A stretch of 64,000 nucleotides of DNA from Streptomyces sp. XD-27 (GTDB lineage: Bacteria > Actinomycetota > Actinomycetes > Streptomycetales > Streptomycetaceae). A program made the position numbers and the translations under genes. The notes below the pieces were generated by a model. It saw nothing but the letters and a program-made list of their open reading frames with translations. It was not told where the DNA came from and searched no databases. The stretch is taken from assembly GCF_030553055.1 (NCBI RefSeq), contig NZ_CP130713.1:3720001-3784000 (forward strand), given 5' to 3'. Below, in pieces: positions 1 to 64,000 of this stretch (positions are counted from its first letter, which is position 1; every line of letters begins with the position of its first letter).

Positions 1-910
1 TGCCACGAGCCGGGCGGGCGGCGGAGGCGGGGCCGGGGCGGGCGGCAGAGCCGGGGCTGAGGCGGGCAGCGGAGGCGGGTCCCGGACGGGCGGTGGCGGT
101 GTGCCCTGGAGCCGCGGTGCGGTCCGTGGCCGTAGCCGCGTTCGTGACCGCAGCCGCGTCCGTGGCCGTAGCCGTCCGCGGCCCGCCGCCGTCCAGCAGC
201 AGGCGGTAGAGCCGCTGAAGCTCCGGTCCCGGCTCCGTACCGAGCCTGTCCGCGAGTCCGCGGCGCACGTCCTCGTACGCCGCGAGCGCGTCCGCCGACC
301 GCCCGATCGCACGCAGCGCCTGGATCAGCTGGGCGTGGAACGTTTCGTCAAGCGGGTGGTCGGCGACCAACTCGCGGAGTTCCGGAACCAGGGCGACGGC
401 CTGCCCGCGCGCCAGATCGGCCGCCACCCGCTGGTGCAGGGCGGTCAGCCGCAGCGCCTCGGGCCTTGCGGCCGCCGCCTCCCGGTCCGGCAGGTCGGCG
501 AGCGCCGGTCCACGCCAGAGCCCGAGCGCCGTACGGAGCGTGGCGGCCGCCGTCTCCGGGTCCCCGGCGTCGAGGGCGCGTCCGCCGACGTCCACCAGGC
601 GCTCGAAACGCAGCAGGTCGATGTCGTCGGGGGTGGCGTCGAGGCGGTAGCCGCCGGGTGCGGAGAGCACCGCGTCCCGCCCGAGGGCGCGCCGTAGCCG
701 GCCGACGAGCGCCTGGAGCGCGGCCAGGGCGTCGTGCGGTGGTTCGTCGCCCCAGACCTCGTCGATCAGGACGTCGACGGGGGTCGGGGTGGCGCGTGCG
801 GCGCGCAGCGCGAGCGCGGCGAGAAGCGCGCGGAGCCGGGCTCCGCCGACGGGGAGCGGCTGCCCGTCGGCGGCACGCGCTTCGGTGGGGCCGAGTATCA
901 GATACCGCAC
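1..910 (-). CDS. SARP/AfsR-type transcriptional regulator, N-terminal part (runs off left edge)
   Basis: Read leftward from a GTG at 910, the frame stays open to the window edge (about 303 codons, C-terminus missing). The N-terminus (RYLILGPTEAR, then LRALLAALAL and a VWGDEPP motif) is an OmpR-type winged-helix DNA-binding domain over residues 1-95. It is followed by a bacterial transcriptional activation domain (about 100-245) with the typical LWRGPALADLP and LGTEPGPELQRLY motifs. This architecture defines SARPs, which activate secondary-metabolite genes by binding heptameric direct repeats. After residue 250 the visible part turns into Ala/Thr/Pro-rich low complexity; whether an AfsR-like NB-ARC domain follows cannot be seen. 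AAGGA lies 10 nt before the GTG. It sits downstream of the asparagine-synthase-like gene on the same strand. Family assignment is firm; the target is unknown. Confidence 0.85.
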   Translation of the reverse strand, partial: MRYLILGPTEARAADGQPLPVGGARLRALLAALALRAARATPTPVDVLIDEVWGDEPPHDALAALQALVGRLRRALGRDAVLSAPGGYRLDATPDDIDLLRFERLVDVGGRALDAGDPETAAATLRTALGLWRGPALADLPDREAAAARPEALRLTALHQRVAADLARGQAVALVPELRELVADHPLDETFHAQLIQALRAIGRSADALAAYEDVRRGLADRLGTEPGPELQRLYRLLLDGGGPRTATATDAAAVTNAATATDRTAAPGHTATARPGPASAARLSPGSAARPGPASAARPARG

Positions 911-925
911 GGGAACATGGTCCTT

Positions 926-982
926 GGGGAAGGGGACGGGGACAGGGAGGGGACGGGGACGGGGAGGGGACGGGGACGGGGA
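926..982. repeat. G-tract tandem array (GGGGAC/GGGGAGG units)
   Basis: Ten runs of three or four G separated by AC, AGG or AA lie just upstream of the SARP start. The G-rich strand is the top strand, the non-template side for rightward reading and template for the SARP. Such spacing can fold as stacked G-quadruplexes. Downstream of it toward 1070, the motif CAAYGCG recurs at 1005, 1032 and 1060 (27-28 bp apart). Confidence 0.8.
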
Positions 983-1082
983 GCAGGCTTCCATGCGCCT
1001 GCCGCAACGCGCCTGCTTCGAAGCGCCGCTTCAACGCGCTTCTTTTAAAGAGCCTGCTGCAATGCGTCTGACTCCGCGATTC

Positions 1083-3164
1083 TCACAGGCTGGGGCGCGG
1101 GACCACGCCGCCCGCGACCGCCCGCTGGCGCGGTGCCGCCGTGCCCGTCCAGCATGTTCCGCGCCGGGCCAGCAGGCGGCGCAGCCACAGTTCCGTGGCG
1201 ACCAGCTCGGCCAGGCCGTCCAGCGGGAGCCGTTCGCCCTCCGCCGCCGCTCGCAGGGCCTTGCGGACGACGCGCGCCTCGACCAGCCCCGCGTCCGCCA
1301 GCAGCGGTGCCTCGAAGAGGTCGATGAGGTCGCTCGCGTACGTGCGCAGTCCGGCGCGTACGGCGGCGTTGTGGGCGGCGTGGGACGTGGCGCCCCAGCC
1401 GGGTGGCAGGTCGCGGATGCCCGCGCCCGCGAGTACGGCGCGCAGGACCGCGGCGCGCGCCCCCGGTTGCACGCGGAGTGCCTCGGGGAGCGCGCGGCAG
1501 GCGCGGACGACCTGGTTGTCCAGAAAGGGCGCGTGCAGTCGCTGGCTGCGTACCTCCGCGGCCTGTTCGAAGACGCGCTGGTCGGCGGCGTAACGGGCAA
1601 GCGCGGCATCGGCACGGCGCTCGCCGGGGCGGCGGAGCGCGGCCGGTCGGGCGGCCGCCGCTTCCAGGCGAACCGATACCTCTGCCAGCGCCTCGCCGGT
1701 CAGCCACCGCGCGGCGGGCCCGGGGCGGCACCAGGTGAGCGCGGCGAGGGAGGCGGAGACCACACCGGTGGCGCCCGGCCCGGCATCGCCGGCGAAGCGG
1801 CGTTCCATCAGGCGGTGTGCGGCGTCCTCCAGACCGTCCTTGTACGGCGTACGGGCCAGTCTGCGGGCGGCGCGGTAGACGGTGAAGGGGACGAAGAAGG
1901 AGTGCGCGGACGGCCCGTCGGCACGGGCGAGGGCCGTGGCGGGCCGCAGCAGGTGCCTGCGGCGCCGGTCGAGCAGCAGATCCGCGAGGCGGGCGGGATG
2001 CGCGTCGAGCACCTGGCGGGCGCCGTGCCCGATGAAGTGGTCGGCGCTGCCCGCGGCGAGTCTGCGGCGGTGGCGTTCGGCGTGGACGAGGGAGGGGCCG
2101 GGCTCGTCGGTGAGCGGTCCGCCGCCGAGGGACGCGTACGGCAGGGCCTCCTCGCCGGCGGCGACCACGACGTGGTGCAGACGGGGGTTCTCCGCGATGC
2201 TGCGGGCGCGTTCGAGTTCCGCCTCGCGGGTCCGGCCGCGTACGACCAGGTCGTTGAAGGTGACGACGAGCAGGCGCTCGCCCGCCCCGGTGCCATGGCC
2301 GAGCACGGTGCCGGGTACGCCCGGGAGTCCGGCGGCCAGCAGCGCCAGCGTGCCGGAAGCGCTGCCTCCGGACAGATCCGCGCCGACGCCGGGGGCCGGT
2401 GCGCCACGGGCCGCCCGCCGCTCCGCCGGGCCCATCCCGGGTACGGGGCCGGGGTCGAGGTGGCCGGTCTCGGGGGCGTGGCGGGGCGCGGTGAGCCTGG
2501 CTCGTACGGCGTCGACCAGCGCGTCCCGCACGCCCTCCACCGCCTCCTGCGGGTCGCGTTGGGGCGCGGCGACGGCGAGGGAGGCGATGGGTTCGTAACC
2601 GACGATGTCGCGCGCGCCCTCGCGGAGGATCAGCGCGTGGCCCGGCGCCACGCGCCGTACACCCGCATAAGGGGTGCCGTCGCCGACGGCCTCCGGGGAG
2701 TCGGGGCAGGCGAGCAGTGCGGCGAGGTGGCTGACGTCGAGCTGCGCCTCGACGAGGTCGGCGAGGGGCAGCGCGGCGGTGGCATAGGCGGTGCCGCCCG
2801 CCCAGTCCGTATGGAACACGGGGCGGGCACCGGCGAGATCCCCCACAACGGTGACACGCCGGCCGACCTGGGCGACGGCGGTGTAGCTGCCGGGCCAGGC
2901 GCTCAGATGCCGCAGGGCGCCGCCGCGCGCGGCGAACAGGCCGACGCGCAGCTCCTCGTCGGTCGCGCCGCAGCAGCCGAAGACCGCGAGCCGGGTGAAG
3001 GGGTCGGTCTGGACGACGCGCACCTCGTCGGGGCGCCAGTCGCCGACGGCCCAGAGCGGATCCGGGTCGGCCCACAGCAGTTGGGCGCCGACCGGCTGTA
3101 CGCCACCGCCGTCGGCCGTGGCCGGTCCCGAGGCGGCTCTGCTCCACCCCACCAACCACCGCAT
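1083..3164 (-). CDS. Asparagine-synthase-like ligase (lasso-cyclase-like architecture)
   Basis: A 693-residue protein with a degenerate class II glutaminase-like N-terminal domain (about 1-200, no N-terminal catalytic Cys) and a C-terminal asparagine synthase fold. The ATP-pyrophosphatase loop is at residues 265-270 as SGGSAS; asparagine synthetases and lasso-peptide macrolactam synthetases normally have SGGxDS, so the loop Asp is Ala here. Further on RLHAPFLDNQVV matches the conserved R-PFLD motif of the family. The family adenylates a carboxylate and forms an amide. The start is the ATG at 3164 with GGAGG 5 nt upstream; a GTG at 3176 is possible but overlaps that site. No precursor peptide, RRE protein or leader protease was found nearby, so it is not part of a complete lasso cluster here. 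The role is unknown; an orphan amide ligase or a non-catalytic relative are both open. Confidence 0.75.
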   Translation of the reverse strand: MRWLVGWSRAASGPATADGGGVQPVGAQLLWADPDPLWAVGDWRPDEVRVVQTDPFTRLAVFGCCGATDEELRVGLFAARGGALRHLSAWPGSYTAVAQVGRRVTVVGDLAGARPVFHTDWAGGTAYATAALPLADLVEAQLDVSHLAALLACPDSPEAVGDGTPYAGVRRVAPGHALILREGARDIVGYEPIASLAVAAPQRDPQEAVEGVRDALVDAVRARLTAPRHAPETGHLDPGPVPGMGPAERRAARGAPAPGVGADLSGGSASGTLALLAAGLPGVPGTVLGHGTGAGERLLVVTFNDLVVRGRTREAELERARSIAENPRLHHVVVAAGEEALPYASLGGGPLTDEPGPSLVHAERHRRRLAAGSADHFIGHGARQVLDAHPARLADLLLDRRRRHLLRPATALARADGPSAHSFFVPFTVYRAARRLARTPYKDGLEDAAHRLMERRFAGDAGPGATGVVSASLAALTWCRPGPAARWLTGEALAEVSVRLEAAAARPAALRRPGERRADAALARYAADQRVFEQAAEVRSQRLHAPFLDNQVVRACRALPEALRVQPGARAAVLRAVLAGAGIRDLPPGWGATSHAAHNAAVRAGLRTYASDLIDLFEAPLLADAGLVEARVVRKALRAAAEGERLPLDGLAELVATELWLRRLLARRGTCWTGTAAPRQRAVAGGVVPRPSL

Positions 3165-3621
3165 CGGCGCCTCCACAGGCTGTGGACAACCAAGAACCAG
3201 CAGTCATCCTGCGCAGCAATATGCACAGCAAGTCGACGGATTCGGCATCCTGCCGGGCAGCGCTCGGGCAATAACGGGATCACCACGGGCGCGCGCCCTC
3301 GCACGCGACCCGAGAGTGCGCGCTACCGCTCCGCCGTGGCCCATGCTGCCACGAGTGGGGCGTACGGGAGCGTGCGCGCGCGAACGACACGTCGGCGGCG
3401 GCGCGTTGGCACGGGCGGCCGACGTCGGCATCAGCATCGGTATCGGCATTGCCGTCGGTGTCGGTGCGGGTGTGGGAACGCGGCACCGGAGCCGGCGGCT
3501 CCGGGGCTTCCGCGTCGGGCCTCCCCCTCCCCGGCCCGGCGCGGCAGCCCGGCCGTCAGGAGCGGCTTTCAGCCATTTTTCTGACGGGCCTTCCGTGGGC
3601 TTGCGGAGGCCCCACATCACA

Positions 3622-3650
3622 GTCCGGGAGGTGGCGTCCACCTCCCGGAC
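3622..3650. repeat. Perfect 13-bp inverted repeat, 3-nt loop
   Basis: GTCCGGGAGGTGG, then CGT, then CCACCTCCCGGAC. There is no T-run on either side, so it is not a canonical intrinsic terminator. It could be a factor-binding palindrome or a structured RNA element in the intergenic region. Confidence 0.7.
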
Positions 3651-3859
3651 CGTTCCGCCGCCCGCGGGGAATGAGGCGGCGGCATCCCCCAGCCCACCGG
3701 CTTTTGCGCCGTGGGCCGACCCACGCAGCACTATGGAAACGCTCACGCGGCGGGCGGGACAGAGCGCACAGACGGGCGCACAGCCACACACACCGGGAGC
3801 ACACGCCCCGTCCCGCACCCGCGTTCGTACAAGAATCTCGCCATCCGGGACTAGACCTC

Positions 3860-3888
3860 TTAACGGTCGGGATCCGGCGAACTACGCT
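3860..3888 (+). promoter_or_regulatory. Candidate promoter of the NsdA-like gene
   Basis: TTAACG (3860-3865) and TACGCT (3883-3888) are separated by 17 bp, a plausible housekeeping sigma promoter, about 60 nt before the start codon. Inferred by eye. Confidence 0.45.
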
Positions 3889-3949
3889 GGGTTTACGAAT
3901 GCCCCGTGCCTATGCCGGGGCGGCCGTCGGCGCTGTTCGAGGGGTGCGC

Positions 3950-5383
3950 ATGTCCAGGGAGCCACGCGGGCCGAACGAGAAGCTCGGCACCGTTCTCGCG
4001 CTCGCGGGAATCAGCAATGCCGGGCTCGCGCGCAGAGTCAACGACCTCGGCGCTCAACGCGGCCTGACCCTTCGCTACGACAAGACGTCCGTGGCTCGCT
4101 GGGTCTCCAAGGGGATGGTCCCCCAAGGGGCCGCCCCCCATCTGATCGCCGCCGCGATCGGCTCCAAGCTGGGCCGTCCGGTGCCGCTGCACGAGATCGG
4201 GCTCGCCGACGCGGACCCCGCCCCCGAGGTCGGCCTCGCCTTCCCGCGCGACATCGGCCAGGCCGTACGGACCGCGACCGAGCTGTACCGCCTGGACCTG
4301 GTGGGGCGGCGCGGGGGCGGCGGCATATGGCAGAGCCTCGCCGGTTCCTTCGCGGTGAGCGCTTACGCGACACCCGCCTCACGCTGGCTGATAACCCCCG
4401 CGGACACCTCTGTCGCGCGCGAGCCCAAGGAAGCCGACAGCGGCGGCGGATCCGACATCCCTTCCCAGCGCGTCGGGCACAGCGACGTCAGCAAGCTGCG
4501 GGAGGCCGCGGAGGACGCGCGCCGCTGGGACTCCAAGTACGGGGGCGGCGACTGGCGTTCCTCGATGGTGCCCGAGTGCCTGCGCGTGGACGCCGCCCCC
4601 CTGCTCCTCGGCTCGTACACCGACGAGGTCGGGCGGGCGCTGTTCGGCGCCACCGCCGAACTCACCAGGCTGGCCGGCTGGATGGCCTTCGACACCGGGC
4701 AGCAGGAGGCGGCCCAGCGGTACTACATCCAGGCGCTGCGGCTCGCCCGTGCGGCCGCCGACGTGCCGTTGGGCGGGTACGTCCTGGCGTCGATGAGCCT
4801 GCAGGCCACCTACCGCGGCTTCGCCGACGAGGGCGTGGACCTGGCGCAGGCCGCGCTGGAGCGCAACCGGGGCCTGGCCACCGCACGCACCATGAGCTTC
4901 TTCCGCCTGGTCGAGGCGCGCGCCCAGGCCAAGGCGGGGGACGGACCGGCCTGCGGGGCGGCGCTGAAGGCCGCGGAGGGGTGGCTGGAGCGGTCACGCG
5001 TGGGCGATCCGGACCCGTCCTGGCTGGACTTCTACACCCACGAGCGGTTCGCGGCGGATGCCGCCGAGTGCTACCGCGACCTGAAGCTGCCGCGCCAGGT
5101 GCGGCGGTTCACCGAGCAGGCGCTGTCGCGGCCGACGGAGGAGTTCGTGCGCTCACACGGGCTGCGGCTGGTGGTGTCGGCCGTCGCGGAGCTGGAATCG
5201 GGCAATCTGGACGCGGCGTGCGCGCAGGGCGCGCGGGCGGTGGAGGTGGCGGGGCGCATCTCGTCGGCCCGTACGACGGAGTACGTCCGGGACCTGCTGC
5301 ACCGCCTGGAGCCGTACGGGCACGAGCCCCGCGTCGCCGAGCTGCGGGAGCGCGCGCGGCCGCTGCTGGTCACCCCGGCCTGA
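3950..5383 (+). CDS. NsdA-family regulator of sporulation and antibiotic production
   Basis: 477 residues. The N-terminus ([26 protein letters not shown], described here in part) resembles a helix-turn-helix region with a conserved [12 protein letters not shown] segment typical of the NsdA family. The middle and C-terminus form TPR-like helical pairs, for example around the stretch [19 protein letters not shown]. Streptomyces usually has several paralogues; NsdA itself represses sporulation and actinorhodin synthesis in S. coelicolor, and this copy corresponds by context to the one next to lhgO/trmB, usually annotated sporulation-associated protein. The ATG at 3950 has GAGGGG 7 nt upstream and is preferred over longer in-frame starts. 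It stands alone with its own promoter. Confidence 0.85.
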
Positions 5384-5454
5384 GGAGCAGCGGACCAGCG
5401 GACCGCGACCCCCGCGACCCGCGGATCACGCGCCTGAGCATCGCCGCGGGCCCA

Positions 5455-5482
5455 TTGTCAGTGGGGCGCGTCATGATAGTGA
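5455..5482 (+). promoter_or_regulatory. Candidate promoter of lhgO
   Basis: TTGTCA (5455-5460) followed after 16 bp by TAGTGA (5477-5482), about 50 nt before the lhgO start. The -10 match is imperfect. Confidence 0.4.
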
Positions 5483-5531
5483 TCGTCGTGCGAGCGGTTG
5501 AGCGTCGGGAGCTGCGGGGAGGTGACGTGAC

Positions 5532-6743
5532 GTGGCGACGTGGGACTGCGATGTGCTGGTGATCGGGGGCGGCATCGTCGGCCTGTCGACGGCGTATGCG
5601 ATCACGCGGGCCGCGCCGGGCACCCGCGTGATCGTGCTGGAGAAGGAGGCGGGCCCGGCCCGCCACCAGACCGGCCGCAACAGCGGTGTGATCCACAGCG
5701 GTATCTACTACCGTCCGGGATCTCTGAAGGCCCGGTTCGCGGTGCAGGGCGCCGCCGAGATGGTGAAGTTCTGCGCGGAGCATGACATCCCGCACGAGGT
5801 GACCGGCAAGCTGATCGTCGCGACCGAGCGCGTGGAGCTGCCGCGGCTGCACGCCCTGGTGCAGCGCGGCCGGGAGAACGGGATACCGGTGCGGGAGCTG
5901 GGCCCCGCCCAGATCCTGGAGTACGAGCCGCATGTGCGCGGCCTGGCCGCGATCCACGTCGGCTCCACCGGCGTGTGCGACTTCAAGGCGGTGGCGTCGC
6001 GGCTGGCCGGGCTGGCGGAGGACGCGGGCGCCTCCGTGCGGTACGGGTCGGAGGTCCGCGCCATCGGGCGCCGCCCGTCGGCGGTCGCGGTCCGCACGGC
6101 GGACGGGACGGTGCTGAGAGCGGGGGCACTGGTCAACTGCGCGGGGCTGCACTGCGACCGGATCGCCCGGCTGGCCGGGGACGACCCGGGGATGCGGATC
6201 GTCCCCTTCCGCGGGGAGTACTACGAGCTGGCTCCGCCTCGGGCCCCGCTCGTCAGGGGCCTGGTCTATCCGGTGCCCGACCCGGCGTTCCCCTTCCTCG
6301 GCGTGCATCTGACGCGCGGCATCGAAGGCGACGTGCACATCGGGCCGAACGCGGTGCCCGCGCTCGCGCGCGAGGGCTACACCTGGCGCACGGCGCGGCC
6401 CCGGGAGCTGGCCGAGACCCTGGCGTTCCCCGGCCCGTGGCGGATGGCCCGGGAGCACTGGCGGTACGGCGTGGGCGAGCTGCGCCGCTCGGTGTCCAAG
6501 CGCGCCTTCACCGCCGCCGTCCGCCGGCTGCTGCCCGTGGTGACGGCCGACGATCTCATACGGGCCCCGGCGGGCGTCCGCGCGCAGGCGGTGCTGCGGG
6601 ACGGCACGCTCGTGGACGACTTCCTCTTCGCCGAGTCGCAGCGGGTGGTCCATGTGCTCAACGCGCCGTCCCCGGCCGCGACGGCGTCCCTGCCCATCGG
6701 GCGAGAGGTGGCCCGGCGGGCGCTGGCGGCGTTGCGGGGCTGA
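5532..6743 (+). CDS. lhgO: L-2-hydroxyglutarate oxidase (FAD-dependent)
   Basis: 403 residues of the DAO/glycerol-3-phosphate-oxidase fold. The N-terminus has the FAD Rossmann motif VIGGGIVGLSTA (residues 9-20) followed by VIVLEKEAG. The segment RHQTGRNSGVIHSGIYY, the HVGSTGVCDFKAV stretch and GLHCDRIARLAG are hallmarks of LhgO. The enzyme oxidises L-2-hydroxyglutarate to 2-oxoglutarate at the membrane, passing electrons to the quinone pool or oxygen; it removes a by-product of dehydrogenases acting on 2-oxoglutarate. The length fits the family (about 400). The GTG at 5532 follows GGGGAGG. It is monocistronic-looking, 105 bp before trmB. Confidence 0.9.
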   Translation: MATWDCDVLVIGGGIVGLSTAYAITRAAPGTRVIVLEKEAGPARHQTGRNSGVIHSGIYYRPGSLKARFAVQGAAEMVKFCAEHDIPHEVTGKLIVATERVELPRLHALVQRGRENGIPVRELGPAQILEYEPHVRGLAAIHVGSTGVCDFKAVASRLAGLAEDAGASVRYGSEVRAIGRRPSAVAVRTADGTVLRAGALVNCAGLHCDRIARLAGDDPGMRIVPFRGEYYELAPPRAPLVRGLVYPVPDPAFPFLGVHLTRGIEGDVHIGPNAVPALAREGYTWRTARPRELAETLAFPGPWRMAREHWRYGVGELRRSVSKRAFTAAVRRLLPVVTADDLIRAPAGVRAQAVLRDGTLVDDFLFAESQRVVHVLNAPSPAATASLPIGREVARRALAALRG

Positions 6744-6833
6744 GGACGGCCGCGGCGGGCGGGCGCTGGACGCCGCGCCCCGTCTCCGTGCCGCCGGCTC
6801 CCCGCGTCTCCCCGCGCCCTCCCCACGGCCCCG

Positions 6834-6839
6834 TAGAAT
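6834..6839 (+). promoter_or_regulatory. -10 box for a probable leaderless trmB mRNA
   Basis: TAGAAT ends 9 nt before the GTG start, and no Shine-Dalgarno sequence is visible, suggesting that transcription starts at or just before the start codon. Confidence 0.45.
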
Positions 6840-6848
6840 CGACCTACT

Positions 6849-7694
6849 GTGTCAGAGAACCACGCCGTGCCCGAGAACCACGCCGCCACCCCGAGCGAGC
6901 CCGCTGCGGGGAGCCGGACCATCCACGCGCAGCGTGGAGCGTCCGCCCCGCGAGACCGCAGCACCCCGATGTTCCCCGACGGGCCGGTGCCCGATCCGGC
7001 CGGTTCGCACCACGAGCGCCGGATCCGCTCGTTCCGCCCCCGGCGCGGGCGCGTCACCCCCGGTCAGGGCGAGGCACTGCGCCGGCTGTGGAACCAGTGG
7101 GGCCTGGACATCGACGGCCTGCACCCCATCGACCTGGGCGAGCTCTTCGGCGAGCCCGAGCTGCCCGTCGTGCTGGAGATCGGTTTCGGCATGGGCGAGG
7201 CCACGGCCCAGATGGCGGCGGCCGACCCCGGCACGGGCATACTCGCCGCCGACGTCCACACCCCCGGCCAGGGAAACCTGCTGGCCCTCGCCGAGCGGAA
7301 CAGGCTCTCCAACATCCGGGTGGCGAACGGCGACGCGATCATCCTGTTGCGCGAGATGCTCGCCCCCGCTTCCCTGTCCGGCCTGCGCGTCTACTTCCCC
7401 GACCCGTGGCCGAAGAAGCGGCACCACAAGCGCCGTCTGATCCAGCCCGAGTTCGTCGCGCTCGCCGCGACCCGGCTGAAGCCCGGGGCGCTCCTGCACT
7501 GCGCCACCGACTGGGAGCCGTACGCGGAGCAGATGCTGGAGGTCCTGACCGCCAGCCCGGACTTCGAGAACACGCAGGCCGACGGCGGGTACGCACCGCG
7601 CCCGGACTTCCGTCCGCTGACGAAGTTCGAAGGCCAGGGGCTGGAGAAGGGCCACCGCGTCAACGACCTGCTGTTCCGTCGCCGTACGGCGTGA
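6849..7694 (+). CDS. trmB: tRNA (guanine-N7-)-methyltransferase
   Basis: 281 residues. The SAM-binding motif VLEIGFGMGEATAQMA lies near residue 112, followed by NIRVANGDA and YFPDPWPKKRHHKRR, the last being the signature of TrmB. It methylates G46 in the tRNA variable loop using S-adenosylmethionine. The first 55 residues are a polar extension common in Streptomyces. The GTG at 6849 has no good ribosome site but does have a TAGAAT box 9 nt upstream, so leaderless translation is likely; a start further in cannot be excluded. The last codons and stop are duplicated 75 bp downstream. Confidence 0.92.
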   Translation: MSENHAVPENHAATPSEPAAGSRTIHAQRGASAPRDRSTPMFPDGPVPDPAGSHHERRIRSFRPRRGRVTPGQGEALRRLWNQWGLDIDGLHPIDLGELFGEPELPVVLEIGFGMGEATAQMAAADPGTGILAADVHTPGQGNLLALAERNRLSNIRVANGDAIILLREMLAPASLSGLRVYFPDPWPKKRHHKRRLIQPEFVALAATRLKPGALLHCATDWEPYAEQMLEVLTASPDFENTQADGGYAPRPDFRPLTKFEGQGLEKGHRVNDLLFRRRTA

Positions 7695-7775
7695 GGCCGC
7701 CCCGGCGCCCCACACCATGCTGCTCCGGCGCCGCACGAGACAAGGCTGCTCCGGCGCCGTACGGCGTGAGGCCGC
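7680..7775 (+). repeat. 21-bp direct repeat copying the trmB 3' end
   Basis: The sequence over the trmB stop codon at 7680-7700 recurs exactly at 7755-7775. In between, TGCTCCGGCGCCG occurs at 7721 and 7747. The second copy lies in the trmB-prsW spacer and repeats the stop codon. Confidence 0.85.
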
Positions 7776-7835
7776 GGGTCATTGCGGTCGGGGCGGCTGG
7801 GCATAATCCCTGAGCCCCCCCCACTCCCCCTTCGT

Positions 7836-7841
7836 TAGGGT
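7836..7841 (+). promoter_or_regulatory. -10 box for a probable leaderless PrsW-family mRNA
   Basis: TAGGGT ends 6 nt before the GTG at 7848. No ribosome-binding site is present between them, as expected for a leaderless Streptomyces transcript. Confidence 0.5.
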
Positions 7842-7847
7842 CGTCGA

Positions 7848-9320
7848 GTGCACGAATCCCCGTCCCAGCCCCCGGTGCCGGGGTGCGAACCGCAGCCGCG
7901 TTTCGAGGCCGTACCCGGGCCCGCCCACTGGCGCTACCGACCGCGTCGCGCGCTGTGGGACAACCGGGCGCTGCGGGCCGGGGCGCTCATCCTGCTGCTC
8001 GCGCTCTCCGGGCTGGTCATCCTGGCGCTCGTCCGCCAGCAGACCGGGACCAAGGGCTTTCTGGTCGGGCTGGGGCTGGCCGTTCTGCCCGTGCCGCTGA
8101 TGGTCGCGGCCTTCCGCTGGATGGACCGCGTCGAGCCGAAGCCCTGGCGCAACCTGGTGTTCGCGTTCGCCTGGGGCGCGTGCGCCGCGACGCTCGTCGC
8201 CCTGCTCGCCAACGGCCTCGCGACCGAGTGGCTCACGAGGACCGTCGCCGACTCCGGGTCCGGGGACGACGCGGCCGACACCGCGTGGGGCGCCACCTTC
8301 GTCGCACCCGTCGTGGAGGAGAGCGCGAAGGCGGCCGCCATACTGCTCCTCTTCCTCTTCCGGCGCCGCGACTTCAACGGGATCGTGGACGGCGTCGTCG
8401 TCGCCGGAATCACCGCCACCGGTTTCGCCTTCACCGAGAACATCCTCTATCTGGGCAACGCGTTCGTCGACGATCAGGAGTTGGGGTACTCCGGCGTACG
8501 CTCCACCACCGCCGCGACGTTCTTCGTCCGGGCGATCATGTCCCCGTTCGCGCATCCCCTGTTCACGGCCATGACGGGCATAGGCTTCGGCCTCGCCGGC
8601 GCGGCCACGCAGCGGCAGCGTGCCCGCCGCGTGCTCCTGCCGGTCGCCGCGCTGCTCGCCGCCATGGTCCTGCACGGCATATGGAACGGGTCGGCCACGC
8701 ACGGCGGCCTCAGCTTCCTCACCGTCTACGCCCTGCTCATGGTCCCGCTGTTCGGCCTGCTGACCTGGCTCACCATCTGGTCGCGCAACAACGAGCTGCG
8801 CACCATCCGCACCCATCTCCCCGCGTACCAGGCCGCGGGCTGGCTCACCCCGCCGGAGCCGGTGGCGCTGTCCTCGCTCCGGGCCCGCGGCATCGCGCGC
8901 GATCTCGCGCGCCGCACCCAGGGCGCCGCGGCGGCGCGTGCGGTCGCCGAGTACACGGCCTTCGCCACCTCCCTCGCCTTTCTCCGGCGGCGGGCGTACC
9001 GGGGCACAGCGGGCCCGGACTTCACGGCGCGCGAACAGGAGTTGCTGCACCACCTGTGGCAGCGCAAGGAGATCGCGCAGCCGGTGCTGGCGCACGCGGC
9101 GCTGTCGGTGCCCGCCCCGCGTGTGCCGCAGCACTGGGGGCCTGCCCCGTACTGGGGGCCCGCACCGTACGGGGGAGCCGCACTGCACTGGGGAGCCGCG
9201 CCGTACGGGGGAGTCGCGCCGAACGGCGGAACCGCGCCGTACTGGGGGTCCGCGCCGCGCGTGGGATCCGGAACGTACCCGTATGGGGTCTCCCCTCAGC
9301 CTCCGCGAATCGGTCTGTAA
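7848..9320 (+). CDS. PrsW-family intramembrane glutamic-type protease
   Basis: 490 residues with about eight hydrophobic segments between residues 43 and 310. The conserved family motifs are present: EESAK (157-161) at the start of one helix, FTEN (195-198) in the next, a membrane HPLF and LHGIWN further on. PrsW in Bacillus cleaves the anti-sigma factor RsiW; many actinobacterial homologues have unknown substrates. The gene is directly followed by an ECF sigma factor and a putative membrane partner (84 bp on), which makes the latter a natural substrate candidate (inference). After residue 420 the cytoplasmic tail becomes a Trp/Tyr-Gly-Pro-Ala repeat. The start is GTG, probably leaderless. 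Confidence 0.85.
   Translation: MHESPSQPPVPGCEPQPRFEAVPGPAHWRYRPRRALWDNRALRAGALILLLALSGLVILALVRQQTGTKGFLVGLGLAVLPVPLMVAAFRWMDRVEPKPWRNLVFAFAWGACAATLVALLANGLATEWLTRTVADSGSGDDAADTAWGATFVAPVVEESAKAAAILLLFLFRRRDFNGIVDGVVVAGITATGFAFTENILYLGNAFVDDQELGYSGVRSTTAATFFVRAIMSPFAHPLFTAMTGIGFGLAGAATQRQRARRVLLPVAALLAAMVLHGIWNGSATHGGLSFLTVYALLMVPLFGLLTWLTIWSRNNELRTIRTHLPAYQAAGWLTPPEPVALSSLRARGIARDLARRTQGAAAARAVAEYTAFATSLAFLRRRAYRGTAGPDFTAREQELLHHLWQRKEIAQPVLAHAALSVPAPRVPQHWGPAPYWGPAPYGGAALHWGAAPYGGVAPNGGTAPYWGSAPRVGSGTYPYGVSPQPPRIGL
9133..9262 (+). repeat. In-frame minisatellite in the PrsW C-terminus
   Basis: About eight units of roughly 15-18 bp encode variants of (W/G)G(P/A)APY. Identity between units is high enough to suggest recent slippage. 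The repeat is in frame, so the tail length can vary without breaking the protein. Confidence 0.75.
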
Positions 9321-9404
9321 CCTTTCGCCGCCGCCGGGCGTGCCCATTACAGGAGCGAAAAGCACCGCGCGTGCAGGACGGCGCACGGGGGCAGCGGGGG
9401 GCAC

Positions 9405-9935
9405 ATGTCAGCATCAGATTTCGATCAGTTCTACGCGGCGACAGCCAAGCGGCTGGTCGCCGCGGTCTACGCCGCGACCGGCGACCTGACCGAGGCCGAG
9501 GACGCGGTACAGGAGGCATACGCCCGGGCGTGGCAGCGCTGGGACCGCCTCACCAAGGACGGCGACCCGACGCCATGGGTCCGGACGGTCGCGCTCCGTC
9601 TGGCCGTCAGCTCCTGGCGCCGGGCGCGTAACCGCATGCGCGCGCATGTGCGCCACGGCCCACCGGCCGACCTGCCCGATCTGGCCCCTGACCGGGTGGC
9701 GCTGGTGCATGCCCTGCGCGGGTTGAAGCCCGACCAGCGCACCGTCGTCGTCCTGCACCACCTGCTCGACCTGCCCATCGAGCAGGTCGCCCGGGAGACC
9801 GGAGTCTCGGCAGGCACCGTGCGTACGCGGCTCAGCCGTGCCCGCAAGGCGCTCGGGCCCCATCTCCGCGACGCCGAGGCCCCGGCTCCCAGACTCTGCG
9901 CACGCCCACCGAAGGAGGTGCCCACCCATGGTTGA
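9405..9935 (+). CDS. ECF-type RNA polymerase sigma factor (SigE-family subgroup)
   Basis: 176 residues. Region 2 covers about 5-75 (EAEDAVQEAYARAWQRW, then WVRTVALRLAVSSWRR) and region 4 about 105-155 (PDQRTVVVLHHLLDLP, VSAGTVRTRLSRARKAL, a helix-turn-helix). There is no extracytoplasmic extension. It should direct RNA polymerase to a small regulon. The stop overlaps the start of the next gene by 8 bp, suggesting coupled synthesis with a membrane regulator. The ATG at 9405 follows GGGGG. The 85-bp spacer before it contains interleaved inverted repeats. Confidence 0.9.
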   Translation: MSASDFDQFYAATAKRLVAAVYAATGDLTEAEDAVQEAYARAWQRWDRLTKDGDPTPWVRTVALRLAVSSWRRARNRMRAHVRHGPPADLPDLAPDRVALVHALRGLKPDQRTVVVLHHLLDLPIEQVARETGVSAGTVRTRLSRARKALGPHLRDAEAPAPRLCARPPKEVPTHG

Positions 9936-10793
9936 TCTGGAAGAGCGTCTGCGTGAGATCGCGCGTGCCGCCGAGCCCTCCATAAGGCTCGCGGGCCCGC
10001 AGGCAGCGCGGGCCAGGGGGCACTGCCGCCGCGCCCGCAAGCGGGCGACGATCGCCGCCTCCGCGGTGTTCACCGCGGCCGCGCTCACGATCGGCTCCTG
10101 GCAGCTGCTGCCCGGCGACGATCCGGCCCGGACCCTGCCGGCGGGGCCGCCCCCTCGCCGACGGCCACCGCCGACACCCCGCCGACCACCCCGGCGATCC
10201 CGTCCGCCGCACTGCTGCCGCCGACCGCGCTGCCGTTCTCGGAGTACGCGCACTGGAAAGCGGTCCGGAGCACCGAGGGAACCGACGCGCCGCTCCTCGA
10301 CGTCGACGGACGCTGCCGGTTGACCGGCCTCGACGGCGACCGCGCACCGGCGCCCGTCTCCCAACGCACCCGCACCTACGAGGGCCGCAGGGGCGACCAG
10401 AAGGCGCGGCACACGATCAGCGTGTACGCGAGCGAGCGAGACGCCATCACGGTGTTCACAGCGCTGGCGAACACGCTCCGCGCACGTTGCGGCGTGAACT
10501 GGCCCACCGATCGGGACATTGCGCCGTCCGGCTCGGCGGCAGACCCGCTGATCCACAAGTTCTTCGTCCGGACCTCCCACGCCTCTCCGGAGGACGTCGA
10601 GGTGGTGCCGATGCGCTCGGGCACCCGTGTCGCCGTCGTCCAAGTCGCGGGCATAGACGGCTTCGCCCGCGAGTACATCGACGGCGTCGCGGATCACTGT
10701 CTTTCGGTATCCCTGTGGCGGACGCAACCTTCTGCCTCGCCTTCACCCTCCCTTTACAAGAACAACCCGGAAGAAGCGGCGCGACGTTGCTGA
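9928..10793 (+). pseudogene. ECF-sigma partner, putative membrane anti-sigma-like protein, frameshifted
   Basis: The frame starting at the ATG at 9928 encodes a cytoplasmic N-terminus (VDLEERLREIARAAEPS), a basic stretch and one transmembrane helix (about residues 36-58), then derails into Arg/Pro nonsense. The continuation is in the -1 frame from about 10150: a Ser/Pro/Thr linker, then a globular extracytoplasmic domain (SEYAHWKAVRSTEG to the stop at 10793). One base missing from the C-run at 10150-10154 explains it; restoring it gives 288 residues. The layout (start overlapping an ECF sigma gene, one membrane helix, external domain) fits a sigma-factor regulator, but no named anti-sigma domain is recognised. 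Whether the break is real or a sequencing error is open; see findings. Confidence 0.7.
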
Positions 10794-10828
10794 TCCGACG
10801 ACCCCACGACCATCTCAAGAGGCCCACT

Positions 10829-12025
10829 GTGCGATCCCACCGTTCCGTACGCCACCTCCACCTCCTCGTGGCGTCGTCCCTCGCCCTGACCGCGCTCGTC
10901 GGCTGCCAGTCGGCGTCGGCCGGTGACAAGGACAAGGACGCCGCCGATGCCGGGCCCGTTCGTATCTCGGCGACCCAGGGCAGCGCCGGTCAGCCGCTCG
11001 CCCCGGACCACACCATCAAGGTCGAGGCGAAGGGCGGCACGCTGACCAAGGTCGCCGTCACCTCCGACGACGCCGAGGCCGCGCCGGTGACCGGCACCTG
11101 GGACAAGGACCGCAAGAGCTGGCACTCCACCCGGACCATGACCCCGGGCGCCACCTACACCATCCAGGCCACCGCGACCAACGCCGCGGGGGAGAACACC
11201 AACCACCGGTCCACCTTCCGCGTCCGCCCGGCCCAGCTCGCCAACGGCGTCTCCGTCACCCCGACCAACAACAAGGTCGTCGGAGCCGGCCAGCCCGTCT
11301 CCGTCGCCTTCGACCACCCCGTCAAGGACAAGGCGGCGGTCGAGCGGCAGCTCTCCGTCTCCACCAGCCCCAAGACGGAAGGCTCCTGGGGCTGGGTCCG
11401 CGACCCCCTCACCGGCATCGAACGCGCCTCCTGGCGTCCCAAGACCTACTGGGCCAAGGGCACCAAGGTCACCTTGAACGCCAAGCTCAGCGGGGTGAAC
11501 ACCGGCGACGGCCGCTACCTCCGCCGCGATGTGACCAGCACGTTCACCATCGGCACGGCGCGTGTCTCCAAGGTCGACCTCAACGCGCACACGATGACGG
11601 TCTACGAGGACGGCAAGAAGGTCGGCACCCTTCCCATATCCGGCGGTGAGCCCCGCTACCCCACCTGGAACGGCACGATGGTCGTCCTGGACAAGGCCCC
11701 CATGGTCAACATGACCAGCGAATCCGTCGGCATAGCCGACCCCTACAACAAGGACGTCCCCTGGGCCGTGCACCTCACCACCTCCGGCACCTACGCCCAC
11801 GCCGCACCCTGGAACGAGGGCAAGGGCATCTTCGGCAAGATCAACAAGAGCCATGGCTGTGTCGGCATGACCAACAAGGACGGCAAGTGGTTCTACGACC
11901 GCGCGGTCCGCGGCGACATCGTCGAGGTCACCGGCTCGACCCGCCAAACCGTGGCCACGGGCAATGGCTATGGCGAGTGGAACCTGTCGTACGAGGAGTG
12001 GCAGAAGCTCAGCGCTCTGGACTGA
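10829..12025 (+). CDS. L,D-transpeptidase lipoprotein with Ig-like domains
   Basis: 398 residues. A signal peptide ends in the lipobox LVGC (lipidated Cys at 26). Two Ig-like domains follow (about 45-240), then the YkuD catalytic domain. The catalytic motif SHGCVGM places the nucleophilic Cys at 344, with the conserved upstream HAAPWNEG. It forms 3-3 cross-links in peptidoglycan and is inhibited by carbapenems in mycobacterial relatives. The GTG at 10829 has AAGAGG 5 nt upstream; longer frames lack a ribosome site and would bury the signal peptide. It overlaps the oppositely oriented acetyltransferase gene by 17 bp at the 3' ends. Confidence 0.92.
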   Translation: MRSHRSVRHLHLLVASSLALTALVGCQSASAGDKDKDAADAGPVRISATQGSAGQPLAPDHTIKVEAKGGTLTKVAVTSDDAEAAPVTGTWDKDRKSWHSTRTMTPGATYTIQATATNAAGENTNHRSTFRVRPAQLANGVSVTPTNNKVVGAGQPVSVAFDHPVKDKAAVERQLSVSTSPKTEGSWGWVRDPLTGIERASWRPKTYWAKGTKVTLNAKLSGVNTGDGRYLRRDVTSTFTIGTARVSKVDLNAHTMTVYEDGKKVGTLPISGGEPRYPTWNGTMVVLDKAPMVNMTSESVGIADPYNKDVPWAVHLTTSGTYAHAAPWNEGKGIFGKINKSHGCVGMTNKDGKWFYDRAVRGDIVEVTGSTRQTVATGNGYGEWNLSYEEWQKLSALD

Positions 12026-12560
12026 CGAGCGGTCGGCTCATGAAGAGCGCGGTCTCGCCCTCCGACTGCGTGCCGAGGTACAGGGTCGTGTCCAGACCGC
12101 ACAGAGTGAAGCCCATCCGCTGGTAGGCGTGGATCGCCGGGGCGTTGACGTTGGTGACCTCCAGCCAGGCGGCGCGGGCACCGCGGTCGTGGCCGTAGGC
12201 GAAGGCTCGGGCCATCAGGTGGCGGCCGATGCCCTTGCCCCGGTGGGTGGGCGCCACGGTGATCTGGCGGATGACCAGGCGGCGGTTCCAGTCCTCGTAG
12301 TCGAGTGCGATGAAGGCGCAGATGCGGTCGCCGTCCACCGCGACCACCGTGTGGTCGACCCGGTCGTCGTCCTCGTCGCCGTCATCGTCCGGGAATTGCT
12401 TCGTCAGGGGCGGGTGGACGGGTGCCGGATGGAGGGAGAAGCCGGTCGCGGTCGCCGTGACCTCGTACACGGTGTCCGTGGTGAAGGAGTCGTCCAGCGC
12501 CGTGAGTTCGGCGTCGTCGGCGGGGGTCCCTACGCGGTACAGGTACGGGGGCGTCGTCAT
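12009..12560 (-). CDS. GNAT acetyltransferase, streptothricin-acetyltransferase-like
   Basis: 183 residues with the GNAT acetyl-CoA loop (ITVAPTHRGKGIGRHLM, motif A near residue 105) and the C-terminal segment VNAPAIHAYQRMGFTLCGL, which is nearly diagnostic of streptothricin N-acetyltransferases (Sat). Those enzymes acetylate the beta-lysine of streptothricin. An acidic insertion (DDDGDEDDD) near 60 is unusual for the family. No streptothricin genes are nearby, so the natural substrate may differ. Ends convergently inside the L,D-transpeptidase 3' end. Confidence 0.82.
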   Translation of the reverse strand: MTTPPYLYRVGTPADDAELTALDDSFTTDTVYEVTATATGFSLHPAPVHPPLTKQFPDDDGDEDDDRVDHTVVAVDGDRICAFIALDYEDWNRRLVIRQITVAPTHRGKGIGRHLMARAFAYGHDRGARAAWLEVTNVNAPAIHAYQRMGFTLCGLDTTLYLGTQSEGETALFMSRPLVSPER

Positions 12561-12625
12561 GGGCGGACCTTCCTGGCGATCGGGCAGCGGCTGGGCGACG
12601 GGCTTCCTGCCCCGGACAGACCGGC

Positions 12626-12660
12626 GGCCCTGGTGTCAAGGGGGGAGAGAGACCAGGGCC
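12626..12660 (-). terminator. Possible terminator after the M23 peptidase gene
   Basis: GGCCCTGGT and ACCAGGGCC form a 9-bp stem with a 17-nt loop, about 60 nt past the stop codon. No U-run. Confidence 0.35.
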
Positions 12661-12719
12661 GTCGGCGTTCAGGGCGTGGGGGAAGGGGAGGAGGGCACGG
12701 GTGGGGCGTGCGGCCTCCG

Positions 12720-13847
12720 CTACGGGTTCTGGCCGTGCTCGCGCAGCCAGGCCAGCGGGTCGATCGGGGCTCCGCCGCCCGGTCGTACCTCGAGGTGCAG
12801 ATGCGGTCCGGTCACGTTGCCCGTGGCGCCGACGCGGCCGATCACATCTCCGGTCGACACCGAACCCGAGGTCCGGACCATGGAGGACAGATGGCAGTAC
12901 CAGACCTCCGTGCCGTCCTCCAGCGTGAGCACGATGCGGTAGCCGTACGACCCCGCCCAGCCGGCCTCGGTGATCGTCCCGCCGTGCACCGCCTTGACCG
13001 GGGTGCCGGTCGGGGCCGCGAAGTCCTGGCCCGTGTGGTCGGCCGACCACATGTCGCCCGCCTCGCCGAACGACGAGGTCAGGGTGTACGAGGCGAGGGG
13101 GAGGGCATAGGACGCGGCCAGCTTCGCGCGACGCTCGGCCTCGGCCTTGCGGGCGGCCTCCGCCGCCTTGCGCTCGGCCTCCTCCGCGGCCTTCCGCTCG
13201 GCCTCCGCCTTGGCGGCCTTCTGCTGCGCGACGTCCTTCGCCTTCTGCTCCGCCGCCGCCTTCGCCGCGGCCGCCGCCTCGGCCCGCGCCGCCGCCTCCC
13301 GCTGGGCCTCGTCGGCGGCCGTCTGCTGCTGCTCGGCCTGCTGCATGATGCGGGCGCGGAGCGCCTCGCCCGCGTCCGTGGTGCCGCTGGCCCGGTCCTG
13401 GGGGGTGAGCCCGGCCTGGGAGAGTGGAGTGCCGGAACCCCGTGTGCCGGTGCCGGAGGGGTCGCCGTCGGAGATCAGCGGCCCGATGACGGGAAGGTCC
13501 TTGGTGTCCGGGAGCGCGTCCTGCACCTCGTCGGCGACATGGGCCAGGTCCGGCATGGATATCGGGGCGTTCGGCCGGTCCTTGGCGGTCGCCATGCCGC
13601 CCGCGCCGACCGCCGCGATGACACCGACGCCGAGCACGGCGCCGCTGCGCGCCATGGTCCCGCCGCGCTGCTTGACGACCCGGTGCCTGCCGCGGACCGG
13701 GGCGACGGACTCCTCCGTGGGGTTCCACTCCTCCCACGGCTCGCCGTCGTCGGCGGCGCCGGGGGCGAAGACGGCGGTCCCGGAGGGCCCGGCTCCGCCG
13801 GAGGTTCCGTACGGTGCCTCGTCGAGGGCAGACCTGTTGGACGCCAC
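12720..13847 (-). CDS. M23-family peptidoglycan endopeptidase with coiled coil
   Basis: 375 residues. A short N-terminal region is followed by one membrane-spanning or signal segment (AVLGVGVIAAVGAGGMAT, about 68-88). A long Ala/Glu/Lys coiled coil (about 165-245) leads to the LytM/M23 domain (255-375) with the zinc ligands HTGQD and HLHLE. It cuts stem-peptide cross-links outside the membrane. The GTG at 13847 has AAGGAG 9 nt upstream. The long leader holds a c-di-AMP riboswitch, so expression should fall when c-di-AMP is high, as for other actinobacterial wall hydrolases. Confidence 0.9.
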   Translation of the reverse strand: MASNRSALDEAPYGTSGGAGPSGTAVFAPGAADDGEPWEEWNPTEESVAPVRGRHRVVKQRGGTMARSGAVLGVGVIAAVGAGGMATAKDRPNAPISMPDLAHVADEVQDALPDTKDLPVIGPLISDGDPSGTGTRGSGTPLSQAGLTPQDRASGTTDAGEALRARIMQQAEQQQTAADEAQREAAARAEAAAAAKAAAEQKAKDVAQQKAAKAEAERKAAEEAERKAAEAARKAEAERRAKLAASYALPLASYTLTSSFGEAGDMWSADHTGQDFAAPTGTPVKAVHGGTITEAGWAGSYGYRIVLTLEDGTEVWYCHLSSMVRTSGSVSTGDVIGRVGATGNVTGPHLHLEVRPGGGAPIDPLAWLREHGQNP

Positions 13848-13872
13848 CGGGGCGTACTCCTTTCCTTCCTTC

Positions 13873-14014
13873 TCGCCTACCGGGTTAGCTGACGGGTTCG
13901 GAGCAGGAAGGTCTCCTACGGGCCAGGTGCGGCCCGATTCACCCCAAGGTTGGTGGTTCCCCGGTTCCCTTGGTGTTGCTGGTGGTGCAGTGGTGGTGCG
14001 TAGGGATTCGGCGA
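13873..14014 (-). ncRNA. c-di-AMP riboswitch (ydaO/yuaA type)
   Basis: On the minus strand the leader contains the class's conserved blocks: GGGGTGAATCGGGCC near 13945, GTAGGAGACCTTCCTGC near 13918, and CCGAACCCGTCAGCTAACC near 13900, closing with GGTAGGCGA. TCGCC at 14010-14014 can pair with GGCGA at 13873-13877 as the outer helix. It lies immediately upstream of a cell-wall hydrolase gene, the classical actinobacterial setting, where ligand binding turns expression off. Confidence 0.93.
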
Positions 14015-14419
14015 CGGCGCACGGTGCCGCCTCTGCGACGGCTGTGACGACCGCGCTGCGTTATCGAACGTTAATAGACCCGGCGACACGATTCCAAGCT
14101 GTTCCCCGGAATCCACGAACCTTTGACGCGCGCCAAACGGTCATTTGCGGGCAGGGTGGTGCGAGTTGCCGGTTCCACCGGCGCGCCGCGACGTCGTGTT
14201 CCACGTACACGCAAACCTGACACGCCTGATCGTGTGTCAATCGTTATGCCTGAGGGGTCACCTTCGACTACGCGACGTCACGCCCGAGGCGGCCGGCGCG
14301 GGGCGGCCCCGTCGAAGACGACGCCTCCGACGATCAGAACGGCCGAAATCCAGCGGGTGAAGCGACGGTTCCGGGCATCACTCGCGTCCGGCGTTCTGAG
14401 GATCAGGGCCGGCGCCGCG
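14015..14419. other. Intergenic region upstream of the riboswitch
   Basis: Contains the unmapped promoter of the riboswitch transcript (an AT-richer patch around 14060-14075, TTATCGAACGTTAATA) and the 3' flank of the DUF6227 gene. On the minus strand 14290-14400 can encode a short hydrophobic stretch (FTRWISAVLIVGGVVF) but no start codon precedes it. Nothing further supported. Confidence 0.5.
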
Positions 14420-15199
14420 TCACAGCTCCACGCCGAGGGCCCGGGCCCGCCGGTCCGCCGCCAGCTCGGCCGCGGCCTCGTCGAGATAGACCTCGCACAC
14501 CAGCCGCCCGTCGCTGGTCAGGTTGTGCTCCAGCTCCCACAGGCTGATCTCGTCCCCGCACGCCAGCAGGAACGCGTGCTCATAGAAGCGGCACCATGTC
14601 GCGTCCCGTCCCCCCGAGCGCCGCCGCGGCTTCGGCGCGAGCGCGATGTCGTGGGCGAACGCGGTCGCGAGCAGTTGCTCGACCTCCTCGCCCGGCCGGT
14701 CGGAGTTCTCCGCACGGCGCAGCACGCGCCGCGCGTGGTCGGCGGAGTTGTCGGCCACGTACGCGCGGGACATCTCCAGCGGCACCGTGGTGCGCAGCAG
14801 TTGCTCGGGCAGCCACACCGGGCCCTTCTCGAACTCCTCCCAGTCCTCCCAGCGGCCGCCGCCGGTGAGCTCGTGCACACGGCGCTCGGCGGTGGTGAGG
14901 GCCTCCTCGTCCAGGTACAGCTCGTACAGGAGGCTCCCGTCCCGGGCGGTGTTGTGCTCCAGCTCCCACAGCAGCCCGCTGCTGCCGTCCGGCAGCAGGA
15001 AGACGTGCCGGAACGTGCTGTATCCCACCGGTCCTCGCGGCTCGTTGCACTGGCGGCACGACCGCAGTTCGGTCTGGTGCATCAGGGCGTCACGCAGCCG
15101 GACGAGCTCCGTTTCGTCGAGCTCGAACGTGTTCTGAGCGCGGGCCAGCAGCCCGTCAAGATGCTCGGTGGGCGGCCCGCCGGCTTCTGCGTGTCCCAT
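14420..15199 (-). CDS. DUF6227 family protein
   Basis: 259 residues, soluble and acidic, found across Streptomyces with no known role. It contains two copies of one module: HVFLLPDGSSGLLWELEHN followed by LYELYLDEEA (about residues 64-100), and HAFLLACGDEISLWELEHN followed by VCEVYLDEAA (about 200-240). Each copy is preceded by a helical segment. A CRQC pair near residue 48 could bind metal. The ATG at 15199 has GGAGGAG 7 nt upstream and is preferred over two upstream in-frame starts. Standing alone, read leftward. Confidence 0.8.
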   Translation of the reverse strand: MGHAEAGGPPTEHLDGLLARAQNTFELDETELVRLRDALMHQTELRSCRQCNEPRGPVGYSTFRHVFLLPDGSSGLLWELEHNTARDGSLLYELYLDEEALTTAERRVHELTGGGRWEDWEEFEKGPVWLPEQLLRTTVPLEMSRAYVADNSADHARRVLRRAENSDRPGEEVEQLLATAFAHDIALAPKPRRRSGGRDATWCRFYEHAFLLACGDEISLWELEHNLTSDGRLVCEVYLDEAAAELAADRRARALGVEL

Positions 15200-15415
15200 G
15201 TCTCTACTCCTCCCGGCCATCGACTCGCCGCGCCCCCGAAGCGACATCTCGCGACTTACCGTAGCGGCGTCGACACACCCCGCGTGCGGTGTTTGGCGAA
15301 GCCGTGGACCGCAGTTCCCTTTGCCCCCTGCTGCGGCACATGGCCGGGAATCATCACGCTTCGGGCTCGAGAGGCGACAGATCCAGCCACGGGTCAGGGG
15401 TCTGGCGCACGCTCC

Positions 15416-15523
15416 GTCGACGCCCCGGTCGGGCTGCCCTGGCAGGACCTCGCCGTCGCCCGGACCGCGTATCAGCGGGCGCGGCAGCGCGGCATCGGCA
15501 CGCGCGTCGACCTGCTGTCGTAA
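15416..15523 (+). pseudogene. Remnant of an ornithine cyclodeaminase/mu-crystallin-family gene (C-terminus only)
   Basis: About 35 codons ending in TAA read VGLPWQDLAVARTAY then RARQRGIGTRVDLLS. This matches the usual C-terminus of the ornithine cyclodeaminase/SbnB family (pattern GLAxxDLAxAxxAYxRAxxxGxGTxVDL). No upstream part, start or ribosome site is found. It is a relic rather than a small gene. Its neighbours, an ATP-grasp/PLP-decarboxylase fusion and a urea transporter, also handle amino-acid-derived nitrogen compounds, so it may be what is left of a larger cluster. Confidence 0.45.
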
Positions 15524-15544
15524 GCACTCGTGCGGTAGGGCTTG

Positions 15545-15587
15545 TTCGGCAGCGCTCGCTTCGGCAGCGCTCGTTTCGGCTGCGCTT
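15545..15587 (-). repeat. 15-bp tandem repeat after the urea transporter gene
   Basis: Three units of TTCGGCAGCGCTCGC (third one diverged) end 6 bp from the stop codon of the transporter gene. Part of the 3'-end repeat pattern seen across the window. Confidence 0.7.
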
Positions 15588-15593
15588 CCTCGT

Positions 15594-16577
15594 TCACACA
15601 GCGCGCCGGATCCGCGGAAAGGCCGGGACCGCGGCGATGAACAGCCAGGTGGTGATGGTGAAGGGCCAGGTGAGGGTACGTCCGCCGAAGGGCGTGAAGT
15701 AGGCGTTCAGTGCGGCCGTCAGCACGGTGGCGGCGGCCACGGCCACCAAGGCGTAGAGCGCGCTCGGTACCGTCCTCGCCAGGAACAGGGTGCCCAGGGC
15801 GATGGCCACCAGCACTCCGTTGTAGCCGTAGACGCCCACCGCGACCGCGCCCGGCGGGGCACCCAGCGCCCAGGCCACGAGCACCGCGACGGCGCTGCCC
15901 AGGACGGCGGCCAGACCCGGGCGGAGCCCCGCGACGAACAGCCCGACCAACATGATCGCGCCGACGTACCAGTGGGCCGAGAGGGCGACCTGGGAGATGT
16001 TGGTGAAGAACCCGTGCCACAGGTCGGTCCAGGTGTAGTCGGCGCCGGCCGTCGCCATGGCGGGCAGGGCGGCGGGGCTTCCGCCGTGCCAGACCCGGGT
16101 GAACGCCGGGGCCCCCATCACCGCCACCCCGCAGACGACGCAGAACGGCGCGGTCAGCGCCGGGAGCCTCCAGGGCGCCAGCAGGTTGGTCAGCGCCGAG
16201 TACAGCGGCACGCAGACGACGGCGCCGCCGACGGTCAGCACGTAGGTCGCGGGGTAGTGGCCCAGGAAGACGAACAGGGCCATGCCGGTCAGGCAGCCGC
16301 TGAAACCCTGCAGCCCGAGGTCGATGGCGCCCCTGTCGACGCCCAGGGCGTACGCGGTCGCGGTGGCGACCGCGGCGCCGAGCAGGCCGAGGGCGCCCAT
16401 CCGCCAGTCGCCCACGAAGAGCGCGAGCAGGATGATGGCCCCCGCGCGCGCGTTCGCCTGGAGGCTGAGCTGGGCGAAGCCGCGGACCAGCTGCGTCGTG
16501 AGGCGGACCGGGCCGGGCAGACCGGCGGTCTCCGCGGTGTCCGGCGAGGCCGCCTGCCACGTGTCGGGAGTGATCAT
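15594..16577 (-). CDS. Urea transporter family membrane protein
   Basis: 327 residues, almost entirely hydrophobic, with about ten helices in two homologous halves: GLQGFSGCLTGMALFVF in the first and VGVYGYNGVLVAIALG in the second are the paired UT-family motifs, and TNISQVALSAHW resembles the family signature before the second half. UT proteins are channel-like facilitators for urea or close amides. The ATG at 16577 has GGAGG 6 nt upstream. It starts 46 bp after the transglutaminase-like gene and is probably in the same transcript. No urease genes are visible in the window. Confidence 0.85.
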   Translation of the reverse strand: MITPDTWQAASPDTAETAGLPGPVRLTTQLVRGFAQLSLQANARAGAIILLALFVGDWRMGALGLLGAAVATATAYALGVDRGAIDLGLQGFSGCLTGMALFVFLGHYPATYVLTVGGAVVCVPLYSALTNLLAPWRLPALTAPFCVVCGVAVMGAPAFTRVWHGGSPAALPAMATAGADYTWTDLWHGFFTNISQVALSAHWYVGAIMLVGLFVAGLRPGLAAVLGSAVAVLVAWALGAPPGAVAVGVYGYNGVLVAIALGTLFLARTVPSALYALVAVAAATVLTAALNAYFTPFGGRTLTWPFTITTWLFIAAVPAFPRIRRAV

Positions 16578-16623
16578 GGATGCCTCCAGGGCGGCATGGC
16601 CGTCTCCACGACCGAGTCCGGCC

Positions 16624-17370
16624 TCATGACAGGACGTGCGGCGTTGAGGAGGGTGCTGACGTGGGGGCTGACGAGGGGGCTGACGAGGACTCCGACGAGG
16701 CATCCGGCGAGAGCGTCGACGACGCGTCGGGAGAGAGCATCGCCGACGTATCGGGCGCGAGCATCGACGACGCGTCGGGCGCGAGCGTCGAGGCCGGCGC
16801 CGGCAGGGGCGTCGGCGCCGGCGTCGACGTGCCGGGGTCGAACTGCCATGGCCCGTCGTCCTCGCGCACGGCGACGACGCGCGCGCCCGCCAGGTTTCCT
16901 CCTGCCCCCGCGAACCAGCGGGCGTCGCTCGGGTCCCACCACCGGTCTCCGACCCGGATCACCTCGTGGTGCACCACATTCCGCCCGATCCACGCGACGT
17001 TGGCCTGCGCCTCGTTCCAACTGACGCGCCAGTGGGCCGGGGCCAGCGGTCCTGTCAGCAGCGCGGCGCGACCGCGCGCGTGGGGGATGCCGTCCCGCTC
17101 CAGGAGCGCCGCCGCCACGTCGGCGTGGACCCCGCAGTCGCCGATGAGCCCGTCGTGGAGTGCCAGGTGGCACCAGTACGCGGGCCACTGCACGGGCCCC
17201 CACCGGAAGAGCTCGGGGACCGCGGCCAGCCGGGCTCCGATGTCCCCGAACTGTGTGAGCCGGGCGAACACGCCGTGCCTGACCATGTGGCAGCACGCCG
17301 CCCCATGACCGGCCACCCGGGACAGGCCGATCCGGTCGAACCGCTCCAGCTCCGCGAGCAGCTCCGTCAT
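16624..17370 (-). CDS. Transglutaminase-like protein with repetitive Ser/Pro/Ala tail
   Basis: 248 residues; I do not recognise a named family. Residues 70-155 look like a papain/transglutaminase core: GLIGDCGVHADVAAALL (Cys79), NVVHHEVIRVGDRWWDPSDARW (His134 or 135, Asp146) in the right order and spacing for a Cys-His-Asp triad. Upstream Trp-rich PVQWPAYWCHLALHDG is unusual. After 180 the protein becomes (A/S)PDxS repeats. It lies between the ATP-grasp/PLP fusion (113 bp upstream) and the urea transporter (46 bp downstream), all leftward. By analogy it might hydrolyse or transfer an amide made by the ATP-grasp partner. The ATG at 17370 lies inside a 23-bp tandem repeat that supplies GGGGAGC as ribosome site. 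Confidence 0.6.
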   Translation of the reverse strand: MTELLAELERFDRIGLSRVAGHGAACCHMVRHGVFARLTQFGDIGARLAAVPELFRWGPVQWPAYWCHLALHDGLIGDCGVHADVAAALLERDGIPHARGRAALLTGPLAPAHWRVSWNEAQANVAWIGRNVVHHEVIRVGDRWWDPSDARWFAGAGGNLAGARVVAVREDDGPWQFDPGTSTPAPTPLPAPASTLAPDASSMLAPDTSAMLSPDASSTLSPDASSESSSAPSSAPTSAPSSTPHVLS

Positions 17371-17507
17371 GGCCACCCCGCTCCCCGGGCTCGATGACTG
17401 CCTCGCTTCCCCGGTCATGGCTGCCCCGCTTCCCCGGTCACGACTGCCCCACTTCCCGCGGTCACGACTCCCGGTTCCCGCGGTCACGACTGCCCCAGTT
17501 CCCGCGG
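17367..17507 (-). repeat. Tandem repeat, six units of 22-24 bp, carrying a stop and a start codon
   Basis: Units start at 17367, 17391, 17415, 17438, 17462 and 17484 (top-strand coordinates). On the coding strand each reads roughly CCGCGGGAACTGGGGCAGTC then GTGA or ATGA. The unit at 17484 contains the stop of the ATP-grasp/PLP gene; the one at 17367 provides the ATG of the transglutaminase-like gene. The whole 113-bp spacer is therefore repeat DNA. Confidence 0.85.
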
Positions 17508-19913
17508 CACGGTCCCGCGCCCGAAGTCGTAGGCCATCGACGTGTCGTACGCGCCGCACATGCCGAACGCGAGGTAGTCGCCCTCACGGACGCCCGACAG
17601 GTCGAGGCAGACGGACAGCACGTCGTGCTCCATGCAGGACCTGCCCAGAATCCGGTTCCGGCCGGGCGGCAGCGGCACCCAGCGGGACCCGTCGAACCGG
17701 ACCACGGGGTGTGGATGGAACGGCGCCTCGGGCATGTCGCCCTCGGCCGCGTCGACGACGACGTCGCAGCCGTAGCGGGACTCCCGGCGCACCAGGACCT
17801 GGGTGACGACGGCGGCCGACGGCTGCGTGAGGAGCTTGCCCGGCTCCAGCACCAGCAGCGGGTCCCCGTCGTGTACGGCCGAGGGGCCCGCCGCGAGCAC
17901 GTACTCCAGCGACGTACGCAGCCCCGGCATGTCGTCGACGTGCCACCCGCCGCCGATGTCCAGCACGGCCGGGGCCGCTCCGAGCAGGTCCGCCAGCGGA
18001 TCCGCGGCGGCCAGTGCCGCGGCGCACTCGCGCTGCCAGCGCGACGTACCCAGGACGCTCTGGGCGTAGTGGAAGTGCAGCCCCCACCGGGCCTCGAGCC
18101 GCTCCGCGAGAGCGCCGAGCAGCCGGGCCGTCTCGGCCATGGCGTCGCGTTCGTGCAGCGGGATGCCGAACCGGCTGGCCACGCCGACGGGGGCGACCCG
18201 GACCCCGACGACGTCGGCCTCCAGCTTGAAGCCGTCGTCCAGCAGGGCGCTCAGCCCGCGCAGTTCCGCCAGGGAGTCGGCGAAGAAGGCCCAGCAGCGT
18301 ACGCGGTCGGCGGCGGGCCACCATTTCGCGGGCCCGTTGAGGATCGCCCGTTCGGCCGCCAGGCCGAGGCGGTCGGCGGCTTCGAGCTCGGCCAGGCTGA
18401 TGGCCTCGGCGACCATGTCGAGCCGCGCGGCCTCCCGCAGCACCTCGGGCTGCGGACACGTCTTCACGCTCTGCGCGAGCAGGAGTCGGCACAGCCCTTC
18501 GAGTTCCCGCCGCAGGGCCTGGACCCGTTCGGTGAACAGGGGGACGAGGAACTGTCTGCGCGGCGTGGCCTCGCGCCCGGGAGGTTCGAGCAGGTCCTCG
18601 AAGCCACCGGTCTCGTCGGCCACCGCCGCATGGCTTCCGACCGGCTCCTCGGCCACCGCGTCGCCCTCGGAGGGGACCAGACGCCGCTGGCCCAGTGCGG
18701 GCATCCCGGAATGGTGGTGCTTGTCCTCCGGATGGGACAGCCCCCCGGCGACCCAGCCGATGGGGGTGATGCCCAGCGCCGGGTTGACCGGGATCTCCTC
18801 GACCACCCGGGTGAAACCCGGCACCAGGCGCCTGCCGGAGCCGGGAGCGGCACCCCGGCATCCTGAGGGCGTGAGGGGACCCCCGGCGAGCAGGGCGGCG
18901 GGCAGGTTGGCGCCGCACACCGAGGCGCCGTGGATCCAGGCGGGGAGGCGCGGGTTGACCTCCATGAGCGTGAGGTCGCCGTTCCAGGCGCGGATGAGCT
19001 CCAGCTCGCCGCCGCCGGTCCACACGGCCTCGGCGACCAGGTCGGCCAGCCGGTCGCGCAGCGGCCCCTCGAGCTCCGCGACTTCGCCGGACCATGTCTT
19101 GCCCTCGCCCGTGACCACCGCCTTCGTCATGAAGACCGCGTCGAGGAGCCGGCCGTCGAGCGCGCAGAACGCGATACTGCACTCCTGGCCCGCGACGTGC
19201 TGCTCCACATGCCATCCGCCACCCCACGTCCGGCGGACGACGTCGCCCAGGGCCAGCACCTGCCCGGCGGTGTAGGCCCGGTACGCGTCGTAGTGCTGGC
19301 CCTTCACCCACACCCCGTGCGGAGCCAGACGGACGAACCGGTCGACAGCGAGCCAGCTGTTGTCGGTCTCGTACGCCGGAGTGCGCAGGCCGAGCCGTCC
19401 CGCGGCATCGAGCGGAGGCTTGCGCACCAGGTCCAGCGCCGTCTTCGAAGGGCCCAGGATCCGCTCGTGGGAACCCAGCTCCCTGGCCAGCAGCCGGACT
19501 TCAAGATCCAGACACGGGATCAGATACGCGTCCTCGGGCTCCAGAAGCCCGCTGATCTGCTCGGTCCACGTGGCGAGGTGCGCCCGCTTCCACGGCGGAA
19601 GGCACACCAGGTCGTCGAGGACGTCGGAGTGCAGCCCCGAACTCTCCGACGAGTAGTCCAAGCCGACGATCCGCAGTCCGGGCCAGGCCAGACGCAGGGA
19701 ACGGGCCACGCTCAGGCCGGGCGACGGGTTCGGGCCGCTGTGCATGCCGCTGATGAAGACCGTGCCGGCGGCCGGCGCGGGGCCGAAGAGGCCCACCGCC
19801 TCCTCCGCCCACGCCTCCTCCGCCCACGGGGCGACTCCCTGCGATGCCTCAGGTCTCTCGACATCCCGGGTCGCGCCCACTGGCTCGCGTCCAGTACGTG
19901 CTTGAAGCCCCAT
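17484..19913 (-). CDS. ATP-grasp ligase fused to a fold-III PLP-dependent decarboxylase
   Basis: 809 residues. Residues 51-345 are an ATP-grasp module of the carboxylate-amine ligase type: VFISGMHSGPNPS, a lysine at 204 (VKGQHYDAY), ELELI and LMEVNPRLP (near 303-323). Residues 455-805 are a diaminopimelate/ornithine decarboxylase-like barrel with every key motif: QSVKTCP (PLP lysine 484), DIGGGW (652), EPGK (690), C760 with D764 (RSCMEHD) and GAYDTSMAYDF (787). Both halves look active. The product could be an amino-acid-derived amine or amide; substrate cannot be told. It heads a leftward set with the transglutaminase-like and urea-transporter genes. Starts at GTG 19937 or GTG 19949 are possible; no clear ribosome site decides. 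Confidence 0.78.
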   Translation of the reverse strand: MGLQARTGREPVGATRDVERPEASQGVAPWAEEAWAEEAVGLFGPAPAAGTVFISGMHSGPNPSPGLSVARSLRLAWPGLRIVGLDYSSESSGLHSDVLDDLVCLPPWKRAHLATWTEQISGLLEPEDAYLIPCLDLEVRLLARELGSHERILGPSKTALDLVRKPPLDAAGRLGLRTPAYETDNSWLAVDRFVRLAPHGVWVKGQHYDAYRAYTAGQVLALGDVVRRTWGGGWHVEQHVAGQECSIAFCALDGRLLDAVFMTKAVVTGEGKTWSGEVAELEGPLRDRLADLVAEAVWTGGGELELIRAWNGDLTLMEVNPRLPAWIHGASVCGANLPAALLAGGPLTPSGCRGAAPGSGRRLVPGFTRVVEEIPVNPALGITPIGWVAGGLSHPEDKHHHSGMPALGQRRLVPSEGDAVAEEPVGSHAAVADETGGFEDLLEPPGREATPRRQFLVPLFTERVQALRRELEGLCRLLLAQSVKTCPQPEVLREAARLDMVAEAISLAELEAADRLGLAAERAILNGPAKWWPAADRVRCWAFFADSLAELRGLSALLDDGFKLEADVVGVRVAPVGVASRFGIPLHERDAMAETARLLGALAERLEARWGLHFHYAQSVLGTSRWQRECAAALAAADPLADLLGAAPAVLDIGGGWHVDDMPGLRTSLEYVLAAGPSAVHDGDPLLVLEPGKLLTQPSAAVVTQVLVRRESRYGCDVVVDAAEGDMPEAPFHPHPVVRFDGSRWVPLPPGRNRILGRSCMEHDVLSVCLDLSGVREGDYLAFGMCGAYDTSMAYDFGRGTVPRELGQS

Positions 19914-20107
19914 GCCGACATCATCAGCAGAGGTCACTCCCCCGCGCACCCGGTGGCATCCGGCAGGGTGAGCGCCCCCTCCGCGATCTTCACCCGCACC
20001 CGACGCCGCCCCCGCGCGCCGCCTCCGGACACGGAAGCGCCCCGGCCACTCACCGCGGCCGGGGCGCATATCTGCTGGTCAGAGGCCCTGCGGGACGTCC
20101 AACCGAG

Positions 20108-20180
20108 TGGGTCATCAGGGGCTCGAACCCTGAACCAATGGATTAAAAGTCCACTGCTCTGCCAATTGAGCTAATGACCC
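20108..20180 (-). tRNA. tRNA-Lys (anticodon TTT)
   Basis: 73 nt. Acceptor GGGTCAT pairs with ATGACCC; anticodon loop CTTTTAA gives TTT; T-loop GGTTCGAGCC is canonical. CCA is not encoded. Confidence 0.96.
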
Positions 20181-20304
20181 CGCACACCGCAGCATAGCCC
20201 GGACCGCGGCGAAGGCCCGAGCCAATACCCTCCAGAGGCCGTGTCAGGTGATCGACACCGCTCAACCGGGCGGTCTCCGGGCGGACTTGCCCTCGGCGCA
20301 CGAA

Positions 20305-20338
20305 GGCCCGTACGACACACGCCGGTGTCGTACGGGCC
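20305..20338 (-). terminator. Terminator of the DEAD-box helicase gene
   Basis: GGCCCGTACGACAC and GTGTCGTACGGGCC form a perfect 14-bp stem with a 6-nt loop, 22 nt past the helicase stop codon. Confidence 0.7.
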
Positions 20339-20360
20339 CAGGTGTCAGAGCCTGCCGGGA

Positions 20361-22697
<2,337 letters not shown>

Positions 22698-22974
22698 GCG
22701 AAATGCGAAACCTTCCGGAGTCTCGGCACGCGCCCAAGCTCCGTGTCGTTTCGCAAACGACCGCCTCAATGCGGTCAGGCCACGGCAAGGTAAGGAACGC
22801 GCCACGCGGCGCGCTTCGGTTTGGCGCCGGGCAAATGGGATCAAACGATCTACCACCATACGCACTCGCCCCCACCGAAAGCAAATTCCCCCTGGACGGC
22901 CCGCCGCGGATCCGGTAAAGGCCCTGCTCAGCGGCGCCCCGATGGTCGCCGCCCGGCCACCGTGCGCCCGGGCC

Positions 22975-23433
22975 TCACCTCGCTCCCCCGGACTCCGGCG
23001 ACGTGCCCGGCTCGGTTCCGCCGCCGCCCGGCGGCTCCGGGGTCGGCGACGGCGACGGCGGCTCGGGGGTGGTCGGCCGCGGCTCGGGGGTGGTCGGCGC
23101 CGGGTCCGACGGGTGCGGCGGCCGGGAGGAGGGCGCGGGGCCCGGCGAACCGCCGCCCGGCCCGGAGGGCGTGGCGGGCGGCACGGGCACGTGCGGGCTT
23201 CCCGACCGCGACGCGGAGGCAGAGGCCGACGGGGACGCCGAGGGCTTACCGCCCTTCTCCTTGCCCGCCTTCTTCTTCCCGCCCTCCCTCCCGTCCCGCC
23301 CCTTGCCGTCGTCGCGGTGCCCGGACTCCGCCGAGCCCGGCAGCCCGCCGCCCGGCTCGACGCCCTCCGCGCGGCCCCGCTGCTCGGTGCCGCCGCGCGA
23401 ACCCGGCCGCTCGGGGCCGTCGGACACGCTCAT
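22975..23433 (-). CDS. Hypothetical disordered protein, Gly/Lys then Pro/Ser rich
   Basis: 152 residues with no recognisable domain. The first third is basic (DGREGGKKKAGKEKGGK), followed by SPSASASAS and a Pro/Thr/Glu repeat (PTTPEPRPTTPEPPSPSP). There is no signal peptide in this frame. Its ATG overlaps the stop of a 31-codon hydrophobic frame just upstream (ATGA), so the two are probably translated together, or, if one base is wrong, form one secreted protein with that frame as its signal peptide. Low-complexity composition lowers confidence that it is a real gene. Confidence 0.5.
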   Translation of the reverse strand: MSVSDGPERPGSRGGTEQRGRAEGVEPGGGLPGSAESGHRDDGKGRDGREGGKKKAGKEKGGKPSASPSASASASRSGSPHVPVPPATPSGPGGGSPGPAPSSRPPHPSDPAPTTPEPRPTTPEPPSPSPTPEPPGGGGTEPGTSPESGGAR

Positions 23434-23525
23434 GCAGCCCCCAGGGCCACGGCGGCGGCTATGACCGCCGCGACACGCGCCGCGACACGAGGGGCGCGAG
23501 GGGACGGAACGGGAAATCCAGGCAT
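23430..23525 (-). CDS. 31-residue hydrophobic small protein
   Basis: Begins MPGFPVPSPRAPRVAARVAA and ends with a hydrophobic run of Val, Ile and Ala residues before TGA. GGAGGTGG lies 7 nt before the ATG, one of the better ribosome sites in the area. Arg-rich start plus hydrophobic end looks like a signal peptide or a single-span micro-protein. The stop shares ATGA with the next gene's start. Confidence 0.45.
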   Translation of the reverse strand: MPGFPVPSPRAPRVAARVAAVIAAAVALGAA

Positions 23526-23597
23526 GGGCGGGCCACCTCCAGGCCGCAGGGTGCAGACTCCCTGCCCAACTGGCGCCGCCCCGCGCAGGACACGCGA

Positions 23598-23704
23598 TCA
23601 GCCGTACCCGAGCGCCGTACCCGAGCGCGTGCGGCCGTCAGCCGTACCCGAGCGCCGCCCCCGAGCGCGTGCAGCCGTCAGCCGTACCCGAGCGCGTGCA
23701 GCCG
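23598..23704 (-). repeat. 40-bp tandem repeat copying the zincin gene's 3' end
   Basis: Two full 40-bp units (23598-23637 and 23638-23677, 37 of 40 identical) followed by the gene's own 27-bp version (23678-23704). Each unit contains the terminal codons for ALGYG and the stop. Confidence 0.9.
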
Positions 23705-24028
23705 CTCGTCGTCGATGCCGAAGTGGTGGGCGATCTCGTGCACCACGGTCACTTCGGTCTCGGCGACCACGTCCTCGCGTGTCTCGCACATCCGCAGGGT
23801 CGGGCCCCGGTAGATGGTGATCCGGTCCGGGAGGACGCCCGCGTACCACTCACCCCGCTCGGTCAGCGGAGTCCCCTCGTACAGCCCGAGCAGCTCGGGG
23901 TCGTCCGCGGGCGGCTCCTCCTCCACGAACACGGCGACGTTGTCCATCAGCCGTGTCAGCTCCGCCGGAATCCGGTCGAGCGCCTCGGCGACCAGTTCCT
24001 CGAACTCCTCGCGCGTCATCTCCAGCAC
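23678..24028 (-). CDS. Metallopeptidase family protein (minimal zincin)
   Basis: 116 residues, the normal size for this conserved actinobacterial family. The zinc motif HEIAHHFG (HExxH) is near the C-terminus, followed by DDERLHALGYG. Upstream, YEGTPLTERG and PDRITIYRGP are family-specific. Its substrate is unknown and proteolysis has rarely been shown. The GTG at 24028 gives the usual N-terminus (VLEMTREEFEELVAEAL); an ATG three codons on is the alternative. Tandem copies of its own 3' end follow the stop. Confidence 0.88.
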   Translation of the reverse strand: MLEMTREEFEELVAEALDRIPAELTRLMDNVAVFVEEEPPADDPELLGLYEGTPLTERGEWYAGVLPDRITIYRGPTLRMCETREDVVAETEVTVVHEIAHHFGIDDERLHALGYG

Positions 24029-24267
24029 GCCGCCATTGTCGACCAGGACACGCCCGCCGGGGCAGCCCGGCCACGCAGAGCACCCCGCCCCGGCCCCGCG
24101 ATCACGCCCCGGCGAACCGTGGAACAGGCGCGGAACAGGCCGAGGAAGAGGCCGAGGAACAGGCCGTTCGCCCAGGCAGCCGTAAACCGTTTTGGCGAAC
24201 CTCCCCGGCATCCCATATGCTTCTCACGTCCCCGACGGCGCCGAGAGGCGCAAACGGTGGGCCATCA

Positions 24268-24340
24268 GCCCTCATCGTCTAGTGGCCCAGGACGCCGCCC
24301 TTTCAAGGCGGTAGCACGGGTTCGAATCCCGTTGGGGGCA
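24268..24340 (+). tRNA. tRNA-Glu (anticodon TTC)
   Basis: 73 nt. GCCCTCA/TGGGGGC acceptor, anticodon loop CTTTCAA, T-loop GGTTCGAATCC. Confidence 0.96.
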
Positions 24341-24378
24341 CGCAACACCATGTGCGAGACTAGTCCTCGCACAAGCTT

Positions 24379-24453
24379 GGTCCTGTGGAGCAGTTTGGAG
24401 TGCTCGCCACCCTGTCAAGGTGGAGGCCGCGGGTTCAAATCCCGTCAGGACCG
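24379..24453 (+). tRNA. tRNA-Asp (anticodon GTC), copy 1
   Basis: 75 nt. GGTCCTG/CAGGACC acceptor, anticodon loop CTGTCAA, T-loop GGTTCAAATCC. Identical to the copy at 30283. Confidence 0.96.
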
Positions 24454-24473
24454 CTGCAACCGCGAGGTTGCGT

Positions 24474-24550
24474 GGCTGGGTAGCTCAGTTGGTACGAGCG
24501 TCCGCCTGAAAAGCGGAAGGTCGCCGGTTCGACCCCGGCCCCAGCCACCA
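24474..24550 (+). tRNA. tRNA-Phe (anticodon GAA), CCA encoded
   Basis: GGCTGGG/CCCAGCC acceptor, anticodon loop CTGAAAA, T-loop GGTTCGACCCC. The last three bases are an encoded CCA, unlike the other tRNAs here. Confidence 0.96.
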
Positions 24551-24552
24551 CA

Positions 24553-24591
24553 CGAAGCCCCTGGCGAGATCACTCGCCGGGGGTTTCTTCG
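24553..24591 (+). terminator. Terminator of the tRNA Glu-Asp-Phe cluster
   Basis: CCCCTGGCGAG and CTCGCCGGGGG form an 11-bp stem with a 4-nt loop, followed by TTTCTTCGTT. Confidence 0.75.
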
Positions 24592-24640
24592 TTGGACCTG
24601 GTTGGGCGCCGCAAGCATCCGGAGCACGTTGGGGGCTGGA

Positions 24641-26053
24641 GTGGACCGGATCGGTACGTACGCCATCGTGCGCAAGCTCGGCGAGGGCGGGATGGGCACG
24701 GTCTATCTGGCGCGCTCGCGCGGCGGGCGGTCCGTCGCGGTCAAGGTCGCCAGGCCCGAGCTGGCCTGCCAGCCCCTGTTCCGGGAGCGGTTCCGCGCCG
24801 AGGTCGCGGCCGCCCGCAGGGTGGGCGGCTTCCACACCGCCCCGGTCGTCGACGCCGACCCGGACGCCGAGGCCCCCTGGCTCGCCACCGCCTACGTGCC
24901 CGGCCCCACCCTGTCCCAGCTGATCACCGCCCAGGGCCCGATGGGGACGCGGCAGCTGCGCCGTCTCGGCGCCGCGCTCGCCGAGGCCCTTCAGGCCGTC
25001 CACAGCTGCGGACTCGTCCACCGCGATCTGAAGCCCGGCAACATCATCATGGCCGAGGACGGTCCGAGGGTCCTGGACTTCGGCATCGCCAGGGCAGTGG
25101 AGAACACCCCGCTCACGATCACCGGCACGGCCTTCGGCACCCCCGGATTCCTCGCTCCCGAACAGGCCGAGGGCCATCCGGTGGACACCGCCGCGGACGT
25201 GTTCGCGCTGGGCGCCGTCCTGGTCGCGGCCGCGGGCGGCAGCGCGTTCGGGGACGGCACGCCGGTCTCGCTGATGTACCGCTCGGTGCACCACCCGCCG
25301 GACCTCTCCGCGGTTCCCGATCCGCTGCGGCCGATCGTGGCAGCGTGTCTGGAGAAGGCCCCGGAGCGCAGGCCGAGCACCGGGCAGCTGCTGGACTGGC
25401 TCACGGTCGAAGATCCCCGTGTGACGAGCTATCCGGGCTCGGCCGCCACCCCCGGTCGCCCCGGCACGGTCGGCGTCCCGGGCTCGGCCCCCACCCCCCG
25501 TCACCCGGGCGCGGCCGGCGTCCCGAGCACGTCGGGCACGGCCGGCGCCCCGGCCCATGCCGGGTCGCCCGCCGCCGCGGCGGGCTACTCGCCCACTGTC
25601 GCCGGCGTGCCTGCCGTGCCGCCTCCGCCGCCCCACGCCCCGATCGTCCCGGCGGTCGCGCCCGCGCCGCCCGGTCCGCCGCCGGCAGGGCCGCCGCCGG
25701 GCGGTGCGATGCCTGCCGGTGCCGTGCCGGGCGGTGCCGTGCCAGCCGGTGCCGTGCCGGGCGGGCTGGCCGACGATCCGGAGTTCCTCGCCATGGATCG
25801 CAAGAACTCCATCGTCGCCGACCGCGACGGCATCGCATTCGACCGCAACGGCAGCACGGCGGAATTCCCCTGGTACGCCATCGACTACGCCGAGCAGACG
25901 GCAGACCCTCGCAGGACCACGCTCACGGTGAGCCTGCTGCTGACCGACGACAGCGCCCACATATGCAAGGTCACCGCCCGGAACAGGGACGAGCTGGTCT
26001 ACTGGAGCGCCCTGCTCGACGCCGTGCTCCGGCGCTTCGCCCCCGGGCTCTGA
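24641..26053 (+). CDS. Soluble Ser/Thr protein kinase with C-terminal PH-like domain
   Basis: 470 residues. Kinase domain 1-265: GEGGMGTVY glycine loop, Lys35 (AVKVARP), HRDLKPGN (127-134), DFG (146-148), FLAPEQAEG. A Pro/Ala/Gly linker (about 275-375) leads to a compact C-terminal domain of 90 residues (FLAMDRKNSIVADRDGIAF to the end), beta-rich in appearance and possibly PH-like. No transmembrane helix is present, so unlike most Streptomyces kinases of this class it is cytosolic. The GTG at 24641 follows GGGGG; it is 90 bp after the tRNA-Phe terminator. The 3' flank is a CGCCCGTACC repeat. Confidence 0.88.
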   Translation: MDRIGTYAIVRKLGEGGMGTVYLARSRGGRSVAVKVARPELACQPLFRERFRAEVAAARRVGGFHTAPVVDADPDAEAPWLATAYVPGPTLSQLITAQGPMGTRQLRRLGAALAEALQAVHSCGLVHRDLKPGNIIMAEDGPRVLDFGIARAVENTPLTITGTAFGTPGFLAPEQAEGHPVDTAADVFALGAVLVAAAGGSAFGDGTPVSLMYRSVHHPPDLSAVPDPLRPIVAACLEKAPERRPSTGQLLDWLTVEDPRVTSYPGSAATPGRPGTVGVPGSAPTPRHPGAAGVPSTSGTAGAPAHAGSPAAAAGYSPTVAGVPAVPPPPPHAPIVPAVAPAPPGPPPAGPPPGGAMPAGAVPGGAVPAGAVPGGLADDPEFLAMDRKNSIVADRDGIAFDRNGSTAEFPWYAIDYAEQTADPRRTTLTVSLLLTDDSAHICKVTARNRDELVYWSALLDAVLRRFAPGL

Positions 26054-26227
26054 CCGCCCCGCGCCCCGCGCCCGTACCCGCGCCCGTACCCGCACTCGCA
26101 CCCGCGGATCCACGTTCACCCGCTCACGGATTCACGCTGACGCCGCCGCCCCCGACATACTTCCCCGATTAGTCCGGACAGAAATGGCTCGCCAGCCGTT
26201 TCGGCGAAGTGAGATCCTGGATCGCGT

Positions 26228-29200
26228 ATGTCCACAACGCCTGCCCCCACCCTCCCCGCCCTGCTGGAGCGGATCCCCGAGCTGATGCTGCGCGACCAGC
26301 AGCGGCTGGGGCGCCGGCTCGACGGCGCGCGCCGGATCCGCAAGCCCGAGGCGCGGACCGCCGTGCTCGCCGAGATCGCCGCCGACGTCGAGCGGGCCGA
26401 GCTGCGGGTCGCCGACCGCCGCGCCGCCGTACCCGAGGTCAGCTACCCCGAGGCACTGCCGGTCAGCCAGAAGAAGGACACGATCCGGGACGCGGTCCGC
26501 GACCACCAGGTCGTGATCGTCGCCGGAGAGACGGGTTCCGGCAAGACGACGCAGATCCCGAAGATCTGTCTGGAGCTGGGGCGGGGCGTGCGGGGCCTGA
26601 TCGGCCACACCCAGCCGCGCCGGATCGCCGCCCGTACGGTGGCCGAGCGCGTCGCCGAGGAGCTGCGGACCCCGCTGGGCGAGTCCGTCGGCTGGAAGGT
26701 CCGCTTCACCGACCAGGTGAGCTTGGACACCCACATCAAGCTGATGACGGACGGCATCCTGCTCGCCGAGATCCAGACGGACCGCGAGCTGCGCCAGTAC
26801 GACACGATCATCATCGACGAGGCGCACGAGCGCAGCCTCAACATCGACTTCATCTTGGGCTACCTCGCGCAGCTGCTGCCGCGCAGACCCGACCTGAAGG
26901 TCGTCATCACCTCGGCCACGATCGATCCGGAGCGCTTCTCCCGGCACTTCGGCGACGCGCCGATCGTCGAGGTCTCGGGCCGTACGTATCCCGTCGAGGT
27001 GCGCTACCGGCCGCTCCTCGAAGAGGGCGGCGACGACGCCGACCGCGACCAGATCACCGCGATCTGCGACGCGGTCGACGAGCTCCAGGCCGAGGGGCCG
27101 GGCGACATCCTGGTCTTCCTCTCCGGCGAGCGGGAGATCCGGGACACCGCCGACGCGCTCAACAAGCAGCAGCTGCGGAACACCGAGGTGCTGCCGCTGT
27201 ACGCGCGGCTCTCGCACGCCGAGCAGCACCGGGTCTTCCAGCGACATACGGGCCGGCGCATCGTGCTGGCGACCAACGTGGCGGAGACGTCGCTGACCGT
27301 GCCCGGCATCCGGTACGTCATCGACACCGGCATGGCCCGCATCTCGCGCTACAGCTACCGCACCAAGGTGCAGCGCCTGCCCATCGAGCCGATCAGCCAG
27401 GCCAGCGCCAACCAGCGCAAGGGCCGCTGCGGCCGCACCAGCGACGGCATCTGCGTCCGCCTGTACTCCGAGGACGACTTCCTCAGCCGTCCGGAGTTCA
27501 CCGACGCCGAGATCCTCCGTACGAACCTGGCCTCCGTGATCCTCCAGATGACCGCGGCGGGCCTGGGCGACATCGAGAAGTTCCCCTTCATCGACGCGCC
27601 CGACCGGCGCAACATCAAGGACGGCGTGCAGCTCCTGGAGGAGCTGGGGGCCCTGGACGGCACGCAGAAGGATCCGAAGAAGCGGCTCACCCAGACCGGG
27701 CGGAAGCTGTCGCAGCTGCCGGTGGACCCCCGGCTGGCCCGGATGGTCCTGGAGGCCGACCGCACCGGCTGTGTGCGCGAGGTGATGGTGATCGCGGCGG
27801 CGCTGTCCATCCAGGACCCGCGCGAGCGCCCCTCCGACAAGCAGCAGCAGGCGGACCAGCACCACGCCCGCTTCAAGGACGAGAACTCCGACTTCCTCGC
27901 CTTCCTCAATCTCTGGCGGTACGTCCGCGAGCAGCAGAAGGCGCTGTCGTCGTCCGCGTTCCGCCGGATGTGCCGGACCGAGTTCCTGAACTACCTCCGG
28001 ATACGCGAGTGGCAGGACATCTACAGCCAGCTGCGTACGGTCGCCAGGACGATGGACATCCATCTGAACGAGCAGGACGCGGCGCCCGAGCACGTCCACA
28101 CGGCGCTGCTGGCGGGGCTCCTCTCCCACGTGGGGCTCAAGAACGCCGGGGGGGAGGGCGGGAAGGAAACAGCCAAGAACGAGTACCTGGGCGCGCGCAG
28201 CGCCAAATTCGCGGTCTTCCCCGGCTCGGCGCTGTTCAAGAAGCCGCCGCGCTGGATCATGTCGGCGGAGCTGGTGGAGACCTCCCGGCTGTGGGCGCGG
28301 GTCAACGCGCGCATCGAGCCGGAGTGGATCGAGCCGCTGGCCCAGCACCTGGTGAAGCGCACGTACAGCGAACCGCACTGGGAGCAGAAGCAGGCCGCTG
28401 TGATGGCGTACGAGCGGGTCACGCTCTACGGCGTGCCGATCGTCGCCCAGCGGAAGGTGAACTACGGCCGGATCGACCCGGAGACCAGCCGGGACCTGTT
28501 CATCCGCAACGCGCTGGTGGAGGGCGACTGGCGCACGCACCACCAGTTCTTCCACGACAACCGCAAGCTGCTCGGCGAGGTCGAGGAGTTGGAGCACCGG
28601 GCGCGGCGCCGCGACATCCTGGTGGACGACGAGACCCTGTTCGACTTCTACGATCAGCGCGTTCCCGAACACGTCGTCTCGGGCGCGCACTTCGATTCGT
28701 GGTGGAAGCACAAGCGCCGCGACGAGCCGGAGTTGCTCAACTTCGAGAAGTCGATGCTCATCAACGAGCGGGCGGAGGGCGTCACCAAGGACGACTATCC
28801 GGACTCCTGGCGGCAGGGCAAGCTGAAATTCCGGGTGACGTACCAGTTCGAGCCGGGCGCGGACGCGGACGGTGTGACCGTCCACATTCCGCTCCAGGTG
28901 CTCAACCAGGTCTCTCCCGAGGGCTTCGACTGGCAGATCCCGGGGCTGCGCGAGGACCTGGTGACCGAGCTGATCCGGTCGCTGCCCAAGCCGGTGCGGC
29001 GGCACTACGTCCCGGCACCCAACTACGCCCAGCGCTTCCTGGACGGCGTCGTGCCCCTGCAGGAGCCGCTGACGGCCGCCCTCGGCCGGGAGCTCCAGCG
29101 GATGGTGGGGGTGAGGATCGAGGCGGAGGACTGGGACCCGGCGAAGGTCCCCGACCACCTGAAGATCACCTTCCGGGTCGTGGACGAGCGGCGTCGCAAG

Positions 29201-30178
29201 ATCGCCGAGGACAAGGACCTGGAGGCGCTGCGGCTGAGGCTGAAGCCGAAGACGCGGGCCGCGATCTCCAAGGCGTTCGAGACGTCCAAGGAGGGCACCG
29301 GCATCGAGCAGCGCGCCGGGCTGACGGCGTGGACGATCGGCACCCTGCCGCGCACGTTCGAGACCCGGCGGTCCGGCCAGCCGGTCAAGGCGTATCCGGC
29401 GCTGGTCGACGAGGGCGCCTCGGTCGCCGTACGGCTCTATGACACCGAGGCCGAGCAGCGGCAGGCCATGTGGCGCGGCACGCGGCGGCTGATCCTGCTC
29501 AACCTGCCGTCCAATCCCGCCAAGTTCGCCCAGGACAAGCTGAGCAACAGCGCGAAGCTGGCCCTGGCCCGCAATCCGCACGGCGGCGTCCCGGCGCTCT
29601 TCGAGGACTGCGTGGCGGCGGCGGCCGACCGGCTGATCGCGGCGCACGGCGGCCCGGCGTGGGACGAGGAGGCCTTCCGCAAGCTCTTCGACGCCGTACG
29701 CGCGGACATCACGGACGCCACGCTGGACACGATCCGCAAGGTGCAGGAGGTGCTGGCCGCCTGGCAGGCGTGCGAGCGCCGGCTGAAGGCCACCACGAGC
29801 CCGGTGCTGCTGGCCTCCCTCACGGACGTCAAGGAGCAGCTGGCGGAGCTGGTGAAGCCCGGTTTCGTGACCGCGCACGGAGTGCGCCGGCTGCCCGACC
29901 TGATGCGCTACCTGGTGGCCGCGGACCGGCGGCTGCAGCAGCTCCCGGTCAACGCCGAGCGGGACCGCGCGCGGATGGCGAAGGTGCGGGAGATGCGGGA
30001 CGAGTACGCGTGGCTGCTGGAGCAGCTCCCGCAGGGGCGCCCGGTGCCGCGCGAGGTCCTGGAGATCCGCTGGATGATCGAGGAGCTGCGGGTCAGCTAC
30101 TTCGCGCACGCGCTCGGCACGGCCTACCCGGTGTCGGACAAGCGCATCGTGAAGGCGATCGACGCGGCGGTGCCGTAG
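26228..30178 (+). CDS. hrpA: ATP-dependent RNA helicase HrpA
   Basis: 1316 residues, the expected size. DEAH-type core: GETGSGKTT (residues 100-108), IIIDEAHERS (DEAH near 198), SATID, then the second RecA domain with LATNVAETSLT and QRKGRCGR. The helicase-associated and OB-fold regions follow, and the long C-terminal DUF3418 module runs from about 700 to the end. In E. coli HrpA resolves collided or stalled ribosomes and processes some mRNAs. The ATG at 26228 has no strong ribosome site. It stands alone, followed after 104 bp by tRNA-Asp. Confidence 0.95.
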   Translation: MSTTPAPTLPALLERIPELMLRDQQRLGRRLDGARRIRKPEARTAVLAEIAADVERAELRVADRRAAVPEVSYPEALPVSQKKDTIRDAVRDHQVVIVAGETGSGKTTQIPKICLELGRGVRGLIGHTQPRRIAARTVAERVAEELRTPLGESVGWKVRFTDQVSLDTHIKLMTDGILLAEIQTDRELRQYDTIIIDEAHERSLNIDFILGYLAQLLPRRPDLKVVITSATIDPERFSRHFGDAPIVEVSGRTYPVEVRYRPLLEEGGDDADRDQITAICDAVDELQAEGPGDILVFLSGEREIRDTADALNKQQLRNTEVLPLYARLSHAEQHRVFQRHTGRRIVLATNVAETSLTVPGIRYVIDTGMARISRYSYRTKVQRLPIEPISQASANQRKGRCGRTSDGICVRLYSEDDFLSRPEFTDAEILRTNLASVILQMTAAGLGDIEKFPFIDAPDRRNIKDGVQLLEELGALDGTQKDPKKRLTQTGRKLSQLPVDPRLARMVLEADRTGCVREVMVIAAALSIQDPRERPSDKQQQADQHHARFKDENSDFLAFLNLWRYVREQQKALSSSAFRRMCRTEFLNYLRIREWQDIYSQLRTVARTMDIHLNEQDAAPEHVHTALLAGLLSHVGLKNAGGEGGKETAKNEYLGARSAKFAVFPGSALFKKPPRWIMSAELVETSRLWARVNARIEPEWIEPLAQHLVKRTYSEPHWEQKQAAVMAYERVTLYGVPIVAQRKVNYGRIDPETSRDLFIRNALVEGDWRTHHQFFHDNRKLLGEVEELEHRARRRDILVDDETLFDFYDQRVPEHVVSGAHFDSWWKHKRRDEPELLNFEKSMLINERAEGVTKDDYPDSWRQGKLKFRVTYQFEPGADADGVTVHIPLQVLNQVSPEGFDWQIPGLREDLVTELIRSLPKPVRRHYVPAPNYAQRFLDGVVPLQEPLTAALGRELQRMVGVRIEAEDWDPAKVPDHLKITFRVVDERRRKIAEDKDLEALRLRLKPKTRAAISKAFETSKEGTGIEQRAGLTAWTIGTLPRTFETRRSGQPVKAYPALVDEGASVAVRLYDTEAEQRQAMWRGTRRLILLNLPSNPAKFAQDKLSNSAKLALARNPHGGVPALFEDCVAAAADRLIAAHGGPAWDEEAFRKLFDAVRADITDATLDTIRKVQEVLAAWQACERRLKATTSPVLLASLTDVKEQLAELVKPGFVTAHGVRRLPDLMRYLVAADRRLQQLPVNAERDRARMAKVREMRDEYAWLLEQLPQGRPVPREVLEIRWMIEELRVSYFAHALGTAYPVSDKRIVKAIDAAVP

Positions 30179-30215
30179 CCGCCGGCGCGGTGGGCCGGGG
30201 GTCTGCGGGCGCGAG

Positions 30216-30246
30216 TTCGACCGCACCCCCTGACCTGCTGTAGAGT
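30216..30246 (+). promoter_or_regulatory. Candidate promoter of tRNA-Asp copy 2
   Basis: TTCGAC (30216-30221), 19 bp, TAGAGT (30241-30246), 36 nt before the tRNA. The tRNA-Gly cluster has the same layout. Confidence 0.45.
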
Positions 30247-30282
30247 CTGTTTCCGCAGCGCACACCGTGCAAAGCGAAGCAA

Positions 30283-30357
30283 GGTCCTGTGGAGCAGTTT
30301 GGAGTGCTCGCCACCCTGTCAAGGTGGAGGCCGCGGGTTCAAATCCCGTCAGGACCG
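30283..30357 (+). tRNA. tRNA-Asp (anticodon GTC), copy 2
   Basis: Same 75-nt sequence as the copy at 24379, including flanking bases. Followed by a terminator hairpin and partial copies of its own 3' end. Confidence 0.96.
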
Positions 30358-30366
30358 CAAGAAGAT

Positions 30367-30402
30367 GAAGGGCCCGCATCCGACACCGGACGCGGGCCCT
30401 TC
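30367..30402 (+). terminator. Terminator of tRNA-Asp copy 2
   Basis: GAAGGGCCCGC and GCGGGCCCTTC with an inner TCCG/CGGA pair and ACAC loop. Confidence 0.75.
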
Positions 30403-30467
30403 CGCTGTCCAGCGCGGCATCACGACGAAGCCGCGCCGCGACAGGAAGCCGCGATCGGACAGGGCAC

Positions 30468-30484
30468 ATCCCGTCAGGACCGCA
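30468..30484 (+). repeat. 17-bp repeat of the tRNA-Asp 3' end (first extra copy)
   Basis: ATCCCGTCAGGACCGCA is identical to the T-arm/acceptor end of tRNA-Asp plus flank, 127 bp downstream of the real one. Such truncated tRNA ends are typical scars of site-specific integration. Confidence 0.85.
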
Positions 30485-30589
30485 CGAAGGCGGCGGTCTG
30501 TGTCCCATACTGGGCGCGGACCGTTCCGCTGCCCGGCCGACGACGGGATGAGGCCGCGCCCGCGGCCGGAGGCCGCAATCAGAAGCAGT

Positions 30590-30608
30590 AAATCCCGTCA
30601 GGACCGCA
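30590..30608 (+). repeat. 19-bp repeat of the tRNA-Asp 3' end (second extra copy)
   Basis: AAATCCCGTCAGGACCGCA, again matching the tRNA 3' end, 123 bp after the previous copy, and again followed by a hairpin (30615-30648). The two roughly 124-bp blocks 30361-30484 and 30485-30608 are diverged copies of each other (shared TTCCGCTG and CCGCAATC/CCGCGATC words). Confidence 0.85.
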
Positions 30609-30614
30609 CGAGAT

Positions 30615-30648
30615 GAAGGCCCGGATCCATCCCAGGATCCGGGCCTTC
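30615..30648 (+). terminator. Terminator-like hairpin after the last tRNA-Asp fragment
   Basis: GAAGGCCCGGATCC and GGATCCGGGCCTTC, perfect 14-bp stem, 6-nt loop. Confidence 0.7.
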
Positions 30649-30720
30649 GTGTGTATTGACTGGGGCAAGTACCGGCGGTACCCAATCAGTGAGTGATGTG
30701 GGGGCGCGGGAGGTGCGCGT

Positions 30721-30942
30721 ATGACGACGTCCGCGAGGCATGAGATCCGGGCGCTGCTGCGCGCCCATCTGTCGGCCGCGACGGGGTACCGGCACTCCAC
30801 CCGTCACTGCCCGGTCTGCCACCGGCTGCTGCGCCTCGCGATGGAGCACGACCCCGCCACCGCTTCCGGGCCGGGCGATGCCACCCCATCGAGCGACACC
30901 CCGCCGGAGGACGCTCCGCCGGATGGCGCCCTCGTACCGTAG
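30721..30942 (+). CDS. DUF6274 family small protein
   Basis: 73 residues. RHEIRALLRAHLSAATGYRH is followed by the CPVCH motif, a possible half zinc finger, and an acidic Pro-rich tail. It belongs to a small Streptomyces-restricted family of unknown function usually found beside bldC. GGGAGGTG is 7 nt before the ATG. Confidence 0.8.
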   Translation: MTTSARHEIRALLRAHLSAATGYRHSTRHCPVCHRLLRLAMEHDPATASGPGDATPSSDTPPEDAPPDGALVP

Positions 30943-31045
30943 GTGTGCGCGCGATGACAAGGCGCACGCAATGTGACGGGAGTCACCGAACGGCTTTGTA
31001 GAACGGCCGAACTTACCCCCCTCCTACAACGGGTCAATTTAATAT

Positions 31046-31057
31046 GTGCAATTGCAC
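31046..31057. promoter_or_regulatory. Perfect palindrome GTGCAATTGCAC (possible operator)
   Basis: A 12-bp perfect palindrome in an AT-rich island (TTTAATAT upstream), distant from any start codon. No regulator is assigned. Confidence 0.4.
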
Positions 31058-31176
31058 CAGCCTCGAAGGGGCGCCCGGGATGCCTTCGGTGACCCCTCGG
31101 GGAGCGCTCTCAACCTCGGCCGCCCAGCCCGAGGCGGGCCCTTGCGGCACCCTCTGACCGGCGCTCTCCAGGGCAT

Positions 31177-31216
31177 AAAAAAGATCGCGCTGGATCCGGC
31201 GGAATCCAGCGCGATC
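31177..31216 (-). terminator. Intrinsic terminator of bldC
   Basis: Minus-strand hairpin GATCGCGCTGGAT with ATCCAGCGCGATC (13 bp, 8-nt loop) followed directly by TTTTTT. One of few classic U-tract terminators in the window. Confidence 0.9.
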
Positions 31217-31336
31217 GAACGACTTCACCCCGATGTGCGGGCGGCGGGCCTGTTGGGGCAGGCACCTGTCGTGTGGTGCTCAGTGCGGGCGGTCACCAGG
31301 CTGGGGGGCCTGGAAAATGCCCGGTAATGCGGTGTT

Positions 31337-31543
31337 TCAGGCCTCGCTGCGCTGCTGCGGGATGCCCGCGAGAAGCGCACGGACCTCCGCTTCGCGGTAG
31401 CGCCGGTGCCCTCCGAGCGTGCGGATGGACGTGAGCTTGCCTGCCTTGGCCCAGCGCGTGACCGTCTTCGGGTCCACGCGGAACATCGTGGCAACCTCAG
31501 CCGGGGTCAGCAGCGGCTCGGCATCAGGGGTGCGAGCGGTCAT
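31337..31543 (-). CDS. bldC: BldC, MerR-like developmental DNA-binding protein
   Basis: 68 residues, the exact size of BldC. A single winged HTH (LLTPAEVATMFRVDPKTVTRWAKAG, then LGGHRRYREAEVRALLAG) and no effector domain. In Streptomyces BldC keeps colonies in vegetative growth by binding head-to-tail on direct repeats and repressing sporulation genes. The ATG follows AGGAGG at the right distance. A GAACC/GGTTC mini-hairpin lies in its leader and a TATAAC box on the minus strand at 31642-31647 may be its promoter. Highly conserved and syntenic with vdh. Confidence 0.96.
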   Translation of the reverse strand: MTARTPDAEPLLTPAEVATMFRVDPKTVTRWAKAGKLTSIRTLGGHRRYREAEVRALLAGIPQQRSEA

Positions 31544-32012
31544 GAGCGGCCTCCTCGGGAGAACCGAACCATCACGGTTCTTTCCTCTAAATTCTGCACC
31601 TTGACCCGCGTTGCCCGAAATGGCGGACGCGGGCCGAGTCGGTTATAGGACGAACGGCTTGTCCTCGGCACTACAACTACACCATCTGTCCAGCCCCGTC
31701 GGCCAAACCGATGGAATTGCCCTCTCAGGTGTTCAACCTCGGCGGATACCGATGGACCATGTCATAGCGGACAGTCACCCCGTCGTAACGATCAGTCACA
31801 ACAGGATCAGGGGTCACCAGACCCACCAAGGCGTGCAATACCGAGAAATCCGCCCTTACTTGGACGGAAGGAGGCCCACCTGGACTCCTTGTCCTATTTT
31901 GACACGAGGGTAGGGGATACCCGCAAGACCCGAGGTAAGTGGGTTACATCACGCTTGACGTTAAAAGTCCGTATCGGGACCTACGTCCTGAGCGTCCGAC
32001 ATCAAGACGGCG
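31544..32012. other. bldC upstream region
   Basis: 469 bp without a gene. Lower GC than the surroundings, with the bldC leader, a possible -10 (TATAAC on the minus strand at 31642-31647), and repeated AGTCAC words near 31779-31800. Long regulatory regions are expected for developmental genes. No small RNA could be defined. Confidence 0.5.
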
Positions 32013-32849
32013 TCAACTCGCGTTCTGCCGTGCCCGCACCGCGCTCCAGCGCTCCGTCAGCCTCTCGTACGCCTGCCCCGCCCGGTCCCCGTCGCCGTCC
32101 CGCAGGGCCGCCAGGCCCTCGGCCACGTCCGCCGCGGAGTGATCGCCGTCGAGATCCTCCTCGGGCACCGTGTGCACCAGGCCGCCGTAGTCCAGTTCAA
32201 CAAGCGAACGCGGATGGAACTCTTCGAGCCACCGTCCTACATCTACCAGGCCGTCGATGAGCGGCCCCTCCCCCAGCGCCTCGCGCAGCACCTTCAGGCC
32301 ACGCGCCACCCGCCGCCGGGCGTCCACCATCGGCGTCCGATAGCGCAGGACGAGGCCGTCCTCGCCCTTGGTGAATTCGCGCTCCTCGTCCGAGAAGAGG
32401 GCGAACCAGCGCACCGGCACATGCCAGGTCGCCGACCGGATCCACGGCCGGGCGTCCGGATTGCGCTCCAGCCAGCGCTCGAAATCGGACAGCGCCTGCC
32501 GGCGCACCACCGGCGGCAGCACGGCGTCCAGCAGCGGCGCGGGGAACCGCTCCGACAGTTCCTCCAGGGCCAGCCAGCCCCGCAGCCGGGTCCGCCACGG
32601 GCAGACGCAGACGATGCCGTCGACCACCGCCACGAACGCGTCGCCGCTCTCGTGCACCGGAACCGCCACCGGCGGCACCGGCAGCAGGTCCGCCAGCGAG
32701 CGCCGCAGCTCCTCCTGGGCTCCGGGCAGGCGCGCGCGCCGGGCGTAGCGCGCCCAGTGGGTGCGTTCCGGCTCCGGGAAGGCCGCCAGCGGCTCGTAGA
32801 CCCGCAGATACGCCGCGTACGGGACGATCACCGAAGACGCCAAGGCCAC
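32013..32849 (-). CDS. Conserved protein of unknown function upstream of bldC
   Basis: 278 residues, soluble, no domain recognised by eye. Conserved-looking segments are [20 protein letters not shown] at the N-terminus, [18 protein letters not shown], and [13 protein letters not shown] in the middle; the C-terminus is helical ([15 protein letters not shown]). Homologues occupy the same place next to bldC across Streptomyces. The GTG at 32849 has AAGGAG 6 nt upstream, better than the earlier in-frame starts. It is divergent from vdh. Confidence 0.8.
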
Positions 32850-33062
32850 GCACGCTCCTTCAAGGCCGATTCCACCGCGGGCAGTTGCCTCCCGGACGCT
32901 CGAATCGTCCCACGCCGTCCACACCGTGGAACCGGCGACTCGGCCGCCCGTCCGCGGCCCGAGACCCGCCCCATACCGCCCCGCCAGGGCTTACTCTCTT
33001 GGCGACCGGCCCTCCCCCACCCCCAGGAGGGCGCCCACCCGCGACATATGGGAGTCACCACC

Positions 33063-34157
33063 GTGACTGACGTACGTCTCACCGACGATGCTGATGGCGT
33101 GCTGAACACTCTTTTCCGCTCCGACCAGGGCGGCCATGAGCAGGTCGTCCTCTGCCAGGACCGCGAGACGGGCCTGAAGGCCGTCATCGCCATCCACTCC
33201 ACCGCCCTGGGCCCGGCCCTCGGCGGCACCCGCTTCCACGCGTACGCCTCCGACGAGGAGGCCGTCATGGACGCGCTCAACCTCTCCCGGGGCATGTCGT
33301 ACAAGAACGCGCTTGCCGGGCTCGACCACGGCGGCGGCAAGGCCGTGATCATCGGCGACCCCGACCAGATCAAGACCGAGGCGCTGCTGCTCGCCTACGG
33401 GCGTTTCGTGGCCTCCCTGGGCGGCCGCTACGTCACCGCCTGCGACGTCGGCACGTACGTCGCCGACATGGACGTCGTCGCCCGCGAGTGCCGCTGGACC
33501 ACCGGCCGCTCACCGGAGAACGGCGGCGCCGGCGACTCCTCCGTCCTCACCGCCTTCGGCGTCTTCCAGGGCATGCGGGCCTCCGCGCAGACCGCCTGGG
33601 GCGCGCCCACCCTGCGTGGCCGCCGGGTCGGCATCGCGGGCGTCGGCAAGGTGGGACACATCCTGGTGGAGCACCTGCTGGAGGACGGGGCCGAGGTCGT
33701 CGTCACCGACGTACGCGCCGAGTCGGTGGACCGGGTCCGGTCCAGGCATCCGCAGGTGACGGCCGTCGCCGACACCGACGCGCTGATCCGCGCCGACCTG
33801 GACGTGTACGCGCCGTGCGCGCTCGGCGGCGCGCTGAACGACGCCACCGTGCCCGCCCTGACCGCCAAGGTGGTGTGCGGCGCGGCCAACAACCAGCTCG
33901 CCCACCCGGGTGTGGAGAAGGACCTGGCCGACCGCGGCATCCTCTATGCCCCGGACTACGTCGTGAACTCGGGCGGCGTCATCCAGGTCGCCGACGAGCT
34001 GCACGGCTTCGACTTCGACCGGGCCAAGGCCAAGGCGACGAAGATCTTCGACACCACGCTGGCCATATTCGAACGCGCGGTGACGGACGGCGTGCCTCCG
34101 GCGGTGGCCGCCGACCGGTTGGCCGAGCAGCGGATGGCCGAAGGCCGCCGTAGGTGA
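33063..34157 (+). CDS. vdh: Valine (branched-chain amino acid) dehydrogenase
   Basis: 364 residues of the Glu/Leu/Phe/Val dehydrogenase family. The N-terminal domain has GGTRFHAYA and the catalytic region [18 protein letters not shown] with two lysines; the Rossmann motif GIAGVGKVG lies near residue 185, followed by CALGGALND. It oxidatively deaminates valine, leucine and isoleucine with NAD, feeding acyl-CoA starters for polyketides and fatty acids. The protein is very close to S. coelicolor Vdh as remembered. The GTG at 33063 has GGGAG 8 nt before it; the ATG five codons upstream lacks one. A strong hairpin follows 115 bp after the stop. Confidence 0.94.
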
Positions 34158-34544
34158 CCCGTCCGGCGGGAGGGCTCACGCACCGGCCCGCCGGATCCGT
34201 CTGGCCGCCCCGGTAGCTCGACCTGGTTGTTTTCGGCCAGACGGGCAGATGGGTCACCCGTTTGTCGGCGCTCCGACAGGCCGTGAGGGAGAGATCCCTC
34301 ACGGCCTGTCGGCGGGTCGGCGCTCAGGACACGTTAAAATCGCAGCTGACCAGCGAGGACGGGGCGCCTCGCGGGTTGTGCGACGTGGCACGTCATGCGG
34401 GCGACGTACCGTATGGCCACAGAAGCAGGTACCGTTGAAGCCCTACGGACCGGGTTCTCTTTCGAGAGTCCGCTCCGATTCATGAACGTGAACGCGTGTC
34501 AAGACTCTGGGGCCGTCGAGCCCCGTCGTTGAGGGGGTCGAGCC
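34158..34544. other. vdh-DUF3073 intergenic region
   Basis: Holds the 18-bp hairpin at 34273-34312 and an AT-rich TTAAAAT box (34334-34340) after it that may belong to the DUF3073 promoter. Nothing coding is seen. Confidence 0.5.
34273..34312 (+). terminator. Strong hairpin, probable vdh terminator
   Basis: CCGACAGGCCGTGAGGGA and its exact complement around a GAGA loop: 18 bp, perfect. No U-run, as usual in Streptomyces. Confidence 0.75.
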
Positions 34545-34805
34545 ATGGGGCGCGGCCGGGCCAAGGCCAAGCAGACGAAGGTCGCCCGCCAGCTGAAGTA
34601 CAACAGCGGTGGGACGGACCTCTCACGCCTGGCCGAGGAGCTGGGCGCATCGCAATCGAGCCAGCCGCCGAATGGCGAGCCGTTCGAGGACGATGAGCAC
34701 GACGAGGACCCGTACGCACAGTACGCGGATCTGTACAACAACGACGACGAGGACGAGGACGACGACCAGTCGTCCGGGTCGTCCGCGCACCGCCGTCGCG
34801 CCTGA
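34545..34805 (+). CDS. DUF3073 family protein
   Basis: 86 residues. A basic N-terminus (GRGRAKAKQTKVARQLKY) and a strongly acidic C-terminus (NNDDEDEDDDQSSG) around the conserved DLSRLAEELG core. Actinobacteria-specific, unknown function; the charge pattern suggests nucleic-acid or ribosome association. GAGGGGG precedes the ATG. Confidence 0.9.
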   Translation: MGRGRAKAKQTKVARQLKYNSGGTDLSRLAEELGASQSSQPPNGEPFEDDEHDEDPYAQYADLYNNDDEDEDDDQSSGSSAHRRRA

Positions 34806-34847
34806 GCGCGCACGCGCAGCCGGCATTCAGCCGCTCGCCGCACCTCC

Positions 34848-34877
34848 GCCGGTCCGGGGCAACCGCCTCGGACCGGC
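34848..34877. terminator. Bidirectional terminator between DUF3073 and purM
   Basis: GCCGGTCCG and CGGACCGGC, 9-bp stem and 12-nt loop between convergent genes. Confidence 0.5.
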
Positions 34878-34922
34878 TTCTGTGCTGCGCTCACGTCGCC
34901 GTCCATGTCACGGCTCGCGGCG

Positions 34923-36020
34923 TCAGCTCGCGTAGTCACCGGTCAGCGCCACCGCTTCGGTGTGGTCACCGTCGCGCTCCAGGACCTCGCCGCAGACCCA
35001 GGAGTCGACGCCCCGGTCCGCGAGCGTGGTCAGCGCCACATCCACGGACTCCTGCGGGACGACCGCGATCATGCCCACGCCCATGTTGAGCGTCTTCTCC
35101 AGCTCCAGCCGCTCCACCGAGCCGGCCTGGCCGACCAGGTCGAAGATCGCGCCCGGCGTCCAGGTGGACCGGTCGACCGTGGCGTGCAGGTGATCGGGGA
35201 TGACCCGGGCCAGGTTGTTGGCGAGACCGCCGCCGGTGATGTGCGAGAAGCCGTGCACCTCGGCGGTGCGGGTGAGGGCCAGGCAGTCCAGCGAGTAGAT
35301 CCGGGTGGGCTCCAGCAGTTCCTCGCCCAGCGTCCGGCCGAGTTCCGGAACCTCGCGGTCCAGCGCCCACCCGGCCCGGTCGAAGAGCACGTGCCGGACG
35401 AGTGAGTACCCGTTCGAGTGAAGTCCGGACGACGCCATCGCGATCACCGCGTCACCCGTACGGATACGATCGGCGCCCAGCACCCGGTCGGCCTCGACCA
35501 CACCGGTGCCCGCGCCCGCCACGTCGAACTCGTCCTCGCCCAGCAGGCCGGGGTGCTCGGCGGTCTCGCCGCCGACCAGCGCGCAGCCCGCCAGCACACA
35601 GCCCTCGGCGATGCCCTTCACGATCGCGGCGACCCGCTCCGGGTAGACCTTGCCGACGCAGATGTAGTCCGTCATGAACAGCGGCTCGGCGCCGCAGACG
35701 ACCAGGTCGTCCACGACCATGCCGACCAGGTCGTGGCCGATGGTGTCGAAGACGCCCATCTTCCGCGCGATGTCCACCTTGGTGCCGACGCCGTCGGTGG
35801 CGGACGCCAGCAGCGGCCGCTCGTACCGCTTGAGCGCGGAGGCGTCGAAGAGACCGGCGAAGCCGCCCAGGCCGCCGACGACCTCCGGACGGGTGGCCTT
35901 CTTCACCCAGTCCTTCATCAGCTCGACGGCGCGGTCGCCCGCCTCGATGTCGACGCCCGCGCTCGCGTAGCTGGCACCGGCGCCCTCGTGGGGGACACGC
36001 TCAGAAGACTCAAGCGACAT
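34923..36020 (-). CDS. purM: Phosphoribosylformylglycinamidine cyclo-ligase (AIR synthetase)
   Basis: 365 residues. ASYASAGVDIEAGDRAVELM at the N-terminus, ATDGVGTKVDIA (ATP-binding), GMVVDDLVVCGAEPLFM, GGETAEHPG and SSGLHSNGYSLVR are all canonical. It closes the imidazole ring of AIR in purine synthesis using ATP. Read leftward 55 bp after purF and presumably in one transcript with it; the spacer contains a direct repeat. Confidence 0.96.
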   Translation of the reverse strand: MSLESSERVPHEGAGASYASAGVDIEAGDRAVELMKDWVKKATRPEVVGGLGGFAGLFDASALKRYERPLLASATDGVGTKVDIARKMGVFDTIGHDLVGMVVDDLVVCGAEPLFMTDYICVGKVYPERVAAIVKGIAEGCVLAGCALVGGETAEHPGLLGEDEFDVAGAGTGVVEADRVLGADRIRTGDAVIAMASSGLHSNGYSLVRHVLFDRAGWALDREVPELGRTLGEELLEPTRIYSLDCLALTRTAEVHGFSHITGGGLANNLARVIPDHLHATVDRSTWTPGAIFDLVGQAGSVERLELEKTLNMGVGMIAVVPQESVDVALTTLADRGVDSWVCGEVLERDGDHTEAVALTGDYAS

Positions 36021-36034
36021 GGCTGGGAACTTTC

Positions 36035-36070
36035 GTGTCGTGTGATGACGTTGAGTGTCGTGTGATGACG
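36035..36070 (-). repeat. 16-bp direct repeat in the purF-purM spacer
   Basis: GTGTCGTGTGATGACG occurs at 36035-36050 and 36055-36070, filling most of the 55-bp spacer. Confidence 0.8.
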
Positions 36071-36075
36071 AAGCG

Positions 36076-37592
36076 TTACGGACGGCGCAGCGCGTCCGCG
36101 GCGTCGGCGCCGCCGGCGAGCTCGGTCTCCAGGAGGTGCTTGCCCAGCAGCTCCGGGTCCGGCAGCTCCATCGGGTACTCGCCGTCGAAGCACGCCCGGC
36201 ACAGGTTCGGCTTGGCGATCGTGGTCGCCTCGATCATGCCGTCGATGGAGATGTACGCGAGGGAGTCCGCGCCCAGCGACTTGCCGATCTCCTCGACCGA
36301 CAGACCGTTGGCGATCAGCTCGGCGCGGGTGGCGAAGTCGATACCGAAGAAGCACGGCCACTTGATGGGCGGGGAGGAGATCCGGATGTGGACCTCGGCC
36401 GCGCCCGCCTCACGGAGCATCCGCACCAGCGCGCGCTGGGTGTTGCCGCGCACGATCGAGTCGTCCACGACGACCAGCCGCTTGCCGCGGATGACTTCCT
36501 TGAGCGGGTTCAGCTTGAGCCGGATGCCCAGCTGCCGGATGGTCTGCGACGGCTGGATGAAGGTCCGGCCCACGTAGGCGTTCTTCACCAGTCCCGAGCC
36601 GTACGGGATGCCGCTGGCCTCGGCGTAGCCCACCGCGGCCGGGGTGCCGGACTCGGGGTGGCTATCACCAGGTCGGCGTCGGCGGGCGCCTCGGCGGCCA
36701 GCCTGCGGCCCATCTCGACGCGGGAGAGGTAAACGTTCCGCCCGGCGATGTCGGTGTCGGGGCGGGCCAGGTACACGTACTCGAAGACGCAGCCCTTCGG
36801 CCTGGCCTCGGCGAACCGGGACGTCCGCATGCCGTTCTCGTCGATGGCGATGAGCTCGCCCGGCTCCACCTCGCGGATGAAGCTCGCGCCGACGATGTCC
36901 AGGGCGGCGGTCTCGGAGGCCACCACCCAGCCGCGCTCCAGGCGGCCGAGGACCAGCGGGCGGATGCCCTGCGGGTCGCGGGCGGCGTACAGCGTGTGCT
37001 CGTCCATGAAAACGAGGCTGAAAGCGCCCTTGACCCTCGGCAGGATCTGGGCTGCGGATGCCTCGATCGTCAGCGGCTTGCCGTCGTCGTCGACCTGGCC
37101 GGCCAGCAGCGCGGTCACCAGGTCGGTGTCGTTGGTCGCCGCCACCTGGGTGGCCCGGCCGTTCTCCCGGGGCAGCTCCGCGACCAGCTCCGCCAGCTCG
37201 GCGGTGTTGACCAGGTTGCCGTTGTGGCCGAGCGCGATCGAGCCGTTGGCCGTGGCCCGGAACGTGGGCTGCGCGTTCTCCCACACCGAGGCACCGGTGG
37301 TGGAGTAGCGGGCATGGCCGACCGCGATGTGGCCCTGAAGGGATCCGAGAGAGGTCTCGTCGAAGACCTGGGAGACCAGGCCCATGTCCTTGAAGACGAG
37401 GATCTGTGAGCCGTTGCTCACTGCGATGCCCGCGGACTCCTGTCCACGGTGCTGCAGCGCGTACAGCCCGAAATAGGTGAGTTTGGCGACCTCTTCACCC
37501 GGGGCCCAGACACCGAAGACGCCGCAAGCGTCCTGGGGGCCCTTCTCACCGGGGAGCAGGTCGTGGCTGAGTCGTCCGTCACCACGTGGCAC
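36076..37592 (-). pseudogene. purF: Amidophosphoribosyltransferase, frameshifted (probable sequencing error)
   Basis: The N-terminal part carries the propeptide and the nucleophile Cys23 of the class II glutaminase (DACGVFGVW), then [12 protein letters not shown] and HARYSTTG. The frame breaks near 36657 after DLVIATP: the C-terminal part, from [15 protein letters not shown] through the PRPP motif [12 protein letters not shown] to [13 protein letters not shown], is in another frame. Adding one G to the run at 36655-36658 restores a normal 505-residue enzyme. PurF catalyses the first committed step of purine synthesis and the rest of the pathway is intact, so a real knockout is unlikely. The GTG at 37592 has no ribosome site but a TAGACT box 7 nt upstream. 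Confidence 0.88.
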
Positions 37593-37599
37593 GCCATCG

Positions 37600-37605
37600 A
37601 GTCTA
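37600..37605 (-). promoter_or_regulatory. -10 box for a probable leaderless purF mRNA
   Basis: Minus-strand TAGACT, 7 nt before the purF GTG. Confidence 0.55.
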
Positions 37606-37774
37606 GGCCAGTTCCGCCGCACCTCCGAACGAGGGACGGCCTCGCCGACGCACATCACACCCCTCGGACGCGCCCCGCCAGCGAACTGTCGCCGAGAGGC
37701 GGCCCCGGCTGCGGCGAGGATCACATTCCCGCCGGCCTCCCGCGGCCTCCGGGCCCGGCCCGGCGACCGGCCCG

Positions 37775-38590
37775 CTAGCCGAGCAGCGGCAGGTGCGCGG
37801 CGAGGTCGGCGCGCTCGCCGCTCGCCGTCACCGCGGCGTCCTCGACCGCCTCGCCCCACGTCGTACGCCCTGTGGCGAGACGGATCCAGGTCAGCGGGTC
37901 GGTCTCGACCACGTTCGGCGGGGTGCCGCGGGTGTGCCGCGGCCCCGCGACGCACTGGACGACGGCGAACGGCGGGATCCGGACCTCCACCGACCCCCCG
38001 GGCGCCTTCGCCGCGAGCGCGTCCGCGAGCAGCCGGACGGCAGTGGCCAGGGCCTGGCGGTCGTACGGGATCTCCAGCCCGGTGGCGGCCGCGAGATCAT
38101 CGGTGTGGACGACCAGCTCCACACAGCGGGTGACGAGCAGCTCGTCCAGCCGCATGGCGCCGACGCGGGCGGACAGCAGCCGGTCGGCGGGCGCGGGCGG
38201 CACCAGCTCCTCGTACCGCGCGGCGGCGCGCGCCAGCAGGTCGGCGACCGTGGCATCAGCGGCCGCCGAAGCGCTCGCGGCGACGGCCCGGGTGTCCTCC
38301 TCGATCCGCCCGGCGTGCGCGGCCGTGGCGAAGACCCAGTCGGCGGCGGTCACCTCGGCGGCGGGCGGGGCGGGCTGCTCCAGAGTCCGGTTCACGCTCT
38401 CCACCGCCATGGACAGGTGCGCGACGAGGTCCGTCACCGTCCAGTCCCCCAGCCGGGTCGGGGCGGCGAGCCGCGCGGCGTCGAGCCCGGCCACGGCGTC
38501 CCGTACGTGCTGGAACTGCGCCGCGACGGCCGCGCGCGTCCGGGCGTGGTCGTAGCGGCGGGCACGAGGCTTGCGGGGGGCGCCGGGCAT
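37775..38590 (-). CDS. Maleylpyruvate-isomerase-family mycothiol-dependent enzyme
   Basis: 271 residues. The N-terminal DinB-like four-helix bundle has TRLGDWTVTDLVAHLS and a conserved ELLVTRCVELVVHTDDL segment providing metal-binding histidines; the C-terminal part (VRIPPFAVVQC, TDPLTWIRLATGR) is the SCP2-like domain common in these proteins. Family members use mycothiol, the actinobacterial glutathione analogue, for isomerisation or detoxification. Substrate unknown. The ATG at 38590 is preceded by TAAGAT 7 nt upstream and no ribosome site, so it is probably leaderless. Confidence 0.82.
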   Translation of the reverse strand: MPGAPRKPRARRYDHARTRAAVAAQFQHVRDAVAGLDAARLAAPTRLGDWTVTDLVAHLSMAVESVNRTLEQPAPPAAEVTAADWVFATAAHAGRIEEDTRAVAASASAAADATVADLLARAAARYEELVPPAPADRLLSARVGAMRLDELLVTRCVELVVHTDDLAAATGLEIPYDRQALATAVRLLADALAAKAPGGSVEVRIPPFAVVQCVAGPRHTRGTPPNVVETDPLTWIRLATGRTTWGEAVEDAAVTASGERADLAAHLPLLG

Positions 38591-38597
38591 GCGGTTG

Positions 38598-38603
38598 ATC
38601 TTA
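38598..38603 (-). promoter_or_regulatory. -10 box for a probable leaderless mycothiol-enzyme mRNA
   Basis: Minus-strand TAAGAT, 7 nt before the ATG. Confidence 0.5.
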
Positions 38604-38706
38604 CTCAGCGGGTCTGACAGCACGCCGTGGACAGCCACGGGGGCCCGACAGATGATGGAAAAGAGGCTGAATCCGCGAAATTCCCGCGAGAAGGGGGTGC
38701 GTTGCC

Positions 38707-39105
38707 ATGGGCGAGCACCCGGACAGTGCTCTGGTACGGCGCGGCTACGACGCCTTCACCAGGGGCGACATGGACACCCTGGCCATGATGATGACGTCGG
38801 ACTGCGTCCACCACGTGCCCGGCAAAGGCCCGGTGTCCGGCCACCACAAAGGCCGCGACGCCTGCATCGCGCTGTACCGGCGGATGCACGAGGAGACTGG
38901 CGGCACGATCCGCGTCGACCTCGAAACCGTGACCGCTGACGGGCGCGGGCACGTCATCTCCGTCCACAAGTTCTACGCGGACCGCAAGGACCGCGGCATG
39001 GAGATGCGCGAAGCCCTGTTCTTCACCATCGTCGGCGGCAAGATCAGCGACATCGACGAGTGCTGGGAGGACATCGACGTCGAGGACGCGTTCTGGAGCA
39101 ACTGA
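38707..39105 (+). CDS. SnoaL/NTF2-like fold protein
   Basis: 132 residues of the cone-shaped alpha+beta barrel family: LVRRGYDAFTRGDMDTLAMM, HHVPGKGPVSGHHKGRDA, then the beta-strand pair MREALFFTIVGGKISDIDECW. Members include polyketide cyclases and ketosteroid isomerases, but many small ones have no assigned reaction. AAGGGGG precedes the ATG. Stands alone between divergent and convergent neighbours. Confidence 0.85.
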   Translation: MGEHPDSALVRRGYDAFTRGDMDTLAMMMTSDCVHHVPGKGPVSGHHKGRDACIALYRRMHEETGGTIRVDLETVTADGRGHVISVHKFYADRKDRGMEMREALFFTIVGGKISDIDECWEDIDVEDAFWSN

Positions 39106-39117
39106 CCGCACACGCGG

Positions 39118-39154
39118 CCCCGGGCCGGACGTACGGCGTACGTCCGGCCCGGGG
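39118..39154. terminator. Bidirectional terminator between the SnoaL-like gene and purL
   Basis: CCCCGGGCCGGACGTAC and its exact complement, 17-bp stem, 3-nt loop, midway between two convergent stop codons. Confidence 0.85.
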
Positions 39155-39193
39155 TATGCGAAGCGGCGCGGCTACCGCCCCGGCCGCGGTGCG

Positions 39194-41443
39194 TCAGACC
39201 AGCAGGCCCGGGATCGTGGCCTCATGGGCTTCCTTGAGCTCGGCCAGCGGAATGCTGAACTCGCCCTGGACCTCGACCTCTTCGCCGTCGATCACGCCGA
39301 CGCGCGTGGCCGGAAGGCCACGGGCGCCGCACATGTCGTTGAACCGGAGCTCTTCGCTGCGCGGCACCGCGACGATCGCGCGGCCCGCCGACTCCGAGAA
39401 GAGGAAGGTGAAGGCGTCCAGACCGTCCGGCACGATCAGGCGCGCGCCCTTCCCGCCCCGCAGGCAGGACTCCACAACGGCCTGGACCAGACCGCCGTCG
39501 GACAGGTCGTGCGCCGCGTCGATCATGCCGTCGCGGGACGCGGAGATCAGGATCTCGGCCAGCAGCCGCTCCCGCTCCAGGTCCACGCGCGGCGGCAGAC
39601 CGCCGAGGTGGTCGTGGACGACCTGGGACCAGGCCGAGCCACCGAACTCCTCACGCGTGTCGCCGAGCAGGTAGAGCAGCTGGCCCTCCTCCCGGAACGC
39701 GATCGGGGTGCGGCGGGTGACGTCGTCGATCACACCGAGCACGGCGACGACCGGGGTCGGGTGGATCGCGGTCTCGCCGGTCTGGTTGTACAGCGAGACA
39801 TTGCCGCCGGTGACCGGGGTGCCGAGCGTCTGGCAGCCGTCGGCCAGGCCGCGGGTGGCCTCGGCGAACTGCCACATGACGGCGGGGTCCTCGGGCGAGC
39901 CGAAGTTCAGGCAGTTGGAGATCGCCAGCGGCTTGGCGCCCGACGCGGCGACGTTGCGGTACGACTCGGCCAGCGCCAACTGCGCCCCCGCGTACGGGTC
40001 CAGCTTGGCGTAGCGGCCGTTGCCGTCCGTCGCGACCGCGACGCCGAGGTTGGTGCCCTCGTCGACACGGACCATGCCGGAGTCCTCCGGCTGGGCGAGG
40101 ATCGTGTTGCCCTGGACGAACCGGTCGTACTGGTCGGTGACCCATGCCTTGGACGCCTGGTTCGGGGAGGCGACCAGCTTCAGGACCTGCGCGCGCAGCT
40201 CGTCGGCGGTCTGCGGGCGCGGGAGCGCGTTCGCGTCGTCCGCCTGCAGGGCGTCCTGCCACGCGGGGCGGGCGTACGGCCGGTGGTAGACCGGGCCCTC
40301 GTGGGCGACGGTGCCGGGCGGCACGTCCACGATCTGCTCGCCGTGCCAGAAGATCTCCAGCCGCTCGCCGTCGGTCACCTCACCGATGACGGTGGCGATG
40401 ACGTCCCACTTCTCGCAGATCTCCAGGAAGCGGTCGACGTTGCCGGGCTCGACGATCGCGCACATGCGCTCCTGCGACTCGCTCATGAGGATCTCCTCGG
40501 GCGAGAGCGTCGCGTCGCGCAGCGGAACGGTGTCCAGCTCGACCCGCATACCGCCGGAGCCGGCGGAGGCCAGCTCGGAGGTGGCGCAGGACAGCCCGGC
40601 GCCGCCGAGGTCCTGGATGCCCTCGACGAGGTGCTCCCGGAAGATCTCCAGGGTGCACTCGATGAGGAGCTTCTCCTGGAACGGGTCGCCGACCTGGACC
40701 GCGGGGCGCTTGGTGGGCTTGGTGTCGTCGAAGGTCTCCGAGGCCAGCACGGAGACGCCGCCGATGCCGTCGCCGCCGGTGCGTGCCCCGTAGAGGATGA
40801 CCTTGTTGCCGGCGCCGGACGCCTTGGCGAGGTGGATGTCCTCGTGCTTCATCACGCCCACGCACAGGGCGTTGACCAGCGGGTTGCCCTGGTAGCAGGG
40901 GTCGAAGACGACCTCGCCGCCGATGTTGGGCAGGCCCAGGCAGTTGCCGTAGCCGCCGATGCCCGCGACGACGCCGGGCAGCACACGCTTGGTGTCGGGG
41001 TGGTCGGCCGCGCCGAAGCGCAGCGGGTCCATCACGGCGACCGGGCGGGCGCCCATGGCGAGGATGTCGCGGACGATGCCGCCGACGCCGGTGGCCGCGC
41101 CCTGGTACGGCTCGATGTAGGAGGGGTGGTTGTGCGACTCGACCTTGAAGGTGACCGCGTAGCCCTGGCCGACGTCGACGACACCGGCGTTCTCGCCGAT
41201 GCCGACGAGCAGGGCGTCGTTCTCGGGGGCCTTCTCGCCGAACTGCTTGAGGTGGACCTTGCTCGACTTGTACGAGCAGTGCTCGGACCACATGACGGAG
41301 TACATGGCGAGCTCGGCGCCGGTGGGACGACGCCCGAGGATGTCGCGGATGCGCTCGTACTCGTCCTGCTTGAGACCGAGTTCGGCCCAGGGCTGCTCGA
41401 CGTCCGGGGTCTCGGCCGCGTGCTTGACCGTGTCCAGGCTCAT
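39194..41443 (-). CDS. purL: Phosphoribosylformylglycinamidine synthase subunit PurL
   Basis: 749 residues, the small-type PurL that works in complex with PurS and Pur[56 protein letters not shown] and the second-half [13 protein letters not shown] and [18 protein letters not shown] are standard. It converts FGAR to FGAM with ATP and ammonia channelled from PurQ. The ATG overlaps the purQ stop by 4 bp (ATGA). Confidence 0.97.
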
Positions 41444-42144
41444 GTGGTGACCAGCTTCTTGAGGATCGAGGTGAAGAATCCGAGACCGTCGGTGCCGCCG
41501 GTGCCGACGAGCGGGTCCACCGCGTGCTCGGGGTGCGGCATCAGCCCCACGACGTTGCCCGCCGCATTGGTGATGCCGGCGATGTCGCGAAGCGAGCCGT
41601 TGGGGTTGCCGTATCCATGAGCGGCTTCACCGCGGGCCACGTACCGGAAGACGACCCGGCCCTCGGCCTCCAGCTCGTCCAGGACGCGCTCTTCGGCGAC
41701 GTACCGGCCGTCGATGTTCTTCAGCGGAATGTTGATCTCCTGCCCGAGTTCGTATGAACTCGTCCAGGCCGTCCCGTTGTTTTCCACCCGCAACTTCTGC
41801 TCGCGGCAGATGAAGTGGAGATGGTTGTTCCGAAGCATCGCACCGGGGAGCAGGTGCGTCTCGGTCAGGACCTGGAAGCCATTGCAGATGCCAAGAACGG
41901 GCATACCCGCCTTCGCCTGTCCAATGACCGACTCCATGACCGGAGAGAAGCGCGAGATCGCGCCGGCGCGCAGATAGTCCCCATAGGAGAAGCCGCCGGG
42001 AAGCACCACGGCGTCGACCTGCTTGAGATCCTTGTCACGGTGCCACAGCGGCACCGCTTCCAGGCCCGCGAGACGGACCGCGCGCTGGGTGTCGCGGTCA
42101 TCCAACGTGCCGGGGAATGTGACGACTCCGACGCGTGCCGTCAC
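41440..42144 (-). CDS. purQ: Phosphoribosylformylglycinamidine synthase subunit PurQ (glutaminase)
   Basis: 234 residues, class I glutamine amidotransferase: [11 protein letters not shown] (nucleophile Cys), [10 protein letters not shown] (catalytic His-Glu), and [15 protein letters not shown]. Supplies ammonia to PurL. Its GTG overlaps the purS stop (GTGA) and its stop overlaps purL, so the three are translationally coupled. Confidence 0.97.
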
Positions 42145-42407
42145 GACTCCACCTTCACGTCGGCGTCCTCCAGCCGGACGACGAAGTCTTCGATGACGGT
42201 GTTGGCGAGGAAGGTCTCGGCGATCTCTCGGATGCGGGCGAGGGCGGCCTCGCCGACCGGGCCCTCCACCTCAAGTTCGAAACGCTTGCCCTGACGGACA
42301 TCGGAGATCCCGTCGAATCCCAGGCGGGGCAGTGCGCGCTGCACCGCCTGGCCCTGCGGGTCGAGGATCTCCGGCTTGAGCATGACGTCGACTACGACGC
42401 GTGCCAC
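42141..42407 (-). CDS. purS: Phosphoribosylformylglycinamidine synthase subunit PurS
   Basis: 88 residues: [19 protein letters not shown] and [15 protein letters not shown] are the PurS hallmarks. It forms the bridge that holds PurQ and PurL together. The GTG at 42407 has GGGAG 6 nt upstream. First gene of the purS-purQ-purL operon. Confidence 0.95.
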
Positions 42408-42709
42408 TGGCACTCCCGGTGTGATGTGGTGCGTAAGGCGGTGGCCTAAGCGTACCCCGCGGGAAAATCTACGCGGGTAGATATAGTGTGTGGCCCGATC
42501 ACGTTTAAGCATCGGCGGCAAGAAGACGTGCGGAAAGGAGCCGGAAAAACGTAGGGTCCCGATTGCGGCGGGACACGCGGATGAAATTCGCAGGGCTTCA
42601 CAATGCAATGCCCGCCGCTGTACAAAAGAAAAAGCATTGGCCCCATACACCCTCACACTCGGCATCCATGCACGTCAACGCATCGATGCTGCCGAAAGGA
42701 CCGATATCC
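42408..42709. other. Divergent purS-lsr2 control region
   Basis: 302 bp with clearly lower GC than its neighbours (runs such as GGAAAATCTAC and CAAAAGAAAAAGCATT). Contains the palindrome at 42467-42482 on the purS side. Lsr2 itself binds AT-rich DNA, so autoregulation here is plausible. Confidence 0.6.
42467..42482. promoter_or_regulatory. Palindrome ATCTAC-GCGG-GTAGAT in the purS promoter region
   Basis: Perfect 6-bp arms with 4-nt spacer, 60 bp upstream of purS; candidate operator for purine control. Confidence 0.45.
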
Positions 42710-43027
42710 GTGGCGCAGCGCGTAGTGGTCACGCTCTCTGACGACATCGACGGCGGGGAGGCCGAGGAGACGGTCGCCTTCGGACTCGACGGCCGGATGT
42801 ACGAGATCGACCTCAACTCCGCCAACGCGAAGAAACTGCGCGGCGCCCTCGCCCCGTACGTCGCGGCCGGCCGCAAGCGCTCCCGCTCCGGCAAGGCCTA
42901 CCACCGCACGGCCGTGGCGCCGGATCCGGCGGCGGTGCGCGCGTGGGCCCGGTCGCGGGGCATGGAGGTGCCGCCGCGCGGCCGCATTCCGAAGAAGGTC
43001 TACGAAGCGTTCGACGAGGCGAGCTGA
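42710..43027 (+). CDS. lsr2: Lsr2 nucleoid-associated protein
   Basis: 105 residues. The N-terminal dimerisation domain (QRVVVTLSDDIDGGEAEETVAFGLDG) and the C-terminal DNA-binding domain with its AT-hook-like PRGRIP motif, VRAWARSRGMEV. Lsr2 is the actinobacterial counterpart of H-NS and silences AT-rich, often horizontally acquired, gene clusters. The GTG at 42710 has AAAGGA 9 nt upstream. Confidence 0.96.
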   Translation: MAQRVVVTLSDDIDGGEAEETVAFGLDGRMYEIDLNSANAKKLRGALAPYVAAGRKRSRSGKAYHRTAVAPDPAAVRAWARSRGMEVPPRGRIPKKVYEAFDEAS

Positions 43028-43123
43028 GCCCGGCGACGCGAAATGGACTCAACGGGGCGAACCGCGCCCAACGCGGTGAATTGCACCGCCCGTTCGGCAT
43101 CGGCTCCGGCCTCCGGAGCCGAG

Positions 43124-43154
43124 TTGCGCGACGCCCCCGGTGATCCGCTAGAGT
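43124..43154 (+). promoter_or_regulatory. Candidate promoter of the tRNA-Gly cluster
   Basis: TTGCGC (43124-43129), 19 bp, TAGAGT (43149-43154). Same -10 and spacing as before tRNA-Asp copy 2. Confidence 0.45.
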
Positions 43155-43203
43155 CTGGAGCACGCCGAGGGGCGAGGCCGAAAGGCAAAACCCCGAGGAA
43201 CGC

Positions 43204-43275
43204 GCGGGTGTAGCTCAGTAGTAGAGCGCCCTCTTTCCAAGAGGGAGGCGCAGTGTGCGATCCCTGTCACCCGCT
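43204..43275 (+). tRNA. tRNA-Gly (anticodon TCC), atypical D- and T-loops, copy 1
   Basis: 72 nt. GCGGGTG/CACCCGC acceptor and TTTCCAA anticodon loop are normal, but the D-loop is AGTAGTA (7 nt, only one of the two invariant Gs) and the T-loop is TGCGATC instead of TTCRANN; the T-stem in register (CAGTG against CCTGT) hardly pairs. See findings. Confidence 0.88.
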
Positions 43276-43321
43276 CTCATCACTTGCCGGATCTTGTTGA
43301 TGGATCAGGCGAAGTGACGAT

Positions 43322-43393
43322 GCGGGTGTAGCTCAGTAGTAGAGCGCCCCCTTTCCAAGGGGGAGGCGCAGTGTGCGATTCCTGTCACCCGCT
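43322..43393 (+). tRNA. tRNA-Gly (anticodon TCC), atypical D- and T-loops, copy 2
   Basis: 72 nt, same irregular features as copy 1 (D-loop AGTAGTA, T-loop TGCGATT, weak T-stem) with compensating anticodon-stem changes (CCCCC/GGGGG), which argues that both copies are under selection. Confidence 0.88.
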
Positions 43394-43472
43394 CTCCGCC
43401 ACGTGCCGGACCACCTCGGTGGATCAGGTATGGTGGTTCTCGCGCCGATCGGTGAAAGCTGGTCGGAGGCAT

Positions 43473-43545
43473 GCGGACGTAGCTCAGTTGGTAGAGCGCA
43501 ACCTTGCCAAGGTTGAGGTCGCGAGTTCGAGCCTCGTCGTCCGCT
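43473..43545 (+). tRNA. tRNA-Gly (anticodon GCC), copy 1
   Basis: 73 nt with GCGGACG/CGTCCGC acceptor, TTGCCAA anticodon loop, normal TTGG D-loop and GTTCGAG T-loop. Confidence 0.96.
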
Positions 43546-43553
43546 CTCTGGAG

Positions 43554-43586
43554 CGAAGGCCCCGGTCCTCAGGACCGGGGCCTTCG
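43554..43586 (+). terminator. Terminator of the tRNA-Gly cluster
   Basis: CGAAGGCCCCGGTC and GACCGGGGCCTTCG around CTCAG; the second tRNA-Gly(GCC) has a nearly identical one. Confidence 0.8.
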
Positions 43587-43686
43587 TCGTTTCGCGACCC
43601 TGATCCCATGGCAGCGGTCCCACGGCGCGGGGTCCCACGGCCGCACGGTCCCTTGGCACCTATTCCGTCGCGGTGGCGGCGAACCC

Positions 43687-43715
43687 ATGACATCTGTCAT
43701 CTCAAGTGATGACAG
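43687..43715 (+). promoter_or_regulatory. Inverted ATGACA/TGTCAT repeats upstream of the ABC operon
   Basis: ATGACA (43687), TGTCAT (43695), ATGACA (43709); CTGTCATC and GATGACAG form an 8-bp inverted repeat with 6-nt spacer. Position 43 bp before the ATPase start suggests the binding site of the NarL-type regulator encoded three genes on. Confidence 0.5.
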
Positions 43716-43757
43716 GCCGCACTGCCTTCCGGCCCTGGTCGCGGGGAGCCTTGAATC

Positions 43758-44699
43758 ATGGAACACGGCGAGAATGTGATCGAGGCCACGGAGGTGTGGC
43801 GCAGGTACGACGGCGGCTTCGCGGCGGTGCGGGGCGTCTCCTTCTCCGTGGCGCGGGGGGAACTGTTCGCCCTGCTCGGGACGAACGGCGCGGGCAAGAC
43901 CTCCACCGTCGAGCTGCTGGAGGGGCTCGCGCTGCCGGACGAGGGATCAGTGCGGCTGCTGGGACTCGATCCGCACCGGGAGCGCGCACAGGTGCGCCCG
44001 CGGATCGGGGTGATGCTTCAGGAAGGCGGCTTCCCTTCGGACCTGACCGCGGCGGAGACGGCACGGATGTGGGCGGGCTGCACCACCGGAGCCCGGCCGG
44101 TGACCGACGCACTGGAGGCGGTCGGGCTCGCGGAGCGGCGGGACGTCCGGGTCAAGCAGCTGTCCGGTGGCGAGCGGCGGCGGCTCGACCTGGCGCTGGC
44201 GCTGCTGGGTCGGCCCGACGTGTTGTTCCTGGACGAGCCGACGACCGGGCTCGACGCGGAGGGGCGGCGTGAGACCTGGGAACTGGTGCGGTCGTTGCGC
44301 GACAGCGGCACGACCGTCCTGCTGACCACCCACTATCTGGAGGAGGCCGAGGAACTGGCCGATCGGCTCGCGATCATGCACGAGGGACGGATAGCCGCGT
44401 CCGGCCGCGTTGCCGACGTCGTCGCGCGGTACCCCTCGCGCATCTCCTTCCAGCTGCCGGACTCCTCCGTGCTCGCGGACCTGCCGCCGCTTCCGGAGTG
44501 GGGGGTCACGGGCCATGAGATGGCCGGGCAGCAGGTGCGGCTGCTCACAGACGACCTTCAACGGACCGCCACCGGACTGCTGCTGTGGGCGCGGGACGCG
44601 GGGGTGGAGCTGGGCGGACTCGACGCTCGGTCGGCCTCGCTGGAAGAGGCGTTCCTGGACATCGCGAAGGAGCTGGAGATGGAGGGGAGCTCACGATGA
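43758..44699 (+). CDS. ABC transporter ATP-binding protein (drug/lipid exporter type)
   Basis: 313 residues. Walker A GTNGAGKTST (near 40), Q-loop MLQEGG, signature LSGGERRRLDLALAL, Walker B VLFLDEPTTGLD, H-loop TTHYLEEAEE. The C-terminal extension (from about 220) is that of DrrA/CcmA-like exporters. With the overlapping permease it forms a two-gene transporter, probably four subunits. GGGGAG precedes the ATG. Followed by a coupled permease and a two-component system. Confidence 0.92.
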   Translation: MEHGENVIEATEVWRRYDGGFAAVRGVSFSVARGELFALLGTNGAGKTSTVELLEGLALPDEGSVRLLGLDPHRERAQVRPRIGVMLQEGGFPSDLTAAETARMWAGCTTGARPVTDALEAVGLAERRDVRVKQLSGGERRRLDLALALLGRPDVLFLDEPTTGLDAEGRRETWELVRSLRDSGTTVLLTTHYLEEAEELADRLAIMHEGRIAASGRVADVVARYPSRISFQLPDSSVLADLPPLPEWGVTGHEMAGQQVRLLTDDLQRTATGLLLWARDAGVELGGLDARSASLEEAFLDIAKELEMEGSSR

Positions 44700-45493
44700 G
44701 CGCGGAGGTAGTCACGGTGCGCGGCATGCGGCGGGCGAGCGGGACCGCGGCCCGGCTGAGGGCACTGGGCCGGGCCGAGCTGACACTGCTGCGGCGGAAC
44801 AAGGCGGCCATGTTCACCGCGCTGGTGCTGCCCCTGACGTTCACCACGGCCATGAAATCCACCGTCGACGGACTGAACCTCAAGGAGGCGGGGCTCTCCC
44901 CGGAAACGGTGCTGCTGCCGGGCACGCTCGGATTCGTGCTGCTCTTCGGCATCTATGCCAACCTCGTGCCGGCGTATGTCGTGCGGCGGGACGAGCTGGT
45001 CCTCAAGCGGCTGCGCTGCGGGGAGCTGACCGACCGGGAGATCCTGGCCGGCACGGCACTGCCGTCGCTCGTCATCGCCCTGGTGCAGTGTCTGCTGGTG
45101 GCGGCGGGGGCTGCCCTGGTCCTGGACGTCGCGGCTCCTGAGGCACCGCACCTGGCGCTCGCCGGGGTGCTCTGCGGAATGGTGATGCTGGCGGCGCTGG
45201 CGGCCGCTACGGCCGGGGTGACCCGGTCCGCGGAGGGCGCCCAACTGAGCGTGATGCCGCTGCTGATGCTCTCGATGGCCGGCTCCGGGCTGGTCTTCCC
45301 GCTGGAGGTGCTGCCGGACCGGGTCGCCTCCGTGTGTGAGGTGCTGCCGCTGACGCCCGTGGTCGGGCTGATACGGGCCGGGTGGACCGGCGCCTCGGGC
45401 CAGACCCTGGGACAGCTGGTCACGGCGATGGTCTGGACTGGTGTCGCGGTGTTTGCTGTACGGCGGTGGTTCCGCTGGGAGCCGCGTCAGTGA
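44696..45493 (+). CDS. ABC-2 type transporter permease
   Basis: 265 residues with six hydrophobic helices (first at about 40, last near 245) and the ABC-2 motif LVFPLEVLPDRVASVCEVLPLTPVV before the final helix. The ATG overlaps the ATPase stop (ATGA), so the two are coupled. Substrate unknown. Confidence 0.88.
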   Translation: MSAEVVTVRGMRRASGTAARLRALGRAELTLLRRNKAAMFTALVLPLTFTTAMKSTVDGLNLKEAGLSPETVLLPGTLGFVLLFGIYANLVPAYVVRRDELVLKRLRCGELTDREILAGTALPSLVIALVQCLLVAAGAALVLDVAAPEAPHLALAGVLCGMVMLAALAAATAGVTRSAEGAQLSVMPLLMLSMAGSGLVFPLEVLPDRVASVCEVLPLTPVVGLIRAGWTGASGQTLGQLVTAMVWTGVAVFAVRRWFRWEPRQ

Positions 45494-45568
45494 GGGAGAG
45501 CCGCGGCAGGACGCTGACGCAGCGCTGATGGGGAGCGTGCGGCACTGGGGCAGGAGAGGGGCGACGGC

Positions 45569-46963
45569 GTGGCCGGACGGAAATGGCGCAGTAGGAGCAG
45601 GCTCGCGCAGGTCGACCTGTACACGCGAGGGACCCTGTACTCGTTCGCCTGGCTGGCTCCCGCCTGCACACTGCTGCTGCTCACCACGCTGCCGGTGCGC
45701 ACGTCGGGAGCGCCCCTCACGCTGGTCTTGCTGGTCGCCGCGCTGGCCGTCGTGCAGGTCGTGTCCGGTACGGGGCTGATGCGCGGCGGGCTGGACCAGT
45801 ATCTGAAGACCGGGACGGTCACCCGGCGGCAGGTGGTGACCGGGGCCGCGCTGCTGGCCGGGATGGTCGGATGGGTGCTGGCGCTGGCATCGGTCGGCGG
45901 GATAGAGGGCTCGGGGGTGATCGCGTCACTGCTGGCATCCGTCGCCATCCCCTTCCTTGGGGCACATGTCCTGATGGTGCCGGTGCGGACGGCGATGGCC
46001 GCACAGGTGGCCATCGCGGTCGTAGCCGGCGCCGGGCTGGCGGCGATCGGCAGCGGCATCCTGACCGCGGTGGGAGCGTCCCTGGTGATGCTGGTCATCG
46101 TCGGCTGGGTCGCCTTCACGGTCCGGTGTTCGGCATGGGTGCTGGCGGTGATGTGGGAGCTGGATGCTGCCCGGGGCGTCCAGGCCCGGCTGGCCGTGGC
46201 GGAGGAGCGGCTGCGCTTCGGCCGGGACATGCACGACGTTCTGGGCCGCAATCTCGCGGTGATCGCTCTCAAGAGCGAGCTGGCCGTCCAACTGGCGCAT
46301 CGCGGGTCGGCGGCGGCCGTGGACCAGATGACCGAGGTGCAGCGCCTCGCGCAGGACTCCCAGCGGGAGGTGCGGGATGTGGTGCGCGGCTATCGGGAGG
46401 CCGATCTGCACACCGAGTTCGTGGGCGCCCGCTCGGTACTGCGGGCGGCCGGTGTGGACTGCCGGATCGACGACGGCGGCGAGCGGGACGGGGCCGCGGA
46501 CAGCGCGCCGGGCGGGGCTGTGCTGCCGGGGGCGGTGCAGTCGGCGCTGGCGTGGGTCGTGCGGGAGGGGACGACGAATGTGCTGCGGCACTCAGAGGCC
46601 CGGCACTGCACGGTGCGGCTGCGGGTGGGGGACGCGGCGGTGCTGGTGATGGAGAACGACGGTGTGCGCGGCACCGGGGGCAGCGAACCGACCACGGGGA
46701 GCGGGGAGAGGGGCGGGGCCCCCGGAGGTGGGGGTGGCTCCGAAGGGGAGCCGGGCAGCGGGCTCAGGGGGCTGCAGGAGCGGCTGGCGGCGGTGGGCGG
46801 CACTGTGGGCATCGAGACCCTGTCCGGCGGCGTCTTCCGGCTCACGGCGGAGGTGCCGCTGGTGAACGGGGAATCGCCGGCCGACTCGTCGGCCCGGTTG
46901 TCAGGTGGATCGTCGGCCGGGCTGTCGGAGGCGGTCGTCGGGACGGAAGGCGGGGAGCGGTGA
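45569..46963 (+). CDS. Sensor histidine kinase, HisKA_3 (NarL-partner) type
   Basis: 464 residues. Six hydrophobic segments (about 25-195) with almost no external loop, an intramembrane-sensing layout. The dimerisation helix holds the phosphoacceptor (FGRDMHDVLGRNLAVIALK). The ATPase domain has VVREGTTNVLRHSEA (N-box) and GSGLRGLQERLAAVGG (G-box), separated by a Gly/Ser-rich insertion. It probably senses a membrane event or the transporter itself. The GTG follows GGAGAGGGG. Its stop overlaps the regulator start (TGATG). Confidence 0.9.
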   Translation: MAGRKWRSRSRLAQVDLYTRGTLYSFAWLAPACTLLLLTTLPVRTSGAPLTLVLLVAALAVVQVVSGTGLMRGGLDQYLKTGTVTRRQVVTGAALLAGMVGWVLALASVGGIEGSGVIASLLASVAIPFLGAHVLMVPVRTAMAAQVAIAVVAGAGLAAIGSGILTAVGASLVMLVIVGWVAFTVRCSAWVLAVMWELDAARGVQARLAVAEERLRFGRDMHDVLGRNLAVIALKSELAVQLAHRGSAAAVDQMTEVQRLAQDSQREVRDVVRGYREADLHTEFVGARSVLRAAGVDCRIDDGGERDGAADSAPGGAVLPGAVQSALAWVVREGTTNVLRHSEARHCTVRLRVGDAAVLVMENDGVRGTGGSEPTTGSGERGGAPGGGGGSEGEPGSGLRGLQERLAAVGGTVGIETLSGGVFRLTAEVPLVNGESPADSSARLSGGSSAGLSEAVVGTEGGER

Positions 46964-47604
46964 TGGAGCGGACCGGCACAGCCGGCACAGGGCCTGGGGA
47001 GGTGCGGCTGCTGCTCGCGGACGACGAGCATCTGATCCGGGGTGCCCTGGCGGCGCTGTTGGCGCTGGAGGACGACTTGCGGGTGGTCGCCGAGGCCGCG
47101 ACCGGGCCCGAGGCGCTGGCGATGGCGCGGGCGCACCGGCCTGATGTGGCGGTGCTGGATCTGCAGATGCCGGGCGCGGACGGTGTGGCGGTTGCCACAT
47201 CGCTGCGGGCCGAGCTGCCCGACTGCCGGATCATGATCGTCACCAGTCATGGCCGCCCTGGCCACCTGAAGCGGGCGCTGGAGGCCGGGGTGCGCGGGTT
47301 CGTGCCGAAGACGGTGTCGGCGCAGCGGCTGGCGGAGATCATCCGCGCGGTGCACGGCGGAAGCCGTTACGTGGACCCCGAGTTGGCGGCGGACGCGATA
47401 AGCGCCGGGGACTCGCCGCTGTCCGTGCGGGAGGCGGAGTTGCTGGAGCTGGCGGAGGGTGGGGCGCCCGTCGCGGAGATCGCGCAGCGGGCGGCGCTGA
47501 CGCCGGGAACGGTGCGCAATTACCTCTCGTCGGCCGTGGCGAAGCTGAACGCGGAGAATCGGCATGCGGCCGCGCGCATCGCACGCGAGCAAGGTTGGCT
47601 ATAG
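46963..47604 (+). CDS. NarL/FixJ-family response regulator
   Basis: 213 residues. Receiver domain 12-130 with LLLADDEHLIRGAL, phosphoacceptor Asp in VAVLDLQMPGADG, and FVPKTVS; LuxR-type HTH at 150-210 (LSVREAELLELAEGG, TPGTVRNYLSSAVAKL). Cognate of the overlapping kinase gene; it probably controls the ABC operon through the ATGACA repeats upstream. Confidence 0.92.
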   Translation: MERTGTAGTGPGEVRLLLADDEHLIRGALAALLALEDDLRVVAEAATGPEALAMARAHRPDVAVLDLQMPGADGVAVATSLRAELPDCRIMIVTSHGRPGHLKRALEAGVRGFVPKTVSAQRLAEIIRAVHGGSRYVDPELAADAISAGDSPLSVREAELLELAEGGAPVAEIAQRAALTPGTVRNYLSSAVAKLNAENRHAAARIAREQGWL

Positions 47605-47636
47605 TGGACTCCGCACCGCACGGAAGTGTGGGGCAT

Positions 47637-47709
47637 GCGGACGTAGCTCAGTTGGTAGAGCGCAACCTTGCCAAGGTTGAGGTCGCGAGTTCGAGCCTCG
47701 TCGTCCGCT
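47637..47709 (+). tRNA. tRNA-Gly (anticodon GCC), copy 2
   Basis: Sequence identical to the copy at 43473. Preceded 31 nt upstream by TATAGT. Confidence 0.96.
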
Positions 47710-47717
47710 CTCGATTA

Positions 47718-47750
47718 CGAAGGCCCCGGTCATCACGACCGGGGCCTTCG
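47718..47750. terminator. Terminator after tRNA-Gly copy 2 (also serves purC)
   Basis: CGAAGGCCCCGGTC and GACCGGGGCCTTCG, 14 bp, 5-nt loop, between convergent transcripts. Confidence 0.8.
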
Positions 47751-47795
47751 GCGTTCCCGGGGCAGGGCCCTCGGTGTTCCCGAGGGCCCGCGTTC

Positions 47796-48695
47796 CTAGG
47801 ACCAGCGGGTGCCGGTGAGGCGCTCGTATGCCTCCAGGTACTTGGCGCGGGTCTGCTCGACGACGTCCGCCGGGAGCAGGGGCGGGGGCAGGGTGCCGTG
47901 GCGGTCCCAGCCGGAGGCCGGGGAGGTCAGCCAGTCGCGGACGAACTGCTTGTCGAAGGACGGCTGGGCGCGGCCCGGCTGCCACTGTTCCTCGGGCCAG
48001 AAGCGGGAGGAGTCGGGGGTCAGCACCTCGTCGGCGAGGATCAGCTGCTCGCCCTCGTGGCCGAACTCGAACTTGGTGTCGGCGAGGATGATGCCGCGGT
48101 CGCGCGCGATGTCCCGGGCCCGGCTGTAGACGGCGAGGGTGAGCTGGCGCAGGTGCGCGGCGGTCTCGGCGCCGACCTGGCGGGCGACCTCCTCGTAGGA
48201 GACGTTCTCGTCGTGCTCGCCGACCTCGGCCTTGGTGGCCGGGGTGAAGATCGGGGACGGCAGTTCGGAGCCGTTGACCAGGCCCTCGGGGAGGGCGAGC
48301 CCGCAGACGGTGCGGTCCCGCTGGTACTCGACGAGGCCGGAGCCGGTCAGATAGCCGCGGGCCACGCACTCGACCGGGATCATCTTCAGTGATCGGCAGA
48401 TCATGGTGCGGCCGGCCCAGTCGGCGGGGGCGCCGTCGGGGACCTCGGTCGAGATCACATGGTTGGGGACGAGGTCGGCGAGCTGGTCGAACCACCACAG
48501 GGAGAGCCGGGTGAGGACGCGCCCCTTGTCGGGGATCTCGGTGGGCAGCACCCAGTCGTAGGCGGACATCCGGTCGCTGGCGACCATCACGAGGTCGCCG
48601 TTCTCGTTCCGGTAGAGGTCGCGCACCTTGCCGGTGTGCAGGTGCTCAAGGCCCGGCACCTCGACCGGTTCGGGCTTCTCTACGAATCCGGACAC
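47796..48695 (-). CDS. purC: Phosphoribosylaminoimidazole-succinocarboxamide synthase
   Basis: 299 residues. HTGKVRDLYRNENGDLVMVA and VLPTEIPDKGRVLTRLSLWWF at the N-terminus, VECVARGYLTGSGL, and DTKFEFGHEGEQLILADEVLTPDSSRFW are standard for SAICAR synthetase. It joins CAIR and aspartate using ATP. The GTG at 48695 has AGGAGG 5 nt upstream. Confidence 0.96.
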   Translation of the reverse strand: MSGFVEKPEPVEVPGLEHLHTGKVRDLYRNENGDLVMVASDRMSAYDWVLPTEIPDKGRVLTRLSLWWFDQLADLVPNHVISTEVPDGAPADWAGRTMICRSLKMIPVECVARGYLTGSGLVEYQRDRTVCGLALPEGLVNGSELPSPIFTPATKAEVGEHDENVSYEEVARQVGAETAAHLRQLTLAVYSRARDIARDRGIILADTKFEFGHEGEQLILADEVLTPDSSRFWPEEQWQPGRAQPSFDKQFVRDWLTSPASGWDRHGTLPPPLLPADVVEQTRAKYLEAYERLTGTRWS

Positions 48696-48774
48696 GGATC
48701 CTCCTGGGGGTTTCGACCAAGTGCTGTGATTGTCCCCCACGGCGCGGGGCGCCGGTGACACGGGTCCGCCCTGG

Positions 48775-50325
48775 TCACTCGCGTTTGCACATGCGGTCCA
48801 GCAGGTTCGCGGTGGCGCGCTGGATGCGCTCGTCGACGTGGCCGGGCCGGTCCAGCGCCGGTGACCAGGCGAAAGTGCCGGAGGCGAAGACGAGTGCGCC
48901 GCTGGGCGCGCGGTACAGCGAGGTCTCCTGGTGCCGTGCGGCGCCGTCCCCGTCGGCGTACGGCGAGTGGGCGAGGAGGATCCGCCGGGTGTGCTCGGGC
49001 AGGTTCGTCCGGGGGAAGTAGCGGTCGGCCTCGCCCGCCACCAGGCCGGGCAGTTCGTCTCCCTCCCCCGCGCCCGTTCCCTCCCACAGCCAGTGGTCGG
49101 CGTTGCGGACGACCAGCGGGTGCGGCTCGGGGACCCGTCCCGCGTACTGGATGCCGATCACTTCCTGCTCGGGCTCCGCCGTCTCCCGCCACAGCGCGGA
49201 GCGGCCCGGTCCGCGGCGCTTGCGGCAGGTCAGCAGCCGGTCCGGGCCGGCCGGTGAGGGTGCCAGCTCGACCTGCCAGTACATGGTGTTGGCGGACAGG
49301 AAGACCAGCGAGGTGCCGGTGTCGCGGGCGAGTTCGACCGTGCGGCGCATGGGAACCGACCAGTACTCGTCGTGGCCGGGGAAGACCAGGGCGCGGTAGC
49401 GGGCGGGGTCGATGCGACCGGCGTGCAGATCGCGGGTGTCGGCGTAGGCGAGGTCGTAGCCGTACCGCTCGGCCCAGCGGATGAAGTCGTAGGCGTGGCC
49501 CACGTGCAGGGGCAGGCCGGCGCCCGCGTACGGCCGGTCGAAGGAGACCGTGACCGCAGCGTCCTGCTCGCCGAGCAGCCGTCCGTGTTCGTCCCAGGCG
49601 TGGTAGAGGCTGGCGCCGGTGTGGCCGTCCTCGGGGTAGAGGTTGTACGCCTGCCAGGTGATGTCCGGGAGGACCAGCAGCAGATCGGCCGGATGGTCGT
49701 CGCGGACGGTGAACGGGATGTGGCTGCGGTAGCCGTCGGCGGTGGTCAGCACGGCGACGTAGGCGCCCAGCTGCCAGTACGAGGGGATCTGGAGCCGCCA
49801 CGAGAGCCACCAGTGGTGGCAGGAGACGGTGCGGTCGGCGGTGAGCGGCGGCGGCTGGACGATGCCGGACAGCCGCGGGCTGGTGGTGATCTTCGCGGCG
49901 CCGTCCCCGGCGTAGTGCCCGATGCGGTAGACATCCACGCTGAACTGCTGCGGCGGGTCGACGGTGATGCGGAAGTCGATGGCTTCGCCGGGGGCGACCG
50001 CCGGGGTGGAGGTGAAGCCCTTGATCTGCCGGTGGACGTCGTCGGCGGTGCGCGGGCCGGAGACGCCGGGGCGGGGGGTGACGCGGCCGGTGCCCCGGGT
50101 CGTGGCGCGTGCGGCGCCGCCGGGGCCGGCGGCCGAGCGGGGCCCGGACACCGGGCCCGCCCCGGGGCCGTCGCCGTAGTCCACGTACCACGGCACGACA
50201 TGGCCGGTGTCGTCGAAATAGTGCTCGCTTCCGCGCAGCCACGGCAGCGGTCCCTGACCGAAGGGGTCCGTCACCGCATGCGCGAGCGCCCCCGACTCCC
50301 AGCGCCGGATGTGCTCCGTCCCCAT
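48775..50325 (-). CDS. N,N-dimethylformamidase beta-subunit-like protein
   Basis: 516 residues. A short N-terminal region, then a beta-sandwich-like part (SPRLSGIVQPPP, FTSTPAVAPGEAIDF) and a large domain that matches the catalytic part of N,N-dimethylformamidase large subunits (DITWQAYNLYPEDGHTGASL, LVFPGHDEYWSVPMRR, AHSPYADGDG). Characterised members hydrolyse dimethylformamide with iron bound by Tyr and Glu residues; many actinobacterial homologues are uncharacterised and lack the small subunit, which is also not visible here. The ATG at 50325 has GGGAGGGG before it. Confidence 0.8.
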   Translation of the reverse strand: MGTEHIRRWESGALAHAVTDPFGQGPLPWLRGSEHYFDDTGHVVPWYVDYGDGPGAGPVSGPRSAAGPGGAARATTRGTGRVTPRPGVSGPRTADDVHRQIKGFTSTPAVAPGEAIDFRITVDPPQQFSVDVYRIGHYAGDGAAKITTSPRLSGIVQPPPLTADRTVSCHHWWLSWRLQIPSYWQLGAYVAVLTTADGYRSHIPFTVRDDHPADLLLVLPDITWQAYNLYPEDGHTGASLYHAWDEHGRLLGEQDAAVTVSFDRPYAGAGLPLHVGHAYDFIRWAERYGYDLAYADTRDLHAGRIDPARYRALVFPGHDEYWSVPMRRTVELARDTGTSLVFLSANTMYWQVELAPSPAGPDRLLTCRKRRGPGRSALWRETAEPEQEVIGIQYAGRVPEPHPLVVRNADHWLWEGTGAGEGDELPGLVAGEADRYFPRTNLPEHTRRILLAHSPYADGDGAARHQETSLYRAPSGALVFASGTFAWSPALDRPGHVDERIQRATANLLDRMCKRE

Positions 50326-50653
50326 GCCCGCTCCCCTCCCGTTCTTCCCCTGGCGGCCCACGGCCCGCCCGTCCGCTTCTCGTCGCCCGCTTCCGTTCGG
50401 CCGCTCCCCGCTCGTCCCCGTGCAGATCCGCTCACTCTTCTGTCGGGCCGAGTACTGGCGGTCGACTACAAGCACATCACATAACGCACCCAGTCCATCA
50501 CTGTTCGTCGCGAATTGGCGGGAGTGAACTTTCCCGGACACGGCGCGCAGGACATCCCCCACCACGCCGCGCGCGGCGCGGTGTCCCACGAGAACCTGCG
50601 ACGCCTTGCGGTGGCCCGCTACGTCTCGCGGCTTTCCGCGGCGTCTCGCGGTC

Positions 50654-52903
50654 TCACGCCAGGCGCACGGGCTTCTCCGAGCGGACGCCGATCTCCGCCA
50701 GCCACGCGCGCAGCGGCCGGGCGTCGCCGTCCTCGACCAGGCTCAGCACCGGTGGCGCCAGGTCCGCCGCGCGGCGGCCGTCGACCAGCAGCACGGGCCC
50801 GTCCAGCCAGTCCAGGCCGGGTTCGGCACCCGCGGTGTCCACGGCGGCGCAGCAGACGATGGCGGTGACGTGGTCGGCGAGCAGCTCGCGTCCGGTGCGC
50901 GGCGGCTGGAGCGGGAAGAGCGGCATGTACCCGTCGAGCCACGGGTCGGCCATGGCCGGCGTCGCGCTCCGGCCGTGGCTGTCCGCCGGGCAGCCGGGGT
51001 CCGGCTCGTCCGCCGCCGCCTGGCTCGCCGCGCGCCGGGCCGCGGTCTCCTCGCGGGCCAGCTCGCCGGTCAGCCGCACGGCCAGCTCCTCCCCGGCGGC
51101 CGCTGCGGCGACGGCCGCGTGGGGTGTCGCCGCGCTTCCGCGCGCCGGGGCGGAGAGCCGGTCCATGACGCGGGCGAGGGTGGCCGTACGGACCTCCGGC
51201 GCGCCCGATCCGGCCCCGCGCCCGTCATGCCTGAGCGCTTCGCGCCGGAGCCCCTCGGAGGTGATTGCCCCGGAGGTGATGGCCCCGGACGCGATTCCTC
51301 CGGACGCGATTCCTCCGGGCGGGATCCCTTCGTGCCGGAGCTCCACGGATCCGAGGTCCACAGGCCCCAGGTCCACAGGCCCGAGGTCCACGCCCCGGAG
51401 CTCCTCGGGCAGGAGTGCCGCGGGCCGCCGGCCGGCCTGGTGGTCGCCGCGGCCCTCGCTCCGGAGCGGGGCGCGCTCGCGGCCGGGGGCATCGGGGGCG
51501 GGCTCGTCCAGCACGCGCAGCAGTCGCGCGGCCTCCAGCCGCCACTTGCGGTCCACCACCTGCTCCGGATAGTGCTCCCACTCGACCGGGGTCCAGCCCG
51601 GCCCCGGCTGGGGCGGGCCGCCGTGGAACAACCGGGCGGCCAGCAGCGAGGTCGCCTCGTCGACGGCCCCCGGCTCCTCCAGCAGGTCGCACGCGGGGCG
51701 CTCGCCGAGCCGGGAGGCGAAGCCCTCGGCCAGCCGGTCGCGGCGGGACAGCTCGGTCAGGGCCGAGACGACGCCCGCGTCCAGCTGCGAGGGCCAGCGG
51801 CCCATGCGCCAGGCGGGCAGCGCGACCCGGGTCAGCAGCCGGTCCCAGCCCGCGTAGGCCAGCCCCACCTGCTCCTGGGCGACGATCCGCAGGCCGTAGT
51901 CCACGTTCTGTGCGCGCTGGGAGGCGGCCGCGGCGACGCCGCGCTCCATCTCGGCCGCGTGGTCCCGGCAACGGCGCAGCAGCAGCCGGGCGACCCAGCC
52001 GACGAAGGCGAGGGCGGGACGGCGCAGCAAGCGCCCGAAGACGGCCGCCACGATGCGCCGGGCACGGCCGCCGCCCGCCGCTCCGTCCGTCCCCGCGCCG
52101 CGCGTCGGGGGGCCCGCCGGGAGGTCGGCGGCAGCGCCGTACGGCGTGTCTCCGGGGAAGCCCGGTGCCACCGGGCGCGAGCCGGTGCCCTGTGCCGCGA
52201 CGGCCACCGCCGCGTCCAGGCCCCGCACGAACCGCCGGGCGGCGGCTATGTCGGGGTGCGCGGACGGCCCCGTACCCGCGACGACCGGTGCGAGCAGCGC
52301 GCGCAGCTCGGCGACGCGCATCCACCACAGGAAGGGTGAGCCGATCACCAGGACCGGGGCCTGGGGCGCCCGGCCGCGCCCGAAGGCCGTGAGGCCGCGC
52401 GTGGCCGCCGCTGCCGCGCCCGCGGCCGCCGGAACGCTCCGGCCCGCCGCCCCGGCCTTCGCGCCCGCCCTGGACCGGCCGTGCGCGCGATGCGTACGGT
52501 CCTCCAGCCAGCTGTCGCAGTCAGGGGTCAGCGCTATGGCGGACGGCGCGGGCACCTCCAGGCGGTCGGCGAGGTCGCGGACCAGTCGGTAGAGGTCGGG
52601 GGCCGATTCCTCGGGGATCGGCACGGTCGGGCTGAGGGCGGGCCTGGCCCGTACGACCACGGCGGCCACCGCGGCCGCCACCAGCAGCACCACCAGGGCC
52701 ACGCCGGTCACCGCCCAGCGCACGGCGCTCCACCCCTCGCCGCCGCCGATCCGGCCGGTGGCGCTCGCCACCAGCAGCACCACGGCCGCGGCCGCGGGTA
52801 GAAGCGCCACGGCCAGCGCCGTGCCGCGGATCCGCAGCACTGCGAGCGCGCGGGCGCGCGCTGCCTGTGCTCCTGCTTCCGGACCTGCCACGAGTCTGAT
52901 CAC
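50654..52903 (-). CDS. Membrane protein resembling a degenerate M48 peptidase
   Basis: 749 residues. Two helices (28-49 and 61-85), then a region laid out like M48/HtpX peptidases (PDLYRLVRDLADRLEVPAPSAI near 102-123, VLVIGSPFL at 184), but where HExxH should follow the protein reads ELRALLAPVVAG (199-210), so no zinc site. A Gly/Ile/Ser repeat lies in the middle of the C-terminal half and a domain ending DWLDGPVLLVDGRRAADLAPP closes it. If related, it is an inactive scaffold. The GTG at 52903 is the longest start; the next GTG four codons on is equally good. Confidence 0.6.
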   Translation of the reverse strand: MIRLVAGPEAGAQAARARALAVLRIRGTALAVALLPAAAAVVLLVASATGRIGGGEGWSAVRWAVTGVALVVLLVAAAVAAVVVRARPALSPTVPIPEESAPDLYRLVRDLADRLEVPAPSAIALTPDCDSWLEDRTHRAHGRSRAGAKAGAAGRSVPAAAGAAAAATRGLTAFGRGRAPQAPVLVIGSPFLWWMRVAELRALLAPVVAGTGPSAHPDIAAARRFVRGLDAAVAVAAQGTGSRPVAPGFPGDTPYGAAADLPAGPPTRGAGTDGAAGGGRARRIVAAVFGRLLRRPALAFVGWVARLLLRRCRDHAAEMERGVAAAASQRAQNVDYGLRIVAQEQVGLAYAGWDRLLTRVALPAWRMGRWPSQLDAGVVSALTELSRRDRLAEGFASRLGERPACDLLEEPGAVDEATSLLAARLFHGGPPQPGPGWTPVEWEHYPEQVVDRKWRLEAARLLRVLDEPAPDAPGRERAPLRSEGRGDHQAGRRPAALLPEELRGVDLGPVDLGPVDLGSVELRHEGIPPGGIASGGIASGAITSGAITSEGLRREALRHDGRGAGSGAPEVRTATLARVMDRLSAPARGSAATPHAAVAAAAAGEELAVRLTGELAREETAARRAASQAAADEPDPGCPADSHGRSATPAMADPWLDGYMPLFPLQPPRTGRELLADHVTAIVCCAAVDTAGAEPGLDWLDGPVLLVDGRRAADLAPPVLSLVEDGDARPLRAWLAEIGVRSEKPVRLA
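51255..51390 (-). repeat. 15-bp tandem repeats in the membrane protein gene
   Basis: Two adjacent in-frame arrays encode GGIASGGIASGAITSGAITS and GPVDLGPVDLGSVEL. Confidence 0.8.
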
Positions 52904-53116
52904 CCCCTACTGCCCTGCTGACGAGTGAGACAGCGGGCGCTTGGCGGCGTTGCTTCGTACTCCCCCACTGTCACACCGGTCCACGCTGTCGCAATGCCGG
53001 TGGGCCAGTTGCCGCAGCGCACCTGAGCGGCACATTAGTTGGGGCAACGGCGCCCGTCAGCAGGATGGCCAAGCGCTCACTCGATGGAATGGGATTGGCC
53101 GGAGCAGGCAACCATC

Positions 53117-53146
53117 GGGCCCGCCGACGCGTGCGTCGGCAGGCCC
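53117..53146 (-). terminator. Terminator of purD
   Basis: GGGCCCGCCGACGC and GCGTCGGCAGGCCC form a stem with one mismatch around a 2-nt loop, just past the purD stop. Confidence 0.6.
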
Positions 53147-53152
53147 GTCGGA

Positions 53153-54409
53153 TCAGCCGGAGGCTGCCTTCAGCGCGATGTCCGTGCGGTGGTGCGAGCC
53201 CGGGAGGGTGATGCGTCCGACGGCCCGGTACGCCCGCTCCCGCGCGGTCGCCAGGTCGGAACCGGTGGCGGTGACGGACAGCACCCGGCCGCCCGCGCTG
53301 ACCACCTGCCCGGCGGCCTCGTCGCGCTTGGTGCCCGCGTGCAGGACGTACGCCTTGGGCCCGTCCTGCTCGGCCACCTCCTCCAGGCCGGAGATCGGGT
53401 CGCCGGTGCGCGGCGTGCCCGGGTAGTTGTGGGAGGCGATGACGACGGTCACCGCGGCGCCGTCGCTCCAGCGCAGCGGCGGCTCGGCGGCCAGGTTGCC
53501 GGTCGCGGCGTTGAGCAGCACGCTCGCCAGGGGGGTCTTGAGGCGAGCGAGGACGACCTGGGTCTCCGGGTCGCCGAAGCGGGCGTTGAACTCGATGACG
53601 CGCACGCCGCGCGAGGTGATCGCCAGACCGGCGTAGAGCAGGCCGGAGAAGGGCGTGCCGCGGCGGCGCAGTTCGTCGACGGTGGGCTGGAGGACGGTTT
53701 CCAGGACCTCGTCGACCAGCCGGGGGTCGGCCCAGGGCAGCGGGGAGTACGCGCCCATGCCGCCGGTGTTCGGGCCCTCGTCGGCGTCGTACGCGCGCTT
53801 GAAGTCCTGCGCGGGCTGGAGAGGCAGGACCGTCTCGCCGTCGGTGATGGCGAACAGCGACACCTCGGGGCCGTCCAGGAACTCCTCGATGACGACGCGT
53901 TCGCAGGCCAGGGCGTGGGCGCGGGCCTGCTCGACGTCGGACGTCACCACGACGCCCTTGCCGGCGGCGAGGCCGTCGTCCTTGACGACGTAGGGGGCGC
54001 CGAAGGCGTCGAGGGCCTCGTCGATCTCCTCCGGGGTGGTGCAGACGTAGGAGCGGGCGGTGGGCACCCCCGCCGACGCCATCACGTCCTTGGCGAACGC
54101 CTTGGAGCCTTCCAGCCGCGCGGCCTCCGCGGACGGCCCGAAGGCGGGGATGCCCCGGTCGCGCACCGCGTCCGCGACACCGGCGACGAGGGGGGCCTCC
54201 GGGCCGACGACCACGAGGTCCGCCTCCAGGGAGGCGGCGAGGTCGGCGACGGCGGCGCCGTCGACGGCGTCCACGGCGTGCAGGGTGGCCAGCTCGGCGA
54301 TGCCGGCGTTGCCGGGGGCGCAGTGCAGGGCGGTGACGTCGGGGTCGAGGGACAGGGAGCGGCACAGGGCGTGTTCGCGGGCGCCGCCGCCGATGACGAG
54401 GACCTTCAC
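53153..54409 (-). CDS. purD: Phosphoribosylamine-glycine ligase
   Basis: 418 residues, ATP-grasp GAR synthetase. [13 protein letters not shown] at the N-terminus, [29 protein letters not shown] and [12 protein letters not shown] are canonical. It ligates glycine to phosphoribosylamine, the second step of purine synthesis. The GTG at 54409 has no ribosome site but TAGGCT lies 7 nt upstream. Confidence 0.97.
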
Positions 54410-54711
54410 GGGAGGCAGCCTATTGCCTCACCGGCCGGCCGATGGCGTGCGGGCTGCCCGGCGGCCGGTCCGACACCACCGCGTACGGCACGGCCGCGTA
54501 CGGCGGACCCGCCAGGCGCGCCCGCGTACGGCACGACCGGGGGCGGGAAGCGTGGCGGTGTCCTCTTTCGAGTGAGGGTGGGGACGCCCCTATATCCGAT
54601 CAGCCACCACTTACGGGCGGAAATATCCCGATCGCGGCGGTGAGGCCAACCGTTCGGCGGTAGGAATGGTGCCTCTCGTCGGAGAACGCAACCGCAGCAG
54701 GGAGCGCACGG
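54410..54711. other. Divergent purD / SLATT-protein region
   Basis: 302 bp. Contains the purD -10 at 54417-54422 and GCGTACGGC words repeated near 54481-54530. No gene supported. Confidence 0.5.
54417..54422 (-). promoter_or_regulatory. -10 box for a probable leaderless purD mRNA
   Basis: Minus-strand TAGGCT, 7 nt before the GTG, the same arrangement as purF. Confidence 0.55.
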
Positions 54712-55452
54712 GTGAGTCAGCCGGAGATGCAGCCCGAGGGGCCCCTGGAGCCGCCTCGGCAGGGACGCGGGAGGAAGCAGGGCGACCTGCTCGGTCGGCC
54801 CTTCCCGCTCGGCGACTGGGCCGAACCCGCCGAGCGCCTCGACGAGCTTTTCCGCTGGGCGGAAAACGATGCGCTGCGCGTGGCCGAGTGGTACCTCGCC
54901 GACCGGGTCTGGAAGCGGCGGACGGCGTTCGCCCTGCGGGTGGGGACCGGGGTCGCCGCGGTGGCGGGTGGAACCCTCCCGCTGCTGGACCTGAACGGGC
55001 TGGTGGCCGAGGGCGCGGGCTGGGGCTGCCTGGCGCTGCTGCTGGCGGTGGCGTGTGTCGCCTGCGATCGGTTCTTCGGGCTGACGTCGGGCTGGATGCG
55101 CGACGTGGCGACGGCGCAGGCGGTGCTCCGGCGGCTGGAGGCGCTGCGGTTCGACTGGGCGATGGAGAGCGTACGGGAGGTGCTGGGCCCCGCCGAGGGC
55201 ACGGCGAGCGAGGCCGCGGACCGCTGTCTCGCCGTGCTGCGCCGGTTCTGCGAGGACGTCTCGGGGCTGGTCCGGGCCGAGACGGTCGGCTGGATGGCGG
55301 AGTTCGGGTCGGGTTCCGCGCCGCTGTACGCGCAGGCCCTCACGATGGGCGGGGCCCGCGTGGACGGCGAGGCTCCGGGCGGCCGCTTTCCGCCGCCGCC
55401 CGGCACCCGGCCGAACATGCCGCGCCAACGGCCGCCTGGGCCGACGCGTTGA
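54712..55452 (+). CDS. SLATT-domain-like two-helix membrane protein
   Basis: 246 residues. Helical approach (DALRVAEWYLADRVWKRRT), two transmembrane helices (about 71-92 and 101-122) separated by a short loop, then FFGLTSGWMRDVATAQAVL and a helical C-terminus; the last 40 residues are Pro-rich. This is the SLATT layout (DUF4231), a family predicted to act as membrane effectors of nucleotide-signalling conflict systems, though stand-alone copies are common in Streptomyces. No SMODS, SLOG or other defence gene is next to it. GGGAG precedes the GTG. Confidence 0.6.
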   Translation: MSQPEMQPEGPLEPPRQGRGRKQGDLLGRPFPLGDWAEPAERLDELFRWAENDALRVAEWYLADRVWKRRTAFALRVGTGVAAVAGGTLPLLDLNGLVAEGAGWGCLALLLAVACVACDRFFGLTSGWMRDVATAQAVLRRLEALRFDWAMESVREVLGPAEGTASEAADRCLAVLRRFCEDVSGLVRAETVGWMAEFGSGSAPLYAQALTMGGARVDGEAPGGRFPPPPGTRPNMPRQRPPGPTR

Positions 55453-55563
55453 GGACGGTCCGGGGTCGCGTCTCGCCGGTCGCGGCGGCCGGAGTCGTCG
55501 TCCTCGGCCGCCGCAGCCGAAGCGGCCGCCGGGTTACCCAGCCGCGTCACCCAGCCGCCAGCC

Positions 55564-55591
55564 GCCGGTCGCCGGTCGCCGGTCGCCGGTC
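55564..55591 (-). repeat. 7-bp tandem repeat GCCGGTC x4 after a stop codon
   Basis: Four exact copies ending 4 bp from the stop of the frameshifted unknown gene. Confidence 0.8.
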
Positions 55592-55595
55592 GCCG

Positions 55596-56248
55596 TCAGC
55601 TGAACACGATCATGGAGCCCTGGCCCAGGCTGCGGGTCGCGGCCGCGTGCAGGCCGAGCCACACATGGCGCTCCCGGGCGAACGGGCTGTGGTCGTGCGG
55701 GAGCGGCTGCGCCGCCGGCTCCTCCAGGCCGGTGGGGCGGGCGGGGGGCGCGGGGGCGGCCGGCGGGTTGGCCGGGTCGATGCCGAGCACCGGGGCGACC
55801 GCCTGGAGCTCGCGCAGCAGACCGTGGCTGGAGCCCAGCGGCCCGCCCCCGCCATCAGTTCGTCGCTGGTCAGCGGCGCGGCGAAGTCGACGGGGACGTA
55901 CGCCCCGGCGTGGTCGTAGTGCCACACCAGATGGGACTGCTGGGCCGTGGGCTCGAACATCTCCAGCAACTGCTCGTAGTCCCCGCCGAGTTCGTCCACC
56001 GGGGTGACCGCGAGTCCGCACAACTGCAGCAGGTAGGCGCGGCGCAGGAAGTGCAGCGCGTCGTAGTCGAAGCCCGCGACCGGGGCGACGTCCCCGGACA
56101 GCCCCGGCATGTAGCCGAAGACGGGTACGGGCGGGAGACCGGCTTCGCCGAGGACCTTGTCGTATTCCGCGATCTCCTCGGCGAACGGGTTGTCGGGGCT
56201 GTGGCACAGCACATCGACGAGGGGGACCAGCCAGAGGTCACATGCCAC
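55596..56248 (-). pseudogene. Conserved protein of unknown function, frameshifted
   Basis: The N-terminal frame starts at GTG 56248 (CDLWLVPLVDVLCHSPDNPF) and is coherent to SDELMAG. The remainder, GGPLGSSHGLLRELQAVAPVLG to the end (HVWLGLHAAATRSLGQGSM), is in the next frame. One base missing from the C-run at 55846-55850 explains the break; the repaired protein has 217 residues. No domain is recognised; it is soluble and acidic. Error versus real mutation cannot be decided here. Confidence 0.7.
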
Positions 56249-56352
56249 GTGATCTCACTCTCGCTCGGGGGCGGCCGTCGGGTGGAGGTCTGATGGTCGG
56301 GCCAGCGTAATGCCCCGCGCACGCTCCGCGAAGGGCGCCGGAGGGCCGGAAT

Positions 56353-57093
56353 TCAGCCGCCGACCGCGCCGTCCGCCGGGCCGTCCACCGGAGTCGGACC
56401 GGCGGACGGTCCGGGGCACCCGGCCAGTTCCTCGATGAGCGCGAGCGAGTGCGCGTTGTACGCCGAGATGATCCGTTCCGCCGCGGCCGCGTCGGCGCGC
56501 GTGACGGCGTCGGTCAGATCGCCGTGCGCGGACCACAGCCGCCCGGACAGATCCGGTACGCCGCGCAGGTACGGGACGGTGAACACCCAGCACTGCACCC
56601 GCACCCGCTGCAGGAAGTCCGAGATATACGGATTGCCGACCAGGCCCGTCAGCTCGCGCCAGAACCGCAGGTCGTAGCCGATCAGGATGTCCAGGTCGCC
56701 GAGGCGGGCGGCGCGTTCGGCCTCCTCCGCGCGGCGCCGTACGGAGGCCAGGGCCTGCGGCGGGATCGAGGCCAGCACGTGCGCGGCGGAGCGCCGGAAC
56801 ATGCCCTCGACGATCAGCGCCCGCGCCTCGAGCATGGCGCGGAAGTCGTCCAGCGTGAACTCGTGGACGCGGAAGCCCCGGTGCTCCTCGACGTCCAGCA
56901 GCCCCTGCGAGCACAGGTCGATGAGGGCTTCGCGGACCGGGGTCGCCGAGACCCCGTACTGGTCGGCCATCTCCTTGACGGTGAACTGCCGGCCGGCCGG
57001 GAGCCTGCCCGAGAGCACCTCGTCGCACAGCGCGTCGGCGATCTGCTGACGCAGAGTGCTGCGCTTGACCTGGCTGCTGCCGGGCAGGGGCAT
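56353..57093 (-). CDS. GntR-family transcriptional regulator (FCD/FadR type)
   Basis: 246 residues. Winged HTH at 10-75 (LRQQIADALCDEVLSGRLP, VSATPVREALIDLCSQGLL), then a helical FCD ligand-binding domain with DLRFWRELTGLVGN and the C-terminal HSLALIEELAG. FCD regulators bind organic acids or amino acids. AAAGGAGA precedes the ATG at 57093. It lies 213 bp downstream of the aminotransferase gene on the same strand and probably controls it. Confidence 0.9.
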   Translation of the reverse strand: MPLPGSSQVKRSTLRQQIADALCDEVLSGRLPAGRQFTVKEMADQYGVSATPVREALIDLCSQGLLDVEEHRGFRVHEFTLDDFRAMLEARALIVEGMFRRSAAHVLASIPPQALASVRRRAEEAERAARLGDLDILIGYDLRFWRELTGLVGNPYISDFLQRVRVQCWVFTVPYLRGVPDLSGRLWSAHGDLTDAVTRADAAAAERIISAYNAHSLALIEELAGCPGPSAGPTPVDGPADGAVGG

Positions 57094-57227
57094 CGACGAC
57101 CGTCTCCTTTGACACTTTCGCGGCCGTCGTCGCGGATGTGCGCGACGGCCCACGCCTCACGATATGCGAGGGCCGTCGCGGGGAGTACGCCGTGGTCTAC
57201 ACCGCGCTACACCTTCACGGTTTCCCC

Positions 57228-57318
57228 AGATCTGCGGGTCAGGCCGTGTGAGACCTGCGGGTCAGACGGTGTGAGACCTGCGGTCGGGCCGTGTGAGACC
57301 CGCGGGTCAGACCGTGTG
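57228..57318 (-). repeat. 23-bp tandem repeat copying the aminotransferase 3' end
   Basis: Four units (57228, 57251, 57274, 57296) of AGACCTGCGGGTCAGACGGT plus GTG, with 1-4 differences. The last unit contains the stop codon. Confidence 0.9.
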
Positions 57319-58670
57319 CGTGTCCGCGGCCGCCAGCGCCTCGTCGAGGATGGCGAGCCCTTCCTTGGCCTCGGTCTCGGTGACGGTGCACGGCGGCACG
57401 ACGTGCGTGCGGTTCATGTTCACGAACGGCCACAGCCCGCGCTGCTTGCAGGCGGCCGCGAAGTCGGCCATGGGCTGGTTGGCGGGCCCGCTCGCGTTGT
57501 ACGGGACGAGCGGCTCGCGCGTGGTGCGGTCCTTGACCAGTTCCACCGCCCAGAAGACGCCCAGGCCGCGCACCTCGCCCACCGACGGGTGCCGCTCGGC
57601 GAGCTCGCGCAGGCCGGGGCCGATGACCCGCTCGCCGATGTCGGCGGCGTTCTCCACGATCCGCTCCTCCGCCATGGCGTTGATCGTCGCGACGGCGGAC
57701 GCGCAGGCGAGGGGGTGGCCGGAGTACGTCAGGCCGCCGGGGTACGGGCGCTGGTCGAAGGTGGCCGCGATCTCGGCGGAGATCGCGACGCCGCCCAGCG
57801 GGACGTAGCCGGAGTTGACGCCCTTGGCGAAGGTCAGCAGGTCGGGGGTGACGCCCCAGTGGTCGGCGGCGAACCAGCGGCCCGTCCGCCCGAAGCCCGC
57901 CATCACCTCGTCCAGGATGAAGACGATGCCGTACCGGTCGCAGATCTCGCGGACCCCGGCCAGGTAGCCGGGGGCGGGACCATGATCCCGGCGGTGCCCG
58001 GGACGGTCTCCAGGATGATCGCGGCGATGGTCTGCGGACCCTCGAAGGCGATGGTGTCCTCGAGGTGGCGCAGCGCGCGCTCGCACTCCTGCTCCTCGGT
58101 CTCGGCGTGGAACGGCGAGCGGTAGAGGAAAGGCGCCCAGAAGTGGACGACGCCCGCGGAGGCGGTGTCGGAGGGCCAGCGGCGCGGGTCGCCGGTGAGG
58201 TTGATCGCGGCGGCGGTGGCGCCGTGGTACGAGCGGTAGGCGGAGAGCACCTTGGTGCGTCCGGTGTGCAGCCGGGCCATGCGGACCGCGTTCTCCACCG
58301 CCTCGGCGCCGCCGTTGGTGAAGAAGATCTTGTCGAGGTCGCCGGGGGTGCGCTCGGCGACCAGGCGCGCCGCCTCGGACCGCACGTCCACGGCGAAGCC
58401 CGGGGCTATGGTGCACAGCTTCGCGGCCTGCTCCTGGACCGCGGCGACGACCCTCGGGTGCTGGTGGCCGATGTTGGTGTTGACCAGCTGGCAGGAGAAG
58501 TCGAGGTAGCGCCTCCCGTCGTAGTCCCAGAAGTACGAGCCCTCGGCGCCCGCGACGGCGAGCGGGTCGATGAGGCCCTGGGCGGACCAGGAGTGGAAGA
58601 CGTGCGCGCGGTCGGCGGCCTTGACGGCGGCACCGGCGGCCGGGTCGGGGACCTGGGGGGAGACGGTCAC
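57307..58670 (-). pseudogene. Class III PLP aminotransferase, frameshifted (probable sequencing error)
   Basis: N-terminal half (start GTG at 58670): FHSWSAQGLIDPLAV, FTNGGAEAVENAVRMAR, SYHGATAAAINLTGDPRRW, then IILETVPGTAGIMVPPP. The C-terminal half continues in the next frame as GYLAGVREICDRYGIVFILDEVMAGFGRTG, FAKGVNSGYVPLGGVAIS (PLP lysine). One base missing from the G-run at 57970-57974 explains the break; the repaired protein has 454 residues, normal for omega-aminotransferases. It likely moves an amino group to pyruvate or 2-oxoglutarate; GntR downstream suggests catabolism. Confidence 0.85.
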
Positions 58671-58825
58671 GGGTTCGCACCTCGATCACTTGTGGACGGC
58701 TCCGCCCAGCGTACGAAGCGGTCGGCGCGGACCGGCACCGCCAACCTGTATGGCTTCGGCCACTTCGCTGGGCAGCGTGTCGGGTCGCCCCTGCCCCGCC
58801 CCGCTCCAGCCAATCGACATGGCAA

Positions 58826-58861
58826 TTGACAGCATGCTGCCGAAAAGACAGAATGCTGTCA
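58826..58861 (+). promoter_or_regulatory. Promoter with overlapping inverted repeat, DJ-1/MarR operon
   Basis: TTGACA (58826-58831), 17 bp, CAGAAT (58849-58854), then the ATG at 58861, so the mRNA is probably leaderless. TGACAGCAT (58827-58835) and ATGCTGTCA (58853-58861) form a perfect 9-bp inverted repeat spanning the promoter, well placed for autorepression by the downstream MarR protein. Confidence 0.75.
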
Positions 58862-59511
58862 TGATGGAAACGACAGAGCAGCGACAGCGACCGACCGTGC
58901 ACGTGGCCGTCTACGACACGCTCGCGGACTGGGAGATCGGCTACGCGATCGCGCACCTGCGCGACACCAGCTACCACCGCGCGCCCCGTACCGGCTTCGC
59001 CGTCGCGACGGTGGGTCCGACCACCGAGCCGGTGACCACCATGGGCGGGCTGCGCATCGTTCCCGACCTCGCGATCGGCGACCTGCGCCCCCAGGACAGC
59101 GCGCTGCTGATCCTGGCCGGAGCCACGGCCTGGGACGCCGGTGACGCCAACGCGCCATTCGCCCGTGCCGCCCGCGCCTTCCTCGACGCGGGCGTCCCGG
59201 TCGCGGCGATCTGCGGCGCCACGGCAGGGCTGGCTGCCGAGGGACTGCTGGACGACCGGGACCACACGAGCGCGGCCGCCGGGTATCTGGCCGCCACCGG
59301 CTACCAGGGCGGCGACCGGTACCGCGAGGCGGCGGCCGTCACCGACCGGGGGCTGATCACGGCCGGCCCGACCGAACCGATCGCGTTCGCACGGGAGATC
59401 CTGGCCCAGCTCGACGTCTTCGAGCCGGAGGTACTCGACGCCTGGTACCGGCTCTTCGCGGCGTCGGACGCGAGCGCGTACGAGGTGCTGGCCGCGGCGG
59501 CGCAGCGGTGA
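58861..59511 (+). CDS. DJ-1/PfpI family protein
   Basis: 216 residues with the class I glutaminase-like fold. VHVAVYDTLADWEIGYA at the N-terminus, LILAGATAWDAG, and the nucleophile elbow VAAICGATAGLA (Cys near 119). DJ-1 relatives act as glyoxalases, deglycases or redox chaperones; this one lacks an obvious specific signature. The ATG at 58861 is at the predicted transcription start; ATG 58864 is the alternative. Its stop overlaps the MarR gene (GTGA). Confidence 0.88.
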   Translation: MMETTEQRQRPTVHVAVYDTLADWEIGYAIAHLRDTSYHRAPRTGFAVATVGPTTEPVTTMGGLRIVPDLAIGDLRPQDSALLILAGATAWDAGDANAPFARAARAFLDAGVPVAAICGATAGLAAEGLLDDRDHTSAAAGYLAATGYQGGDRYREAAAVTDRGLITAGPTEPIAFAREILAQLDVFEPEVLDAWYRLFAASDASAYEVLAAAAQR

Positions 59512-60056
59512 CGGACAAGCCGCTGAACGAGTCGGACGAGCAGTCCGCGGCGGGGACAGCGGGTGCGTCGGTCCCGGCGCTGCTCAGCCGTACCGCGCTC
59601 GGCGTCTTCCGGCTCAACGGCCAGTTCCTGTCCGTGTCGGAGGAGCTGGCCCGGCCCGCCGGGCTCACCGCGGCTCGCTGGCAGGTGCTCGGGGCGGTCC
59701 TGAGCGAGCCACTGCCCGTCGCCGCGATCGCCCGGGTCATGGGCATCACCCGGCAGAGCGTGCAGCGCGTTGCCGACCTGCTGGTGGCGGAGGGCCTGGC
59801 CGAGTACCGGCCCAACCCGGCCCACCGCCGCGCCAAGTTGCTCGCCCCCACCGAGCAGGGGCGGGAAGCGGTGCGCCGTATCGTCCCCGGGCACCAGGCC
59901 CTTGCGGAGCAGCTGTCCGAAGCGCTCGGCGGCGAGGCGGAGTTCCATCGCGTCATGGCCGCCGTGGAGGAGCTGTCCGGAGCACTGGACGCGCTCGCGG
60001 AGCGGCGGCAGCCGGACCAGGACGGCGCCGCGGCAGCGGGCTCTGGTCCGCCCTGA
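59508..60056 (+). CDS. MarR-family transcriptional regulator
   Basis: 182 residues. Winged HTH with LTAARWQVLGAVLSEPLPVAA, GITRQSVQRVADLLVAEGLAEY and the wing AHRRAKLLAPTEQG. GTG overlaps the DJ-1 gene stop, so the two are coupled. Likely autorepressor through the inverted repeat at 58827-58861, responding to an oxidant or aldehyde. Confidence 0.9.
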   Translation: MTDKPLNESDEQSAAGTAGASVPALLSRTALGVFRLNGQFLSVSEELARPAGLTAARWQVLGAVLSEPLPVAAIARVMGITRQSVQRVADLLVAEGLAEYRPNPAHRRAKLLAPTEQGREAVRRIVPGHQALAEQLSEALGGEAEFHRVMAAVEELSGALDALAERRQPDQDGAAAAGSGPP

Positions 60057-60073
60057 TGCGCCGCCCTGATACG
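60048..60073 (+). repeat. 13-bp tandem duplication over the MarR stop codon
   Basis: CCGCCCTGATGCG followed by CCGCCCTGATACG; the stop codon is inside the first unit. The next 250 bp (to 60300) are also internally repetitive (CACAGGGCGG, GGCGGGCGGC words). Confidence 0.75.
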
Positions 60074-60337
60074 CGTCGGCGCAGGTCGGACCGGCGACCA
60101 CCGGGCGGACTGACCCGGCGGGCGGCGGTCGGCGCACAGGGCGGGCTCACCCGCCGGGTGGCCGTGCGCGGAAGGCGGACCGGGCCACCGGGCGGCCTGC
60201 GCACAGGGCGGATCACCCGGCGGGCGGCCGGCGTGGAAGGCAGGCCGACCACCGGCCCCCGGGCGAGCCGGGGCCCCGGTTATCCTCCGGCAAGGACTTT
60301 CGGGGGACGAGGACATCGGGGGAAGGACACCGCCGTC

Positions 60338-62011
60338 ATGGACAGGCTGGCGCCAGGGGATCCGCGCACGCTCGGTTCGTACCGGCTGCTCGGCCGGCTC
60401 GGTGCGGGCGGCATGGGCCGCGTCTACCTCGCCCGTTCCGATCGCGGGCGTACGGTCGCGGTCAAGCTCGTCCACCCGGACCTCGCCGGACAGGAGTCGT
60501 TCCGGCACCGGTTCCGGCAGGAGGTGGCCGCGGCGCGCCGGGTCGGCGGCGAGTGGACCGCGCCGGTGCTGGACGCCGACACCGAGGCCGAGGTGCCCTG
60601 GGTCGCCACCGGCTATATCGCCGGGCCCTCGCTGCAACGCGTCGCACGGGACTTCGGGCCGCTGCCCGAACGGTCCGTACGCGTGCTCGGCGCCGGTCTC
60701 GCCCGCGCGCTCCAGGCCATCCACGGGGCCGGGATCGTGCACCGGGACCTCAAGCCCTCCAACGTCCTGATCACCATCGACGGGCCGCGCGTCATCGACT
60801 TCGGCATCGCGCGCGCCCTGGACTCCGTCACCGACGGCGGGCTCACCCGTACCGGAGCGACCGTCGGCTCGCCCGGCTTCATGTCCCCCGAGCAGGTGCG
60901 CGGCGACCGCGTCACGCCCGCCAGCGACGTCTTCTGCCTGGGCTCGGTGCTGGCGTACGCGGCCTCCGGGCGGATGCCGTTCGGCGGCGAGTCCAGCGGG
61001 GTGCACGCGCTGATGTTCCGCATCGCGCAGGAGCAGCCGGACCTCACGGACGTACCGGAGGGACTGCGTCCGCTCATCTCCGCGTTCCTCGCCAAGGACC
61101 CGGCGGACCGGCCCACCCCCGAGGAGGTGGTGGACCGCACCGGAGTCGAGGGGCTGCTGGCGGATCTGCGGGCCACGGAGTCCTGGCTGCCGGGCGGCCT
61201 GGTCGCCCAGTTGGGGCGGCACGCGATACGACTGCTGGACGCGGAGGACCCCGACGTGGGCGGCGCGACACCTGCGGGCGGCGCGGCGCCTGCGGGCGGC
61301 ATGGCGTCCCCCACAGCGATGACGCTGACCGGGTCGGGGCCGCGGCCGGGGACCCCGGTTGCCGCCGGGGACGGATGTCCCCCGGCCGACGCCGCCGACG
61401 CCGCCGGCGCCCCGACTCCGGCCGACCCCGCTCCCACGCCCACGCCCGGGCCCACTCCGGCGACTGCCCTCGGTGGACGGCCAGGGCGGTCCAGGGCGCC
61501 GCTGGTCATCGCCGCGGTGGTCGCCGCCGCCGCACTGGTCGGAGGCGGCGCCTACTACGTCGTCCAGCACCGGAACGACGCCGGGAACGGCGAGGCGGCG
61601 CAGGGTGGCGAAGCGTCATCGACGCCGGACGCCTCAGGTCATGTACCGAAGCGGTTCCTGGGCACATGGAACACCAGCTTCAGGACGCCCCAGGGGCACC
61701 AGACCCGACGGATCGTCATCAGCCAGGGACGAACCGGGGCGGACATCGCCACGATCACCGGCGAGGGCATGGACACGCTCGGGCGATACCGCTGCGTCTG
61801 GACCGCCGCCCTCACCGCGGAGGGTACGGCGGACGGCCCGCTCAAGCTGGGCCCGTCGGTCGTCACCGTCGCCGAGCCCAGCGGGTCCGCCTGCCAGTCC
61901 GGTGCGGCGAGCTATCTGACGATGCAACAAGAAGGCACGTTCCTGCGGGGTTTCATCGACACCGACAGGCAGTCCGGCGAGCAGTCCCTCACCTACTCGC
62001 GCGTCAAGTAA
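60338..62011 (+). CDS. Receptor-type Ser/Thr protein kinase
   Basis: 557 residues. Kinase domain 15-275: GAGGMGRVY, Lys43, HRDLKPSN (135-142), DFG (154-156), MSPEQVRGDRV. A Pro/Ala linker and one transmembrane helix (388-409) lead to an external domain of about 120 residues (FLGTWNTSFRTPQG, YRCVWTAALTAEG) with two Cys, perhaps a small beta-barrel; no PASTA repeats. It senses something outside and phosphorylates unknown targets. GGAAGGA precedes the ATG. Followed by a tandem paralogue. Confidence 0.92.
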   Translation: MDRLAPGDPRTLGSYRLLGRLGAGGMGRVYLARSDRGRTVAVKLVHPDLAGQESFRHRFRQEVAAARRVGGEWTAPVLDADTEAEVPWVATGYIAGPSLQRVARDFGPLPERSVRVLGAGLARALQAIHGAGIVHRDLKPSNVLITIDGPRVIDFGIARALDSVTDGGLTRTGATVGSPGFMSPEQVRGDRVTPASDVFCLGSVLAYAASGRMPFGGESSGVHALMFRIAQEQPDLTDVPEGLRPLISAFLAKDPADRPTPEEVVDRTGVEGLLADLRATESWLPGGLVAQLGRHAIRLLDAEDPDVGGATPAGGAAPAGGMASPTAMTLTGSGPRPGTPVAAGDGCPPADAADAAGAPTPADPAPTPTPGPTPATALGGRPGRSRAPLVIAAVVAAAALVGGGAYYVVQHRNDAGNGEAAQGGEASSTPDASGHVPKRFLGTWNTSFRTPQGHQTRRIVISQGRTGADIATITGEGMDTLGRYRCVWTAALTAEGTADGPLKLGPSVVTVAEPSGSACQSGAASYLTMQQEGTFLRGFIDTDRQSGEQSLTYSRVK

Positions 62012-62137
62012 CGGCCGCCCGCGGGCCGTTGAAACGCTTTGGATACGGAACCGGTAACGGATCGCCCACGTCGCCCCCATCGCTCTTCGCCGCCTCTATT
62101 CTCTGGCGAGGGTTGACAGGGGAAGGGGCACGAACGC

Positions 62138-64000
62138 ATGGAAGACCTGGGGGCTGAGGACCCTCGCCGTATCGGCGAGTACCGGCTGCTGCGGCGGCTG
62201 GGCGCCGGTGGCATGGGCCGGGTGTTCCTGGCTCATTCGGCACGCGGCCGTACGGTCGCCGTCAAGCTCGTCCAGACGGAACTGGCCCAACAGGCCGAGT
62301 TCCGGCGGAGGTTCAAACAGGAGGTCAAGGCCGCCCAACGAGTCGGAGGCGACTGGACCGCCCCCGTGCTCGACGCCGACACCGAGGCCGACACCCCGTG
62401 GGTGGCCACGGGCTACATCGCCGGTCCCTCCCTGCACGAGGTCATCGCCGAGGGCCGCCGCCCGCTGCCCGAACGGTCCGTACGCATCCTCGGCAACGGG
62501 CTGACCCGCGCGTTACGGGACATCCACGCCGCCGGTCTCGTCCACCGCGACCTCAAGCCCTCCAACGTCCTGATCACCATCGACGGACCGCGCGTCATCG
62601 ACTTCGGGATCGCCCGCGCGCTGGAGACGGTCACCGACGGCATCCTCACGCGCAGCGGCGCGGTCGTCGGCTCGCCCGGCTTCATGTCCCCGGAGCAGGT
62701 GCGCGGCGAGCGGGTCACCCCGGCCAGCGACGTCTTCTGCCTCGGCTCGGTGCTCGCGTTCGCGGGCACCGGACGGCAGCCCTTCGGCACCGCCGACAGC
62801 GGCGTGCACGCCGTGATGTACCGCATCGCCCAGGAGGAGCCGGACCTGGAGGGTCTGCCCGAGGGGCTGGAGGGCCTGGTCCGGGACTGTCTGCGCAAGG
62901 ACGCCGCCGAGCGGCCCACGCTCGCGGAGCTGCTGGAGCGTACGGCCGCGCCCGAGGACGAGGGGACCGCCGCCGAACCGTGGCTGCCGGGCAGCCTCGT
63001 CGCCCAGCTCGGCCGGCACGCGGTGGAACTGCTCGACGCGGAGTCGCCCGCGGCCCCGACGGCCCTTGGCGCGCCCGGCCCGATGGCCGCGGGCACGCCC
63101 GCCCCGCCTGCCGTACCGCCGCGCGCACATGCGGCGTCCGGGGGGACGGTTCCGCTGCCGCCGACCGTGCCGCCCACGGCGGGCGGCACGCCTCCGCCGC
63201 CGTTGTCGGCCCCGGCGACCCCACCGCCGCCCTCGGGCCCGGCACCCTTGCCGCCGTCCTCGGGTCCGGCACCGTTTCCGTCGTCCTCGGGCCCGGGACC
63301 GTTTCCGTCGTCCTCGGGTCCGGGACCGTTTCCGTCGTCCTCGGGTCCGGCAGCGTTTCCGGCGTCCTCGGGCCCCGCGGCGCCTCCACGGCCCGCAGGC
63401 GCTCCGACGCCCCCGCCGCCATCGGGACCCGCGACGGCTCCGCCACCGGCCTCGGTGGCACCTCCCCCGCCGTCCGGCCCCGTCACCACGGCTCCGGCAG
63501 CGTCGGGGCCCGGGGCGCCCCCGTCCTCGTCGGGATCCGCGACGCCTCCGCCACCGGCCGCGCCGCCGCCGCCGACGTCCTTCCCGCTGGCCGCCCCGGC
63601 AGGACCGGCCACGCCCCCGGCACCGTCCGGAACGCCGGTGCGCACTCCATCCGGCGCGCCCGCGGCCGCGCCGTCGGCCTCGTCGTCCCCGTCGTCATCC
63701 TCGTCGGCGCCTCCGCCGGGTGCCTCGTCCGTACCGCCGGGCGCTGAGCCGTCGAGCACCGAGCCGTCGGCCTCACCCGCGGACCCAGCTCCCGCGGCCG
63801 CCGCTCCCGGACCCGCGCCCACGCCTGAGGCGCCCACCCCGGGATCGGCCCCGGCATCGACCCCGGCATCGGCCGCCGCGCCGGCCTCCACGCCTGCGCC
63901 TGAGCCTGCGCCTGAGCCTGCGCCGACGCCCGCCACTGCCGGATCCGCGCCCGCGGCAGGGGCGGGAGCGGGCGTCTTCGGGCCGCCGCAGGTCACGTCG
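62138..64000 (+). CDS. Ser/Thr protein kinase with long Pro/Ser/Ala-rich region (runs off right edge)
   Basis: At least 621 residues, C-terminus missing. Kinase domain with GAGGMGRVF, Lys43, HRDLKPSN and MSPEQVRGERV, strongly similar to the kinase 126 bp upstream, so a tandem duplication. From residue 300 on the visible sequence is Pro/Ser/Ala/Gly-rich, including a 27-bp tandem repeat, with no transmembrane helix yet. GAAGGGG precedes the ATG. Confidence 0.9.
   Translation, partial: MEDLGAEDPRRIGEYRLLRRLGAGGMGRVFLAHSARGRTVAVKLVQTELAQQAEFRRRFKQEVKAAQRVGGDWTAPVLDADTEADTPWVATGYIAGPSLHEVIAEGRRPLPERSVRILGNGLTRALRDIHAAGLVHRDLKPSNVLITIDGPRVIDFGIARALETVTDGILTRSGAVVGSPGFMSPEQVRGERVTPASDVFCLGSVLAFAGTGRQPFGTADSGVHAVMYRIAQEEPDLEGLPEGLEGLVRDCLRKDAAERPTLAELLERTAAPEDEGTAAEPWLPGSLVAQLGRHAVELLDAESPAAPTALGAPGPMAAGTPAPPAVPPRAHAASGGTVPLPPTVPPTAGGTPPPPLSAPATPPPPSGPAPLPPSSGPAPFPSSSGPGPFPSSSGPGPFPSSSGPAAFPASSGPAAPPRPAGAPTPPPPSGPATAPPPASVAPPPPSGPVTTAPAASGPGAPPSSSGSATPPPPAAPPPPTSFPLAAPAGPATPPAPSGTPVRTPSGAPAAAPSASSSPSSSSSAPPPGASSVPPGAEPSSTEPSASPADPAPAAAAPGPAPTPEAPTPGSAPASTPASAAAPASTPAPEPAPEPAPTPATAGSAPAAGAGAGVFGPPQVTS
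63240..63372 (+). repeat. 27-bp in-frame tandem repeat in the kinase linker
   Basis: Four to five units, two of them almost identical, encode (P/A)FPSSSGPG. Linker length is probably variable between strains. Confidence 0.8.

Follow-up and report, generated by a model that had tools for sequence, protein, structure and literature searches.

A stretch of 64,000 nucleotides from the genome of Streptomyces sp. XD-27 (the window) contains three successive minus-strand genes, encoding a fusion of two enzymes, a transglutaminase-like protein and a urea transporter, which are located between a tRNA gene and a gene relic (Table 1). When re-read, all three frames are intact from ATG to stop, and both their positions and their spacing are as described in the first-pass annotation, with 113 bp between the fusion and the transglutaminase-like gene and 46 bp between the latter and the urea transporter. 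The homologues P0002, P0006 and P0008 of the fusion open alike and P0001 is annotated with a later start. Scans for promoter and terminator patterns detected nothing.

Table 1. Features of the cassette and its borders, in window coordinates.
Feature	Position	Strand	Basis
ATP-grasp ligase / fold III PLP decarboxylase fusion, 809 aa	17484..19913	-	open frame, PF02784, alignment, model, PDB profile
Transglutaminase-fold cysteine enzyme, predicted (transglutaminase-like protein)	16624..17370	-	alignment, model, structural matches, 554 relatives
Urea-transporter family membrane channel (PF03253)	15594..16577	-	Pfam, solved channels, filter residues
Ornithine-cyclodeaminase family C-terminal relic, 36 aa + stop	15413..15523	+	comparison with intact frame
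tRNA-Lys(ttt), directly upstream of cassette	20107..20180	-	tRNA call, comparison with 8 other Streptomyces stretches

The frame of the fusion is not a product of chance, as reference genomes contain at least 580 relatives of it and a protein search yielded 75 homologues at E ≤ 2.8e-69. Its N-terminal half is assigned from sequence to the ATP-grasp superfamily: the match to PF15632 is below the gathering cut-off (21 bits vs 29.1, E 3e-4), the same domain is precomputed on several homologues, and the motifs VWVKG, EGKTW and E-x-NPR-x-PAW are conserved across the homologues of alignment A1, where the ATP/Mg-binding motifs (the Lys of VWVKG and E-x-N-P-R) are at least 90% conserved. Stand-alone relatives from a second type of locus (type B, described below), which are reached by the A1 profile, match carbamoyl phosphate synthetase (E 2.7e-21). 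The structure model of the fusion is of moderate confidence (mean pLDDT 82.6, pTM 0.68). A hit to a characterised enzyme had been named as an observation that would speak against a new system; in the searches run, PDB profiles included, no such enzyme gave a full-length match to the fusion.

The C-terminal half matches PF02784 over the cut-off (E 2.3e-8) and PF00278 under it (E 0.0025). The residues cited in the first-pass annotation are found in their places in an alignment of 29 sequences, in which GGG 654–656, E690 and G692 are invariant throughout, with at least 90% conservation of K484, K693, C760 and D764. K484, G654–656, H615, C760 and M761 are shared by all or at least 90% of the A1 sequences and were compared with their FigC counterparts; the features of conjugate decarboxylases, namely the catalytic lysine, the GGG loop, the histidine stacking on PLP and the Cys and Met of the C354 loop, are all present. 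In profile searches of the PDB, the best match is N-citrylornithine decarboxylase (7kh2, 153 bits), followed by the best LysA (128 bits), BtrK (120 bits) and SbnH (81 bits). The cysteine loop reads C-M-E-H-D in XD-27 and C-M-E-x-D in 68 of 75 homologues, with a different loop in the other seven and in five of 44 type-A frames (those encoding the fusion), three of these without any match and some cut off or decayed. It reads C-M-N/Q-I-D in 39 of 39 decarboxylase frames of type B and C-M-Q-H-D in the aligned 7kh2. According to PMC7857480, Met355 of N-citrylornithine decarboxylase stands in place of an acidic residue of L/ODC, ADC and DAPDC, His357 was modelled against the citryl group, and FigC, SbnH, AcsE, MccE and BtrK decarboxylate amino-acid groups already joined to a larger molecule. 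The decarboxylase half is related to these conjugate decarboxylases, and its PDB profile and Cys loop make the diamine-forming enzyme that had been proposed for it less likely than one with a predicted activity towards an already conjugated amino acid.

Two named families were considered for the same half. Assignment to LysA of lysine biosynthesis was rejected, with 71.6 bits against TIGR01048 (equivalog cut-off 297.9) and a C-M in place of the C-E loop, the latter being read in the LysA chains 1twi and 2p3e after alignment with the decarboxylase half. The specificity-helix arginine R343 of M. jannaschii DAPDC binds the distal carboxylate (PMC7857480); no equivalent was seen at the aligned site, which has the consensus LPEA-x-x-x-PHP, as judged by eye from alignments without superposition. 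A score of 42.4 bits against NF041039 (N-citrylornithine decarboxylase FigC/FslC, cut-off 500) places the fusion outside this family.

Because the two halves are fused, either order of their reactions is possible. The PLP half might first generate a free amine or diamine, which the ATP-grasp half would then couple to an acid. Methanofuran synthesis employs a tyrosine decarboxylase and then the tyramine-glutamate ligase MfnD. This order would be consistent with a Foldseek search using the fusion model, whose top matches are fold III decarboxylases with lysine/ornithine decarboxylases first by E-value, and with MfnD as weak match of one type-B ATP-grasp protein (E 0.0024, 17 bits, cut-off 400). 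However, sequence profiles place the decarboxylase nearer to the conjugate decarboxylases, and we regard initial decarboxylation as unlikely.

For the product of the second gene, a Cys-His-Asp triad of transglutaminase type had been proposed, and Cys79-His135-Asp146 is indeed present in every one of the 30 rows of alignment A3, which omits some of the 37 family matches (one of these, L033, ends short of the Asp), and in all 120 further members compared, the best-scoring of 554 relatives. His22, Cys26, Cys27 and Cys67 are also invariant, and a Ser/Ala/Pro-rich tail, encoded at about 16627–16830, is absent from the two nearest relatives. Based on a model with a pLDDT of 95.6 and on structural matches to the transglutaminase fold, the protein has the fold and triad of the transglutaminase-like superfamily. 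The XD-27 protein has no Pfam or NCBIfam matches, PF01841 (Transglut_core) was not matched significantly in the 31 members scanned (best E 0.092, in one of them), and the family profile, compared with PDB sequences, gave nothing beyond weak matches to SIAH proteins (E 1.2). The protein belongs to a family without a Pfam entry.

The loci encoding relatives of the fusion were obtained with two peptide patterns, and the best 80 of at least 580 were surveyed; being picked in this way, they do not constitute a random sample. Forty-four are of type A; after exclusion of those with too little sequence on the side in question, 40 remained for counting the transglutaminase-like gene and 34 for counting the transporter. 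Among these best 80 of at least 580, the transglutaminase-like gene is located next to the fusion in 35 of 40 loci whose downstream sequence reaches 500 bp or more, XD-27 being counted once (it is missing from L007, L037, L042, L045 and L072), and the pair spans seven phyla. The two genes thus form a conserved unit, and the gene-neighbourhood search suggested by the first-pass annotation, for which homologues that never co-occur would have been the adverse outcome, found them together. The cassette is rare in Streptomyces. Distances between fusions correlate with those between transglutaminase-like proteins (r 0.928; 0 of 2000 permutations as high) across the 32 loci in which both genes are present and the fusion scores 600 bits or more, although a high r can also arise simply because neighbours share their descent. 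The B12/radical SAM proteins near the fusion in seven other loci and a class V aminotransferase in L008 are tailoring-type neighbours.

The other 40 loci contain a sister operon (type B) encoding a PqqD-type protein, an ATP-grasp protein, a decarboxylase and a urea transporter–M23 peptidase fusion; this operon was missed by the first-pass annotation. Within the best 80 of at least 580 relatives, 32 of these operons were kept for counting the transporter, 30 for its combination with M23 and 38 for PqqD. The transporter is found in 30 of 32 operons with room, a PqqD-type protein precedes 38 of 38 (with PF05402 matched in L050 and L064), and the transglutaminase-like gene is absent from 40 of 40. 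The M23 H-x-H motif is present in 32 of 32 alignment rows and a stricter M23 pattern matched five of 30. For the ATP-grasp protein, the nearest solved structure is carbamoyl phosphate synthetase (79 bits). The invariable presence of a member of the PqqD-type peptide chaperone family could indicate a chemistry on a carrier or peptide, where the ATP-grasp protein would load an amino acid, the PLP enzyme would decarboxylate it in place and either the transglutaminase-fold enzyme or M23 would act in release. BtrK, which acts on BtrI, is among the three best kinds of PDB relative and a peptidase-type enzyme is found in both forms, but among the ORFs of at least 60 aa next to cassette A none was recognised as a carrier protein, and cassette-A loci yielded no homologues of the type-B PqqD, which leaves carrier-bound chemistry improbable in our view.

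The third gene encodes a member of PF03253 (264.1 bits vs a gathering cut-off of 25, E 1.8e-78), which aligns with solved urea channels across the whole domain and is the only urea transporter found in the XD-27 genome. It shares its family with the channels dvUT and Yut, but differs by its cassette neighbourhood and by a score of 200.8 bits in the NCBIfam equivalog for Yut, below the cut-off of 274.6. Its filter residues Q24, T130, Q187 and T294 correspond to the canonical urea-coordinating filter in dvUT numbering (Q24, T130, E/Q187, T294), whereas positions 27 and 190, Phe in dvUT, are Leu, as in other Streptomyces transporters. Within the genus, urea transporters are present in 60 of 295 genomes, 57 of which lack the fusion, and a second Streptomyces fusion clade has no adjacent transporter. 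Among type-A loci with room, the transporter adjoins the fusion in nine of 34 and is absent from 25 (best 80 of at least 580 relatives), so it is not essential to the chemistry. In quick trees with long branches, the fusions with a neighbouring transporter fall into three distinct regions of the fusion tree, their transporters sit on different branches of the transporter tree, and the XD-27 protein descends from ordinary Streptomyces transporters. Its inclusion in the gene set thus stands with respect to family and position but not as a fixed partner; the transporter is a recurrent but optional one. Urea might alternatively be imported as substrate or nitrogen source and used by neighbours such as the carbamoyl-phosphate-synthase-like ATP-grasp half, in line with the canonical filter of the XD-27 channel and the nearest structure of the type-B ATP-grasp protein. 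The many type-A loci without adjacent transporter and the altered type-B channels (Ala or Ser at position 187 in 28 of 34, Ser at position 130 in 28 of 35) both argue against urea import, making it very unlikely.

The cyclodeaminase relic is real, as had been claimed: its 36 residues are 67% identical to the C-terminal end of a complete 319-aa open frame from a different Streptomyces. When two intact cyclodeaminases were compared with the ORFs of other fusion loci, none was recovered, and the only matches were two unlinked genes of the XD-27 genome itself. Ornithine cyclodeaminase was consequently rejected as a pathway member; since this search recovered none in other fusion loci, the relic, previously read as a pointer to diamino-acid chemistry, is no evidence for a diamino-acid precursor but a bystander outside the cassette. 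With a DEAD-box helicase as anchor, tRNA-Lys was located within about 4 kb downstream in eight of eight other Streptomyces stretches (13–14.5 kb each), beyond which the DNA differs from genome to genome, and the three cassette genes are absent from all eight. A DUF6227 gene as anchor yielded none of eight stretches with the tRNA or the other neighbours of the XD-27 locus, and in a search for tRNA-derived direct repeats none of 12 repeat families in 14000–21000 touches tRNA-Lys (at least 16 nt, seed 12). The variable DNA past tRNA-Lys would, together with the frequency of transporters in genomes without the fusion and the second clade lacking one, be compatible with a chance encounter of an accessory fusion gene and a common Streptomyces urea transporter. 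This explanation is highly improbable in light of the fusion and transglutaminase-like pair in seven phyla and of transporters that recur next to the fusion in unrelated hosts and are present in 30 of 32 sister operons (best 80 of at least 580).

We propose that the three genes would form the core of a small biosynthetic cassette that moves horizontally. In its fusion protein, the ATP-grasp half would use ATP to form an amide bond between a carboxylic acid and an amino acid, and the decarboxylase half would remove the alpha-carboxyl group of the conjugated amino acid to yield an amide with an amine tail, in the step order of FigA/FigC, SbnH and AcsE of citrate siderophores but with both steps in one chain. 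The transglutaminase-fold enzyme may transfer or hydrolyse an acyl or amide bond in the decarboxylated intermediate, and the urea-type channel, in some lineages including XD-27, may permit membrane passage of an amide-like pathway solute that is small and neutral. We infer substrates, transglutaminase step, transport direction and step order, the last from the decarboxylase alone, and assign to this sequence of ligation, decarboxylation, processing and passage a probability slightly short of even. From the small pathway of the first-pass annotation it retains a biosynthetic role with ligase, decarboxylase, cysteine hydrolase/transferase and channel, keeps a urea- or guanidine-like product as a mere possibility, and drops the diamine step and the role of the relic. 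A wider reading, which we consider tentative and somewhat unlikely, takes the cassette and the sister operon as two architectures of one widespread system, where a FigC-like conjugate decarboxylase and an ATP-grasp ligase would make a urea- or amide-like product, urea channels would have been co-opted for export at least twice, perhaps three times, and the new transglutaminase-fold family would handle the product in the first architecture. The three recruitments would be those of the ordinary Streptomyces channel, of a modified form in Proteobacteria and Bdellovibrionota, and of the M23-fused form of the PqqD operons.

Among known systems, the pairs FigA/FigC (rhizoferrin), SbnH (staphyloferrin B) and AcsE (achromobactin) are alike in combining a ligase with an alanine-racemase-fold decarboxylase, and FigC, the nearest PDB relative of the decarboxylase half, has the C-M-x-x-D loop in common with it. 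Their ligase is an NIS synthetase, whereas the cassette contains an ATP-grasp-like ligase fused to the decarboxylase and further includes a transglutaminase-fold enzyme and, in some loci, a urea channel. BtrK/BtrI of butirosin similarly decarboxylates an amino acid bound to a larger partner, but has a carrier-protein conjugate as substrate and the loop C-T-P-E-D. In Anbu/Alpha-E operons, part of a proposed peptide-synthesis system with ATP-grasp and transglutaminase proteins (Iyer et al. 2009, as described in PMC5666114), the ATP-grasp protein also adjoins a transglutaminase; unlike these, the transglutaminase-like family of the cassette has no significant Pfam match and the ligase shares its chain with a PLP decarboxylase. 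A description of the combination of fusion, transglutaminase-like protein and urea transporter was not found in the open-licence PMC papers searched, and subscription journals or Iyer et al. 2009 may contain one.

As the cassette is compact, with three genes, one heterologous expression experiment could reveal its product. The occurrence of the ligase–decarboxylase core in many phyla, with interchangeable neighbours and a urea-type channel, points to a small metabolite of broad use. The cassette would define a transglutaminase-fold family unnamed in Pfam and, if the proposal is true, it would place urea channels at work in specialised metabolism.

The three genes are intact on the minus strand as the first-pass annotation had described them, and its spacings of 113 bp between the genes of the fusion (an 809-residue ATP-grasp ligase/fold-III PLP decarboxylase) and the transglutaminase-like protein and of 46 bp between the latter and the urea transporter are exact in the sequence of the source genome, which consists of one contig of 7.55 Mb. 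A 38-nt repeat in three diverged copies (17401-17507) extends from the last part of the fusion gene across the gap that separates it from the next gene, and the tail of the transglutaminase-like protein (16627-16830) is repetitive, rich in Ser, Ala and Pro and absent in its nearest two relatives (L006 and L087).

Features of the locus in window positions
Feature	Position	Strand	Remark
DUF6227 gene	14420-15247		flanks the three-gene set on the other side
Cyclodeaminase relic	15413-15523	+	36 residues and stop
Urea transporter	15594-16577	-	intact open frame
Transglutaminase-like protein	16624-17370	-	intact open frame
Fusion	17484-19913	-	intact open frame
tRNA-Lys(ttt)	20107-20180	-	flanks the three-gene set on one side

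Protein searches identified 75 homologues of the fusion at E ≤ 2.8e-69 and one marginal match, the nearest residing in Streptomyces. We consider the fusion rare because it was found in 3 of 295 sampled genomes of the genus, source genome included, and in 1 of 396 genomes of a phylum sample, the one being the source genome. From a scan of reference genomes, which returned at least 580 relatives, the best 80 were retained and divided by likeness and gene order into loci encoding the fusion (type A, 44 loci with the window counted once) and loci where ATP-grasp protein and decarboxylase are encoded by separate adjacent genes (type B, 40 loci, L044-L085 without L045 and L072). The gene-neighbourhood search suggested by the first-pass annotation revealed conserved co-occurrence, with a transglutaminase-like gene directly following the fusion, frequently with overlap, in 35 of the 40 type-A loci with at least 500 bp downstream. 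Loci encoding both proteins belong to Actinomycetota, Pseudomonadota, Acidobacteriota, Bdellovibrionota, Verrucomicrobiota, Spirochaetota and Chloroflexi. Pairwise distances of both proteins are correlated with r = 0.928 across 32 loci, a value not reached in any of 2000 permutations (highest 0.253). That the fusion and the transglutaminase-like protein work together is a claim in which we place much higher confidence than in the complete chain of steps proposed below.

The type-B operon (exemplified by L050:9718-16573) is found in Bacteroidota, Zetaproteobacteria, Myxococcales and others, with its members being more distant (23-36% identity in the best segment). Upstream of the enzyme pair, a PqqD-type protein is encoded in all 38 loci with room, and downstream a urea transporter in 30 of 32. 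In 28 of 30 loci with room, this transporter shares its reading frame with an M23 peptidase domain (Pfam-confirmed in L050). Of the two loci not counted for a downstream transporter, L048 contains one upstream and in L073 the downstream frame carries the M23 domain. Further along, many loci encode TPR proteins (Pfam matches in L050 and L064) and, as judged by eye, outer-membrane-barrel-like proteins. A transglutaminase-like gene is found in none of the 40 loci. Both types thus share ATP-grasp protein, decarboxylase and, often, a urea-type channel. In several loci (L064:9159-9974, L067:9222-10004, L074, L075, L084), the PqqD domain is part of a protein of about 270 residues, whose front part, in the scanned L064, is a TetR-type DNA-binding domain. 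No description of the type-B operon was found among the open-licence PMC papers searched.

The decarboxylase half falls among fold-III decarboxylases, with lysine/ornithine decarboxylase first among 626 structure-search matches at E ≤ 0.001. A profile of 29 fusions searched against the PDB placed the N-citrylornithine decarboxylase FigC (7kh2) on top with 153 bits, followed by LysA (128), BtrK (120) and, lower down, SbnH (81), and one stand-alone type-B decarboxylase scored 191 bits with 7kh2 and 151 with LysA. The loop C760-M761-E762-H763-D764 of the fusion is kept as C-M-E-x-D in 68 of 75 homologues and takes the form C-M-N/Q-I-D in all 39 type-B decarboxylase frames. According to PMC7857480, FigC, SbnH, AcsE, MccE and BtrK share one clade with DAPDC and D-ODC, and the substrate of each of these five is an amino-acid group that has previously been joined to citrate, to a peptide-nucleotide or to a carrier protein. 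Because the decarboxylase half resembles enzymes of this kind, we favor an order in which ligation would precede decarboxylation. Across the fusion alignment, the ATP-grasp half keeps EGKTW, an E-x-NPR-x-PAW motif and the lysine within VWVKG. The closest solved structures of the stand-alone type-B ATP-grasp protein are carbamoyl phosphate synthetase (79 bits) and 2pn1 (67 bits), and the two such proteins scanned score below every NCBIfam cut-off listed.

The urea transporter of the window, the sole one found in its genome, is at best 54-57% identical to those of Streptomyces without the fusion and nested among them in a quick tree with long branches; a urea transporter is present in 60 of 295 Streptomyces genomes. 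Its filter residues, Q, T, Q and T, are those of the fusion-less Streptomyces channels, with Leu at two positions where the solved bacterial urea channel dvUT has Phe. Type-B channels (dvUT numbering) have Ala or Ser at position 187 in 28 of 34 cases and Ser at position 130 in 28 of 35. Among type-A loci with room, 9 of 34 contain a urea transporter within about 1.6 kb downstream, the window and L087 being two more, and in L014 it is located upstream of the fusion. On a quick fusion tree with long branches, the fusions with a nearby transporter gene fall into separate groups, one in Streptomyces, one in Collimonas/Pseudomonas and one in Bdellovibrionota plus a proteobacterium. It thus appears that the cassette acquired its channels independently from more than one branch, and this speaks for a functional connection of the urea-type channel with a putative small amide-like solute. 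Against this link stands a second Streptomyces clade without an adjacent transporter, which includes a plasmid of S. zaomyceticus and a genome (G077) encoding its transporter on a different contig.

Other neighbors of the fusion vary. B12-binding radical SAM proteins, recognized by sequence clustering, occur in seven type-A loci (Pfam-confirmed in L034, L020 and L015), and in L015:12177-14015, adjoining such a gene, a single protein combines a transglutaminase-like domain with a radical SAM domain resembling the archaeosine synthase subunit RaSEA (206.6 bits, slightly below the cut-off of 212.15). A class V aminotransferase adjoins the cassette in L008 and a fatty acid desaturase the fusion on the S. 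zaomyceticus plasmid. A family of about 250 residues near the fusion in nine loci (L013, L016, L019, L022, L029, L030, L035, L036, L039), six of them acidobacterial, forms a tandem pair in some; none of six scanned members matched Pfam, and a pattern of H-x-D, H and R judged by eye suggests a candidate iron/2-oxoglutarate oxygenase. Upstream of the fusion, mainly in Bdellovibrionota, a minus-strand gene of about 150 residues (L028:9538-9981, with clustered genes in L024, L026, L027 and L032) had no Pfam match in the scanned L028 member and, from a GCAVAC motif noted by eye, looks like a candidate cysteine peptidase.

In eight out of eight other Streptomyces stretches (L124-L131), the same DEAD-box helicase gene is followed within about 4 kb by a tRNA-Lys gene, and none of the eight contains the cassette. 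The M23 peptidase gene of the window, where in reach (three of eight), is found about 2 to 10 kb past the tRNA. The DNA around tRNA-Lys(ttt) varies between these genomes and the window. The tRNA-Lys region is likely an insertion hotspot, and the location of the cassette in a variable region is in keeping with horizontal gain; a scan of window positions 14000-21000 found no flanking repeat of the tRNA. The relic matches the C-terminal 36 residues of an intact cyclodeaminase from elsewhere in Streptomyces at 67% identity and is the leftover of a neighboring gene outside the system. The source genome contains three cyclodeaminase-family matches, none close to the cassette. With two intact cyclodeaminases as queries, none was found in other fusion loci, and we thus rejected the enzyme as a member of the system.

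The first-pass observation is confirmed, on firmer ground than the sequence by itself could offer. For the biosynthetic set, no described counterpart was found among the open-licence PMC papers searched. Of the first-pass interpretation, the proposal of such a set is retained, while its diamine pathway with a cyclodeaminase gives way to a different chain, in which the system would ligate, decarboxylate, process and finally move its compound, a reading for which, taken as a whole, we judge the chances to be a little short of even.
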